Origin: Candidatus Lambdaproteobacteria bacterium RIFOXYD2_FULL_50_16
GTDB lineage: Bacteria; SAR324; XYD2-FULL-50-16
Assembly: GCA_001783695.1 (NCBI GenBank)
Contig: MFNE01000006.1
Location: 89,338 to 143,211, forward strand
Reading direction: 5' to 3'
DNA length: 53,874 nucleotides
In this document: one piece after another, positions 1 to 53,874 of the stretch
Numbering within the stretch: position 1 is the stretch's first letter
How the letters are laid out: the number at the start of each line of letters is the position of its first letter
Made by a program: the position numbers and the translations under genes
Notes under the pieces: generated by a model
What the model was told of the DNA's origin: nothing
The model's input: the letters and a program-made list of their open reading frames with translations, nothing else
Databases searched by the model: none

Positions 1-489
1 AAATACAAGGGCAAAAACATCGCCCAGATTCTGGACCTAGCCATCGAAGACGCCACCCCCTTTTTCGAACACCATCCCAAGATTCACGAAGGGTTAAAAA
101 CCCTGCTCGACGTGGGCCTGGGTTACGTCCAGTTGGGCCAACCTTCGCCGACCCTCTCTGGCGGCGAGGCGCAGCGGATTAAACTGGCCTCCGAACTCTC
201 TAAACGAGCGACCGGCAAAACCCTCTACATACTAGACGAACCCACCACCGGGCTGCATTTTGAGGACATTAGGCGGTTGATGGAGGTGTTGCAACGATTG
301 GTCGATCTGGGTAACAGCGTAGTGATTATCGAACACAACCTCGACGTGATCAAATGCGCCGACTGGATCATCGACCTAGGCCCCGAAGGCGGCGATCAAG
401 GCGGCCAACTCGTCTTCGCCGGCCCCCCCGAAAAACTCATCCAAGAAAAAAAGAGCTACACCGGCCAATACCTGAAGAAGCATTTGTGA
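1..489 (+). CDS. uvrA: Excinuclease ABC subunit A, C-terminal fragment (5' truncated by window)
   Basis: Frame 1 open from base 1; [15 protein letters not shown] signature, [14 protein letters not shown] Walker [26 protein letters not shown]. Confidence 0.97.
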
Positions 490-533
490 AGGGGGAGCTT
501 AAAACTTCAAGAGTAATTGCTTTTTTCCCAATC

Positions 534-1486
534 TCACTGCCCGTGCTTTGGGATCATTTCTGTCTTTTCTTCACCAGATATGTCATGGCCTCCGTCATTT
601 TCTGAAGAGGAGGTCACACTTTCAAGACCCTCGCTGCCGGTGTTTGCTTGCCCCAATTGTTCAATGTAATCAGTTGGAAGTTCCCCCATTTTCAATGAAT
701 CCGTATAAATAAATGGAAGAAATAAACTTGAATTGTTTTGTAAAATAAATTCTTTCGCAAAACCTTCAACCCGATCTCTTGATAGAGATTCTTTTTTCAA
801 TAGGTTATCTTCAAGTTGGGGTGATTTCCGGTGGTCAATATAAAAAACTGGATAGGGCTTGTTTTGCAGGACGCCTTTAAGGGTTTCCTTCCCCAAGTAG
901 TATATTTTAAATTCGAAACTTTTTCCGCAACAAATAGCATAAGCCAGATCAATTGAAATCGGGGTTCTTTCGGGGGAGGATAGCTTTGAAAGCCGAAACC
1001 CCGTATCCATTGCAGGACCAATATAATCGAACGGATTCGAATCGTTTCCTTTACGCAAAGAGAGGTTCCCAACCGGGAAGCCAGCTATCCACGCGGTTGA
1101 CTGTAAATCAAGCCCGTTGCCTAGGAAGCTTTTGTCGATAATTTCCTTTTTAAACTTTTCCCGGGAATCAATGAAACATTGCAAGTAGGAAAGAATGTCG
1201 GACTGTTCCATTAATTTCACACAAAAAATAAGTTCATCCCCAAGCATTTTCCATGGTTTAAGGTCATTGTTGCTGTCTAGCTGACCACAATTTTTTGCGG
1301 AATTATGGAAGATTTTTTTAAACTCTGAATAAAACTGGCAGAAAAAAAGGTCCAATCCCGATTAGAACCTTTTTTAAGCTCCGCCTTTGCCTTGTACGCA
1401 GTTGACCCGACAATATCGACACTCAAAAAAAGTCGCAATTCAGGCTTAAGAGGGTATGTATCAAGGTCAGGAATGTGACTAAGCAT
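534..1486 (-). pseudogene. Class III nucleotidyl cyclase-like protein, split by a frameshift at a T7 run (plus-strand A7 at 1342-1348)
   Basis: Upstream part LRLFLSVDIVGSTAYKA (frame of ORF 1277-1591) continues as FCQFYSEFKKIF...WKMLGDELIFCVKL...FDYIGPAMDTGFRLS (ORF 534-1355); adding one T restores a single ORF starting at ATG 1486. Confidence 0.7.
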
Positions 1487-1487
1487 C

Positions 1488-1988
1488 TTATAGGTTGAGG
1501 AATTGCGAACGAACTTCCGCAGCTTTATAAGAAACTTTAAAAATTTCAGCGAGGGCCCACAGGTCATTTCCCTGTTTATGCATTTTTTCAAAAAGACCGT
1601 GAGGCATTAAAAAACCGGCAGCAAACCAGTTTGCTTCCCACTCTAGACGGTCTGTGGTGCTACCTATTAGCGGACGGGAAAACACACCTGGAATTTTCCC
1701 TGCCTTGGCGTGCAGAACATAATGCCCAAGTTCATGGGCCAGAGTGAAATTGTTTTTCTCAGTCAAGGCGGTTTGTGGCAATTTAATTAAAAAATCCTTG
1801 CTACTTTTTACCTCCATTGATCCTTCGGTAACCACAATATCTTCAACATATTCAATTTTTCCACCTAGCTGTTTGATTACGTTTTCAATGCTATCTTTTA
1901 GCGGATTAAAATTGAGGTATTTACCAATTTCTTCGGCAAACGAATCTATTGAACTTTTTGAGTAACCACTTGGTAGGTTAGGGCTCAT
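1488..1988 (-). CDS. ImmA/IrrE family metallo-endopeptidase
   Basis: FTLAHELGHYVLHAKAG (HExxH) and EWEANWFAAGFLMP motifs; stop is 1 nt from the cyclase-like ATG. Confidence 0.9.
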   Translation of the reverse strand: MSPNLPSGYSKSSIDSFAEEIGKYLNFNPLKDSIENVIKQLGGKIEYVEDIVVTEGSMEVKSSKDFLIKLPQTALTEKNNFTLAHELGHYVLHAKAGKIPGVFSRPLIGSTTDRLEWEANWFAAGFLMPHGLFEKMHKQGNDLWALAEIFKVSYKAAEVRSQFLNL

Positions 1989-2227
1989 TGCTCCTCGATG
2001 GTGAATGAGTGTTCACTTTAATTGGGTTTATACCATTTCCCATTTATCTTTTCAAGGGGAATGTATTTAACTTGTTGAATTAGTACAACACTCAAAATTA
2101 TTTTGTTGATGTTTAGTTTTATCAAAAACTCGCAAAGGTTTTTACCCCTCCCCCCTACCAAAAAAAACCAGTTCCGAAGATTAATCTTTTGTGTCACCCT
2201 TTAGGCCATCCCCACCAAGGAATCCCC

Positions 2228-2872
2228 ATGCCCCTAGACGCAAAAAAAATCGCGGAGATATACCAGAGCAAAGTGGCGGTGGGGTATGATTTTTCGATGG
2301 GGCATTTTTTTCCGGTTTATAAAAAGCGGGCCTTTGAGGAATCGTCTTTAAAACCGGGGGATCGGGTTTTGGTGTTTTGTTGTGGGACCGGCGCTGATTT
2401 TGGGCCCATCTTAGAAAAGATCGGGCCTCAAGGGCTGCTGGTGGGAGTGGACTTTTCGGGTTTGATGTTGGCGCAGGCGGCCAAAAAGGTCGAGCAAAAC
2501 AGATGGGAAAACGTGGAGTTGGTGGAAGCGGACGTGACTGATTTTGCTTATACGGGCGGCGCTTCCTTTGACATCGGTGTTTGCACCTTGGGGCTTTCAA
2601 TCATCCCCGACTATCGGCGTGCCTATGCTAATCTTCTCGCCCATATTAAAAAGTCGGGGGAGCTGATCATCGGGGATATGCAACTGGCGACCGGCTGGAA
2701 GTCGATCTTTAACCCCTGGACCTTACTGATGGCCAAAAAGTTTGGTGGTACCCCAGAGGGGCACCAAAATGCTCAAGACCTTGTCCAACAGATGGCCAAG
2801 GATTTGGTCGAGGTCAAAAAACGGGAGTTTTTTTTGGGTGCCTACTTTTACCTGGTCGGAACGCTTCGTTAG
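2228..2872 (+). CDS. Class I SAM-dependent methyltransferase (UbiE-like)
   Basis: GDRVLVFCCGTGADFGPIL, VGVDFSGLMLAQA; start chosen at ATG 2228 rather than 2189. Confidence 0.85.
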   Translation: MPLDAKKIAEIYQSKVAVGYDFSMGHFFPVYKKRAFEESSLKPGDRVLVFCCGTGADFGPILEKIGPQGLLVGVDFSGLMLAQAAKKVEQNRWENVELVEADVTDFAYTGGASFDIGVCTLGLSIIPDYRRAYANLLAHIKKSGELIIGDMQLATGWKSIFNPWTLLMAKKFGGTPEGHQNAQDLVQQMAKDLVEVKKREFFLGAYFYLVGTLR

Positions 2873-2950
2873 CCCCCTTTTGGGTTTAAACCCGGCCCCT
2901 CCTTTGCTCGCTCGTGCCCCCCAAATTTTACCCCAATCTTCTTTGACTAA

Positions 2951-4666
<1,716 letters not shown>

Positions 4667-4811
4667 GAGGGTAAGTAAAAGTTAGTAGTCTATAGGTATG
4701 CTCCCAACTTTTAAACCTTGAGCAGATTGCTTAAGCATAAAAGAGTGAACTCGCGCCTTAGCCGATAAACGCCAATCGGCTTGAAGTTAAACGGCCCCTT
4801 TATCCCAGAAG

Positions 4812-4849
4812 GATCAAAGATAACCAAAAGATTTTGGCTATCTTTGATC
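4812..4849. repeat. Near-perfect inverted repeat / hairpin
   Basis: gatcaaagataaccaaaa-gattttggctatctttgatc, arms complementary over about 18 bp with one non-Watson-Crick position. Confidence 0.7.
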
Positions 4850-4850
4850 A

Positions 4851-5261
4851 AAAAACCTCAAAGCACTCGGGGCCCCCCAATTGGCGTTGGTTTTTTTACG
4901 GACCTGGGCGGGTTGCCTGCTTACCGACTTGGATCAAAAAGGCCAGCACTTGCCAGCAGCGCTAACCCGGTTTCGCCAACTTTTCGCCCAAACCTCTTAG
5001 TATGCACACAACCTCCCCAGAGCCCTTAAAAACGCCCTCGATTGGGCGGTCTCTAGGGGTAGTTTTGTTGATAAACCAGGGCTTTTGTTAAACGTTGCAG
5101 CGAGCGACTGAGAACAGGTGCAAGAGATACTCAAGCAATGGCTAAGTATGTTAGAGGCCAAGATCGTGGGGCAGGCTTCGCTGATGACCGGTCAACTTCG
5201 CCACGCCCTGAACACGCAGGGGAACCTAAAAGATCTAGTTTACCTGGCTCTTGGTTTGTGA
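4851..5261 (+). pseudogene. Decayed NAD(P)H-dependent FMN reductase-like gene with in-frame TAG (4998) and TGA (5109)
   Basis: One frame reads TDLDQKGQHLPAALTRFRQLFAQTS*YAHNLPRALKNALDWAVSRGSFVDKPGLLLNVAASD*EQVQEILKQWLSMLEAKIVGQASLM...; (PEYN)..P..LKNALDWAS...f..KP is the FMN reductase signature. Confidence 0.7.
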
Positions 5262-5327
5262 TACTTGGTATCCAAAATGGACCCGATTTGAGGGGTCCAC
5301 AACCGGTCACCCTATCTAGGAGAAGTG

Positions 5328-5513
5328 ATGGCAAAGGCAGCAAAAGGCGGGGAAATGTTATCGGCAGGTAAAGTCGCCCAAGCGTTAGAGACCACCCCAG
5401 CCAAGGTGAAAAAGGCAATCGAGACCCTAGGGCTTGAGCCCTCGTCGGTGAAGGGCGGTTGCTCTTATTACGACGAGGCGGCGGTCAAAAAAATCAAAGC
5501 AGCAATAAAGTGA
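5328..5513 (+). CDS. Small putative helix-turn-helix protein
   Basis: AGGAG ribosome-binding site before ATG; LSAGKVAQALETTPAKVKKAIETLGLEPS HTH-like; tandem GTG/ATG starts. Confidence 0.6.
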   Translation: MAKAAKGGEMLSAGKVAQALETTPAKVKKAIETLGLEPSSVKGGCSYYDEAAVKKIKAAIK

Positions 5514-5550
5514 TTAAGGGTTGTTAGGCCAGCATAGGCTAGGGTTCTAG

Positions 5551-6213
5551 TTACATCGGTCGTTGGGAAATGGGAACTAGCGTGATAATCACTCGGCGGT
5601 TTTCCTGGCGTCCGCCTTTTGTGGCGTTGGAGGCGGCGGGGAATTGAGGTCCAAATCCGATGGCCGCCATTTTGTGTTTGATCCCCTGGTTTTCTTTTAG
5701 AAACTTAATCACTTGGGCCGCCCGCTCTTGGGAGAGTTCAAGGTTGTTTTTGAAACGTTTTTTCAATTTGGGCCCAATGACGGCGTCGTCGGTGAAGCCA
5801 GCGACCTCTAAATAAAAGCCTTCATGCTTGGCAAATACCGGCCCCACTTGTTCTAAGGTCTCGATTCCCGAAGCGGCTAATGCCGCCTCCCCAGAGCGGA
5901 AAAGCAAATTTTCGGGCAGTCTAATTCGGGTTCTTGAGCCTACCGATTCCACCGTAGCCTTGGTATGGCGTAGGGAAGCCCTTAATTCTTCAATCATCTT
6001 GTCTTGTTCTTCGACTGCCTTGCTACGCTGTTTTAGCGCCACCCCTCGTTTTTCCACTTCCTCATAGGCCGCCTTCAGTTCACTTTTGAGCCGGTCCCGT
6101 TCTATGGTCACTTGGGTCAATTGGGAGTCTTTGTCGGCTAACTGCTGTTCTAGACCGGAATCGCAGCCTAAAACAAAAAGGAGGGGAAGTAGTAACAAAA
6201 AAAGACGTTTCAT
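5551..6213 (-). CDS. OmpA-family lipoprotein with coiled-coil
   Basis: Lipobox LFVLGC; C-terminal OmpA-like region (VAGFTDDAVIG...LSQERAAQVIKFL...ENRRVIITL). Confidence 0.85.
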   Translation of the reverse strand: MKRLFLLLLPLLFVLGCDSGLEQQLADKDSQLTQVTIERDRLKSELKAAYEEVEKRGVALKQRSKAVEEQDKMIEELRASLRHTKATVESVGSRTRIRLPENLLFRSGEAALAASGIETLEQVGPVFAKHEGFYLEVAGFTDDAVIGPKLKKRFKNNLELSQERAAQVIKFLKENQGIKHKMAAIGFGPQFPAASNATKGGRQENRRVIITLVPISQRPM

Positions 6214-6290
6214 AAGGGGGCCTAGCTGTAGGTTTTGTTGCAGAATATTCCTTTTAGGGCATTCTGCCTAGGTCTTCCCCCTTTTTTTCT

Positions 6291-8057
6291 TTATTCGGAA
6301 AGGGCCCGGGCTTGTTCCCGGTCATAGAGTCTCATTTTTTCTTCTCGCTCAACCATTTTTGCCCACCGTTGGGTTAGCTCTTCTAATTCAGCGAATTTTT
6401 TCATACCCTTATAAAGGGCAGCCAATTGCAAAAAGATGTTTTTATCGACCTTCATCCGAAAGACCTCTTCAAAAAGCTCAACCGCTTTTCTGAAGTTGCG
6501 TTGTGCCATGGCTTGTTTGGCGCTTTTAATTTTGGCCTGTCGCTCCACTTCCATTTGTTGGTCTCTTTCTGCTTGTTCTATGGCGTGGAGTTCAAAGATT
6601 AACTTGTCCGCTTCGTCTAGGTTATTCAGCGACTTAAAGACCGAGGCCGCTCGTTTCATGGTGTCTGGGACTTTAAGGATGGTGAGGGCTTTGGTATAAT
6701 ATTCAGCCGCCGGTTTGAGTTTGCGCTCGGCTTCTAGGCCTTTGGCTTTGTCAGCATAGTAGTTGTGTACTTCTTTAATTTTTTGATTTGCCTCTGGGTC
6801 GTTAGGGTCCATCTCTAGGGCCTTTCGGAAAGCACTGGCGGCTTCATCGTATTTTTTTAAGGCGGCATAGGTCTCGCCCAGCTTGGTCCACATCTTGATA
6901 TCGGGCATCTCGGTGACCGCGATTTCAAGGTAGTTAGCTGCTTTTTTAAAGTTTTGTTCGTCAAGGGACTGATAAGCGATACGCACCAATTCGCGCATCG
7001 AGTAGATCCCACCCGATTTTTCTAAGAGGTTGGCGGTTTTAATCAAGTATTTGGCCGACAAAAAGCGTTTGCCCGCCCGCTTGAACAGCAATCCCAGGTT
7101 GACGTTGTTATACCGGCTAAATTCGTTTTCCCCTAGGTTTTTGGTCACTAGGTTAATGGCTTCGTCGCGCTGCCCAGCGAAGTCCAAGGCGATGGCTTTT
7201 AATAGTTCTATAAGATCGAATTCGGCCACCGATAGCTGTTCAAAGGCCTCTAAGGCCGGTTTAGAGAGGTGTACCGAAAGGGCATAAAGACCCTTGTTAT
7301 AAAGGTGTTGTTTCGCTTTTTCAGGCTCGGAAGCGACTAATTTATCAAATTCCGCAATCACTTCGATCGGGGTAATCTTGCCCGCTTTATCACCCAGTTG
7401 TTTTAACTCGGCGCGTAGTTGGGAGGCTTCGACCAGGTTTCCGTCCTTTTCTGCTTTGGCGATGGTCAGACGCCTTTCTTCTAAAGACTTTTGAAAGTTG
7501 ACCTCGCTTTGTTCTACCAAGCGGGTCATAATCGCTACGCCAGGGTTAGGGTCCTCACCCATGTAGTCGGGCAAAACAAAGTCTTCGACCTTGTCGAACT
7601 GGGAAATGGCCGACTTAACCGCATCGTCGTAGGTGTCAACTCGGGCGGCGCATGCAGCTAGGTTGTAAAAAGCCTTTTCAAAGTGGCTATTGACTCGCAA
7701 CGCCATTTTATAAAGGCCTTCCGCCTGGGCATAGTTACCTAATTCGCGGGCATAGTTGCCTAGTTTGTTGGCCAGTTCAAAATCTTGGTTGTTATCTTTG
7801 AGGAGGTTTAGACCAATCGAAAGGGCGGCTTCGAGTTGGTTGCCAGAGTTAGCGCTGTCCAGTTCGGCGAGGAGTTTGGGGTAGATCAGATCGTGTGCTA
7901 GATCGAGGGCTTTTTTAAACTCGATCATAGCGCCGTTGAAAAATTTGCCCTCCAAATCCTTCATACCTTTGGCAAAATGTTCTTCTGCCTCAGCTTGGGC
8001 CTTTTCCTCGGAACTTTTGAAAAGATCGTCGAACATAGATTCCTTTAGCTTTTCCAA
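6291..8057 (-). CDS. Tetratricopeptide repeat protein
   Basis: Multiple TPR units, e.g. WTKLGETYAALKKYDEAASAFRKALEMDPND; start may be 8036. Confidence 0.85.
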   Translation of the reverse strand: MEKLKESMFDDLFKSSEEKAQAEAEEHFAKGMKDLEGKFFNGAMIEFKKALDLAHDLIYPKLLAELDSANSGNQLEAALSIGLNLLKDNNQDFELANKLGNYARELGNYAQAEGLYKMALRVNSHFEKAFYNLAACAARVDTYDDAVKSAISQFDKVEDFVLPDYMGEDPNPGVAIMTRLVEQSEVNFQKSLEERRLTIAKAEKDGNLVEASQLRAELKQLGDKAGKITPIEVIAEFDKLVASEPEKAKQHLYNKGLYALSVHLSKPALEAFEQLSVAEFDLIELLKAIALDFAGQRDEAINLVTKNLGENEFSRYNNVNLGLLFKRAGKRFLSAKYLIKTANLLEKSGGIYSMRELVRIAYQSLDEQNFKKAANYLEIAVTEMPDIKMWTKLGETYAALKKYDEAASAFRKALEMDPNDPEANQKIKEVHNYYADKAKGLEAERKLKPAAEYYTKALTILKVPDTMKRAASVFKSLNNLDEADKLIFELHAIEQAERDQQMEVERQAKIKSAKQAMAQRNFRKAVELFEEVFRMKVDKNIFLQLAALYKGMKKFAELEELTQRWAKMVEREEKMRLYDREQARALSE

Positions 8058-8157
8058 CCCTTTATAGAATACCAGACGAAAGTTCCTCTGGGCAAATCAT
8101 TTCGGGTTTTACTTTTGAGACGGTAGAAAGCAAAATCAAGGCCTAAACGGAGGGTTG

Positions 8158-9078
8158 ATGGAATTTGAGCACAAACCAGTCTTGTTAGAAGAGGTTTTGT
8201 CGTTCGCCTTGCCTAGTGACCGGCTGGCATTGGACTACACCTTGGGGGGCGCAGGACATGCCGCGGCCCTACTGGCTGCCTGTCCCCAACTGACCCTATT
8301 AGGCAGCGATAGAGACCCTTGGGCGCTTGATGCGGCCAAAGCTCACCTAAAAAGCTTTGGCGACCGGGCTCAGATTCGTAAGGGTTGGTTTGCCGAAGCT
8401 GCCCAGAAGGACCTAGAGGACGGGCTTAAAGCGGATTTTATTTTGGCCGACTTAGGTGTCAGTTCTCCCCAGCTAGACCAGAGCGAGCGTGGGTTTTCCT
8501 TTAGAGCAGATGGGCCTTTGGATATGCGAATGGACCCCGAAACCGGGATCAGCGCGGCCCAGTGGCTGGCCGAGGTTCCGCAAAAAGAGTTAACCTGGGT
8601 GTTTAACTCCTATGGAGAAGAACCCATGGCCCCGAGGTTGGCCCGCGCCGTGGTCGAGGCTAGAGACAAGGCCCCCATTACCTCCACCGGCCAGTTAGCC
8701 AAGATCATCGAAGACGCCTACCCTTGGAAAATGCGACCCAAAAAGATTCATCCGGCAACCCAAAGTTTCCAAGCGATTCGGATATTTATTAACGACGAAT
8801 TAGGCCAACTAGACCGCTTTTTAGAAAGCGCGACTCACCTCTTGAACAAAGGGGGCAGACTCCTTATCATTAGCTTTCATTCCCTAGAGGACAGAAGGGT
8901 AAAGGAGGCATTTCTAAAATGGGAAAAACCCTGCCAATGCCCGCCCAATCTGCCGCGCTGTATTTGTGGGCTTTTGCCTTTAGGGAAACGGATTACTAGA
9001 AAACCAATAATCGCTGGTGCCGGGGAAAACAACCCCCGAGCCCGAAGTGCCAAACTTAGAGCCTTTATGGCCCAATGA
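8158..9078 (+). CDS. rsmH: 16S rRNA (cytosine1402-N4)-methyltransferase
   Basis: HKPVLLEEVL, DYTLGGAGHAAALL, ATQSFQAIRIFINDEL, IISFHSLEDRRVK. Confidence 0.97.
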   Translation: MEFEHKPVLLEEVLSFALPSDRLALDYTLGGAGHAAALLAACPQLTLLGSDRDPWALDAAKAHLKSFGDRAQIRKGWFAEAAQKDLEDGLKADFILADLGVSSPQLDQSERGFSFRADGPLDMRMDPETGISAAQWLAEVPQKELTWVFNSYGEEPMAPRLARAVVEARDKAPITSTGQLAKIIEDAYPWKMRPKKIHPATQSFQAIRIFINDELGQLDRFLESATHLLNKGGRLLIISFHSLEDRRVKEAFLKWEKPCQCPPNLPRCICGLLPLGKRITRKPIIAGAGENNPRARSAKLRAFMAQ

Positions 9079-9434
9079 AAGACTTTCCTTCCTACGGCAA
9101 AACCCACCAAAGCCGTTTAGAGCGCAAGGCCCCTAGTGGTCGTCTCCGGGCTAATTTTAAGGCGATTGTGGTATGGAGCCTCTTGTTTTTGGTGGCGCTC
9201 TACTTTGTGCGCCAACGAGTGGAGTTTTTACGGGCCGAGCGGCGGGTTAAACAGTTGATGTTGGTTAAACAAGACTTGCTGGCTGATTTGTTACCCCTGA
9301 AACTCGAAGAGGCCTATCTGACCCAGACCGCTCGTATTGAGGAGTCTGCCGAACCTTTAGGGTTATATCCGGCGGCAGAATGGCAAAAATTGAGCCCCAT
9401 AGCCCCTGAACCTACTGCTTCTGAGGAGCCCTAG
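9075..9434 (+). CDS. FtsL-like division protein
   Basis: Short single-TM protein with coiled coil between rsmH and ftsI; ATGA overlap with rsmH. Confidence 0.7.
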   Translation: MKDFPSYGKTHQSRLERKAPSGRLRANFKAIVVWSLLFLVALYFVRQRVEFLRAERRVKQLMLVKQDLLADLLPLKLEEAYLTQTARIEESAEPLGLYPAAEWQKLSPIAPEPTASEEP

Positions 9435-11347
9435 TGGGTCTTAGCGAACAACTAGCCGGGCAGAGCTTTTATCAGCGCCTTAAATGGGTGCGACTGCTGT
9501 TTTTTATTGCCCTGGCTGGGGTTACGGGGCGGGCTTTTTATTTACAGGTTTTTCTGAAATCTGATTTAGACAAACGAGCGGCGATGCAATATCGCCAGTC
9601 TGAAGACCTACGGTTGCAACGAGGTCCCATTGTGGACCGGGCGGGCGAGATGTTGGCGGTATCCTTACCTATGACCAGCCTCTTTGTGGTCCCGGCGGAG
9701 GTAGAAAAGCCAGCCGAGGCGGCTAGGCAGTTGGCCCCTCTCTTAGGGATTGATCAAGAGCAACTGTTAAAAAAAATGACCGAGCCTGGACCCTTCGCTT
9801 GGCTCAAGCGTCGTCTGCATCCGCGTCTGGCCGAGGCTGTTAGTCGGTTAAAAATCCCTGGAGTGCACGAGTTGGGCGAGTATCAGCGGTTTTACCCTCG
9901 CCAAACCCATAGCGCCCATCTTTTGGGGATTGTAGGGATCGATTCGAAGGGTTTGGAAGGATTGGAACTTCGTTACAATGACCACCTGATGGACGGCACC
10001 GACCGCCAAGCGACCTGGGCGAGCTTTTCCTCTGGTGAGCCTGTGGGCCGCCTGTCTGGAGGTTCGATTGAGTTAACCATCGATAACCGAATCCAATATT
10101 TTGTCGAAGAGGAGCTTAATAAAGGGGTCCAAGGTTTAGGGGCGAAAAACGGAGTGGCGATTTTAATGGAAACCGAGACTGGGCGGATTTTGGCGATGGC
10201 CAACTCCCCCAGTTTTGATCCGAACCAATATGGCCGCGCCAGTTTTTTAAACCGGGCGGTGGGGATGGCTTACGAGCCAGGAAGTACCTTTAAAATCATT
10301 ACTCTGGCCTCTGCTTTAGAAGAGGGTGTGATCAGCCCAGAAGACTTCTTTTTTTGCGAAAACGGCAGTTACGTGATCCAAGACCGAGTGATTCATGACA
10401 CCGGCAAACACGGCTGGTTGTCTTTAGAGGGGATTATCCAAAAATCCTCCAACATCTGCGCCGCCAAAATCGGCATGATGATGAATCGGGAACATTTTTA
10501 TAAACGGATCAAAGACTTTGGTTTTGGTAGCAAAACCAGACTTGGCTTGCCTGCCGAGGCGGGGGGTAAAATCTACCTCCCCGAAGAATGGACCCCGGTA
10601 AAAACCGCGACCATAAGTTATGGCCACGCGATTAGTGTCTCCCCCATGCAGATGACCGCGGCGATAAACACGGTGGCCAATGGTGGAATTTATGTGGAAC
10701 CTCGGGTAATCGGGCAGTTGGTCAGCGCCGGGGGGCATGTTGTAAAAAGCCCAGAGCAAGAATCGAAGCGACTCATAAAAAAAGAAACGGCCGAGCTCTT
10801 AACCCGCTTTATGGTAGCTGTCACCAAGCCCGAAGGGACCGCTTCTATGGCCCGAATTGCGGGTCTTGAAATCGCCGGGAAAACCGGCACCAGCCGTAAA
10901 TTTGATCAAGACACGGGCCAGTATTCCTCAAGCCAACATATTTCCAGCTTTATTGGTTTTTTCCCGGCCCAAAAGCCTTGGGTGACCCTCTACGTGATGG
11001 TTGATGAGCCAATCCGCTACTACGGCGGGGCGCGAAGTGCGGTGCCCGTTTTTCGGGAAATAGCTAAAAAAATAAAAGGTTTTGCGCCAGATACCAGCGC
11101 ACCCAAAGTCAATCCGTTGACCGCCTTGAGTGGGGTTCGTCCTATCAAGCTAGACAAGGCCCCTGTGCTCCTAGATAACAAAGGGGTTGGCCCGATGCGG
11201 CATTTGTTAATAGGCAAAAGTCTGCGCGAGGCCTTAGCATTGGCCGGTAGAGAGGGCGTAGCGCTCCGCGTTCAAGGCTCGGGACTGGTTAGAGACCTTT
11301 ACCAAGATCCCCAAAACCCCAAGGGTATAATCGCTAAACTCCGATGA
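9434..11347 (+). CDS. ftsI: Penicillin-binding protein / FtsI-type transpeptidase with C-terminal PASTA-like region
   Basis: YEPGSTFK (SxxK), SSN, AGKTGTS (KTG) motifs; GTG start. Confidence 0.93.
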   Translation: MGLSEQLAGQSFYQRLKWVRLLFFIALAGVTGRAFYLQVFLKSDLDKRAAMQYRQSEDLRLQRGPIVDRAGEMLAVSLPMTSLFVVPAEVEKPAEAARQLAPLLGIDQEQLLKKMTEPGPFAWLKRRLHPRLAEAVSRLKIPGVHELGEYQRFYPRQTHSAHLLGIVGIDSKGLEGLELRYNDHLMDGTDRQATWASFSSGEPVGRLSGGSIELTIDNRIQYFVEEELNKGVQGLGAKNGVAILMETETGRILAMANSPSFDPNQYGRASFLNRAVGMAYEPGSTFKIITLASALEEGVISPEDFFFCENGSYVIQDRVIHDTGKHGWLSLEGIIQKSSNICAAKIGMMMNREHFYKRIKDFGFGSKTRLGLPAEAGGKIYLPEEWTPVKTATISYGHAISVSPMQMTAAINTVANGGIYVEPRVIGQLVSAGGHVVKSPEQESKRLIKKETAELLTRFMVAVTKPEGTASMARIAGLEIAGKTGTSRKFDQDTGQYSSSQHISSFIGFFPAQKPWVTLYVMVDEPIRYYGGARSAVPVFREIAKKIKGFAPDTSAPKVNPLTALSGVRPIKLDKAPVLLDNKGVGPMRHLLIGKSLREALALAGREGVALRVQGSGLVRDLYQDPQNPKGIIAKLR

Positions 11348-12150
11348 AAAAACTGCTCGATAATTTCAAAAGCGACATTGAGACCGAAGGCGATGATTTC
11401 CCAAAAGAAATTGCCACCACCGCAAAAAGGTATCTCGCTTTTATGATCGACTATACCTGGGTAACCCTTTTTATGGCCGGGGTATATCCAACTTTTTTGC
11501 CCGAAAATTGGGACCGAATGGACAACTCGCAAATTGCCTGGGCCATGGTTCCGGTTTATGCGGTGGGGATTGGGTTGGTCTTGGGTAAGGAGGTTTGGCG
11601 AGGGCGCTCACCGGGCAAGGCTTTTTTAAATCTCTATGTTGCCGACATAAAAGAAGGCCTGCCCCCGGCTAGTTTTAAACAGCTAATTCTGCGTAACTTG
11701 GTATTGGTAGCGGCTCCGATCGAGGTTTTTGCCCTCTTGTTTGACGAGCGTTGTAGGCGCTATGGCGACAAATTGGCCCAAACGGTGGTATTAGAAATAA
11801 AAAAACCACCCAAAGTGAGAAGGGTGACCCACAAGGCCTTGGCGGTGCTTTTGGGGGTGACCAGCCTTTGGACCTTGTATGTTTTTAATCAGCCCATGGC
11901 GATTAAAAAGTCGGACGGCTACAAATTCGCGATTCAAGCGGTTACCCAATATACCCCTTTGACCCAAGAGATTGGAGCGGTGGTGGATTTTGGCTTTTGG
12001 GTTGATGTGGAATACGCGTTTGACCACATTACCTATGGCTTGACCGCTGTTGGTGAAGCTGGGCAGCGAGAAGTGAGTGTGATAATCGACACCGCCGAGT
12101 CTCCATATAAAATTGCCGAGATAACCGTGACCGACCCCAAAAAGGATTAA
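11344..12150 (+). CDS. RDD family membrane protein
   Basis: AKRYLAFMIDYTWVTLF, WRGRSPGKAFLNLYVAD; ATG overlaps the ftsI stop. Confidence 0.75.
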   Translation: MKKLLDNFKSDIETEGDDFPKEIATTAKRYLAFMIDYTWVTLFMAGVYPTFLPENWDRMDNSQIAWAMVPVYAVGIGLVLGKEVWRGRSPGKAFLNLYVADIKEGLPPASFKQLILRNLVLVAAPIEVFALLFDERCRRYGDKLAQTVVLEIKKPPKVRRVTHKALAVLLGVTSLWTLYVFNQPMAIKKSDGYKFAIQAVTQYTPLTQEIGAVVDFGFWVDVEYAFDHITYGLTAVGEAGQREVSVIIDTAESPYKIAEITVTDPKKD

Positions 12151-12225
12151 TCCTCCAATAGCAACCCTTGACACAGGTCTCTTACCCCTGGAATCTGGGC
12201 CTTTGGCAACTTAAAACGTGAAACT

Positions 12226-13797
12226 ATGGCAATCGTCAATTGGCCCCTTGGGGAGGCCGAAAAAATCATCGCCCAACACCAAGACCCAAGCAAACCCGTT
12301 TTGTTTGAAACCGGTTTTGGTCCTTCGGGGCTGCCTCACATTGGCACCTTTGCCGAGGTGGTCCGCACCCTGTTTGTTATGGAGGCGCTTAAAGCGCAAG
12401 CACCTCATCTTAAAGCAAAATTAGTAGTATTCTGCGACGACCTTGACGGGCTGCGCTCACTGCCAGAAAACCTGCCGAATCACGATTTGCTCCGCCCCCA
12501 CCTGGGCAAACCCTTGTCTGCCATCCCCGATCCCTTTGGCGAGGCCGAAAGTTTTTCTGGTCATATGAATGGTCAGCTTAGACGGTTTTTGGATCACTAC
12601 GGTTTTCTTTATGAATATAAAAGCGCCACTGAATGTTACCGAAGCGGGGTTTTTGATTCGGGTCTAAAAGTGGTGATGGATCAGTATGACGCGATCAAGA
12701 CCGAATTTGTCAAAACCATCGCCGAAGACAAACGAGCCGATTGGAGCCCCTTTTTCCCGATTTGCGAGTCTTGCGGAAAGATTTATACCACGAGGGTCAC
12801 CGGGCTAGACCGAGTGTCTTATCAATTGGAATACGCTTGTGATAAGTCCGAAGCAAACTACCAAGCCTGCGGGCACCAAGGCAAACAAAGCGTCTTAGGG
12901 GGCCGAGTCAAGGTGGGTTGGAAGGTGGACTGGGCGCTCCGCTGGTACGTCTTTGGGGTGGAATATGAGATGTATGGCAAGGACCTGATGGAATCGGCCA
13001 CCTTGTCGGCCAAGATCTGCCGGATTATGGGGGGCAAACCCCCGGTGCCTTATAAATACGAACTCTTTTTGGACGAAGAAGGGGCCAAGATCTCCAAAAA
13101 GATTGGTAACGGAATCTCGATGGAGCAGTGGACCCGTTATGCTCCGTTAGGGGCATTACTCCATTTCCTTTTGGGTAACCCCAATAAGGCTAAGAAAATG
13201 GGGCTGCCTTTGCTGCCACGATTGGTGGACGAGTATTTGCAAATTGCCCGCGCCGAGACCTCTAGCGAAACCTTTAGTGCGCCTTGGTTTTTATCTCAGA
13301 TCCAAGGACTTCCTTTGCAAGCCGAGCCAGAGCTTAAGGGAGAGATTACCTACGGCTTGCTACACAATTTGGCTGAGGCTTTGAGTATATATAAGCCCGA
13401 TCTGCTCCTTGACTATGCCAAGACCTATGACCCGGCTGTGGCTAAAGACCCAGCTTTTTATTTAGACCTTTGCCAGCGGATTTGTTTATTGGCCAATGAG
13501 GAAAAAAAGGAAGAAACCCCACCGGTCCCAGACCTGACCTTTTTGCCCGAACTAAAAGTATTAAAAGACCAACTTTTGGCCAAGAAAGACCAAACCCTGG
13601 ACGGCGAAGAGATGCAAACCGCTCTGTTCAGTTTGGCCAAAGAGAAAGGGGCCAATCCTCGCGACTGGTTTGCCTTCTTGTATGCGGCTTTGTTGCAGAA
13701 AAACCAGGGGCCCAAGATGGGGCCCTTTTTGGCGATTGTGGGACCCAAAAAGGGTTTAGAGCTAGTGGAACAGGCGTTGGAGCGGCTTAATGCATGA
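12226..13797 (+). CDS. lysS: Class I lysyl-tRNA synthetase
   Basis: FGPSGLPHIGTFAEVVRT (HIGH-like), DEEGAKISKKIGNG (KMSKS-like). Confidence 0.92.
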   Translation: MAIVNWPLGEAEKIIAQHQDPSKPVLFETGFGPSGLPHIGTFAEVVRTLFVMEALKAQAPHLKAKLVVFCDDLDGLRSLPENLPNHDLLRPHLGKPLSAIPDPFGEAESFSGHMNGQLRRFLDHYGFLYEYKSATECYRSGVFDSGLKVVMDQYDAIKTEFVKTIAEDKRADWSPFFPICESCGKIYTTRVTGLDRVSYQLEYACDKSEANYQACGHQGKQSVLGGRVKVGWKVDWALRWYVFGVEYEMYGKDLMESATLSAKICRIMGGKPPVPYKYELFLDEEGAKISKKIGNGISMEQWTRYAPLGALLHFLLGNPNKAKKMGLPLLPRLVDEYLQIARAETSSETFSAPWFLSQIQGLPLQAEPELKGEITYGLLHNLAEALSIYKPDLLLDYAKTYDPAVAKDPAFYLDLCQRICLLANEEKKEETPPVPDLTFLPELKVLKDQLLAKKDQTLDGEEMQTALFSLAKEKGANPRDWFAFLYAALLQKNQGPKMGPFLAIVGPKKGLELVEQALERLNA

Positions 13798-14422
13798 CTT
13801 TTTTTGCATAACCGTCTCGCCCCTACAGGAAAACTGCTTTGTGCTTTATTGCAACGAGACTAAAGAGGCGGCTCTAATCGACGCTGGCGATGAACCAAAG
13901 CAAATCTTGGCGGCCGTCAGGGCCCAAGGTCTGGTGCCCAAGTTGCTTTTAGCTACCCATGCTCATGTGGATCATATTTCAGCGGTTGCCGCTATCCAAG
14001 CCGAGTTAGAGCTCCCTTTTTTAGTTCATGAAAGGGAACTGCCGATTTTAGGGATGTTAACCGCCTCCCAATCTTTTTATGGTTTTGGAGACCAAAAAAC
14101 ACCAAAAATATCGGGTTATCTAAAGGCTGGGGAAGAGGTTGCTTTGGGCAAACTTAAGATTCAAGTGATCGAAACCCCTGGCCATACCCCTGGCGGGGTC
14201 TGCCTGAAAGTGGGAAACGACTTGTTTACCGGGGATACCCTGTTCGCTTACAGTATTGGGCGCACCGACCTGCCTGGAGGCAATACAAGTCAATTGATGG
14301 AGTCGATCAAAACCCAACTGTTGGTCCTAGACTCACAAACCCAAGTACACCCCGGCCATGGACCAAGTAGTAGTATTGGGGCCGAAATCAAACGAAACCC
14401 CTTTTTGCAAGGGCTGGCCTGA
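13790..14422 (+). CDS. MBL-fold metallo-hydrolase (glyoxalase II-like)
   Basis: THAHVDHISAV, ETPGHTPGGVCLKVGNDLFTGDTLF. Confidence 0.92.
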   Translation: MHDFFCITVSPLQENCFVLYCNETKEAALIDAGDEPKQILAAVRAQGLVPKLLLATHAHVDHISAVAAIQAELELPFLVHERELPILGMLTASQSFYGFGDQKTPKISGYLKAGEEVALGKLKIQVIETPGHTPGGVCLKVGNDLFTGDTLFAYSIGRTDLPGGNTSQLMESIKTQLLVLDSQTQVHPGHGPSSSIGAEIKRNPFLQGLA

Positions 14423-15681
14423 TGTTATCGGAACTCTTATACCAACTGTTTCACTATCAGATCTTCAAGTCCGTTTTTTTTAGGGCTGGCCTGACCTATT
14501 TGACCGCGTTTTTTCTGGTCAATACTCTGATGCCCAAAATGATTCGCAGCTTTAGGCGTAAAGGGATCACCTCGGACTTCGCGCCCTACCAAGAATCAAC
14601 CGGGCCTTACAAAGGGGCCACCCCTATCATGGGCGGGATCATCCTGATCCCCTCGATTTTGGTCGCTTTTTTGGCTTGGGGCTGGCTTAACCGGTACACC
14701 ACCTCCTTGATGATCCTGACCCTGGCCTTCACCCTAATCGGTGGGGCCGACGACTGGGCCAAGGTGATGCACAAGCGGCGCGTTTTAAGGGGGGAAGAGG
14801 AGCAAAAAAGCTACGCCGACAAGGCCGACGGGCTTTCTGGCGGAATGCGGCTGGGCTTGGAATTTTTGGTAACCCTTTTGGTAATCGGTTACTTGACCTA
14901 CGAAAACGGGGGCCTAGAGGCGCATCTACATATCCCCGGTTTCCCGATGAAAAATCTGATGCCTGAACTGCCGCTTTGGCTCTTTTTGCCTTTTGTTTGT
15001 ATGGTAATCGTCGGTGGGGCGAACGCAGTCAACCTGACCGATGGGCTTGATTCGTTGGCCACCGTGCCTATTGTTACCACGGCGATTTTTGTGGGCAGTG
15101 CCGCTTATATTGCGGGGGACCAATTTTGGTCGGACCGTTTGAAGTTGCTTTTTATCTCTGAAGATTTAAAGGAGCTTTCCGTATTTTCGATTGGTTTGAT
15201 TGCCGCCTGCTTCGCCTTTCTCAAATTCAACAGCCCACCTGCCTCGATCTATATGGGTGATGTCGGCAGCTTGGGGTTGGGCGCGGCGATTTGCTCGATG
15301 TTTGTTTTAGTCGGAACCGAGCTTTATTTGCCCATCGTTGGGGGAACCTTCTTGCTGGCCGCGATTAGTGTGATCATTCAGCGGATGTGGTTTCAATTGG
15401 CCTTAAAACGAAGGGGCCGCGAATATGCGGAAAAAAACCGATTTTTTTATCGGGCTCCCTACCACCACCACGCCCAAGAGGTCCTGACCTTTCGCGAAAG
15501 CGAACGCCAAGTCCGCTCGATCTGGCATATGTGGGCATTACGTTTAGGTTGGGGCCACGTCCCTGATGAAGACAAATACCTAAACCGCGAACAGGTCAAT
15601 AATAAGGTTATCTGGAACAACCATCTACGCTCGGTGTTCCTCTTAGTGATCGCCTTGATGATCTACTTCAAGGTCCGCTAA
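14422..15681 (+). CDS. mraY: Phospho-N-acetylmuramoyl-pentapeptide transferase
   Basis: GATPIMGGIIL, GGADDWAK, NAVNLTDGLDSLA, YMGDVGSLGLGAAI. Confidence 0.95.
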   Translation: MLSELLYQLFHYQIFKSVFFRAGLTYLTAFFLVNTLMPKMIRSFRRKGITSDFAPYQESTGPYKGATPIMGGIILIPSILVAFLAWGWLNRYTTSLMILTLAFTLIGGADDWAKVMHKRRVLRGEEEQKSYADKADGLSGGMRLGLEFLVTLLVIGYLTYENGGLEAHLHIPGFPMKNLMPELPLWLFLPFVCMVIVGGANAVNLTDGLDSLATVPIVTTAIFVGSAAYIAGDQFWSDRLKLLFISEDLKELSVFSIGLIAACFAFLKFNSPPASIYMGDVGSLGLGAAICSMFVLVGTELYLPIVGGTFLLAAISVIIQRMWFQLALKRRGREYAEKNRFFYRAPYHHHAQEVLTFRESERQVRSIWHMWALRLGWGHVPDEDKYLNREQVNNKVIWNNHLRSVFLLVIALMIYFKVR

Positions 15682-15684
15682 ACT

Positions 15685-15718
15685 AGGGCGCTTTGCCAAA
15701 AAACGCGCGGCGCCCTGG
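15685..15718. terminator. Bidirectional stem-loop between convergent mraY and transglutaminase genes
   Basis: agggcgc...gcgccct inverted repeat just after the mraY stop. Confidence 0.55.
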
Positions 15719-15749
15719 ATATGTTAACGGCGGGTTCAATCCAACCAGT

Positions 15750-16643
15750 TCATTTATCTGAACTGGAGGTGCTTTGTAGCGTCACCTCCACCTCCACCGT
15801 TAACCTTTGGTTTGCCGAGCCGACAAAGGTTCCACGAAGTGGGGGAACGTCAAAATAATCACGACCAATGGCGGTGCGGATATACTGCCAATCGACTAAT
15901 TTATTGTTGGTAGGATCGGCACCAATCCAACCCGCTTCTTTATGCCATGCCTGCACCCAAGCGTGGGTTGCCGAAGCGCCCCTTAAGTGGGCCCCTTGTT
16001 CGCCTTTTTTGGGGTCATAAATATAACCGCTTACGTACCTAGCGGGAATCCCTGCCAAACGCAAAACCCCAATCATCGCATGGGCCATGTCCTGGCAGAC
16101 ACCTCCCCCGTGCGTGAATAATTCTTTGGCATTTGAAAATACATGGGTGACGTCGGGGTCATAACGGAAACTATAAAAGAAATGCCCGGCGAGTTCCTTA
16201 AGCGCCCCTTCAAATTCGGTCTGATTCATTTTGGTATCGACCTTGTTTGGGATGGTCTCATATTCCATAAGCTTCGGAACCGCAGGACTCCAGCCGGTGT
16301 ATTCGGAGACTAAAACGGGGATGTAGCGCTCGTCTTTACTGCCTTCACGTCCACAACAAACCCCGTTGGTAGTCTCGACTAATCCAGAGGAAACAATATC
16401 AATATGGCGGTGCGGCTCTAAGATATCGAAGTAAAAGATTTGATTTTTAAAATGATCAAAAAAACCTTTGACCTTGACCTCTGGTGAAACCTTAAGGCTG
16501 GTTTCAATAGGCTTTTGCAAGCCGGTTTTAATGGGGGTCTTGCGGATTTCGCTATGGCCTTGGACCACGGGTTTGTCGTAGTCGATACGGGTCCTATGGG
16601 TAAACTGCAAAACCGCAGTTTCGCCTGGGCTGAAGGGTTTCAT
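15750..16643 (-). CDS. Transglutaminase family protein
   Basis: GGGVCQDMAHAMIGVLRLAGIPARYVSGYIYDP, ATHAWVQAW. Confidence 0.93.
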   Translation of the reverse strand: MKPFSPGETAVLQFTHRTRIDYDKPVVQGHSEIRKTPIKTGLQKPIETSLKVSPEVKVKGFFDHFKNQIFYFDILEPHRHIDIVSSGLVETTNGVCCGREGSKDERYIPVLVSEYTGWSPAVPKLMEYETIPNKVDTKMNQTEFEGALKELAGHFFYSFRYDPDVTHVFSNAKELFTHGGGVCQDMAHAMIGVLRLAGIPARYVSGYIYDPKKGEQGAHLRGASATHAWVQAWHKEAGWIGADPTNNKLVDWQYIRTAIGRDYFDVPPLRGTFVGSANQRLTVEVEVTLQSTSSSDK

Positions 16644-17668
16644 AACCGGCTTTGTTGTTGTTGCTGTTGAAGTTGTCTTAGGTCGAGACTAAAGTCACTA
16701 CCTCTATCGCGAGAGATTTTCAGCGAGTTAAAATAGTTTTGATCCACTAATTCTTGTAATTCCGTCAGTTCCTTTAGAATTTCATCTAAATATTCTTTAT
16801 AACCCTGCCCAAAAACCTTGGTCATTCCGCCACTATAATGGAGTAATTCCCGCAAGCGATCTAGGGTAAACAAAACCTTGCTAGAGGAATGATTGGTCGC
16901 TTTGGCAATCGAGCTCAAAGCCAGATTGACCTGATCCACCGAATAGGCAATCGAGCGAGGGAAATTGCCGGTGTTGACTAATAAATCGGCCACTAACACT
17001 GGATCGATCCGGGCTTGATGAATCCGACGATAGGCCTCATGGGCCGAAGCCGCTTTGAGCAAGGCCATCCATTGGTGCAGGTCAACCGGGCTGCCCACAT
17101 CATCCAGGCTAGGCAGTAAAATAAAGTATTTTATTTTTAAGATGTTAACCGTCGTGATCGCCCTTTGGTAATAGCGCCCCAACCGAAGCCACTGCCATCC
17201 TTGGGCCTGAATCATGGAGTTATCTACTAGCCCATGAAAGCAATTGCAAAACACCAAGATCTGATTATGAAATTCATCGAGTTTTTGAACCCTATTTTGA
17301 TCTAAGGTCATGGATTTAAGCCCATGATACATCACATTTAAATGCAGCCAAATCTCTTCAGAGAGGTTGTTCCTGATGTTTTTGGCTGATTCACGTGCTT
17401 GAAAAACCGAGCTAATCGTAGAATGGGGATTTTCTTCACTAAAAAGCAAAAAATCCACCACCTCACGTTCACTCACCTCTGGGTGAAGGCTTTTATAAAA
17501 ATCAAGCGACTCGGTGATCTGCAAAATCGGGGTCCAAACGTCAATGTCGTCATACCCACTTTTTTCTAGGTCCATCTGTCGATAGACATCCAAAATGCGG
17601 GTTAGGTTTTCTGCGTTTTCAATAAAACGGCCAATCCAATAAAGGCGTTGCGCCACTCGGCTTAACAT
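16640..17668 (-). CDS. Alpha-E domain-containing protein
   Basis: MLSRVAQRLYWIGRFIENAENLTRILDVY N-terminal signature; operon context. Confidence 0.92.
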   Translation of the reverse strand: MLSRVAQRLYWIGRFIENAENLTRILDVYRQMDLEKSGYDDIDVWTPILQITESLDFYKSLHPEVSEREVVDFLLFSEENPHSTISSVFQARESAKNIRNNLSEEIWLHLNVMYHGLKSMTLDQNRVQKLDEFHNQILVFCNCFHGLVDNSMIQAQGWQWLRLGRYYQRAITTVNILKIKYFILLPSLDDVGSPVDLHQWMALLKAASAHEAYRRIHQARIDPVLVADLLVNTGNFPRSIAYSVDQVNLALSSIAKATNHSSSKVLFTLDRLRELLHYSGGMTKVFGQGYKEYLDEILKELTELQELVDQNYFNSLKISRDRGSDFSLDLRQLQQQQQQSRL

Positions 17669-19104
17669 GGGCTGGCCTCCTCTTCTTGCAGTACCCAGGT
17701 GTCTTTACTCCCCCCACCTTGGGAGGAATTTACCACTAAGCTTCCTTGCCTTAAGGCCACGCGGGTTAGTCCCCCAGGAATTACTTCAATAGATTCGCCT
17801 CCGCAGACGGCGTAGGGCCGTAGGTCAATATGCCTTGGATGAAAACCCCATTGACCCTCTTGTTCAACAAAGGTGGGGTGGGTCGAAAGTTTTTGAATCG
17901 GCTGGGCGATGTACCCGGTTGGGTTTTGAGCCAATTTAACTCTAAACTCGGCCATTTGCTGCTCGCTTGCGGCGCTGCCCACTAAAAGACCGTAGCCACC
18001 AGAGGCATCGGTTGGTTTTACCACCAGTTTTTCTAGGTTGTTAAGGACATAATCTAATTCGTCAGCTCTGGCGCAGAGATAGGTTTTTACGATGGGCAAA
18101 ATGGGTTCTTCGTTTAGGTAGTATTTAATAATTTCAGGTGTGTATGCATACATGGCTTTGTCGTCGGCAACCCCGTTTCCTGGAGCGTTGGCCAAAACCA
18201 AGTTACCTGCCCGGTAAACATGCATCAAGCCTGGAACGCCTAGGTAAGAATCAGGCCGAAACACCAATGGGTCAATAAAGGCTTCATCGACACGGGTGTA
18301 TAAAATATCCACCCGAATGAGGCCACGGGTCGTTTTTCGGTACAAAACGTCTCGATCTGTCAAAAGGTCCTGCCCCTCAACCAACTCACCACCCAACTGG
18401 TCTGCCAAAAAGGCGTGTTCAAAATAGGCAGAGTTGTAAACCCCGGGGGTCAAGACCGCAATATTGGGCCGCTCCCTTTTAGAAAGACCGGTGAGCTGGT
18501 CAAACAAAATTTGAGGGTAGTGATTAACCGACCTTACTTTATATTGGTGAAATAATTTGGGCAAAACCCGCATTAAAATTCGCCGGTTATTAAGCATATA
18601 CGACACCCCTGAAGGGCACCGTAGGTTGTCTTCTAAAACCAAAAATTCGCCCTTTTCGTTGCGAATCAAGTCAACCCCACCGATATGGGTATGAACCCCC
18701 TTGGGCACCTTGATCCCGGTCATTTCCCGGCAATATTGATTGGATTGCACCACTAAATGGGCGGGCACCACTTGGTCTTTTAAAATCTCTTGTTCATTAT
18801 AAACATCGCGTAAAAAAAGATTTAATGCCTTTAGTCTTTGAACGATCCCCTTTTCAACAGGAGCCCATTCTTGGTGGGTTAAGATTCGAGGGATCAAGTC
18901 TAAGGGAAAGATTTTCTCGGTGCCCCGCTCATCGGCGTAAACGGTAAAGGTAATCCCTTGGTTACTCATCGAAAGTTCCGCCTTGGCGTTGAGCACTTCC
19001 ATCTCTTCAGGCGAAATCTGGCCCAGATATTCGGCTAAGTGTGCCGCAACTTTTCGAGCAACATTTGGGCTTTGGAACACCTCGTCAAAATAACCTGGTA
19101 TCAT
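17662..19104 (-). CDS. Circularly permuted type 2 ATP-grasp protein
   Basis: GVDLIRNEKGEFLVLEDNLRCPSGVSYMLNNR, VVKPTDASGGYGLLVG, HPTFVEQEGQW..PRHIDLRPY. Confidence 0.94.
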   Translation of the reverse strand: MIPGYFDEVFQSPNVARKVAAHLAEYLGQISPEEMEVLNAKAELSMSNQGITFTVYADERGTEKIFPLDLIPRILTHQEWAPVEKGIVQRLKALNLFLRDVYNEQEILKDQVVPAHLVVQSNQYCREMTGIKVPKGVHTHIGGVDLIRNEKGEFLVLEDNLRCPSGVSYMLNNRRILMRVLPKLFHQYKVRSVNHYPQILFDQLTGLSKRERPNIAVLTPGVYNSAYFEHAFLADQLGGELVEGQDLLTDRDVLYRKTTRGLIRVDILYTRVDEAFIDPLVFRPDSYLGVPGLMHVYRAGNLVLANAPGNGVADDKAMYAYTPEIIKYYLNEEPILPIVKTYLCARADELDYVLNNLEKLVVKPTDASGGYGLLVGSAASEQQMAEFRVKLAQNPTGYIAQPIQKLSTHPTFVEQEGQWGFHPRHIDLRPYAVCGGESIEVIPGGLTRVALRQGSLVVNSSQGGGSKDTWVLQEEEASPC

Positions 19105-19434
19105 AAGGGGACTAGTTTTCTAGGTGAAAGGTAACCTTGGGTCTATGGGAATTCTTGCATAAATGTTAAAGGCTGAATAGGGCAATTCAGTATTATTTGT
19201 TGGTAACTCCTTGCTTTATTTATTGTAAGCTTTCGAACAATTGGGATTTTTGGCTATGGAAAAGAGGCTGCATAACCGCGTTTTGAGTCGAATAGAATGT
19301 CTTTGATGGAATTGGGGGCGCTAGGGAATAAAACGGAAAAATAAGTGGCAGTTAAATAATTGAAACCCTCTTTCTGACAGATTGCCAAACGAGATAAAGT
19401 CTCCTTACAAAGCCGTAATCAAGGAGCAACCCCT

Positions 19435-19623
19435 TTGAAGTGGTTTTTATGGAAATCTTGCTTATGGTTAAAAATTACCTTTTTGGTCGAATTGTTGGGG
19501 CTAACTTTGTTTCATTTACGAAACGTTCCCACGGAGTTTGACGTAAAAAAAGAGTGGGCAGAGCCGATCAGGTATTGGACGGGCCGAAGAGTTTTGAGCT
19601 TCCTAAGGATTCAAGATCGATAA
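19435..19623 (+). CDS. Hypothetical small membrane protein
   Basis: AAGGAG upstream of TTG start; hydrophobic N-terminus; overlaps the 3' end of the opposite kinase. Confidence 0.35.
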   Translation: MKWFLWKSCLWLKITFLVELLGLTLFHLRNVPTEFDVKKEWAEPIRYWTGRRVLSFLRIQDR

Positions 19624-20689
19624 AGGGGGTTGGAATGATAGGCAAACTGATAATAAATTGGGCACCTTGAGGGGGGCAACCTGTGACCTCTAAGGTTCCG
19701 CCGTGAAGTTCAACTATCCTTTTACTCAAGGCTAGGCTAAGCCCCTGGCCTGCATGGTGGTGCATGAGGCTTTTGGTATAAAACGGCTTGAAAATGGCTT
19801 GACGATTCTCCTCAAGCACCCCTGGGCCTTGGTCGGAGACCTGGATCAGCAATCGCCCCTCTTGGCGCCGCGCCTCTAAAGTGACAGACTGCCCCTCTGG
19901 GTTATGGGAAAAAGCATTTTCTAATAAAAACCCCAAGACTTGAACCATTAACGCCCAATCAAATTCTAGTTCCAATTCGGGAGCAATCTCCAGAATGAGG
20001 GGGAGACCTAAAAATTGCGGGTCCTTGGTTAATCGGCCAACCACTTGGGCCAGGTTGTCCTGATAAGGCCTTAATGGGTAATTGTCACTGGTCACCCGGC
20101 AATAAAGATCGGCCTTTTCGATCTGTTGAAGCATCCTCTTGCCCTGTCGTGAAATTTCACCAGCAATTTGAGACAGTTGGGAGGTTTCAAAATTTCCCCC
20201 AACTAGCAGGTCTGCATAACCCAAGATCGAATTGAGCGGGGTCCGAGATTCATGGGCGACTAACTGCAAAAGATTAGTCCGCAGTTGTTCTACTTCTTCG
20301 GCGTGCCGGAGTTTTAAAAAGGCCCGGATCAAGGCTTTGAGTTCCTCCTCCTCGAAGGGTTTGACTAAATAGAGATCGGCCCCGGCTTGGTATCCCGCCA
20401 GTCGTTCAGGCAAGCGGTTTAGACTGGATAAGAGGATTACTTTGGCCAATTGATTGGCGGGGTTCGCGCGGATTTGTCGGCAGATTTGGTAGCCGTCCAT
20501 TCCGGGCATTTTTATATCTAACAAAATTAAGTGGGGGCTGACTTTGGCCATTTTATCTAGCGCCTCCTCCCCATTTTGCGCCTCGAACAGTTCCACATTC
20601 AGGTTTCGCAAAGTACGCAAAATCATCCGGCGAATGGCGCCATCGTCATCGACGACTAAAATCCGTTGTCGATCGCTGGTTAGACTCAT
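19568..20689 (-). CDS. Response regulator receiver fused to histidine kinase
   Basis: ILVVDDDGAIRRMI, LLDIKMPGMDGYQ; VAHESRTPLNSILGYADLL; GPGVLEENRQAIFKPF. Confidence 0.92.
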   Translation of the reverse strand: MSLTSDRQRILVVDDDGAIRRMILRTLRNLNVELFEAQNGEEALDKMAKVSPHLILLDIKMPGMDGYQICRQIRANPANQLAKVILLSSLNRLPERLAGYQAGADLYLVKPFEEEELKALIRAFLKLRHAEEVEQLRTNLLQLVAHESRTPLNSILGYADLLVGGNFETSQLSQIAGEISRQGKRMLQQIEKADLYCRVTSDNYPLRPYQDNLAQVVGRLTKDPQFLGLPLILEIAPELELEFDWALMVQVLGFLLENAFSHNPEGQSVTLEARRQEGRLLIQVSDQGPGVLEENRQAIFKPFYTKSLMHHHAGQGLSLALSKRIVELHGGTLEVTGCPPQGAQFIISLPIIPTPFIDLESLGSSKLFGPSNT

Positions 20690-23600
20690 GGAGTTTCCTT
20701 GGTTTGAGACATAGACTCGGTCCAAGCTATAGGAAATTTTACAGTAAAACAGGTGCCTTTTCCAAGCTCGCTGCTAACCTCAATCTGGCCCCCATGTTTT
20801 TTAACCATCCCATAGGAGATTGAAAGCCCCAATCCTGTGCCCTGACCCACCGATTTAGTCGTAAAAAAAGGCTCAAAAATCCGGGGCAAATCCTTAGGTG
20901 CAATTCCTTTTCCAGTATCTTTAATTTCGATAAGGATTTGATCCCCCAATTCTCGGGTGGTAATGTTTATTTCACCTTGTTTTTCAATCGATTGCCCTGC
21001 ATTGATCAGCAGGTTTAAAAAGACCTGAGTTAGTTCTTGGCGGTTGCCGAAGATGTTTGGAATCACGCCATAATTCTCGGTAACGAGAGACTTATGTTTA
21101 AATTCATTCCAGACCATTTTGAGGGTTTGTTGCAGAGCTGAATTAAGGTCCACCCATTCTTGGCCATCGGAGTTGTTATGGGAAAATTCATTTAAGTTTT
21201 GCACTATATTTTTAATCCGTGCCGCCCCGTCTAACGCATCTTTAATCATCTGAGGCACTTCGCTTTTGACAAATTCCAGGTCCATGATCTTCCTTTGGGA
21301 CGCAATTGCCGCTAATAAATTTTTGTTTTCTTGGGCAAAGGGTTCTAACTCTTCATAAAGGGACACCAGGGCTTGGTAGGCAGCAAGATAATGGCCTAAC
21401 TCGCGGACGTTGGCTGAGACATAACTAATGGGGTTGTTAATTTCGTGGGCTACGCCACTGGCCAAGGTACCCAAAGCTTCCATTTTTTGGGACTGGATAG
21501 ATTTGGCCCGCTGGAGGTGCCTTTGGGTGGTTTCAAAACCGATAAATATCAATGAAAACTGCGGGTCCGACGGCTTTCCTAGAGGGGAGATGGTTAATTC
21601 AAAATAGCGGGGTGATTCAGGGTCAGCGTCATTGACCCATTCTCCAGCCCAGGCGTTCCCATCAAGTAAAGTGTGAGAGATTTTGTTAAGAGCCGGATTT
21701 TCAGACCTCTGATCCTGGTCTTCTAAACATTTTGATGCGAATAAGGCTTGAGGAAAGACCTCTGGGCAGTACTTGAAGGCGGGGTTGGTATAAATTAAGT
21801 TGCCCTTGAGGTCAGTGATAAAAACGGCTTCTTCCACTTGGTCAATCGCTTGGGTTAACCGCAGGGCCTCGGCCTCGGTTTCTTTTCGCTGGGAGATATC
21901 ACGTAAGATGCCACTAAAATAGGTTTTGCCCTTTAAATTCCACTGGCTTAAGGACAACTCGACCGGAATCTCCCTTTGGTCTTTGGTTAAAGCCATCATT
22001 TCTATGGGTTTGCCCATCATAGTACTTCGCCCCTCCCTGATTACTCGCGCCACCCCGGCAAGGTGCCCTGCCTGGAACCGCTCCGGCAAGATCCGGGTTA
22101 GAGAGGTCCCCAGGATTTCTTGGGCGTCATAGCCCAAAATTCGGGTTGCGCCCTCGTTCCAGAAGATCACGCTACTGTTTTGGTCGATGGTGATAATCCC
22201 ATCTAGGCTCGCCGAAAGCAGGGTGCGCAGTTGCTCCTCTGAATTGGCCAATTTTTCTTCAACCTGTCTTTTTTCGGTGATGTCGAGCCCAGAACTGAAT
22301 AACCCCACAATTTCCCCGGTTTCGTTATAAACCGCCGCATTATGCCACTCAATTAGTCTGGTCTCCCCTAATTTGGTGCGCACCGGATTGACGTAATACT
22401 CGACTAGGTCGCCCTCACCGCCCATTACCTGTTGATAAACCTTTTCGATCTCTGCTCGGTCTTCGGCCCATAAAAACTCTTCAAACCAGTTATGGCCCAA
22501 GATTTCGGATTCAGAGGCCCCTAATATTTCGCAGCCTTTTTTGTTAATCAATATTATGTGTCCGGTCGCGTTTAGGGCAACAAATAAAACGCTGGCGATA
22601 TCTAAATATTGTTGGGCGAGTTGTTCCTTTTTATGGATTTCCCGCTCTGCTTTCCGGCGGTTCCTTAGGTCGCGACCCACCGCCAAGAGGTAGTGCCCCT
22701 CTCCAGTTTCGTAAGAGACTAACTTTACTCTGTATTCGGTGGGGATTTTTTCCCCGCTTTTGGTCAAAAGCCCCATCACTAGCCTCGTGTCAACCCCTGG
22801 CGTTATCGCGCCCAAGGCCTCATGGGCGTGGGCTAAATCTTGCTCGTCAAACCAATCATCGGGGGCTTTTTTTGAGGCGATTTCTGCGTCTGTATAGCCA
22901 CTAATTTGGCTAAAGGCTTTATTCCAGCGCACTGCCCGTCCGTCTTTTAGTTCGAACATAAAAATGGTGTCCTCTACGCCTTCTAGGATACTTTGGATAA
23001 GGTTGCTTTCAGCAGCCAGTTGGGCTCGGGCGGCCCGCTCTTTAGTGATGTCTTCTAGGTTCCAGATGCTGCCCTGTTCAAGGTTCTGGGGGTCAATGGC
23101 AGTGCTGTATAAACGGGCCCAGAAAATTTTACCTTTGAGGGTTTTGAGTTGAACCTCTGTTTTGTAGGTCTCCCCCCTGCTCAGCGTCTCATAGCTCTCC
23201 TGGCCAAGGCGTTTCTGATCGCTGGGGTCAGGGATCAATTCCTCCATGGCTAAGTTTTCCAATTCTCCCTTGGTAGCTTCAAAAATCTTGGTCATTTGCC
23301 GGTTGACTTGAACCAGCCTACGTTCCTTAATGAGGGTTAAGCCCAACCCTGAATGCTCAAAGATGCTATCGAGCTGGTGTTTGGCCGCTTCAATTTTTTC
23401 TTGGGTTTCTTTTTGGAGGGTGATGTCGTCAAAGAGAGTAACAAAAAAGCCGGGCATGGGGCAAAAAGCGGAAACCGCATACCAGACCCCAAAGGGGGAA
23501 AAACGGAATTGAAACTTGATCAATTGACCGGTTTTGGCTACCTGGCCATAGGTGGTTACCAGTTCAGGGTGGACCTCCAAGATGCCTGGAATGGCCTCAC

Positions 23601-23808
23601 TCACCCGCCGCCCCAAGACTTGTTCCCGGCTCAGATTGGTCATGGCTTCAAAGGCCGGGTTGACTTCATGGAACATAAAATCCTGCGCCTCGCCCTTTTC
23701 GTCCCAAATGATTTCACACAGAGCAAAGCTGTTGAACATGTGCTCGGCGAGCACCCCAAAGGAGCTTTTTAGTTTATCTAAGTCCAATTTATTCATACCC
23801 ATGGTCAA
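20686..23808 (-). CDS. Multi-PAS sensor histidine kinase
   Basis: Repeated PAS domains; LASGVAHEINNPISYVSAN; DTGKGIAPKDLPRIFEPFFTTKSVGQGTGLGLSISYGMV. Confidence 0.93.
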   Translation of the reverse strand: MTMGMNKLDLDKLKSSFGVLAEHMFNSFALCEIIWDEKGEAQDFMFHEVNPAFEAMTNLSREQVLGRRVSEAIPGILEVHPELVTTYGQVAKTGQLIKFQFRFSPFGVWYAVSAFCPMPGFFVTLFDDITLQKETQEKIEAAKHQLDSIFEHSGLGLTLIKERRLVQVNRQMTKIFEATKGELENLAMEELIPDPSDQKRLGQESYETLSRGETYKTEVQLKTLKGKIFWARLYSTAIDPQNLEQGSIWNLEDITKERAARAQLAAESNLIQSILEGVEDTIFMFELKDGRAVRWNKAFSQISGYTDAEIASKKAPDDWFDEQDLAHAHEALGAITPGVDTRLVMGLLTKSGEKIPTEYRVKLVSYETGEGHYLLAVGRDLRNRRKAEREIHKKEQLAQQYLDIASVLFVALNATGHIILINKKGCEILGASESEILGHNWFEEFLWAEDRAEIEKVYQQVMGGEGDLVEYYVNPVRTKLGETRLIEWHNAAVYNETGEIVGLFSSGLDITEKRQVEEKLANSEEQLRTLLSASLDGIITIDQNSSVIFWNEGATRILGYDAQEILGTSLTRILPERFQAGHLAGVARVIREGRSTMMGKPIEMMALTKDQREIPVELSLSQWNLKGKTYFSGILRDISQRKETEAEALRLTQAIDQVEEAVFITDLKGNLIYTNPAFKYCPEVFPQALFASKCLEDQDQRSENPALNKISHTLLDGNAWAGEWVNDADPESPRYFELTISPLGKPSDPQFSLIFIGFETTQRHLQRAKSIQSQKMEALGTLASGVAHEINNPISYVSANVRELGHYLAAYQALVSLYEELEPFAQENKNLLAAIASQRKIMDLEFVKSEVPQMIKDALDGAARIKNIVQNLNEFSHNNSDGQEWVDLNSALQQTLKMVWNEFKHKSLVTENYGVIPNIFGNRQELTQVFLNLLINAGQSIEKQGEINITTRELGDQILIEIKDTGKGIAPKDLPRIFEPFFTTKSVGQGTGLGLSISYGMVKKHGGQIEVSSELGKGTCFTVKFPIAWTESMSQTKETP

Positions 23809-24035
23809 CCAAGAGTCGCAGGGAGTAACCGCTAACTTTCCTTTTACTGGAGGTAGTGTAGCTTATTTTGAGCGTACAAACAACTTAAGAAACCAACGAT
23901 AAAATTATACCCTGGCGGTCCCGAAGGATATAGATTTGCCGGCTCTGTTGAGGTGAGTAAAGAATTCGAAAAACCTTTGGTTTTTAATAGAGATTAAAAG
24001 GGGGGCTAGGAGCGAAGGAACCTATCTGGAGGCAG

Positions 24036-24111
24036 TGGAGCCGACGATCAGAATCGAACTGACGACCTTCTGATTACGAAACAGATGCTCTACCAACTGA
24101 GCTACGTCGGC
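24036..24111 (-). tRNA. tRNA-Thr (anticodon CGT), encoded CCA end
   Basis: Minus strand GCCGACGTAGCTCAGTTGGTAGAGCATCTGTTTCGTAATCAGAAGGTCGTCAGTTCGATTCTGATCGTCGGCTCCA folds as cloverleaf. Confidence 0.93.
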
Positions 24112-24309
24112 CATGGGGTGGAGTATAAAAAGGGGGGGCAGGTTTGTCAGTCTCTAAATTAGGAAACCCCTTTTTTCGACTTAAGTCTATTTGATTCAAC
24201 CGGTTACATTCAACTTTTTGGTTGAGTCAAAAGGTCTCATTAGGGTTTTTGCTTTAATCTGGCCTGAACCAGAGAAAGACCCTAAACTCTGGTCCTTAAA
24301 TCGAGCGGA

Positions 24310-24990
24310 CTACCGCTGGATTCGAGCCTGGGTCTTGGGGTCACTGAGTTCTTTATAGGCGTCTTTGCCGATCCAACGGGGAGCGGGCTCGGCGCGTTGG
24401 CTTAGGGTTAAAGCCAAATCCAAAGCCGCCTGGCGCAGGGCCCAACTGCGTTTTCCTAACTGGCGAAGCGCCCAATTGACCGCCTTTTTAACAAAATTGC
24501 GAGGGTCTTCGGCGGCGGTTTCGACTAGCGATAGATAGCCTACAAACCGGGCGTCAGGCTCATTTTTTTCATGTACCGCCAAGACCGCCATCAAAGCAAA
24601 CGCGGCCCGTTTGAGCCATTCTTCAGGAGCATTGGCCCAGGCTTCGACCAAATCCCATTTCAAGGAAGTATGGCAAAAGAGATTTAAGCAACACTGGTCG
24701 CAAAGGTCCCAGGTTTCGAAATCGAGGGCCCATTTTTTGGCATCTTCGAAGGTCACTTGGGCAGGATCGGCCACTATTGTGGCCATTATTCGAGCCTCGT
24801 GAATTCCGCTCGCCCACAGTTCTTGGGCAAGAGGGTGATTGGTGCCTAAGGCTTGGGCTAAAGCCCGCACTTGGGGCATGGTCACCCCTAACCCTTGGGT
24901 CGGGGTGATCCCAAAACGCTTTTGTCCTTGCCGGTTTTTTTCATTGGCCATGCTTTCTAGTTTGGCCAATACTTCGCTAAGTTGAGTCAA
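24310..24990 (-). CDS. DNA alkylation repair protein (AlkD-like HEAT repeat)
   Basis: FVKKAVNWALRQLGKRS, WDLCDQCCLNLF. Confidence 0.88.
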   Translation of the reverse strand: MTQLSEVLAKLESMANEKNRQGQKRFGITPTQGLGVTMPQVRALAQALGTNHPLAQELWASGIHEARIMATIVADPAQVTFEDAKKWALDFETWDLCDQCCLNLFCHTSLKWDLVEAWANAPEEWLKRAAFALMAVLAVHEKNEPDARFVGYLSLVETAAEDPRNFVKKAVNWALRQLGKRSWALRQAALDLALTLSQRAEPAPRWIGKDAYKELSDPKTQARIQR

Positions 24991-26180
24991 TCAGCCACCT
25001 GTATTTGAAGGCCTTTTAGGTAGTCGCCTTCTGGGAAAGCGAGGTTGGGCGCTTGGTCTTTGGCGGGCCCTAAACGTTTTATTAAATGGGCCGAGCGGCC
25101 TGAATCCACGGCGGCCCCGGCTAGGATACTTTGGAACAGAGGGGGATCAACCGCGCCAGAACAGGAAAAGGTAAACAACATCCCCCCTGGATTGAGTAAC
25201 TTTAAGGCCAACAGGTTGATATCCTTATAACCCCTTGCGGCTTTAGGTACCATCGAAACCGATTCCGCAAACTTCGGTGGATCTAGTATGATCAGGTCAA
25301 ACTGCCGACCTTGGTCGCGGAATTTTCGTAATTCTGTAAACACATCGGTCGTCTTAACCTCATGCTGCGCAGCATTTAGCTGATTGGAGATCAAATTGGC
25401 TTGGATCAAAGCGGCCGCAGGGAGCGAGGACTCGATTTGTATCACTTCGCTAGCCCCCGCCTTAAGCGCCCAGAGCCCAAAACCGCCCGTATAAGCGAAG
25501 CAGTTGAGCACCGATTTACCTTTGGCCTCGCTGGCAACCAGTGGCCAGTTTTCCCGCTGGTCCAGGTAGGCTCCGGTTTTGTGGCCTTCTAACAGGTCCA
25601 CCGCCATCCTCAATCCTTCTATCTCCAGCACCACCGGTCCATCGGGGGGGGTACCGGCCAGGATTCCTTTGACAGGTTCTAAACCCTCTTTGCTCCGCAC
25701 CTTGACGTCGCTTCGTTCAATAATACCTTTTGCGGGCATCAACTCGCCCAGGATTTTTACGATTAGGTCCTTAAAAGCCTCGGCACCGTAACTTAAAAAC
25801 TGGCAGGAGAAATATTCGCCATATCGGTCGATAACCACCCCCGGCAACCCGTCATTTTCGGCGTTAACCAACCTAAAACAGACAGGCAGCGTCCCGTTCC
25901 ATAACCGCTCGCGGTGCTTTAATGCTCGGACAAGTCGGCGGCGAAAAAAATCTTCGTCGATCTCTTCTTTTGGGTCAAAGCTCCAGACCCGGGCGACAAT
26001 CTGCGAGGCTGGACTATAGGCGGCCCGACCTAAAAATTGCCCAGCATATCCAAATAACCCACAGGTTTCACCGGGTTTTACTTCGCCCTCAACGCTGGCT
26101 AAAGCCCCTGAAAATACCCAGGGGTGTTGCCGCAACAGTGACTTTTCGCGGCCTTTTTTGATTAATAATTTTTTGCCCAT
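24987..26180 (-). CDS. Class I SAM-dependent rRNA methyltransferase (RlmI-like)
   Basis: N-terminal PUA-like HPWVFSGALASVEG; SVLNCFAYTGGFGLWALKAGA; DLIILDPPKFAES. Confidence 0.92.
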   Translation of the reverse strand: MGKKLLIKKGREKSLLRQHPWVFSGALASVEGEVKPGETCGLFGYAGQFLGRAAYSPASQIVARVWSFDPKEEIDEDFFRRRLVRALKHRERLWNGTLPVCFRLVNAENDGLPGVVIDRYGEYFSCQFLSYGAEAFKDLIVKILGELMPAKGIIERSDVKVRSKEGLEPVKGILAGTPPDGPVVLEIEGLRMAVDLLEGHKTGAYLDQRENWPLVASEAKGKSVLNCFAYTGGFGLWALKAGASEVIQIESSLPAAALIQANLISNQLNAAQHEVKTTDVFTELRKFRDQGRQFDLIILDPPKFAESVSMVPKAARGYKDINLLALKLLNPGGMLFTFSCSGAVDPPLFQSILAGAAVDSGRSAHLIKRLGPAKDQAPNLAFPEGDYLKGLQIQVAD

Positions 26181-26323
26181 GTTCTCCTCTTTCGTCCAAT
26201 ATCGGCTAAGTGGGCGCTCTGGTCAAATGACTTGGCCACTTTTTTGCAGTTTTACTAAAAATTGGACCTTCGTTTAAGCGCAAAACACTTGGGCTTTTTT
26301 GGACATTCTGCTAGGCTCGTCTC

Positions 26324-27388
26324 ATGAAACGAATCGCCTTGTTATTACTATTTATTCTTGGGGCTTATGTAGCTGAAGCCCAAGAATATTATCAGCCACT
26401 TAAAAGCTACCGGGCCATAGCCATGGGCAATACGGGGGTGGCTTCGGCGAATGATGCCTATTCGTTGAGTTATAACCCCGCCGTGTTGGCGAACGTGCAA
26501 GGGTGGTGGCTGGACCTTGGAGCTTGGACCGTGGAGGCTTCTGACGGGCTAGGGGTCCTGGATGTGGTCCCTAATCTGGTTTCGGTCCAATACCCCTACC
26601 TCAACGAAACCGGGCTGGCCGAATCGAGTCGGGCCAGCTTTCTAAATCAAACCAGTCCCCATATGCGGGCCAACGCTGGGCTTAACTTTGCGGCCAACAT
26701 CACCAAAAAAGGGATTGGGGTGGGGGCTAACTATTTGCGAGAAATAGTGATCCAGGGGCTTAATGATAATGCTGAGCTTTTCCAGCGCAGTGACCGCATT
26801 ACCCAAGGAGGGATTTCGATCCCTTTATTTTCAGGGCAAATAGTTTTAGGTCTGGGCGCACGCCGGATTGAGCGACGTGACGCCACCTCGGACGCGGCGG
26901 TGGGTGTCCCCACCTTTGGCACCAGCGAGACCGGGCAAGCAGGGGACCTAGGCCTGATCTGGCGGACCGGCGGTGCAACGCGAATGACTGTTGGCTTGGT
27001 GGCGCAAAATATTGGGGGCTTGGATTTAGGCACCACCTTAGACGCCGAACCCCAAGAGGTCCATTTTGGGGTGAGTATGGACTTAGAGTTGGGACTGCTC
27101 AAACTGATCCCGGCAATTGATCTGCGTGGGATTCAAACCACCAGGACCCGCACTAACCGCGTCCATGCAGGGGTTGAGTTTGGCCTGTTCCCCAACTCGA
27201 CCGGGGGCAGCCTGCTTTCACTGCGAGCAGGCAGCAACGAAGGATATGCCACTGCCGGGGCTGAGTTAAACTTCTTTAACCGCAGCCTAATCTTAGGCGG
27301 AGCGCGGTACTACGAAGAACTGGGCGATGGTACCACTAAGGCGCAAAGCCCCCTTAGGCAGCTAATCTATTTCTCGGCCGGCTTTTAA
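26324..27388 (+). CDS. PorV/TraF-like outer-membrane beta-barrel protein
   Basis: Signal peptide; YRAIAMGNTGVASANDAYSLSYNPAVLA motif. Confidence 0.7.
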   Translation: MKRIALLLLFILGAYVAEAQEYYQPLKSYRAIAMGNTGVASANDAYSLSYNPAVLANVQGWWLDLGAWTVEASDGLGVLDVVPNLVSVQYPYLNETGLAESSRASFLNQTSPHMRANAGLNFAANITKKGIGVGANYLREIVIQGLNDNAELFQRSDRITQGGISIPLFSGQIVLGLGARRIERRDATSDAAVGVPTFGTSETGQAGDLGLIWRTGGATRMTVGLVAQNIGGLDLGTTLDAEPQEVHFGVSMDLELGLLKLIPAIDLRGIQTTRTRTNRVHAGVEFGLFPNSTGGSLLSLRAGSNEGYATAGAELNFFNRSLILGGARYYEELGDGTTKAQSPLRQLIYFSAGF

Positions 27389-27471
27389 TACGCCAAGTGG
27401 TTACAATAAGTTACAATTACCACCTGTACCAAGAACCCCAATTTCGCTAGGTTAAACCCATCTTTATAGGG

Positions 27472-28917
27472 TTGGGACTTGATATGGGCATGGGTAAAAA
27501 CTTCATTGGGTTTAGTTGGGGGCTGGTGTTTTTATCAGCTTGCAGCGCGCACCAAAAATTTGAGCCGCCCCCGGTCCAACTCAAAGAAGACCGGTTCCAG
27601 TCCGCCCAAACTGCCGACTTTGCAGAGCCGGGTCTCTGGTGGCGGGTGTTTAAATCCCCAGAAATTGACGCCTTTATGGAAGAGGCGATTAATCACAATC
27701 CCGGCCTAAGGGCCTCCCGTGCCCGCATCGAGCAACGTTTGGCTCAATATGAGGTCACCTGGGCCGCCCTGGTGCCACAGGGCCAAGCCGAAATCTCGGC
27801 CAGTCACCAACAGTTAGGCACCGGCCAAAGTAAGGTGGAATCCAACCGCTTTTCTTTAGGGCTTAGTCTTAGTTATGAGCTAGACCTCTTTGGCAAAAAC
27901 CAATCTGCTCTAACTGCCGCCCAATTTGATCTCTTAGCCAGCCTAGAAGATTACAAGGCCAGTCTCGCTGATCTTTCGAAAACCTTGATTAGCGGCTGGT
28001 TTGCCTTGGCCGAAAGCAAGGCGCAGGCCGCACTTTTAGAAGAAACCGCCCAAGCAGACCGAGCCAATCTGGACTTAGTGGAGGGGAGTTATAAAGTAGG
28101 CACTGCCAAGGCCGCCGATGTGTTGCAGGCGCAAGAACAGGTGATGGGAACCGAACTACAATTGGCCCAAACCAAGGCGCTGTTATTGACCCGCGAGCAT
28201 GCTTTGATGATTCAGGCTGGGCGTTATCCACGTAAGGAGCAGGGATTCTCGCCGGTCGGTTTGGAGGTAAAGCTTGAGCCCCCCAAGCCCGGTTTGCCTT
28301 CGACCCTAGTGCAGCGCCGCCCCGATCTGCGCCGGGCCCTATTGCAGCTACGCGCCCAAGATGCTCGTATCGCCCAAGCAGAAGCGGCCCGCTATCCCCA
28401 GTTTAGTTTAAGCTCGTCGGTTGGTTATCAGTCGGGCCAATTAAGTGGGATTACCGATCCAGGCAACGCCTTTTGGAATCTGGTGGGTAACCTCACTCTG
28501 CCGATCTTTGACGGGGGAAAACGCCGGGCAGAGGTCCGTCGGCAAGAGGGGATTTTGTCTGAACAGCTAGCCCTTTATAACCAAACCCTACTCAAGGCCT
28601 TTGGCGAGGTGGAAGACGCCTTGGGGCAACTAAAACTGTTGGATCAACAAATCGCCCTGCAAAAGAATCAGATAGAGATCTCAAAGCAAAAATTAGAACT
28701 CACTAAAGACGGTTTTCGCCAGGGGATAACCGATTGGTTCCAGGTGATTGCCGCCCAAAATCAATATTACAACGTCCAAAAAGGCCTGCTTACCACCAGA
28801 AGGGCCTGGATTGATCAACAGGTTGGACTCTATTTGGCAATTGGAGGAAACTGGACCGATGGATACCTTAAACAGGTCGCCCAAGAAGAAGCCCTTAAAT
28901 TAAGAGACAAAGAATGA
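27472..28917 (+). CDS. TolC/NodT-family outer membrane efflux lipoprotein
   Basis: Lipobox FLSACS; ALVQRRPDLRRALLQLRAQDARIAQAEAARYPQFSL-type OEP motif. Confidence 0.92.
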   Translation: MGLDMGMGKNFIGFSWGLVFLSACSAHQKFEPPPVQLKEDRFQSAQTADFAEPGLWWRVFKSPEIDAFMEEAINHNPGLRASRARIEQRLAQYEVTWAALVPQGQAEISASHQQLGTGQSKVESNRFSLGLSLSYELDLFGKNQSALTAAQFDLLASLEDYKASLADLSKTLISGWFALAESKAQAALLEETAQADRANLDLVEGSYKVGTAKAADVLQAQEQVMGTELQLAQTKALLLTREHALMIQAGRYPRKEQGFSPVGLEVKLEPPKPGLPSTLVQRRPDLRRALLQLRAQDARIAQAEAARYPQFSLSSSVGYQSGQLSGITDPGNAFWNLVGNLTLPIFDGGKRRAEVRRQEGILSEQLALYNQTLLKAFGEVEDALGQLKLLDQQIALQKNQIEISKQKLELTKDGFRQGITDWFQVIAAQNQYYNVQKGLLTTRRAWIDQQVGLYLAIGGNWTDGYLKQVAQEEALKLRDKE

Positions 28918-30113
28918 AAACCTGGCTGAAACGATTTTTGCCTCTGATTATTTTAGGTTTAGGGCTTTTGATCACGAGCCTATTGGTAATGGGTCGCCCC
29001 GAGGCGAAACGCAAGCCCAAGGCGGAAGCCCAACTTCCCTTGGTGCGGGTGCTTGAGCTAAATCCCCAGGCTCGCCAACTAGAGATTGCGGCCTTTGCTA
29101 CTACCGAACCGGCAAGGCAGGTGGCCGTTTCCCCCCAGGTCGGGGGCCGCGTGGTTTGGATCTCTGAGAAGATGGTTGAAGGGGAGTTGGTCAAGGAACA
29201 GGAATTACTCTTCCAACTTGATCCGGCTGATTACCAATTGGCCGTTGAGCAAGCCAAAGCGGGGGAGGCCAAGGCCGAATATGACCTGGACATGGCTTTA
29301 GCCCAGCAAGAAACCGCTAAAAAGGGGTTAAAGGCCTATCAATCGGTGCAAAAATCTCCGTCTAAATTAAGTGGCCTAGCCCTTTTTGAGCCCCAAGTAA
29401 AAAACGCGAAGGCAAGTCTGGTTTCTGCTCAAGCAGGTTTAGAGCAGGCCCTGCTCCGGCTGGAACGGACCGAAATCAAGGCTCCTTTTACTGGTTATTT
29501 TAGATCGGTTTCCGTCGCCTTGGGGCAGAATTTGGCGGCCAATCAAGCAGCGGCCCAACTCTTTTCGGACATGCCCATTTTACTTAAAGTATCTTTGCCT
29601 CTGGCCGATTTACCCTTGATCGAGGTGGGCGAAAAAGGGGCAGAGGTGGTTCTTAAAAAAACCATTGGGGCCAAGCTACATCGCTGGAAGGGAAGGGCAG
29701 TCAGGCGGTTGCAAGAGATCGACTCCTTAGGGCGGATGGCCCAGGTTATGGTTGAAGTAGCAGACCCGGTCTCGGACCAAGGATTTTCTTTGCCTCTAGG
29801 GTTGCAGGTTGAGGTTAATTTTGCCGGCGCAAGGCTGGGGCGGGTCTTTGAACTGCCTATTTCGGCGGTCCATCAAGGGGATCAGGGTTGGTTGATTGGT
29901 GCTGATGGACGCTTAGAGATTAGGCCCCTTTCGATTCTGCGCCGCCAAGCGGATATGGCCTTGGTCGAGGAGGGGTTAGAACCGGGCGAACGTCTGGTGA
30001 CTTCTAGCCTGCTTTCCCCGATTCCCGGAATGGCACTAAAGGTATTTACCGAATCTTTAGCCGGGAGCGAACCGGCTACAGACCCCGCCAACCCAGTCCC
30101 CAAAGCGCCATGA
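28914..30113 (+). CDS. RND efflux periplasmic adaptor subunit
   Basis: SPQVGGRVVWISEKMVEGELVKEQELLFQLDPADYQ; RTEIKAPFTGYFRSVSV. Confidence 0.92.
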   Translation: MKTWLKRFLPLIILGLGLLITSLLVMGRPEAKRKPKAEAQLPLVRVLELNPQARQLEIAAFATTEPARQVAVSPQVGGRVVWISEKMVEGELVKEQELLFQLDPADYQLAVEQAKAGEAKAEYDLDMALAQQETAKKGLKAYQSVQKSPSKLSGLALFEPQVKNAKASLVSAQAGLEQALLRLERTEIKAPFTGYFRSVSVALGQNLAANQAAAQLFSDMPILLKVSLPLADLPLIEVGEKGAEVVLKKTIGAKLHRWKGRAVRRLQEIDSLGRMAQVMVEVADPVSDQGFSLPLGLQVEVNFAGARLGRVFELPISAVHQGDQGWLIGADGRLEIRPLSILRRQADMALVEEGLEPGERLVTSSLLSPIPGMALKVFTESLAGSEPATDPANPVPKAP

Positions 30114-33100
30114 AAGGGGTCGAATGGATGGCCAAAAACCCGGTCGCTGCCAACATCTTGTTGTTGGTGATTGTCTTGGGTGGGGGCTTTACGGCGACTA
30201 CAATCAAACAAGAGGTTTTCCCGGATATTGCCCTAGATATTATTGAAGTTTCGGTCGTTTACCCTGGTGCAGGTGCCTCTGAAACTGCCTCGGCCCTCTG
30301 TTTGCCTATGGAAGAGGCGGTTTCTAATCAAGAAGAGATTGAGCGTCTAACCTGCCAAGCACAGGAAGGTTCTGCTCAACTGATCTTGGAATTAACCGAA
30401 GGCAGTGATGTTAATTTCGTTTTGCAAGAGGTAAGAAACCAGATTACCGCCATCAACCAATTCCCTGCGGACGCTGAAACCCCAATCATCTCTAGGGCCC
30501 AACGCCGCCGCGAAATCATGGCGGTTATCCTTTTCGGGCCGGTGCCAGAAACCCTACTGTTCGACCTAGGCCGCCGCCTTAAAGAGGAAATGGCTTTGGT
30601 CGAGGGGGTCTCGCAAGTCGATATAAGTGGGCATCGTAACAAGGAACTGGTCATAGAGGTTAAATCCGAGGACCTCAATCGCTTTGGGCTAAACCTGTCT
30701 AGCCTCTCCCAGATTATCTCTCAAGCCTCCCTAGACTTACCCGCAGGGTCGGTTAAAACCGAGCGGGGAGAAATTTTACTGCGCAGCATCTCCAAGCGTC
30801 AAGAGGTCGAAGAATTTGGGGTTATAGCGGTGCAGACCGCCAAAGACGGGGCGCGGGTCGAGTTGGGTGACATAGCCAAGATTGAGGAGCGGCTACAACA
30901 AAAACGCAATTTTGTGCGTTTTGACGGGCAACCGGCGATCTATTTTCATCTATACCAATCGGACCGGGTCACTCCAGCCGAGGTTTCTAAAAACATTAAG
31001 GAATACCTGACCCAACGGCAATCTAGCTTGCCTGAATCCTTGCACTTGACCCTTTGGAATGACCGTAGCGACGTCTTTGTGGACCGGTTCCAATTGTTAA
31101 TAAAAAACGCCGCTATGGGCCTAGTGCTGGTGTTTGTGATTTTGGCGATGTTTATGGAGATCCACCTCGCCTTTTGGGTGATGCTTGGGATTCCGGTCAG
31201 TTTTTTGGGCTCTTTGGCTTTGTTACCCTATACGGGGATAACCATTAACATGATGAGTCTCTTTGCCTTTATTTTGGTTTTAGGGATTGTGGTTGATGAC
31301 GCGATAGTGATCGGGGAAAAGGTCTTTCAAAATCTGGAGGCCGGTATGCCCCGCCAGCAAGCGGCCATCCAAGGTTGTTACGAGATGGGTGGGCCGGTCA
31401 TTTATTCGGTGCTGACTACCTTGGTTGCGTTTGCCCCTTTGATGTACATTGAGGGGCGGATGGGCAAGTTTATGGTGGCCATTCCGGTGATTGTAATGGC
31501 CGTTTTGGTGGTTAGCCTAATCGAAGCCTTGTTTGTTTTACCCTCCCATTTAGCTAGACCAGTAAAGATTAGCACCAATCCCATCATGGTGAAGCTAGAA
31601 CACTACCGTGAAAAAGCGGAAGTTTGGCTGAATCAAATCATCGAGGGCCCTTATAAAAAAAACCTCAATTGGGCGCTGCATAACCGGCATTCTACGGTGG
31701 CCTTGGCATTGGCGACGCTGATGGTTTGTGTCGGTCTGGTGATGGGTGGGGTCTTAAAGATGCAGTTTTTCCCCAAGATCGAGTCTGACGAGGTCAGTCT
31801 GACCGCCGAGTTGCCTCCCGGATATCCCGCCGACAAAGCCCAACTGGTTTTAGAAACCCTAGAGGAGGTTGGAAAGCGAGAATTGGCCAAGATTGATCAG
31901 GAAAAAGGCAAGGGATTAACGAGTTTTGATCATGCCTATTCTACCTATCGAGACCAAGGCGGCGGTGGGTCGCCCAACGCCCAAGCAGAGGTCAAACTTC
32001 GGCTTAAAGAAAAGCGGAGCATTAGCACCTTTGAATTTGCAGCGCGGTGGCGAAAAGCAGTAGGTCCTATGCCCGAGGTTTTATCACTTGCTTTAAGTGG
32101 AAGGGGGATGGACTTTGGCGCGGATATCCAGTTGAGCCTTAGCCACGAAGACCCTGAAGTCTTGAATCAAGCAGTCACCGAGGCCAAGACCCATTTGGTT
32201 GGTTTTGTCGGGGTCAAAGAGGTGGAAGATAGCCAAAAGGAAGGTAAACGCGAACTTCGCTATCACTTAAGCCCGGCTGCCCGTAGTTTAGGGATAACAC
32301 CCCAAGCCTTCGCCCAGGCGCTGCGAGGGGCCTTTTTTGGCACGGAGGTTTTGAGGTTACAAAAAGATAAACAAGAGATCAGTGTTTATTTGCGTTTAGG
32401 GGAGTCTGAAAAAGACCAATTGGCTAGTTTGCAAAACCTAAGAATCTCCTCTCCTGGAGGAGGGGAGATTACCTTGGCGGAAGCAGCCTACCAAGTGGAG
32501 GCCCAAGAGCCAGCAGCGATTGTGCGGATTAACCGGCAACCGGTGATTGATGTCACCGCCAAGATTGAGGATTCAGTAAAAGACCCGGATCAGATTACTA
32601 ACAGCCTCAAACAAGACTTTGTGCCCGTCTTGATCCAACATCATCCCGGTTTGTTGGTCAATATGGAAGGGGCGGACAAGGAGCGCAAACGCTCGGCAGA
32701 TAGCCTTTGGATGGGTTTTATTATGGCCCTGGTCTTGATTTACGCGATTTTAGCGATCTTTTTTAGGAGTTATCTTCAACCGGCGATGGTGATGTCGGCG
32801 ATTCCCTTTGGGATTGCAGGGGCGGTGTTTGGTCACTTGATTTTGGGGCACCCGCTTAGTTTTATGAGCCTTTTTGGCCTAGTGGGGCTTTCAGGGGTGG
32901 TGGTTAACGACGCTTTGATTTTAGTAGAGGCGATAAACCTACATCCCAAACTATCTTCTGATCCTTTTGCGGCCATCATTGAAGCGGCCCAGTCTAGGGT
33001 GCGGCCCATTATTATGACCAGTTTAACCACCTTTTTAGGATTGATGCCCATCTTGGCCGAAACCAGTCGTCAGGCGCAGTTTTTGATTCCCATGGCCATT

Positions 33101-33214
33101 AGTTTGGGCGTGGGGATTATGTTTGCTACTTTTATTACCCTGATTTTGCTGCCCTGTTTCTATCTATCCCAACTAGAGACCCAGGCGAAAATTAGAGCGT
33201 TTTGGGCCAAGTAG
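30110..33214 (+). CDS. RND family efflux permease
   Basis: VEWMAKNPVAANILL, NQITAINQFP, GIVVDDAIVIGE, VGLSGVVVNDALILVEA. Confidence 0.95.
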   Translation: MKGVEWMAKNPVAANILLLVIVLGGGFTATTIKQEVFPDIALDIIEVSVVYPGAGASETASALCLPMEEAVSNQEEIERLTCQAQEGSAQLILELTEGSDVNFVLQEVRNQITAINQFPADAETPIISRAQRRREIMAVILFGPVPETLLFDLGRRLKEEMALVEGVSQVDISGHRNKELVIEVKSEDLNRFGLNLSSLSQIISQASLDLPAGSVKTERGEILLRSISKRQEVEEFGVIAVQTAKDGARVELGDIAKIEERLQQKRNFVRFDGQPAIYFHLYQSDRVTPAEVSKNIKEYLTQRQSSLPESLHLTLWNDRSDVFVDRFQLLIKNAAMGLVLVFVILAMFMEIHLAFWVMLGIPVSFLGSLALLPYTGITINMMSLFAFILVLGIVVDDAIVIGEKVFQNLEAGMPRQQAAIQGCYEMGGPVIYSVLTTLVAFAPLMYIEGRMGKFMVAIPVIVMAVLVVSLIEALFVLPSHLARPVKISTNPIMVKLEHYREKAEVWLNQIIEGPYKKNLNWALHNRHSTVALALATLMVCVGLVMGGVLKMQFFPKIESDEVSLTAELPPGYPADKAQLVLETLEEVGKRELAKIDQEKGKGLTSFDHAYSTYRDQGGGGSPNAQAEVKLRLKEKRSISTFEFAARWRKAVGPMPEVLSLALSGRGMDFGADIQLSLSHEDPEVLNQAVTEAKTHLVGFVGVKEVEDSQKEGKRELRYHLSPAARSLGITPQAFAQALRGAFFGTEVLRLQKDKQEISVYLRLGESEKDQLASLQNLRISSPGGGEITLAEAAYQVEAQEPAAIVRINRQPVIDVTAKIEDSVKDPDQITNSLKQDFVPVLIQHHPGLLVNMEGADKERKRSADSLWMGFIMALVLIYAILAIFFRSYLQPAMVMSAIPFGIAGAVFGHLILGHPLSFMSLFGLVGLSGVVVNDALILVEAINLHPKLSSDPFAAIIEAAQSRVRPIIMTSLTTFLGLMPILAETSRQAQFLIPMAISLGVGIMFATFITLILLPCFYLSQLETQAKIRAFWAK

Positions 33215-33218
33215 GGGG

Positions 33219-33551
33219 CTATTCGGTTTCGGGGAATTGGTAATCGATCATAGTAATCCGACCGGCCCAATCAATTTCAAAGGTGCCAGATAAAACACAA
33301 ACATGACCACACTTCTCCTGCAACTCTTTGAACCTATCGTCTTTCATTAAGAAAAAAACCCGCCGCCCTTCTTTAGAATATCCAACCGGTTTAGAGATTA
33401 GGTTTTCTTCCAAGTGCAGTCTCGTATCGAGGGTCACCGTGCGCCCGCGTAGGCTTTGGCTTTGATAGGCTAACTGCCCCCAAGAAACCGAACCCGCTTG
33501 GGCGCTGCAAGCGGCCAAAAGCAAACCCAATAAAACCCATCCTCGCCTCAT
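33219..33551 (-). CDS. Hypothetical small lipoprotein / exported protein
   Basis: Signal peptide with LLAACSAQAG; start overlaps (ATGA) the upstream UGA-interrupted ORF. Confidence 0.65.
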   Translation of the reverse strand: MRRGWVLLGLLLAACSAQAGSVSWGQLAYQSQSLRGRTVTLDTRLHLEENLISKPVGYSKEGRRVFFLMKDDRFKELQEKCGHVCVLSGTFEIDWAGRITMIDYQFPETE

Positions 33552-33826
33552 TTAACCTCCGGGCCGCTCAAAAGTGGGCTAATGGCCATTAAGTGATTAA
33601 AGATCTTTTTATAGGCGACTTTTACCCGCTGGCCAGGGGCAAGCCCACCGGGGTCAACCGAACCTTTAGGGGTTTTAGAATCTAACCGAAGCAGCTTCAG
33701 TCTGCCCCCACTGGTTTCGACATACACGATGTCGGGAGGAATCCCTCAACCTTGAACCTTCCCACTGCTAGGTTCAAAATTCAAAAAAACCGCCTCAACC
33801 TCCAAAACAGGATACATCTGGCTCAT
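33548..33826 (-). pseudogene. 93-codon ORF with one in-frame UGA (33746-33748): nonsense-mutated gene or UGA recoding candidate
   Basis: AGGAG + ATG; MSQMYPVLEVEAVFLNFEPSSGKVQG*GIPPDIVYVETSGGRLKLLRLDSKTPKGSVDPGGLAPGQRVKVAYKKIFNHLMAISPLLSGPEVK*. Confidence 0.6.
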
Positions 33827-33999
33827 TTTTCTCCTCTTCTACAGAAGTTTAGCGTTTTTAAGAGGGCTATGGCAAGCCTGCCCCCTAGAGGTCGAAAAGC
33901 CTGAATTAATTAAAGAGGCCTTAAAGGCACACCTCAAAATAAAGGGTTAATTTTTTAACGGTTTGCAAACCTACCCAAAACCCCTTTCGGGGCTTGGGG

Positions 34000-34482
34000 C
34001 TAGGCCATGTCTTTGGGGACAGGGGAGGTCTTTCTTAGGGGGTAAAAGAAGAGGTCTAGTTCGTCTTCGCCCACTTCGCGCCCAGAGCGGTTATAGAGGG
34101 CATAGCCCGAGTCATAAAGCCCACGGACCCCGCCACGAAGGGATTTAGTGTTTTTAAATCCCATTTGGTTAAGTAAATGGGCCGCCAGTAGCGAGCGGCG
34201 ACCACTGCGACAGATGACCAGGACTTCTTTATCCCGAGCATCGGCCAGTTCGGCAACGGTGTCTTCAAAACCATGGTCAGCGGCAGATTCTAAGATACCG
34301 CGAGGGACCCATAGCGAACCCTTTACATGGGCCACCGCAAATTCTTGCTCTTCGCGGACGTCGAGCACTAGTCCTGAATAACCCTCTTCGAAGGCGGCTT
34401 CCACCTCCCAAGGTAGCACTTCGGCCACTTGACCTCGGACTTGAGCCAAAAAGTCGTCAAAGGTCATCCGGTTTTGATTCAT
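34000..34482 (-). CDS. Rhodanese-like domain protein
   Basis: LVLDVREEQEFAVAHVKGSLWVPRG...VLVICRSGRRSLLAAHLL. Confidence 0.93.
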   Translation of the reverse strand: MNQNRMTFDDFLAQVRGQVAEVLPWEVEAAFEEGYSGLVLDVREEQEFAVAHVKGSLWVPRGILESAADHGFEDTVAELADARDKEVLVICRSGRRSLLAAHLLNQMGFKNTKSLRGGVRGLYDSGYALYNRSGREVGEDELDLFFYPLRKTSPVPKDMA

Positions 34483-34484
34483 GG

Positions 34485-36164
34485 CTAAGTCATGTCAATC
34501 AAGCCACAGGGACATTCGTCGGCGCATTTATTACAGCCAATACACTTGTCCCAAACAAATTCGTAGTGTTTGCCTTTGGGCATTTTTTTAATCGCCGAAT
34601 CCCCGCAGTAACTCCAACAGGTGTCGCAGTCAAAGCAAGAGCCACAACTCATGCAGCGGCTGGCTTCGGCCAAAAGTTGCTCTTTAGAAAACCCCAAAAC
34701 ATAGCCGTCGAAATTTTGCAGCCTTTGAACCGGTTCGAGTTCGCTGATTAGGTTTCTTTGGGTTTTTTGGTAAAAATCGAGTTTCATCGACTGGTGTTTG
34801 ACGATCTTCTTTTTGGGCTCTGGTTTGTACTCCTGGCCTTTTAAAAAAGCGTCAATTTCTTCAGCAGCAATACGACCATCGCCAACCGCTTCGGTAACCA
34901 GACCTAATTTACGGGTAATGTCCCCGCCTGACCAGATCTTGTCTTCTAAAGACACTCGGCCAAAGTTGTTGGCCAGCCCGGTCCAGCCATTTTCGTGGTG
35001 CAACACTTCTAAGCCGTCGAAGTTAGGCGACTGGCTGATAGCGGTAATCACCAATTGGGTTTCTACCTTAAACTCGGTGCCTGGAATCTCGGTCACTATG
35101 GGCCAACCGTTTTCCCCTTTTTCACCTAGTTCCACCTTTAAAAACTCAACCCCAGTCACTTGTCCCGCCTGGTTGTGTACGGTTTTTGGGGTAAAGCCAG
35201 GATAGAGTTTAATTCCTTCTGCTTCGCCTGCGTGGATCTCTTCTTGGGTTGCGGGCATTAGTTCTAAGGTTTCTCGGCAAACAATGCTCACCTCTAAAGC
35301 CCCCATCCGGCGGCAGGTTCGGGCAACGTCGTAGGCGACATCGCCACCGCCGATTACTAAAACTTTAGCCGGCATTTTCGGGGCTTTGCCCAGGTTTTGA
35401 GCTAATAAAAACTCCACCCCGGTCAAGGCGTTAGGAGCCTCAATCCCGGCCAAAGGCAATTTCCGCCCAGTCCAGGCCCCAATCCCAGAGAAGACCGCGT
35501 CATAGTCTTTTTTGAGTTGATCAAGGGTTAGGTCTTTTCCAACCTTAATATTAGGGCGGAATTCGACGCCTAATTCAAAGATCCGGTTGATTTCGGCAGC
35601 CAGTACTTCGCGTGGTAGGCGGTAAGCGGGGATTCCGTAACGTAGCATCCCGCCAGGTTCAGCCATTTGGTCAAACAGGGTTACTTGGTGTCCCCGTCGG
35701 GCCAGTTGGTAGGCGGCAGACAGACCCGCAGGACCAGCCCCAATTACCGCTACCTTTTTGCCGGTTTTTTCGGCTAGTGGCTTAAATTTAAGCTGATTTC
35801 CAATGCCAAAGTCGCCAATGGCCATCTCAACCCGGTTAATCGAAACCGGCTCGTCTTTGGCACCCCGGTTACAGCCCGACTCGCAAGGGTGCGGGCACAC
35901 CCGACCCATGGTTGCGGGCAATGGGTTTTTGTCGGTTAAGGCGTTAAAGGCCATCTGAGTCGCCATTTCGGGCGTACGGCCATATTCATCTGCTTGCGCG
36001 ATCAGGGTTAGGTAGCCCCGGATGTCTTCCGCGCTAGGGCAAGAATCCGTACAAGGCGGAGTCTTTTGATTGTATTGAGGAAGTAAGGTTGATTGTTTCT
36101 TTTTCCCCTGACCGGGCAGTTGGGTGCGAATTGCCCTTTCGATCCTGCGGACGACGATTGCCAT
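34485..36164 (-). CDS. GltD-like FAD/NAD(P) oxidoreductase with C-terminal Fe-S cluster motifs
   Basis: VAVIGAGPAGLSAAYQLARRGHQVTLFD; VLVIGGGDVAYDVARTCRRMGA; CMSCGSCFDCDTC...CIGCNKCADECP. Confidence 0.9.
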   Translation of the reverse strand: MAIVVRRIERAIRTQLPGQGKKKQSTLLPQYNQKTPPCTDSCPSAEDIRGYLTLIAQADEYGRTPEMATQMAFNALTDKNPLPATMGRVCPHPCESGCNRGAKDEPVSINRVEMAIGDFGIGNQLKFKPLAEKTGKKVAVIGAGPAGLSAAYQLARRGHQVTLFDQMAEPGGMLRYGIPAYRLPREVLAAEINRIFELGVEFRPNIKVGKDLTLDQLKKDYDAVFSGIGAWTGRKLPLAGIEAPNALTGVEFLLAQNLGKAPKMPAKVLVIGGGDVAYDVARTCRRMGALEVSIVCRETLELMPATQEEIHAGEAEGIKLYPGFTPKTVHNQAGQVTGVEFLKVELGEKGENGWPIVTEIPGTEFKVETQLVITAISQSPNFDGLEVLHHENGWTGLANNFGRVSLEDKIWSGGDITRKLGLVTEAVGDGRIAAEEIDAFLKGQEYKPEPKKKIVKHQSMKLDFYQKTQRNLISELEPVQRLQNFDGYVLGFSKEQLLAEASRCMSCGSCFDCDTCWSYCGDSAIKKMPKGKHYEFVWDKCIGCNKCADECPCGLIDMT

Positions 36165-36415
36165 GGTTATAACCTCTAAGTGGTTTTTTTATTGGGGATC
36201 ATCGGCAGGAGGCTCTGCTAACCTGCTGGAATCACGCCTTTTATTTTTTTGCATATCAGTATATACATATGTTTACATATAACGCAATAACAAAATTTTT
36301 TTGCCCGGGGGGGGGTCTATAAAGTGAGTGATTAACCCTTTTTTCTTGCCTGGAAAGCTATTAAAGAGTCATACTGTAGGTGAGCGTTTTTTTTCTAAGG
36401 AGGGGATTGTTTGCT

Positions 36416-38941
36416 ATGAAAAAAGAATTATCGGGCAATGCCAATCAGAGGCTGGGTCTTATCGGTATTTTGGTTTGGTTTGTAATCGGAACCTTGGCCG
36501 TGTTGACGGTTAATTATCTGATGCGGGCGCAAGCTTTAGAAGAAGCCCACGAAAAGGCTTTGATTATGATTGAGCGCAATCTATCGATCCATGCCTTTAT
36601 TAATCAGCAGCAAAAACCCCTACTCCTAGAGGCCTTCCGCAGTCAGATACAAGCCGGTTATTTCGAGCCTAGTTGGATGTCTTCAACCTTTATTGTGCGC
36701 CGCGTTGAAGAGGAATATAAACAACGCTCTGCAGAAAAATACTATTACCGCGAAGCCGCGATTAATGCTCGCAGCCCCAAAAACGAGGCTGACTCCTTCG
36801 AGCGCGATTTTCTGCTCCGGGCGAATCGGGACCCTCACTTGGTCGAGCAAACCGAGATACGGGTTATTAATGGCGACCCTTATTTTCAGGTGATCCGCCG
36901 CGGGGAATCCTTGGAGCCCGACTGCCTCCGGTGTCATTCCACGCCGGAAGAAGCGCCGAAGGGTTTGGTGGAATATTACGGTCCGGTGCGTAGTTTTAAC
37001 CGGCAATCAGGCGATTTGGTCAGCGCCATTTCCGTTAGAATCCCCCTCGCCGAGGCCTATCAAAAGGTTACCCAACTTTCCTTCAAGCTATCTGGACTGA
37101 TTTTTTTAGGGCTAGGCCTACTTTATTTGATTCAAAATCGATTGGTGAAGTTTTATTTCTCCGATCCTTTAGAAAACCTAGCAAAGGAGGTGAGTGTAAT
37201 TGCTGATAGACCTTTAGAACTAGGTCAGCAGGTCGCTCCCCAAGGAACTGATGAGTTGAAACCCTTAATAAAGGGATTTAACCGGCTCTCCTCGCGGGTG
37301 GCTGAGTCGCAAAAGGAACTGGCCGAAAACAACCGGCGGTTGTTTAGGCAGATGGAAGAGTTGGACCAAGCCCATTTGGAACTAAAAACCTTTAGCCAAA
37401 GATTCCAAGAGCTAGCCTCACATCTTCCAGGGGTGGTGGTGCAGTTTGGCCAAGATCATAAAGGGCAATTGAGCGGACTATTTGTCAGTGAGCAGGTCAC
37501 TCCTTTTTATCATAAAACGTTAAGCGAGGTGATGAATAATCCCTTAAGCCTATTTGACCATCTACACCTTGAAGACAAAGCATATTTTATTCGCACCTTT
37601 GAGCGAGCCGGGGTGACCGGGGAGTCGTTTAGTGTGGAACACCGAATACTGGGCCCCTCGCCCAAATGGATGCGGGCTGACTTTAGTGCCAAGGTTGTGG
37701 AGCAGGGTCATTTACTTTGGAATGGGGTGATGGTCGAGATCAGCGCTGCCAAAGAACTTGAGGCCCAACTGCGCAAGGCCGAGCAAATCGCCCAGAGGGC
37801 TTCAGAGGCAAAATCAGGGTTTTTAACCGCCATGAGCCACGAGATTAGGACTCCGCTAAATGCCATGTTGGGCTTTGCCGATCTTTTGGCGCCCGGAATC
37901 CCTGATGGCCCCTTGCGGTCTTATATGGTAGCCATACAGGCGTCAGGAAAGGCCTTGACCAATCTGATTGGGGATATTTTGGATTTGGGGCAGATTGAAG
38001 CGGGGCAACTGGTTTTGCGGCGAGAACCGGTTTCCCTGCCCGCTTTGTTCGAGGAAATTAAACAGGTATTTTCATTAGAATTGGAGAAAAAGGGGCTTTA
38101 TTTAAACATTGAGATTGACCCGGCTATTAACGACCTATTGATGCTGGACAGGAGCCGGTTTTACCAGATTCTTTACCATTTAATTGGCAACGCAGTAAAA
38201 TTTACTCAAGAGGGTGGCGTTCGCCTAACTATTTCCAATGTAAAATCAAGGGGTGGTCGGGCTGAATTTTGTTTAAGTATTGAAGATTCGGGCCCTGGAA
38301 TCGAAGCGCACCGCTTACTTAGCTTAATAGGGCAGGAGGAGCCTAAAGAAGGAGCCGGAATGCCTCCTGTTGAGGCCCCAGGGCTGGGTTTGGCCATTAT
38401 TAGAAAATTGGTCGAAGCCCACGGTGGCGAGCTAGAGATAAATAGCGAACTGGGCCAAGGTACCAAGGTTAGTTTGCATATGGCCCACGTGGTTAAGGTC
38501 CCTTCCACCAAGGGGCCCTGGTCAAAAAACCAGCAGGATTGGAGTAAGGTCCAATTCGCTCCTGCAAAGGTTTTAGTGGTGGATGATATGGAAATCAACC
38601 GGCTGTTGTTGGTTGAGTATTTTAAGGATTCAGGATTAATCCCCTTAGAAGCGGGAGATGGGCAAGAGGCGATTGAGGTGACAAAACGGGAAAAACCTCA
38701 ACTGGTTTTAATGGACTTGAGGATGCCTATGATGTCTGGCGATGAGGCCGCTATGCGGCTCAAGGCGGACCCCGAGACCAGCCGAATTCCGATTTTAGCT
38801 TTAACCGCCTCTGCCAGCGTGACCAAAATCTCCGAGTTTAAGGCGATGGGTTTTGATGGTTATCTAACAAAGCCAATCGATATTAATAGCTTATTTGAGA
38901 CCATGGCCCACTATCTGGCCCACGCGCCCTTAAAAAGCTAA
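36416..38941 (+). CDS. Hybrid histidine kinase with N-terminal DUF3365/Tll0287-like sensor containing a c-type heme motif
   Basis: EPDCLRCHSTPEEAPKGLVEYYG (CxxCH); MSHEIRTPLNAMLGFADLL; receiver VLVVDDMEINRLLL. Confidence 0.88.
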   Translation: MKKELSGNANQRLGLIGILVWFVIGTLAVLTVNYLMRAQALEEAHEKALIMIERNLSIHAFINQQQKPLLLEAFRSQIQAGYFEPSWMSSTFIVRRVEEEYKQRSAEKYYYREAAINARSPKNEADSFERDFLLRANRDPHLVEQTEIRVINGDPYFQVIRRGESLEPDCLRCHSTPEEAPKGLVEYYGPVRSFNRQSGDLVSAISVRIPLAEAYQKVTQLSFKLSGLIFLGLGLLYLIQNRLVKFYFSDPLENLAKEVSVIADRPLELGQQVAPQGTDELKPLIKGFNRLSSRVAESQKELAENNRRLFRQMEELDQAHLELKTFSQRFQELASHLPGVVVQFGQDHKGQLSGLFVSEQVTPFYHKTLSEVMNNPLSLFDHLHLEDKAYFIRTFERAGVTGESFSVEHRILGPSPKWMRADFSAKVVEQGHLLWNGVMVEISAAKELEAQLRKAEQIAQRASEAKSGFLTAMSHEIRTPLNAMLGFADLLAPGIPDGPLRSYMVAIQASGKALTNLIGDILDLGQIEAGQLVLRREPVSLPALFEEIKQVFSLELEKKGLYLNIEIDPAINDLLMLDRSRFYQILYHLIGNAVKFTQEGGVRLTISNVKSRGGRAEFCLSIEDSGPGIEAHRLLSLIGQEEPKEGAGMPPVEAPGLGLAIIRKLVEAHGGELEINSELGQGTKVSLHMAHVVKVPSTKGPWSKNQQDWSKVQFAPAKVLVVDDMEINRLLLVEYFKDSGLIPLEAGDGQEAIEVTKREKPQLVLMDLRMPMMSGDEAAMRLKADPETSRIPILALTASASVTKISEFKAMGFDGYLTKPIDINSLFETMAHYLAHAPLKS

Positions 38942-39020
38942 AGATTAACACTGGTCACCAACCATGGACAAAGGCCCCCAACTTTGGCAGTTTAGGTGAA
39001 AAATCAATTTTGAGGAGATC

Positions 39021-39602
39021 ATGGGTAACTTTAAACTTTGGATTGGATTTGGTTTGTTGGTTTTGAGCGGATGTAGTGCTATTAATGGTCCAGCCAAAAC
39101 AAAGGTTACTACGGAGTTCCACTTTTTAGAAAACAGCAACAATGCGTTGGTAGTTTTTAGCCAAGTGTCCAAAAAAAGTATAAACCGGATCTATCTGCGT
39201 CCTCTACCTTTAAACAAACTGAGCCTTTATACCGAATTCGAACCTAACCGCTGGGTGGCTGCCGAAATTGAGCAAGACGGTTATCAGGGCAAGTTGGTTG
39301 TCTTGATGTTGCCAGCGGGGGAATACGAGATTTATCAGTGGCAACGCCAGGAATTATCTGGCTATTTGGCCAACATTCCTTGGGGTGCTAGATTTAAGCT
39401 GGAACCCAAAGGGGTAATGTACCTGGGGCGTTTTGTGATTGATGGGGAATTGAATAAATCCACCCTTAAGGTGGAGGATCAATCCACTTCAGACCTAGCC
39501 CAGTTTAAAACCCAAGTGCCTCGCCTAGCCGAGAGCAACCCCACCCTTAACCTTTTGCCCAGCCCACCTTCAAACCCAGTCCAGGATAAAGGTGGTTTTT
39601 AG
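39021..39602 (+). CDS. Hypothetical lipoprotein, paralogue 1
   Basis: LLVLSGCSA lipobox; LPAGEYEIYQW...MYLGRFVIDGEL shared with the next gene. Confidence 0.7.
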   Translation: MGNFKLWIGFGLLVLSGCSAINGPAKTKVTTEFHFLENSNNALVVFSQVSKKSINRIYLRPLPLNKLSLYTEFEPNRWVAAEIEQDGYQGKLVVLMLPAGEYEIYQWQRQELSGYLANIPWGARFKLEPKGVMYLGRFVIDGELNKSTLKVEDQSTSDLAQFKTQVPRLAESNPTLNLLPSPPSNPVQDKGGF

Positions 39603-40134
39603 GCTTCTACTAGCGGCCCTGTTTTTTTTAGGGGGCTGCCAAACCGCTTTTCAATTGGCCGATGCCAAGTCTCCTATGGGCGATGGTATTGATCAGATTG
39701 TGCCCTTCAACTTTGGCCAAAATGGGGTGGTTTTTTTTGGCTTTTCTGCGCCCGTGGGATACCGGCTCTATTTGAAAAATAAGGAGACCCGCGAATTTTG
39801 GTACTTGACCCCAAACCTGGAATCTAAACTTGTTTTTGAAGAGCAGGGTAAACGTTGGGAATTGCGGTATTTCGACCTGGAGCCAGGGGACTATGAATTT
39901 ATAGGTTTTGCGGCGGGCCCAGTCAAGGAATATAAGGCTAACCTTTGGCGGGCAAACTTCCGGTTAGACAGTCAGGAATTGCGGTACCTGGGCCGGATTG
40001 AACTGGGAAACGAGGTTTTGGTTTATCAAAACCTAGAAACAGATCAACAATTTCTGTTTAACCGCAAACCTAAGCTGTCCGAGGGCCGGGTTAAGTCTGG
40101 TTTAGAGATTTTAAAGCCAGACCCAGCCCCCTAA
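39592..40134 (+). CDS. Hypothetical lipoprotein, paralogue 2
   Basis: LFFLGGCQT lipobox; LEPGDYEFIGF...LRYLGRIELGNEV; overlaps the preceding gene. Confidence 0.68.
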   Translation: MVFRLLLAALFFLGGCQTAFQLADAKSPMGDGIDQIVPFNFGQNGVVFFGFSAPVGYRLYLKNKETREFWYLTPNLESKLVFEEQGKRWELRYFDLEPGDYEFIGFAAGPVKEYKANLWRANFRLDSQELRYLGRIELGNEVLVYQNLETDQQFLFNRKPKLSEGRVKSGLEILKPDPAP

Positions 40135-40694
40135 CTCAACCAAAACACCACCCCGGCGGCGGCCGTGATGGCACCGTAAAGCCTTAGCGGCTTGGGACCT
40201 AGTTTTGCTAAAAAGGCCCCCAGGCCAGCGCCAGTGAGGTGTAGCATCGCCGTTGCCAAGCTTAGGCCTAGGAGAAAATGGAAGCCATTGCCAGTTGCTT
40301 CGATGCCGTGAGCATGGCCGTGGAAAAATCCAAAAACAAAGGTTAAACCCGCTACGAGTCCCGCAGAAAGTTGGTTTTGGGTCCAAAACCAAACACCCAG
40401 CGCGATTAGGCTAAAGGCGATTAAATTTTCGTCCCAAAGGTTGGGTTGGCTGCCCATCCCCACGGCTGCCCCGATCAAAAGAGCCGAAGCAAAACAAGCA
40501 GGATAGATCCAACGAGCCTTACTTCCTTGCCCCCAAACCATCGCTCCTACGGCCAAAATAGCCAGCAAATGATCCAATCCCAAAAGCGGATGAACGACCC
40601 CTGCCCAAAACCCTTCGGCAGTGGCCCCGTTGTGGGCCATGGCTGGCCATGCGGTCATTAAAGTCAAAGTGGTGGCAATCCAAACCTTTTTCAT
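40131..40694 (-). CDS. HupE/UreJ family protein
   Basis: AEGFWAGVVHPLLGLDHLLAILAVG; FGFFHGHAHGIE. Confidence 0.9.
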   Translation of the reverse strand: MKKVWIATTLTLMTAWPAMAHNGATAEGFWAGVVHPLLGLDHLLAILAVGAMVWGQGSKARWIYPACFASALLIGAAVGMGSQPNLWDENLIAFSLIALGVWFWTQNQLSAGLVAGLTFVFGFFHGHAHGIEATGNGFHFLLGLSLATAMLHLTGAGLGAFLAKLGPKPLRLYGAITAAAGVVFWLS

Positions 40695-40804
40695 GGGGTC
40701 CTCTTGATCGGTTTTTTAGTGGGACTGTACAATACCAGAGCCAAGTTGGCAGCACAAAAAGCTTGGGTTGTGCCTGGGATCAAGTAAAAAGGAAGGTATT
40801 ACCG

Positions 40805-42130
40805 CTAGTTACTCATACACATCAATTCCTTAAAGGAGACAATTTGGTCATTTTGGACGTTGGGTTTGGTTTTGCCTACCGAGTCTTGTTGCAAAATAAT
40901 CATATTGGCGAAAACGTCGAATAAATCACTGCTAGCGGCGGCTAAATAAGGGGTATAGCCCGTTCCTGCCGAGTTTTTGTAAACCAGGCGGCCCTTTAAG
41001 GAACTGCTATTGGTGCAGCTAAAGGTAAGGGTGGTAGTGCCTACGGTGGAGGAGAAGCTGGTGGGTGTGGTGACTGAATTGTCCGAAACCGTGGTAAAAT
41101 CTGAAAGGTTGATTAGGTTGTAACTGGCATAACTCGATTGGGCGCTGATCGCGGCGTTGTTGGCTAAGGTAATGATCTGGTTGATTTCGGTTAAGGAAGT
41201 ACTGGTGCAAGTGCCTCCGTTATCCATCTTGCTGGTAAAGTCGGACATTAGCGTATAAAGACTGCTGTCACTGCCAATGTTCAGTGCGGTTAAATCTGCC
41301 TTCATTTGCTCGACGGTGGCCACAAATTGGTCGGTAAGCAAGATGGCGTTGTTGTCCGGGTTGAGCCGTTGGGTAAACAATTTTTGCACTGAATTGACCT
41401 TTAATATCTCATTGCAACTGCCACTGATAGATAGGGTGCTGCCCGCAGCGGCGGTGATTTCGGCGGAGCTGGCAATACAGTCAATCATGCTGGCCGTACT
41501 GCCACCCCAAACCCCATCTTGATTGCTGTCGGTTTCGCAATAATTATTGACAAGGTCTAAAAGGTAAACACTACCATCTGACTTCACAAACTGCAAAATC
41601 CCTGAATCTGTAAGGTCGTTTGAGCCGTAATCTGCGGCGGTGCTGGAATTTAGTTTGGTGAAATTTTGTAGTTCTTGATCTGAAATGCTGCCGTCAGCGG
41701 TGGTGTCTAACAGGATATAGGTCTGGGCTAAAAAGCTGCCCAAGGTTGCAAAATAGTGGACTTCAATATCCTCACCGCTGCGTTGCTCACCCTCATATTC
41801 ATTGCCCGAAGCGTCACCAGTTAAGATCTGAGCTTTAATATAGTGTTCCCGTCCAGAAAAGGTTTCCCAGTCGGTCACTGAACTGCTAATCCCTAAAGCA
41901 GAACGGTAATCGGGACTCGCGTCTTCGCTAATAGCCAAGATCCTAGACATCTCAAAACCAGCAAGACCCAATTCGGCTGACCCTCGTTCATAAGTGGAGC
42001 AACTAGGATCGGTTACCACCGAGGCGTATTCGCGGTAGTTAAGCCGTTTCATGCAGCTTCGGCCCCCCTCTTTACAACTGACCAAGGCTAGGGCCAGGGT
42101 CATAATTAATAAGGCGGGTTTTAGGTTCAT
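40805..42130 (-). CDS. Hypothetical lipoprotein with EF-hand-like calcium motifs
   Basis: LALVSCKEG lipobox; DTTADGSISDQEL and DSNQDGVWGG. Confidence 0.65.
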   Translation of the reverse strand: MNLKPALLIMTLALALVSCKEGGRSCMKRLNYREYASVVTDPSCSTYERGSAELGLAGFEMSRILAISEDASPDYRSALGISSSVTDWETFSGREHYIKAQILTGDASGNEYEGEQRSGEDIEVHYFATLGSFLAQTYILLDTTADGSISDQELQNFTKLNSSTAADYGSNDLTDSGILQFVKSDGSVYLLDLVNNYCETDSNQDGVWGGSTASMIDCIASSAEITAAAGSTLSISGSCNEILKVNSVQKLFTQRLNPDNNAILLTDQFVATVEQMKADLTALNIGSDSSLYTLMSDFTSKMDNGGTCTSTSLTEINQIITLANNAAISAQSSYASYNLINLSDFTTVSDNSVTTPTSFSSTVGTTTLTFSCTNSSSLKGRLVYKNSAGTGYTPYLAAASSDLFDVFANMIILQQDSVGKTKPNVQNDQIVSFKELMCMSN

Positions 42131-42131
42131 C

Positions 42132-43259
42132 TTACCAGTTAAAGCTAAGGATCATAGATTGCCGCTTGTCGGCCACATCTCCGGCCCGGTCTCCGATCTC
42201 TTGGGACCAGCTAGCATATTCGAGGGTAATCGGCAGATAAGAGGGGTTTAAGGTAAAGCCCCAGCTCATGTAAGGTCCTTTCATCCCAAGCCGGTAGGCC
42301 ACAATGGGTTTGCCGTTGGCTTGGGTTCCCCAGGAGATTTCACTGCCCAAATTAACGTTGCGCCAATAACTTGGGGCTTGGTGCCTTTGATTGGACACAT
42401 CGAGCCAGTCTATAGCCAGAATGGCGGGTAGCTCAAACAGGGCTGCGTCCCAAGCGAACCCTAGATCGTAACTTTGCTCTAGCTTGCCCGTCGCCCCAAA
42501 GTCCATGCCACCTATATTTTTAAAAACCAAGCCAACCCGGGGGGTACTTAAAAACCCCAATTCTTTGTCCAACCTATACAAAAATCCTAAATCGTACCCT
42601 TGCGCGCTGACCGACACCAATTGATCTTGCAGGCTTGAAATGAATGTATCTTCAGCTAGATCAACAATATGCACCTCTTGAGTGATCCCTTGGCGGGTAA
42701 TTTTTTTGACCGTTAATCCCCAGGTCACTTTCTCATTAAAATCAAAAGCTAAGCCGCCTGCTGCCAGGGTTTGCAAATAAGCCCTTAAAGTGACGTAAGG
42801 GATGACCGGATTGTCGATCTTAAGGTCTAAAAAACCGCCTTTTGAATAGCTCCAGGCCCAACCAGGGCCAGAGGCAGAGAAGAGGTCGGCGTTTATTTCA
42901 GCGTAAGCCTTTTTCCCAGCAATGTCGGACAAAATCGATTGGATATCCGAGGCCTTGGCCGCATCAATCACCGTGTTAGAGGCGTGAAGCTCGGCAGTGA
43001 AAAACTGTAAAAGACCAGCTTTAATTGATTTTAAGCCTGCTGGGTTATAAAAGAGCGCCCCCTCATCCCCGCCAACCGCCACAAAAGCGTTGCCCATGCC
43101 CAAAGCGCGGACACTCAAGCGGTCGTGCATCGCTTCGTCTGCCAGGAGGTTGCTCCCGCATAAAAAACTAAACACAAAAAATAGCAGGTACCCTAGTTTC
43201 AAGCCAATCCCCCATGGATTATTCGATAGGCACAAAGCCCCCCACCCTTGGCAATTCAA
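42132..43259 (-). CDS. PorV/TraF-like outer-membrane beta-barrel protein
   Basis: RLSVRALGMGNAFVAVGGDEGALFYNPAGLKSIK; the true start may lie just upstream of the signal peptide (LKLGYLLFFVFSFL). Confidence 0.7.
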   Translation of the reverse strand: MNCQGWGALCLSNNPWGIGLKLGYLLFFVFSFLCGSNLLADEAMHDRLSVRALGMGNAFVAVGGDEGALFYNPAGLKSIKAGLLQFFTAELHASNTVIDAAKASDIQSILSDIAGKKAYAEINADLFSASGPGWAWSYSKGGFLDLKIDNPVIPYVTLRAYLQTLAAGGLAFDFNEKVTWGLTVKKITRQGITQEVHIVDLAEDTFISSLQDQLVSVSAQGYDLGFLYRLDKELGFLSTPRVGLVFKNIGGMDFGATGKLEQSYDLGFAWDAALFELPAILAIDWLDVSNQRHQAPSYWRNVNLGSEISWGTQANGKPIVAYRLGMKGPYMSWGFTLNPSYLPITLEYASWSQEIGDRAGDVADKRQSMILSFNW

Positions 43260-43398
43260 AAAGTGGTCCTATTTTAAGGCGTTTTTGGGATATTAGGGGT
43301 AAAAGTTGAGTCAATTGCCAAGGTCTGCTAAACAAGGACTTGCCAACAAAGGGTCTAGCAATTGAAAATAGGGCTAAAACAACTTATAAAAAGGCAAA

Positions 43399-44844
43399 AT
43401 GGCCGCTTTTGGCGAGTCAAAAACCATGCGGATCGCCGAGCTTAAACTCGGGGTGTATCTTCTGCGTTTTTTAGATGTGCCCGAGAAGTTCCAGCGGATG
43501 CAGGCGGATACAATTGCTTTTTTAAGAAAATTCGACTTTAGCAACCTAACCGTTCGGCGAGGTGCAGAGCATAAACTAATCGACGCCGACGAGTTGATCC
43601 CTGGTGACCGGGTGCTGACCTTTGGGCGGCTGGCGGCCCCGGTGATGATCGCCAAGCAAGAACATTTAAACGTTTTGATTAAAGTTGGGTTTCAACAGGT
43701 TTTGGTGGTCGAACCGGTCCGGGCCCAACAACCTGCCGCCAACACCTCTTTCACTTTAGCCGTCCCTGCCCAGGCTCCTTGGGCTAAGGTTGAGCCCCCT
43801 AAGCCCCGGCCCAAAGCTCCATCTGTAGTTATAGAACCAATTGCCGTTGAGTCCCCACCAAACGAGCCTTCCTTAAAACGAAAAAATGATGCCGGGGATC
43901 TGCACCAGATTCAAGACAATCTAAGTTGGGCCAAGAGGTTAGCCAAAGAGTCGAACCAAATTTTAGAAGAGCTTTACGAAAGCAACTTTATCAACAAAGA
44001 GGCGGTTCAAGCAACGGACCAATTAAGTGTGGAAATGGCCAAGTTGGTTGAAGCCAATCCTCATGCGGGCAATGTTCGCAGCCTTCTTAAAGATGAGGAT
44101 GAATACACCTACCACCATTCGATTGATGTGGCCCAATATGTGATTTCGGTATGTCATTTAATGCAGGGTTACGGAGGCAAACAGTTGGCATCGGTGGCGG
44201 TGGGGGGCTTACTACACGACATTGGCAAATCGAAATTACCTAAAAATTTATTAAAAAAACAGACCAAGTTTACTCCCCAAGAAAAAGAGCTAATGCGGCA
44301 GCATCCCCAGTTGGGAGCGCAAATACTTTCGGACTTGGGTTATACGGATTTGCAGATCGACATCGCCAAACACCACCACGTTTTAAGGCAAGGGGGCTAC
44401 CCTCGCCAGGACTACGACAAAATAAGTAACCTAGCTAGGTTAACAGGAGTCGCCGATATCTACCAAGCCCTGACTACCAAAAGGCCCTATAAAACCACTG
44501 AGGTTCCAGGCTCGGCGTTACAAACCCTGCTTAAATTATCAAAAACCCAAATTGACCCCAGATTGGTGATCCTTTTTATCAAGTCAGTGGGGGTCTATCC
44601 GATTGGTTCTACGTTACGCCTCAAATCAGGGGAAATTGCCTTTGTGGTGGGCAAAGGGACAAATACGGCGCGCCCGCAGATTGTCCCTGTGATCGACAAA
44701 CAGGGTAAGCAGATTCTGCACCACCAATTGATCGACCTTTCGGACCCAGAGTTTGCGGCGCTAACGGTGGATCAACCGGTGGACCATCGTGAATATTTTG
44801 CTAATGAGGCGTTAGATATCTTTCAAAATCTCTCGGTTTTGTAG
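43399..44844 (+). CDS. HD-GYP domain protein (putative c-di-GMP phosphodiesterase)
   Basis: HHSIDVAQYVISV, GGLLHDIGKSKLP, HPQLGAQIL, HHHVLRQGGYPR. Confidence 0.9.
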   Translation: MAAFGESKTMRIAELKLGVYLLRFLDVPEKFQRMQADTIAFLRKFDFSNLTVRRGAEHKLIDADELIPGDRVLTFGRLAAPVMIAKQEHLNVLIKVGFQQVLVVEPVRAQQPAANTSFTLAVPAQAPWAKVEPPKPRPKAPSVVIEPIAVESPPNEPSLKRKNDAGDLHQIQDNLSWAKRLAKESNQILEELYESNFINKEAVQATDQLSVEMAKLVEANPHAGNVRSLLKDEDEYTYHHSIDVAQYVISVCHLMQGYGGKQLASVAVGGLLHDIGKSKLPKNLLKKQTKFTPQEKELMRQHPQLGAQILSDLGYTDLQIDIAKHHHVLRQGGYPRQDYDKISNLARLTGVADIYQALTTKRPYKTTEVPGSALQTLLKLSKTQIDPRLVILFIKSVGVYPIGSTLRLKSGEIAFVVGKGTNTARPQIVPVIDKQGKQILHHQLIDLSDPEFAALTVDQPVDHREYFANEALDIFQNLSVL

Positions 44845-44920
44845 TTAGGTTGCTTGCTACAATTTGGGTGGGTGTGAAAGGCTATTCTTTGCAATTGCAC
44901 AACTGTTCCCAGTAAAAACA

Positions 44921-47900
44921 ATGATAAGCGGACTTAGGCAAAAAATTGTTTTTGGTTTCACCTTAATTGTTTTGGGGATCGGTGGAACCTTGGGCTGGGT
45001 CATTTATCAGCAGGCCTACCAAGAAATAGTCGAGCAATCCCTCTCTGAACTTAGATATCACCACGACCAAGTCCAACTGAACACCAACAATTTCCTAAGG
45101 CTTTCCCGTGGGAACCTCAACCTTCTTGCTAACACCCCTCCTATTCAAGGGATCATTAGGGCCAAGTTGGGCGCGGGTATTGACCAAAAAGACCACAGCA
45201 GTTTGCAAGCCTGGGAAGATCGTTTGGCACTTATTTTTAAAGAATTTTTAGAGGTCAACCCTGAATATTTACAGGTTCGCTATATTGGCTTAGCCAATAA
45301 CGGAACCGAACTGATCCAGGTTAAAAAGCAATCAGGAACTATTGAAATTATTAAGGGGGACGCCTTGCAGTTCAAGGCGGAACACCCTTACTTACAAGAA
45401 GTGGCAAAATTAGAAAAGGGACAGGTTTATATTTCTGAAATTGATTTAAAGGTAGAAAATGGGCAGATCGTGACCCCCTATCAGCCAACCCTGAGGATGG
45501 CAACTCCGGTTCGAGACTCACAGGGGAAGGTTTTTGGGTTGGTTGTGACCAATCTCGATGCCCACTATTTTTTGCAAACCATCAAGAACTCGGTAAACGA
45601 GAGAACCCAAATTTATCTGTTTAATTCTAAAAATGACTATCTGATCCACCCCAATAAGCAAATGGAATTTGAGCATATTATTGACCCAACCTCGGTGAGC
45701 CCAAATTTCCCTGGATTTGATATGCCTCCCTACCCACTTGTCGAAAGGTTATTAGGGTCCAAAAAACAGATAGTTGGCCTGAAACAACGGGTGTTCTTTT
45801 TTGATAAAATTAACCTCCAAGAGGGGCAAAACCCCCTTTCTTTGGGTTTGATCCTGGAATCGAATCGAGAAGATCTGTTATTTCGCTTGGGGCAAATAGA
45901 GCGTCGAAATCGGATTGTTGGGGTTTTGCTGTTGGGCTTGGGAATTGGCTTGGTATTTTTCTTCAGCCGCCGCTTGACCCAACCTTTAACCGAGATGTGT
46001 GACACCCTAAACCAATTTGACCCTAAATTGGGGGAGTTGCGGTTTCCTAGTAGTTATAAAGATGAACTAGGGTTGTTAGCTAAATCTTTTAAATCAATGA
46101 CCGACGACCTCGTCCGTCACAGTCGCGCTATTGAAGAGCAAGAGATGCAGATGACCGCAGTAATGGCTACTGCGATCGAAGCTATTGTGATTATGGACCA
46201 AAAAGGGGCCGTATCTTTGGTCAATCCGGCCTTTGAAAAGTTATTTGGTTTCCCCGCCTCGCAGATAGTGGGGCGGAATATTAATGTGATAATGCCAGAA
46301 GAGCATTCGGCTCTGCACAATCGCTATATTGCGAAATATTTAGAAACCGGCATAGGTAATGTGGTTGGTTTTACCAGAGAGATGGAAGCGGTCAACGCCG
46401 ATGGGGAGCATATCCCCATTAGCCTTTCGGTCTCTGAATTTAGCCTTCGAGGGGTCCATTATTTAACAGCTACTATTCAAGATATTACCGAACGAAAACG
46501 GGCTGAAAAGGAACTTAAAGAAGCCAGAGACCAACTAGAGGTTAGGGTACAGCAGCGCACCGACGAACTAAACAATAAAGTTAAGGAACACATAAAAGCT
46601 TTAAACGAACTGGCTTTAGCCGCTAAGGTCTTCGAAAACACTTCCGAAGCTATCCTAATAACAAACAAAAACAACCAAATAGTTGATGCCAACCGCGCCC
46701 ACCATGAAATCACCGGGTATTCTCGCGAGGAAATATTAGGTCTTAATCCTTCAGTTTTTCAATCTGGTCGGCACGGCGAAGGCTTTTATCAAAATATGTG
46801 GAGCCAGTTGGAAACCGAAGGTAGCTGGAGTGGGGAGATCTGGGACCGTAAGAAAACGGGCGAGATCTATCCGAAATGGAGCACCATTAACAAGATTTCC
46901 GATTCTAGGGGTGAGGTAGTCAACTATGTGGCTATATTCACTGATATTACGGAACAAAAAAAATCTGAATCCCAACTTAAACAACTGGCTTTCTACGATG
47001 GACTAACCAGCCTGCCGAATCGAGCGAGTTTTTTAGAGGCTTTAGAGCAAGCCCTTAAGCAAGCCCGTCGCGATAAAACTAGGTTGGCGGTTATGTATTT
47101 AGACCTGGATCATTTCAAATACATAAATGACTCTTTGGGGCACAAGGCTGGCGACGAGCTTTTGGCCAAGGCTTCGGTTTTATTAGGTGCCTCGATTCGG
47201 GAATCAGATCTGGTTGCCCGGCAAGGGGGTGACGAGTTTTCAGTAATCCTGCCTGGGATTGAGCACAGCGAGCAGGTTGGGCGGGTGGCCGCTAAAATCA
47301 TTGAAGAACTGGAAAAGCCCATCGAGATTCAAGGGCAAGAGGTGTTTATTTCAGCCAGCGTGGGTATAGCCCTGTTCCCTGAAGACGGACAAAACCCTGA
47401 GCAATTAATCAAAAATGCCGACACCGCTATGTACGGCGCTAAAAACGCGGGTAAAGGGACCTTCCATTACTATGACCCGACCATGGAGGCCCAAGTCAAA
47501 AACCGGCTGGTTTTAGACGCCTTATTACGCCGGGCGATTGAGGCCAAAGAATTTGTGTTGCTTTACCAGCCCCAAGTGGAGTTGAAGACCGGCCTAGTGG
47601 TAGGGGCCGAGGCGCTGGTTCGTTGGCAAGATAAAGAGCGAGGCTTGATCTCGCCAATGGAGTTTATACCGCTCGCCGAAGAAACGGGGCAGATCATTCC
47701 CTTAGGTGAGTTGATCCTAAGGCAAGCCTGCCAGCAAAATAAAAACTGGGCTGACCGAGGAGTGGTATCGATTCCAGTCGCGGTCAATATCTCGGCCCGC
47801 CAATTCCACCAAGGCGACCTCCTGACCCTCTTAGACCAAGTATTAGCAGAGACCGGATTAGAACCAGAGCTGCTCGATTTAGAACTAACTGAAACCTTGG

Positions 47901-48301
47901 TTATGCGCGACACCAAAGCCACTATCGCCCAGATGCAGGCGATTAGGGCTCGGCGGATTAGGCTGGCGATTGATGACTTTGGGACCGGTTATTCGTCGTT
48001 GAGTTACCTAAAAACCTTCCCAATCAATAAATTAAAAATCGACCGTAGTTTTGTGATTGGTATCGTTGAAAACGAAAACGACCGGATGATTGCCAAGGCA
48101 TTAATCGATCTTTCGAAAAACCTAAAACTAACGGTTATCGCCGAGGGGGTGGAAACCGAGGAACAGATAGAGGTGCTTCGGGAGTTGGGTTGCGACTTGA
48201 TCCAAGGTTATTATTACGCCAAGCCGCTGGCCCCTGCTGAATTTGAGGCCTACGTATATAAAATGCGCGAGATCCACGATAACCTGCCTAAGCCCAGCTA
48301 A
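44921..48301 (+). CDS. Cache/HAMP/PAS-GGDEF-EAL bifunctional c-di-GMP protein
   Basis: RQGGDEFSVIL (intact GGDEF), AEALVRWQ (intact EAL), NKLKIDRSFV; start at ATG 44921 favoured over 44864. Confidence 0.93.
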   Translation: MISGLRQKIVFGFTLIVLGIGGTLGWVIYQQAYQEIVEQSLSELRYHHDQVQLNTNNFLRLSRGNLNLLANTPPIQGIIRAKLGAGIDQKDHSSLQAWEDRLALIFKEFLEVNPEYLQVRYIGLANNGTELIQVKKQSGTIEIIKGDALQFKAEHPYLQEVAKLEKGQVYISEIDLKVENGQIVTPYQPTLRMATPVRDSQGKVFGLVVTNLDAHYFLQTIKNSVNERTQIYLFNSKNDYLIHPNKQMEFEHIIDPTSVSPNFPGFDMPPYPLVERLLGSKKQIVGLKQRVFFFDKINLQEGQNPLSLGLILESNREDLLFRLGQIERRNRIVGVLLLGLGIGLVFFFSRRLTQPLTEMCDTLNQFDPKLGELRFPSSYKDELGLLAKSFKSMTDDLVRHSRAIEEQEMQMTAVMATAIEAIVIMDQKGAVSLVNPAFEKLFGFPASQIVGRNINVIMPEEHSALHNRYIAKYLETGIGNVVGFTREMEAVNADGEHIPISLSVSEFSLRGVHYLTATIQDITERKRAEKELKEARDQLEVRVQQRTDELNNKVKEHIKALNELALAAKVFENTSEAILITNKNNQIVDANRAHHEITGYSREEILGLNPSVFQSGRHGEGFYQNMWSQLETEGSWSGEIWDRKKTGEIYPKWSTINKISDSRGEVVNYVAIFTDITEQKKSESQLKQLAFYDGLTSLPNRASFLEALEQALKQARRDKTRLAVMYLDLDHFKYINDSLGHKAGDELLAKASVLLGASIRESDLVARQGGDEFSVILPGIEHSEQVGRVAAKIIEELEKPIEIQGQEVFISASVGIALFPEDGQNPEQLIKNADTAMYGAKNAGKGTFHYYDPTMEAQVKNRLVLDALLRRAIEAKEFVLLYQPQVELKTGLVVGAEALVRWQDKERGLISPMEFIPLAEETGQIIPLGELILRQACQQNKNWADRGVVSIPVAVNISARQFHQGDLLTLLDQVLAETGLEPELLDLELTETLVMRDTKATIAQMQAIRARRIRLAIDDFGTGYSSLSYLKTFPINKLKIDRSFVIGIVENENDRMIAKALIDLSKNLKLTVIAEGVETEEQIEVLRELGCDLIQGYYYAKPLAPAEFEAYVYKMREIHDNLPKPS

Positions 48302-49155
48302 ACAAACTCTCCACACTGGGCCAGATCCCGCCCTGTCGCGGTCCACTGCAATCCCTGGTCTAACCAGTCGGAAATCTCCTCGACGCGCTCTTTAGGCAGT
48401 CCGGTTACCTGGACCAGTCGGGCTAAATAACCGGCTGTCTGACCCCCTTCGCTCAGTCCTAACAAGGCCAAGGCCTCTGCCAAGGCCAGACGTATAAATT
48501 CGGGTTTAATTTGGGGAACCTCGCCTAATTCGGGGCGTTCGCCTTGGTCAATCATCCGGCTTAACCGAGCCCGCTGGGCGGGGTCCTCTAAAAAACCCAA
48601 GGCGCCTTGTAAAAAACTCATCTCCATCCGGGTCGGATGGCCTTGGTTCAGGGCGCTGATTAAAAGTTCGGCGTACCAAATGCGTTGACTTTGGCTAAGT
48701 TGATGTACCGGCACTCGCCCGCGGTGGGGTGTTAGCCCACACAGGTCAAGCCGGTCCTGACGCCAGTTGAGTCCTTCTAAACACCAATCCATCAGTTGGG
48801 CCTCATAAATGGGGCTAAACCCAAAGGCTTGGGAGATTTTCCTTAGGTAGGTGGTTTCAGTGGCGCTCAAATTGTCGTCAACTAAACAGATCCGACCTAG
48901 CTCAACAAAGATCTGGGGTAATATCTCCCTAGCTAGACCCGCTGGCGGCTTGATCTCGACGGAGAGGGGTTCGCCAGACTCGACCTGCTTGACTAGTTCC
49001 TCGCGCTCTTGGGTGGCGCTTAACAGGCTAGCCAACCGGCTGAAATACTCGAACTCACTCAGGCGAACCACGCCATCCGCCTGGATAGCGCCGATACAGA
49101 GGCGCGCGAACCAGAGTTGTTGGGCCGGGAGGAGCTGTTTCATTAACGATTGCAT
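48298..49155 (-). CDS. TerB-like protein with two tandem repeats
   Basis: LLPAQQLWFARLCIGAIQADGVV...FGFSPIYEAQLMDWCLEGLNW resembles LSQSQRIWYAELLISALNQGHPT...LPKERVEEISDWLDQGLQW. Confidence 0.6.
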   Translation of the reverse strand: MQSLMKQLLPAQQLWFARLCIGAIQADGVVRLSEFEYFSRLASLLSATQEREELVKQVESGEPLSVEIKPPAGLAREILPQIFVELGRICLVDDNLSATETTYLRKISQAFGFSPIYEAQLMDWCLEGLNWRQDRLDLCGLTPHRGRVPVHQLSQSQRIWYAELLISALNQGHPTRMEMSFLQGALGFLEDPAQRARLSRMIDQGERPELGEVPQIKPEFIRLALAEALALLGLSEGGQTAGYLARLVQVTGLPKERVEEISDWLDQGLQWTATGRDLAQCGEFV

Positions 49156-49369
49156 CCTGTCTCCTTTTCTTGGCTTAGGATTAGCCGGTTTAGCGGCAAA
49201 TATCAAAAGAAACCGTTGTCAAAAGCAGTTCTCATTTTTTAAAGAATTGGCTTCAATTTAAATGGGCCAGGCTCTACATCAGCCTTGGGTGAGGGGGTTA
49301 AAATTTTTGTTTCTTGGCTTTATCAAAGGATTGGGGTTATGGTTTCGACAACCCTTTTATATAAGCTTC

Positions 49370-50758
49370 ATGCGTCCTCTACTAATTGTCCACTCACAAA
49401 CACAGATGGGTTCGACCATTTGTAAATATCTAGGTAATCGGTTCGAGGTCTTTTGCGCACGTGACCTAAGAGATTGCGAGGCCAAGTATCGAGACCAACG
49501 ATTTGAATGTTTGCTTTTGGAATTAGGGCCCCTGCTTAATGGCGGCGGGCAATTGATGCGGTTGTTTCAGGGTTTGCGTCGCCAATATGGCTGTAACCGG
49601 CTGGTGGTCTTGGGGGGTAAAGATTTGGGGGCCCGACTTTTGGACGCAGTGCAGGCCGGGGCGACTGAGGTGTGGCAAGAGCCCTTAGCCAAGGAGCAGC
49701 TAAAGCTTTTTTATGAAGATTTAGAGAACCGGGCTCGGTTAGAGTCCGAACTGGAGATGCTGCGTTCCTTTGGTTCGGGCAGCCCAGCAGTGACCCGCAC
49801 CCATAGCCCTTTAGTAAGGCAGCTTTACGGGCAGGTCAATTCGGTGGCGGTTACTGATTCTGCGGTTTTACTCTTAGGGGAGACTGGGGTGGGAAAGGGC
49901 GTGATCGCTCGCTTAATCCACCAAGCCAGCCCTCGGGTGAAGGGGCCCTTTGTTCATGTGCACTGCGGCGCTATTCCCGAATCCTTGATTGAGTCCGAAC
50001 TCTTCGGTCACGAACGGGGTGCCTTTACTGGCGCGACCAAACGCAAGTTGGGTCGATTTGAATTAGCCAAAGGGGGCACCATCTTTCTGGACGAAATCTC
50101 GACCATTACCGGAGCGACCCAAACCAAACTTTTGCAGGTTTTGCAAGAAAAAATTATGCAACGAGTGGGCGGTGAAAGCCCGATTAATACAGATGTAAGG
50201 GTTATCGCTGCGACCAATCAAGACCTTTGGGAGATGAGCCGCGAAGGGCGCTTTAGAGAGGACTTATATTATCGGCTCAATGTTTTTCCGATCGAAGTGG
50301 TCCCACTGCGTGAGCGATTAGAAGACATTCCGTTGCTAGTGGACAATAAATTAAAACGGTTAGAGGCGCGTTACCAAAAGCAGATCCAGGCAGTGGACCC
50401 TGAAGTGTATCAAGTGTTGCAGCAGTACAAATACCCAGGCAATATCAGGGAGTTGGAAAATATTTTGGAGAGAGCGTACATCTTAGAAACCGGTCCTCGG
50501 TTGGAACGTTTTAGCCTGCCCCACGAATTAGCCACTCCAATAGAAAGTCCGAGCCCCTTCGATTGGCGGCGTTCTTTGGCCGAGGTCCGTCAACAGGCGA
50601 TTGAAGAGATTGAAAAACGGTATTTAGAACGGCTTTTAAGCCGCCATAAAGGCAGGATCAAACCCAGCGCCGACGAGGCCGGTTTGGGTACAAGGCAACT
50701 TCGTAACCTGATGATTAAATACGAGTTACATAAAGAAAGTTTCAAGTCCAAAGGCTAG
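49370..50758 (+). CDS. Sigma-54-dependent transcriptional activator (enhancer-binding protein) with degenerate receiver-like N-terminus
   Basis: GETGVGKGVIARLIH, ESELFGHERGAFTGA (GAFTGA), FREDLYYRLNVFPIEVVPLRER, YPGNIRELENILER. Confidence 0.93.
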   Translation: MRPLLIVHSQTQMGSTICKYLGNRFEVFCARDLRDCEAKYRDQRFECLLLELGPLLNGGGQLMRLFQGLRRQYGCNRLVVLGGKDLGARLLDAVQAGATEVWQEPLAKEQLKLFYEDLENRARLESELEMLRSFGSGSPAVTRTHSPLVRQLYGQVNSVAVTDSAVLLLGETGVGKGVIARLIHQASPRVKGPFVHVHCGAIPESLIESELFGHERGAFTGATKRKLGRFELAKGGTIFLDEISTITGATQTKLLQVLQEKIMQRVGGESPINTDVRVIAATNQDLWEMSREGRFREDLYYRLNVFPIEVVPLRERLEDIPLLVDNKLKRLEARYQKQIQAVDPEVYQVLQQYKYPGNIRELENILERAYILETGPRLERFSLPHELATPIESPSPFDWRRSLAEVRQQAIEEIEKRYLERLLSRHKGRIKPSADEAGLGTRQLRNLMIKYELHKESFKSKG

Positions 50759-50821
50759 ATCTAGCCACCCAATACGGGCTTTGCTTTAAACAACAAACAG
50801 ACTTTGATTGATTCGGGACAC

Positions 50822-50844
50822 CTGAACTGATTCGGACAGTTCAG
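50822..50844. repeat. 8-bp-stem hairpin downstream of peptide copy 1
   Basis: ctgaactg-attcgga-cagttcag; adjacent hairpins ccccg..cgggg and ggctgg..ccagcc. Confidence 0.7.
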
Positions 50845-50901
50845 AGCCCCGCAATAAACGGGGTTCCGAGCGGTATTCAGGCTGGAAAACCAGCCCGATT
50901 A

Positions 50902-50979
50902 TTAGTGGGAAGCAAGCAAAAAGATGCCAAATGCCCAAACTAACGCGACTACCCACCAAGCTCCATATGCTGGATTCAT
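50902..50979 (-). CDS. Unannotated 25-aa single-TM peptide, copy 1 (MNPAYGAWWVVALVWAFGIFLLASH)
   Basis: AGGAG 6 nt before ATG; homologous to copies 2 and 3 downstream in window; followed by hairpins. Confidence 0.78.
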   Translation of the reverse strand: MNPAYGAWWVVALVWAFGIFLLASH

Positions 50980-51421
50980 TATGTCTCCTAAAGTGACGGT
51001 TAACAAATGCAGGTTGGGCGCTTCGCCAAAACCTGTTTCGGCCTTTATCTGTAAAACAGACTTGGCCTTTTTTAACCGAAATAACAAAAGTTGGGCTTTG
51101 TTGGGAAGAACAAAAATGCAAAGGCTCTAGGCTTTTTTGGAAAAAACGGAGGAACTGCATTGGGGCTAAAACCTATAAACTACTTACAGATAAAGGTTTG
51201 CAGCTTTTAAACCAACGCCTTTTATGGGGGTGTGCAGCGAGCAAAAAAAAACACCCTCTTTTTCGGGAGTTCCGAAAAAAAGCGCGAGGAAGCCGAGCGA
51301 ATTGTTTTCCAGCTTTTTGCTGGTGCGGGATCGCAGTTAGTTCGCGTCTAACGCGGCTGCGAACCCGACTTTTACAACCACAGCTTGGGAGCGGATTTAG
51401 GCCGTTCCCCTTTGGGGTTTT

Positions 51422-51496
51422 TTAGTGAGAGGATAGCAAAAAGACGCCAAACGCCCACACGCCAAACACAAAAAACCAAGCTCCGTAATGAGTCAT
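51422..51496 (-). CDS. Unannotated 24-aa single-TM peptide, copy 2 (MTHYGAWFFVFGVWAFGVFLLSSH)
   Basis: GGAG 5 nt before ATG; 18/24 identical to copy 3. Confidence 0.8.
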   Translation of the reverse strand: MTHYGAWFFVFGVWAFGVFLLSSH

Positions 51497-51581
51497 GACC
51501 GCTCCAAGGAATTAAATAATCGTTTAGGTCCAGACCAAATTGATCTAGCCGGAGCCCAATTTGAGCCCAGGGATTCTTTAT

Positions 51582-51597
51582 TCCAAGGTTCGTGCCG
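51582..51597 (-). promoter_or_regulatory. Sigma-54-like -24/-12 element upstream of copy 2
   Basis: Minus strand CGGCACGAACCTTGGA; GG-N10-GG, about 86 nt before ATG; conserved with copy 3. Confidence 0.4.
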
Positions 51598-51790
51598 TTC
51601 TGCGTAATCGACTGTTTTAAAGAGCTTAACAAAGCCTTACTTAGGCCAATACAAAGCAAAAACAGAATTTAAATTTCCGTTTTCTTTTAACTACCACACC
51701 CTTTGAGTCCCCAGTAGGCCCAGCCCATGGGAGTGGGCCAGAAAGAGGCAATCAAGTTTCGTAAAATTAGGAATAAAGCAATAGGATTGC

Positions 51791-51816
51791 CTATTTTTTA
51801 GAATTCTAAAAAATAG
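51791..51816. repeat. 26-bp perfect palindrome
   Basis: ctattttttagaattctaaaaaatag is its own reverse complement; flanked by aaagcaa/ttgcttt outer arms. Confidence 0.85.
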
Positions 51817-51832
51817 ACTTGCTTTAACCCAA

Positions 51833-51859
51833 AAAAAACCACCGCTTTCTAAGCGTGGC
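51833..51859 (-). terminator. Intrinsic terminator after peptide copy 3
   Basis: Minus strand CCACGCTTAGAAAGCGGTGG followed by TTTTTTTT. Confidence 0.65.
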
Positions 51860-51868
51860 TACCGGTGT

Positions 51869-51943
51869 TTAGTGGGAAGCCAGCAAAAAAATGCCAAAAA
51901 TCCAAACCAAACTTACTGCAAACCAAGCGCCGTAATGAGTCAT
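51869..51943 (-). CDS. Unannotated 24-aa single-TM peptide, copy 3 (MTHYGAWFAVSLVWIFGIFLLASH)
   Basis: GGAG 5 nt before ATG; 17/21 identical to copy 1 after the N-terminal 1-residue indel. Confidence 0.8.
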   Translation of the reverse strand: MTHYGAWFAVSLVWIFGIFLLASH

Positions 51944-52029
51944 TTTTTCTCCAAACATAGGATCGTGGATGGCTAGAACCGCAATTGATTGCCAGTTCGA
52001 GGTGCCCGTTTTGGGCTCGGGTTATCTTT

Positions 52030-52045
52030 TCCAAGGAATGTGCCA
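52030..52045 (-). promoter_or_regulatory. Sigma-54-like -24/-12 element upstream of copy 3
   Basis: Minus strand TGGCACATTCCTTGGA; GG-N10-GG, about 87 nt before ATG. Confidence 0.42.
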
Positions 52046-52478
52046 CAATAGGCAACAATATGAAATAATATATTATTTATGTTTATTTTGGGTTTATTTT
52101 TTTATTAATAGAGCAGCCCTATTGCCGCTTTTGGCTGATAAATTATGTAAAAAACCTATAAATGGGGTGGGCATGCATATGTATATGGAGTCCACACACA
52201 AGAGCAGCTCCAATGCACTTTTATTATAAACCGGCTATTTGATTGCCGCAATTTAGAGGAAACGGCTTTTTGGGGGGGCGGGTTGGATATTTTTACCTAC
52301 CAAATTAGGGGCCAATGTTATCTAAATATTCGGGCCGAAATGTCCTTTAAAAACCCTTAGTATTCGCAGGGTGAGAGTCAGCTAAAGCGGCACTAGGTAA
52401 TATTTATAAGCCAGGTGAGGCTTGTAGGTAGCGTTTTTTTGCATGCTTAATATGGGCAGGCCTCCCGATTCGAGGGCA

Positions 52479-52564
52479 CCAATTGAGTGGGCCTCGCAAA
52501 AAAACTTTAAAAAAGGATATAAAAAACAATTAAATACCTTGATTAAATAGGCCCCTCAATTGGG
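52479..52564. repeat. Long inverted repeat upstream of the DsbA-family gene
   Basis: ccaattgagtgggcc (52479-52493) versus ggcccctcaattggg (52550-52564), complementary with one bulge, A/T-rich loop. Confidence 0.6.
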
Positions 52565-52631
52565 TAGGATGGTTTTGTTTGCTTAAAGGAGCTGAGGCTT
52601 ATATCTTGGACTCGGACCTAAAGAAACTGCC

Positions 52632-53255
52632 ATGGAAAACTCCATTCAAATCCTTTACTTCGCTGATCCCATGTGTTCTTGGTGTTATGGGTTCTCTCCG
52701 GTGGTGCAACGGTTGCAAAAAACCTTTAGCCACTTAGATTGGACGCTGATTCCCGGCGGACTCCGGCCTTATGTTACCGAGCAGATATCCAAGGAACTAA
52801 AAGAGGAACTGTCCCACCATTGGCACCAAGTTCAGGTGGCTTCTGGCCAACCCTTTGACTTTGGCTTTAACTTTCCTGAAAGCTTTTGTTACGACACCGA
52901 ACCTGCTTGCCGGGCGATGATGGTGGTCCAAAATCTGGCCGAGGCCAAGCGGTTCGACTTTTTGGCCGCGCTGCACAAAGCCTTTTACGAACACAACCAA
53001 GACCTGACCAATCCCAACGTCCTGGTGCAACTAGCCGAGAAAGTGGGCATAGAAGAACCCCAGTTTTTGGCCTCCTTTAACGACCCCGACTTGCAGATGC
53101 AAACCAAAGACGCCTTTGCCTTCACCCAAGAGATGGGGGTGCGCGGCTTTCCTAATATGATCGGCTACAAAGACGGAAAATTTCAAAGGCTGGCCGCCGG
53201 TTATGCGCCTTATGAACAAATGGAACTAATCTTTCAAAAATGGATGTCCTCATGA
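52632..53255 (+). CDS. DsbA family protein (FrnE-like)
   Basis: ILYFADPMCSWCYGFSPVV (CxxC); VRGFPNMIGYKDGKF. Confidence 0.9.
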   Translation: MENSIQILYFADPMCSWCYGFSPVVQRLQKTFSHLDWTLIPGGLRPYVTEQISKELKEELSHHWHQVQVASGQPFDFGFNFPESFCYDTEPACRAMMVVQNLAEAKRFDFLAALHKAFYEHNQDLTNPNVLVQLAEKVGIEEPQFLASFNDPDLQMQTKDAFAFTQEMGVRGFPNMIGYKDGKFQRLAAGYAPYEQMELIFQKWMSS

Positions 53256-53874
53256 AGGCTTGGGCTTGGATGACTTTGGGTGCGGTAGCGTTGGTTGGTG
53301 CAGGCTGCGATACCGCCCCGCCGAATTTAACGGTTATAGGCGCCAGCGGGCCTTTGCTGAATCAAGACCAAGGGGTCTGGAAAACCGTAGAACCTCAAGA
53401 CTTAGCCGCCGATAAACCCTTTAAGCTAGCCGGTGCCGCCGGGGCGCATGCGGTGTTTGAGTTGGATAATCGTATCTTATTGGTGATTCAACCCGAGACC
53501 GAAGTAAGCCTGAAAGGGCACGAAATCGACCTCAAAGGCAAGGCGCAGATTATTGTGCGTCCTGGGGTGCCCGTTAAAACAGAGTTGGCTGAGCTTAGTT
53601 TAAGCAGTCCTGGCGCAGTGCTTTCCTTTGAAGGAAGCGGCCAGACGGCGGCCTGGACCTTGGTCGAAGGGCAGGCAAAAGCCCAATTTGCCTCCGGCGA
53701 AAAAGAGATGCAAGTGGGCCACAGCTACCTAAAAACCGGCGAAGAGCGGGCTTTAGTGACTGGGGTTGCTGGTTTTAGCCGTCTTGGAGCCTACCGCTGG
53801 GCGGGCAAGGTCTTTTTTGAAGGGAGTCCGCTTAGCCTAAAACGGGGGGACCAGTCGATTGCAATTTTGGTTTC
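53252..53874 (+). CDS. FecR-like lipoprotein, truncated by window end
   Basis: MKAWAWMTLGAVALVGAGC lipobox; beta-rich VFELDNRILLVIQPETEVSLKG; start overlaps the dsbA-like stop. Confidence 0.55.
   Translation, partial: MKAWAWMTLGAVALVGAGCDTAPPNLTVIGASGPLLNQDQGVWKTVEPQDLAADKPFKLAGAAGAHAVFELDNRILLVIQPETEVSLKGHEIDLKGKAQIIVRPGVPVKTELAELSLSSPGAVLSFEGSGQTAAWTLVEGQAKAQFASGEKEMQVGHSYLKTGEERALVTGVAGFSRLGAYRWAGKVFFEGSPLSLKRGDQSIAILV

Follow-up and report, generated by a model that had tools for sequence, protein, structure and literature searches.

What do three short, closely spaced open reading frames (ORFs) in an apparently empty region of the Candidatus Lambdaproteobacteria bacterium RIFOXYD2_FULL_50_16 genome encode, and how are they controlled? 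In a sequence-only reading of the window (the whole 53,874-nt stretch of DNA that was analysed), these ORFs were proposed to represent a new small-protein family, either a type I toxin-like array or a regulated set of membrane proteins. Annotation misses genes of <30 codons, and their existence is difficult to establish from sequence alone. Paralogs present in one genome provide an internal test of selection, and a linked activator with promoters provides a regulatory handle by which function becomes testable.

Structure and coding capacity of the three copies

The three genes are located on the minus strand, and the re-derived ORFs exactly match the coordinates and peptide sequences originally proposed. 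Copies 1 (51869-51943) and 2 (51422-51496) encode the 24-aa peptides MTHYGAWFAVSLVWIFGIFLLASH and MTHYGAWFFVFGVWAFGVFLLSSH, respectively, and copy 3 (50902-50979) encodes the 25-aa peptide MNPAYGAWWVVALVWAFGIFLLASH. All three peptides end in SH directly before the stop codon, as claimed, and GGAG, previously placed at 5-6 nt, is present 5 nt upstream of the ATG in every copy. The peptides share 15 invariant columns in the alignment and are predicted to span the membrane once (15-residue hydropathy maximum, >2.2); none of them has a charged or amphipathic character. The invariant residues are biased toward one helix face (p ~0.05-0.06, three sequences only), which hints, weakly with three sequences, at specific packing.

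The region had been described as looking empty in the ORF track, whose length cutoff exceeds all three copies. However, it is not entirely devoid of callable ORFs, as longer ones in other frames overlap two of the copies: a TTG-initiated ORF of 95 aa overlaps copy 2, and an ATG-initiated ORF of 124 aa (50786-51160, minus strand) overlaps copy 3. In the frames of these longer ORFs, the copies resemble each other less than in the peptide frame, which was the best-kept frame in a six-frame comparison (16-18 of 23 residues).

In pairwise comparisons, the copies differ at 19-23 nt but in only 6-8 residues, and approximately half of the nucleotide changes are found at third codon positions. Pairwise NG86 estimates for the three copies yielded dN values of 0.22-0.30 and dS values of 0.91-1.14; that is, dN/dS is ~0.2-0.26, with dS near 1. 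When the same number of substitutions was placed randomly (5,000 trials per pair), the mean number of residue changes was 11.7-13.6, as against the 6-8 observed, and the observed values were reached in ≤0.04% of the trials (p ≤ 0.0004 for each pair; the pairs, which are not independent, all point the same way). In addition, the Shine-Dalgarno (SD) sequence and the start codon are retained in all three copies. On the basis of the low dN/dS, the neutral-placement test and the retention of these signals, we conclude with high confidence that the three ORFs are genuinely coding and that the peptide sequence is under purifying selection. The dN/dS test suggested in the sequence-only reading, performed here between paralogs, gave a ratio that is not near 1 and supports coding.

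Searches for related sequences

A peptide profile was searched against the other 51 genomes of the phylum (the set consists of 52 genomes including the window's own, ten of which are from one family), and no homolog was detected beyond the three copies. Likewise, a search of 58 relatives added no homolog to the three copies; weak matches in relatives (E 0.04-1) span just part of the profile. Peptide scans of GTDB contigs and IMG/VR yielded nothing at 1e-3, searches of PADLOC and PDB yielded nothing significant, PHROGs gave just weak, non-significant matches of unknown function, and a plasmid DNA search was without match. No Pfam or NCBIfam model, including those for CydX, KdpF, CoxIIa, Ibs and Ldr, matched the peptides at E ≤ 10, although HMMER filters may lose weak matches of such short queries. 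No RNA family was matched in an Rfam search of the locus, and no report of tandem hydrophobic peptides controlled by sigma-54 was found in a literature search. A fourth match in the same genome (contig C36) corresponds to a signal peptide, that of a CxxCH-rich protein resembling multihaem cytochromes, and was rejected as a chance match.

At the sequence level, the peptide family is new, and the finding of purifying selection together with the lack of a family match upholds the proposal of a candidate new small-protein family. The conservation in related genomes that the sequence-only reading had called for was not found, as no sequence homolog was detected outside this genome. The coding assignment is nevertheless kept because it is supported by the dN/dS between the paralogs.

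Sigma-54-like promoters and the convergent activator gene

Potential sigma-54 sites were scored against TGGCACG-N4-TTGCW on both strands of the whole window. The top-scoring site (TGGCACATTCCTTGGA; 52030-52045, minus strand) is located 86 nt before the ATG of copy 1, and a site with the joint second-best score (CGGCACGAACCTTGGA; 51582-51597, minus strand) is located 85 nt before that of copy 2. The criterion for a sigma-54 promoter was GG at -24 and GC at -12 with ten bases between them. The candidate sites of copies 1 and 2 contain TGGCAC or CGGCAC at -24 and TTGG at -12, where the usual TTGC is absent. Sites as good as these two are present in only 1.3% of 200-nt stretches, the p-values being optimistic because the sites were spotted by eye ahead of scoring. 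Copy 3 lacks a sigma-54-like site of its own (best score of 19 within 200 nt upstream) and is separated from copy 2 by a terminator-like hairpin with a T-run (51247-51282, minus strand; consensus scan). Another such hairpin with a T-run follows copy 1 (51841-51862, minus strand; consensus scan and folding), and the scan overall detected such structures at the chance rate. Sigma-70-like promoters were also found at the chance rate at the locus (3 versus 3.0 expected), and a search for a shared enhancer dyad found none, the best score being equal to that of shuffled sequences.

The earlier mention of structured loci is not borne out by the 5' leaders, which are not unusually structured in copies 1 and 2 (z -0.6 and -0.1, respectively). 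Unusually stable folding is confined to the DNA that follows copy 3 (50820-50950; z -4.4, no shuffle equally stable). Three strong hairpins (50820-50900, minus strand) are located there, in the gap separating copy 3 from the end of a convergent gene, and probably represent a two-way terminator region between the convergent genes.

This convergent gene (49262-50758, plus strand), which had been overlooked in the sequence-only reading, encodes a sigma-54-dependent activator with an AAA+ domain (Pfam PF00158, E 1.3e-66), a GAFTGA motif that is visible in the ortholog alignment, a Fis-type HTH and a receiver-like N-terminus. The N-terminus aligns with receiver domains but has lost their acidic pocket and carries Glu at the phospho-acceptor position normally held by Asp. 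Because the receiver-like domain lacks the phospho-acceptor Asp, the activator probably senses a signal directly or via a partner protein. RpoN is encoded in the same genome (PF04552, E 5.9e-60). The positions of the best-scoring sites, the adjacent GAFTGA activator and the presence of RpoN make it likely that copies 1 and 2 are controlled by sigma-54 and the neighbouring activator, and thereby favour the earlier idea of a regulated small membrane-protein family. The absence of a site at copy 3, TTGG at -12 and the lack of a common dyad count against this model.

Upstream of the activator gene, an HD-domain protein and then a 1145-aa PAS-GGDEF-EAL sensor are encoded (43399-48301), and thus cyclic-di-GMP genes adjoin the locus. 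The genes near the peptides encode regulators, a DsbA-like protein and a predicted lipoprotein. Elsewhere in the same genome, a 160-codon frame (G000:C48:324-743, L092) resembles only the receiver-like N-terminal domain of the activator (30% identity) and is a possible stand-alone relative of this domain.

Orthologous activators in other lineages

The closest ortholog of the activator is encoded in a genome of another genus (G005; 51% identity over 469 aa) and likewise has Glu for Asp and has lost the acidic pocket. Downstream of it, the same strand encodes MKVI[HN]SVIAVYAIVALTLL[TP]L in three copies, arranged as a tandem repeat of 87 nt, and then MKNQINSLKFLRSQFSILVALYLLGLSALAS. These three near-identical 21-aa peptides and the 31-aa peptide (L086 9281-9520 and 9625-9720 in G005:C17) are hydrophobic, and all of their genes are preceded by an SD sequence. 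The array adjoins an operon for a molybdopterin oxidoreductase that includes NrfD-type subunits. A uniform scan of the window and 21 other loci for hydrophobic, SD-led, intergenic short ORFs identified the three copies in the window, the four in G005 and five others. Homology between the G005 peptides and those of the window could not be demonstrated; an E-value of 1.9e-10 for the 31-mer was discarded as circular because this peptide was in the query alignment, and BLASTP finds no similarity. The 21-mers were not detectable in other genomes by search, and tiny hydrophobic peptide arrays are absent beside the activator relatives L087, L088, L093-L096 and L103.

Sigma-54-like sites (score ≥25) are present within 400 nt after 6 of the 11 orthologs versus 7.1% of control stretches; the p-value of 4e-5 is optimistic because the distance and threshold were chosen after a first look and because some orthologs share genomes (L094 and L103; L095 and L096). 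Sites such as TGGCATGCAACTTGAA, TGGCTTACCCATTGCA and TGGCATAACCCTTGCC are found downstream of more distant orthologs, before short genes, several of which encode exported proteins. At four loci where a site lies just after the activator gene (L088 10509, L113 5422, L094 5951 and L095 175), the genes that follow encode short, apparently exported proteins of unknown family.

The analogous peptide array adjoining an orthologous regulator lends support to this type of locus, and both the array and the sites found after six of the orthologs speak for the explanation favoured below. The lack of demonstrable homology of the G005 peptides and the absence of arrays in distant relatives count against this comparative support. 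It is quite possible that the activators form an atypical sigma-54 family whose own output, in the form of tandem, fast-evolving membrane micro-peptides, is physically linked to them. The linked outputs may then be the 24-mers found here, the 21-mers and the 31-mer in the sister genus, and mostly exported short proteins in distant lineages. A one-gene sensor and a micro-peptide effector might, we suggest tentatively, form a dedicated and previously undescribed module.

Possible roles of the peptides

On balance, we favour the explanation that the three copies form a set of membrane micro-peptides that is specific to this lineage, is induced via sigma-54 and acts on a membrane partner or on the membrane state. 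The activator would respond to a signal from the envelope or from metabolism, and would switch on copies 1 and 2 from their sigma-54 promoters. The peptides would then insert into the inner membrane and, under the inducing condition, pack on a membrane partner or alter the membrane state; the presence of several copies may raise dosage or diversify targets. Judging from their hydrophobicity, the peptides could plausibly be membrane effectors rather than toxins or enzyme subunits, an assignment that we make with some reserve.

Several other explanations deserve consideration. It is unlikely that the peptides serve a membrane (respiratory) complex as small accessory subunits, comparable to CydX or KdpF and encoded at a separate locus. 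They are indeed single-span and aromatic-rich, and the G005 array is found near an oxidoreductase operon, but no complex is encoded next to the three copies, a single subunit would not normally call for three paralogous genes with separate promoters, and no Pfam match was obtained. We consider it quite unlikely that the locus is a type I toxin-antitoxin-like array, in which tandem small hydrophobic toxins are silenced by antisense RNAs. Peptide size, hydrophobicity and tandem arrangement recall the Ibs and Ldr loci, but this part of the original proposal gained no positive support: promoter-like sites for antisense RNAs are present only at the chance rate, the leaders of copies 1 and 2 show no unusual structure, no known antitoxin RNA was matched in Rfam, and the peptides do not match the listed toxin families in Pfam. 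Sigma-54 control would also be unusual for such loci.

Secreted or signalling peptides and non-coding repeats are less likely explanations. The near-identical tandem copies in G005 are reminiscent of multi-copy secreted peptides, such as leaderless bacteriocins or pheromone-like peptides, but the array has no adjacent exporter, immunity or peptidase gene, and the lack of charge and amphipathicity in the window's peptides does not fit this explanation, which appears very improbable. That the copies are non-coding DNA repeats in decay would fit the absence of homologs from the other genomes searched, but is hardly credible given the purifying selection on the peptide frame and the intact SD sequence and start codon of every copy. 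If the favoured explanation of sigma-54-induced membrane micro-peptides is true, searching for short SD-led hydrophobic ORFs beside orphan sigma-54 activators would be a cheap route to similar loci.

Comparison with known systems

Ibs and Ldr are type I toxin loci with small, hydrophobic, tandem peptides. The three copies are similarly short, hydrophobic, tandem and intergenic; however, they show no sign of an antisense RNA or a structured leader, have sigma-54-like promoters, and differ in that the conserved part is the ORF and the promoter and not a long non-coding segment. CydX and KdpF are also single-span small proteins under selection, whereas the copies are located outside the operon of a complex and have no profile match to either. 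E. coli YohP, a 27-aa stress-induced micro membrane protein (PMC12719787), resembles the peptides in its size (<30 aa), its one span, the lack of a catalytic part and its conditional expression, which is a prediction in the present case. There is no detectable homology between them, and unlike YohP, the copies are three tandem paralogs, with sigma-54-like sites before two of them and a dedicated activator gene as their neighbour. By analogy, we infer that the peptides may act on a partner or on the membrane state, as YohP-type micro-proteins do in E. coli.

One-component sigma-54 activators that are encoded beside their targets are known, for example, from the Desulfovibrio regulome (PMC4641369), where the promoters are adjacent -24/-12 elements. 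The activator described here shares with them the AAA+ domain with GAFTGA and has adjacent candidate -24/-12 sites, with TTGG at -12, but differs in that its predicted targets are tandem membrane micro-peptides and in the missing phospho-acceptor Asp of its receiver-like domain. Conditionally controlled small membrane proteins are a known kind; what is unusual here is that their genes are linked to an orphan sigma-54 activator and that two genera have parallel arrays.
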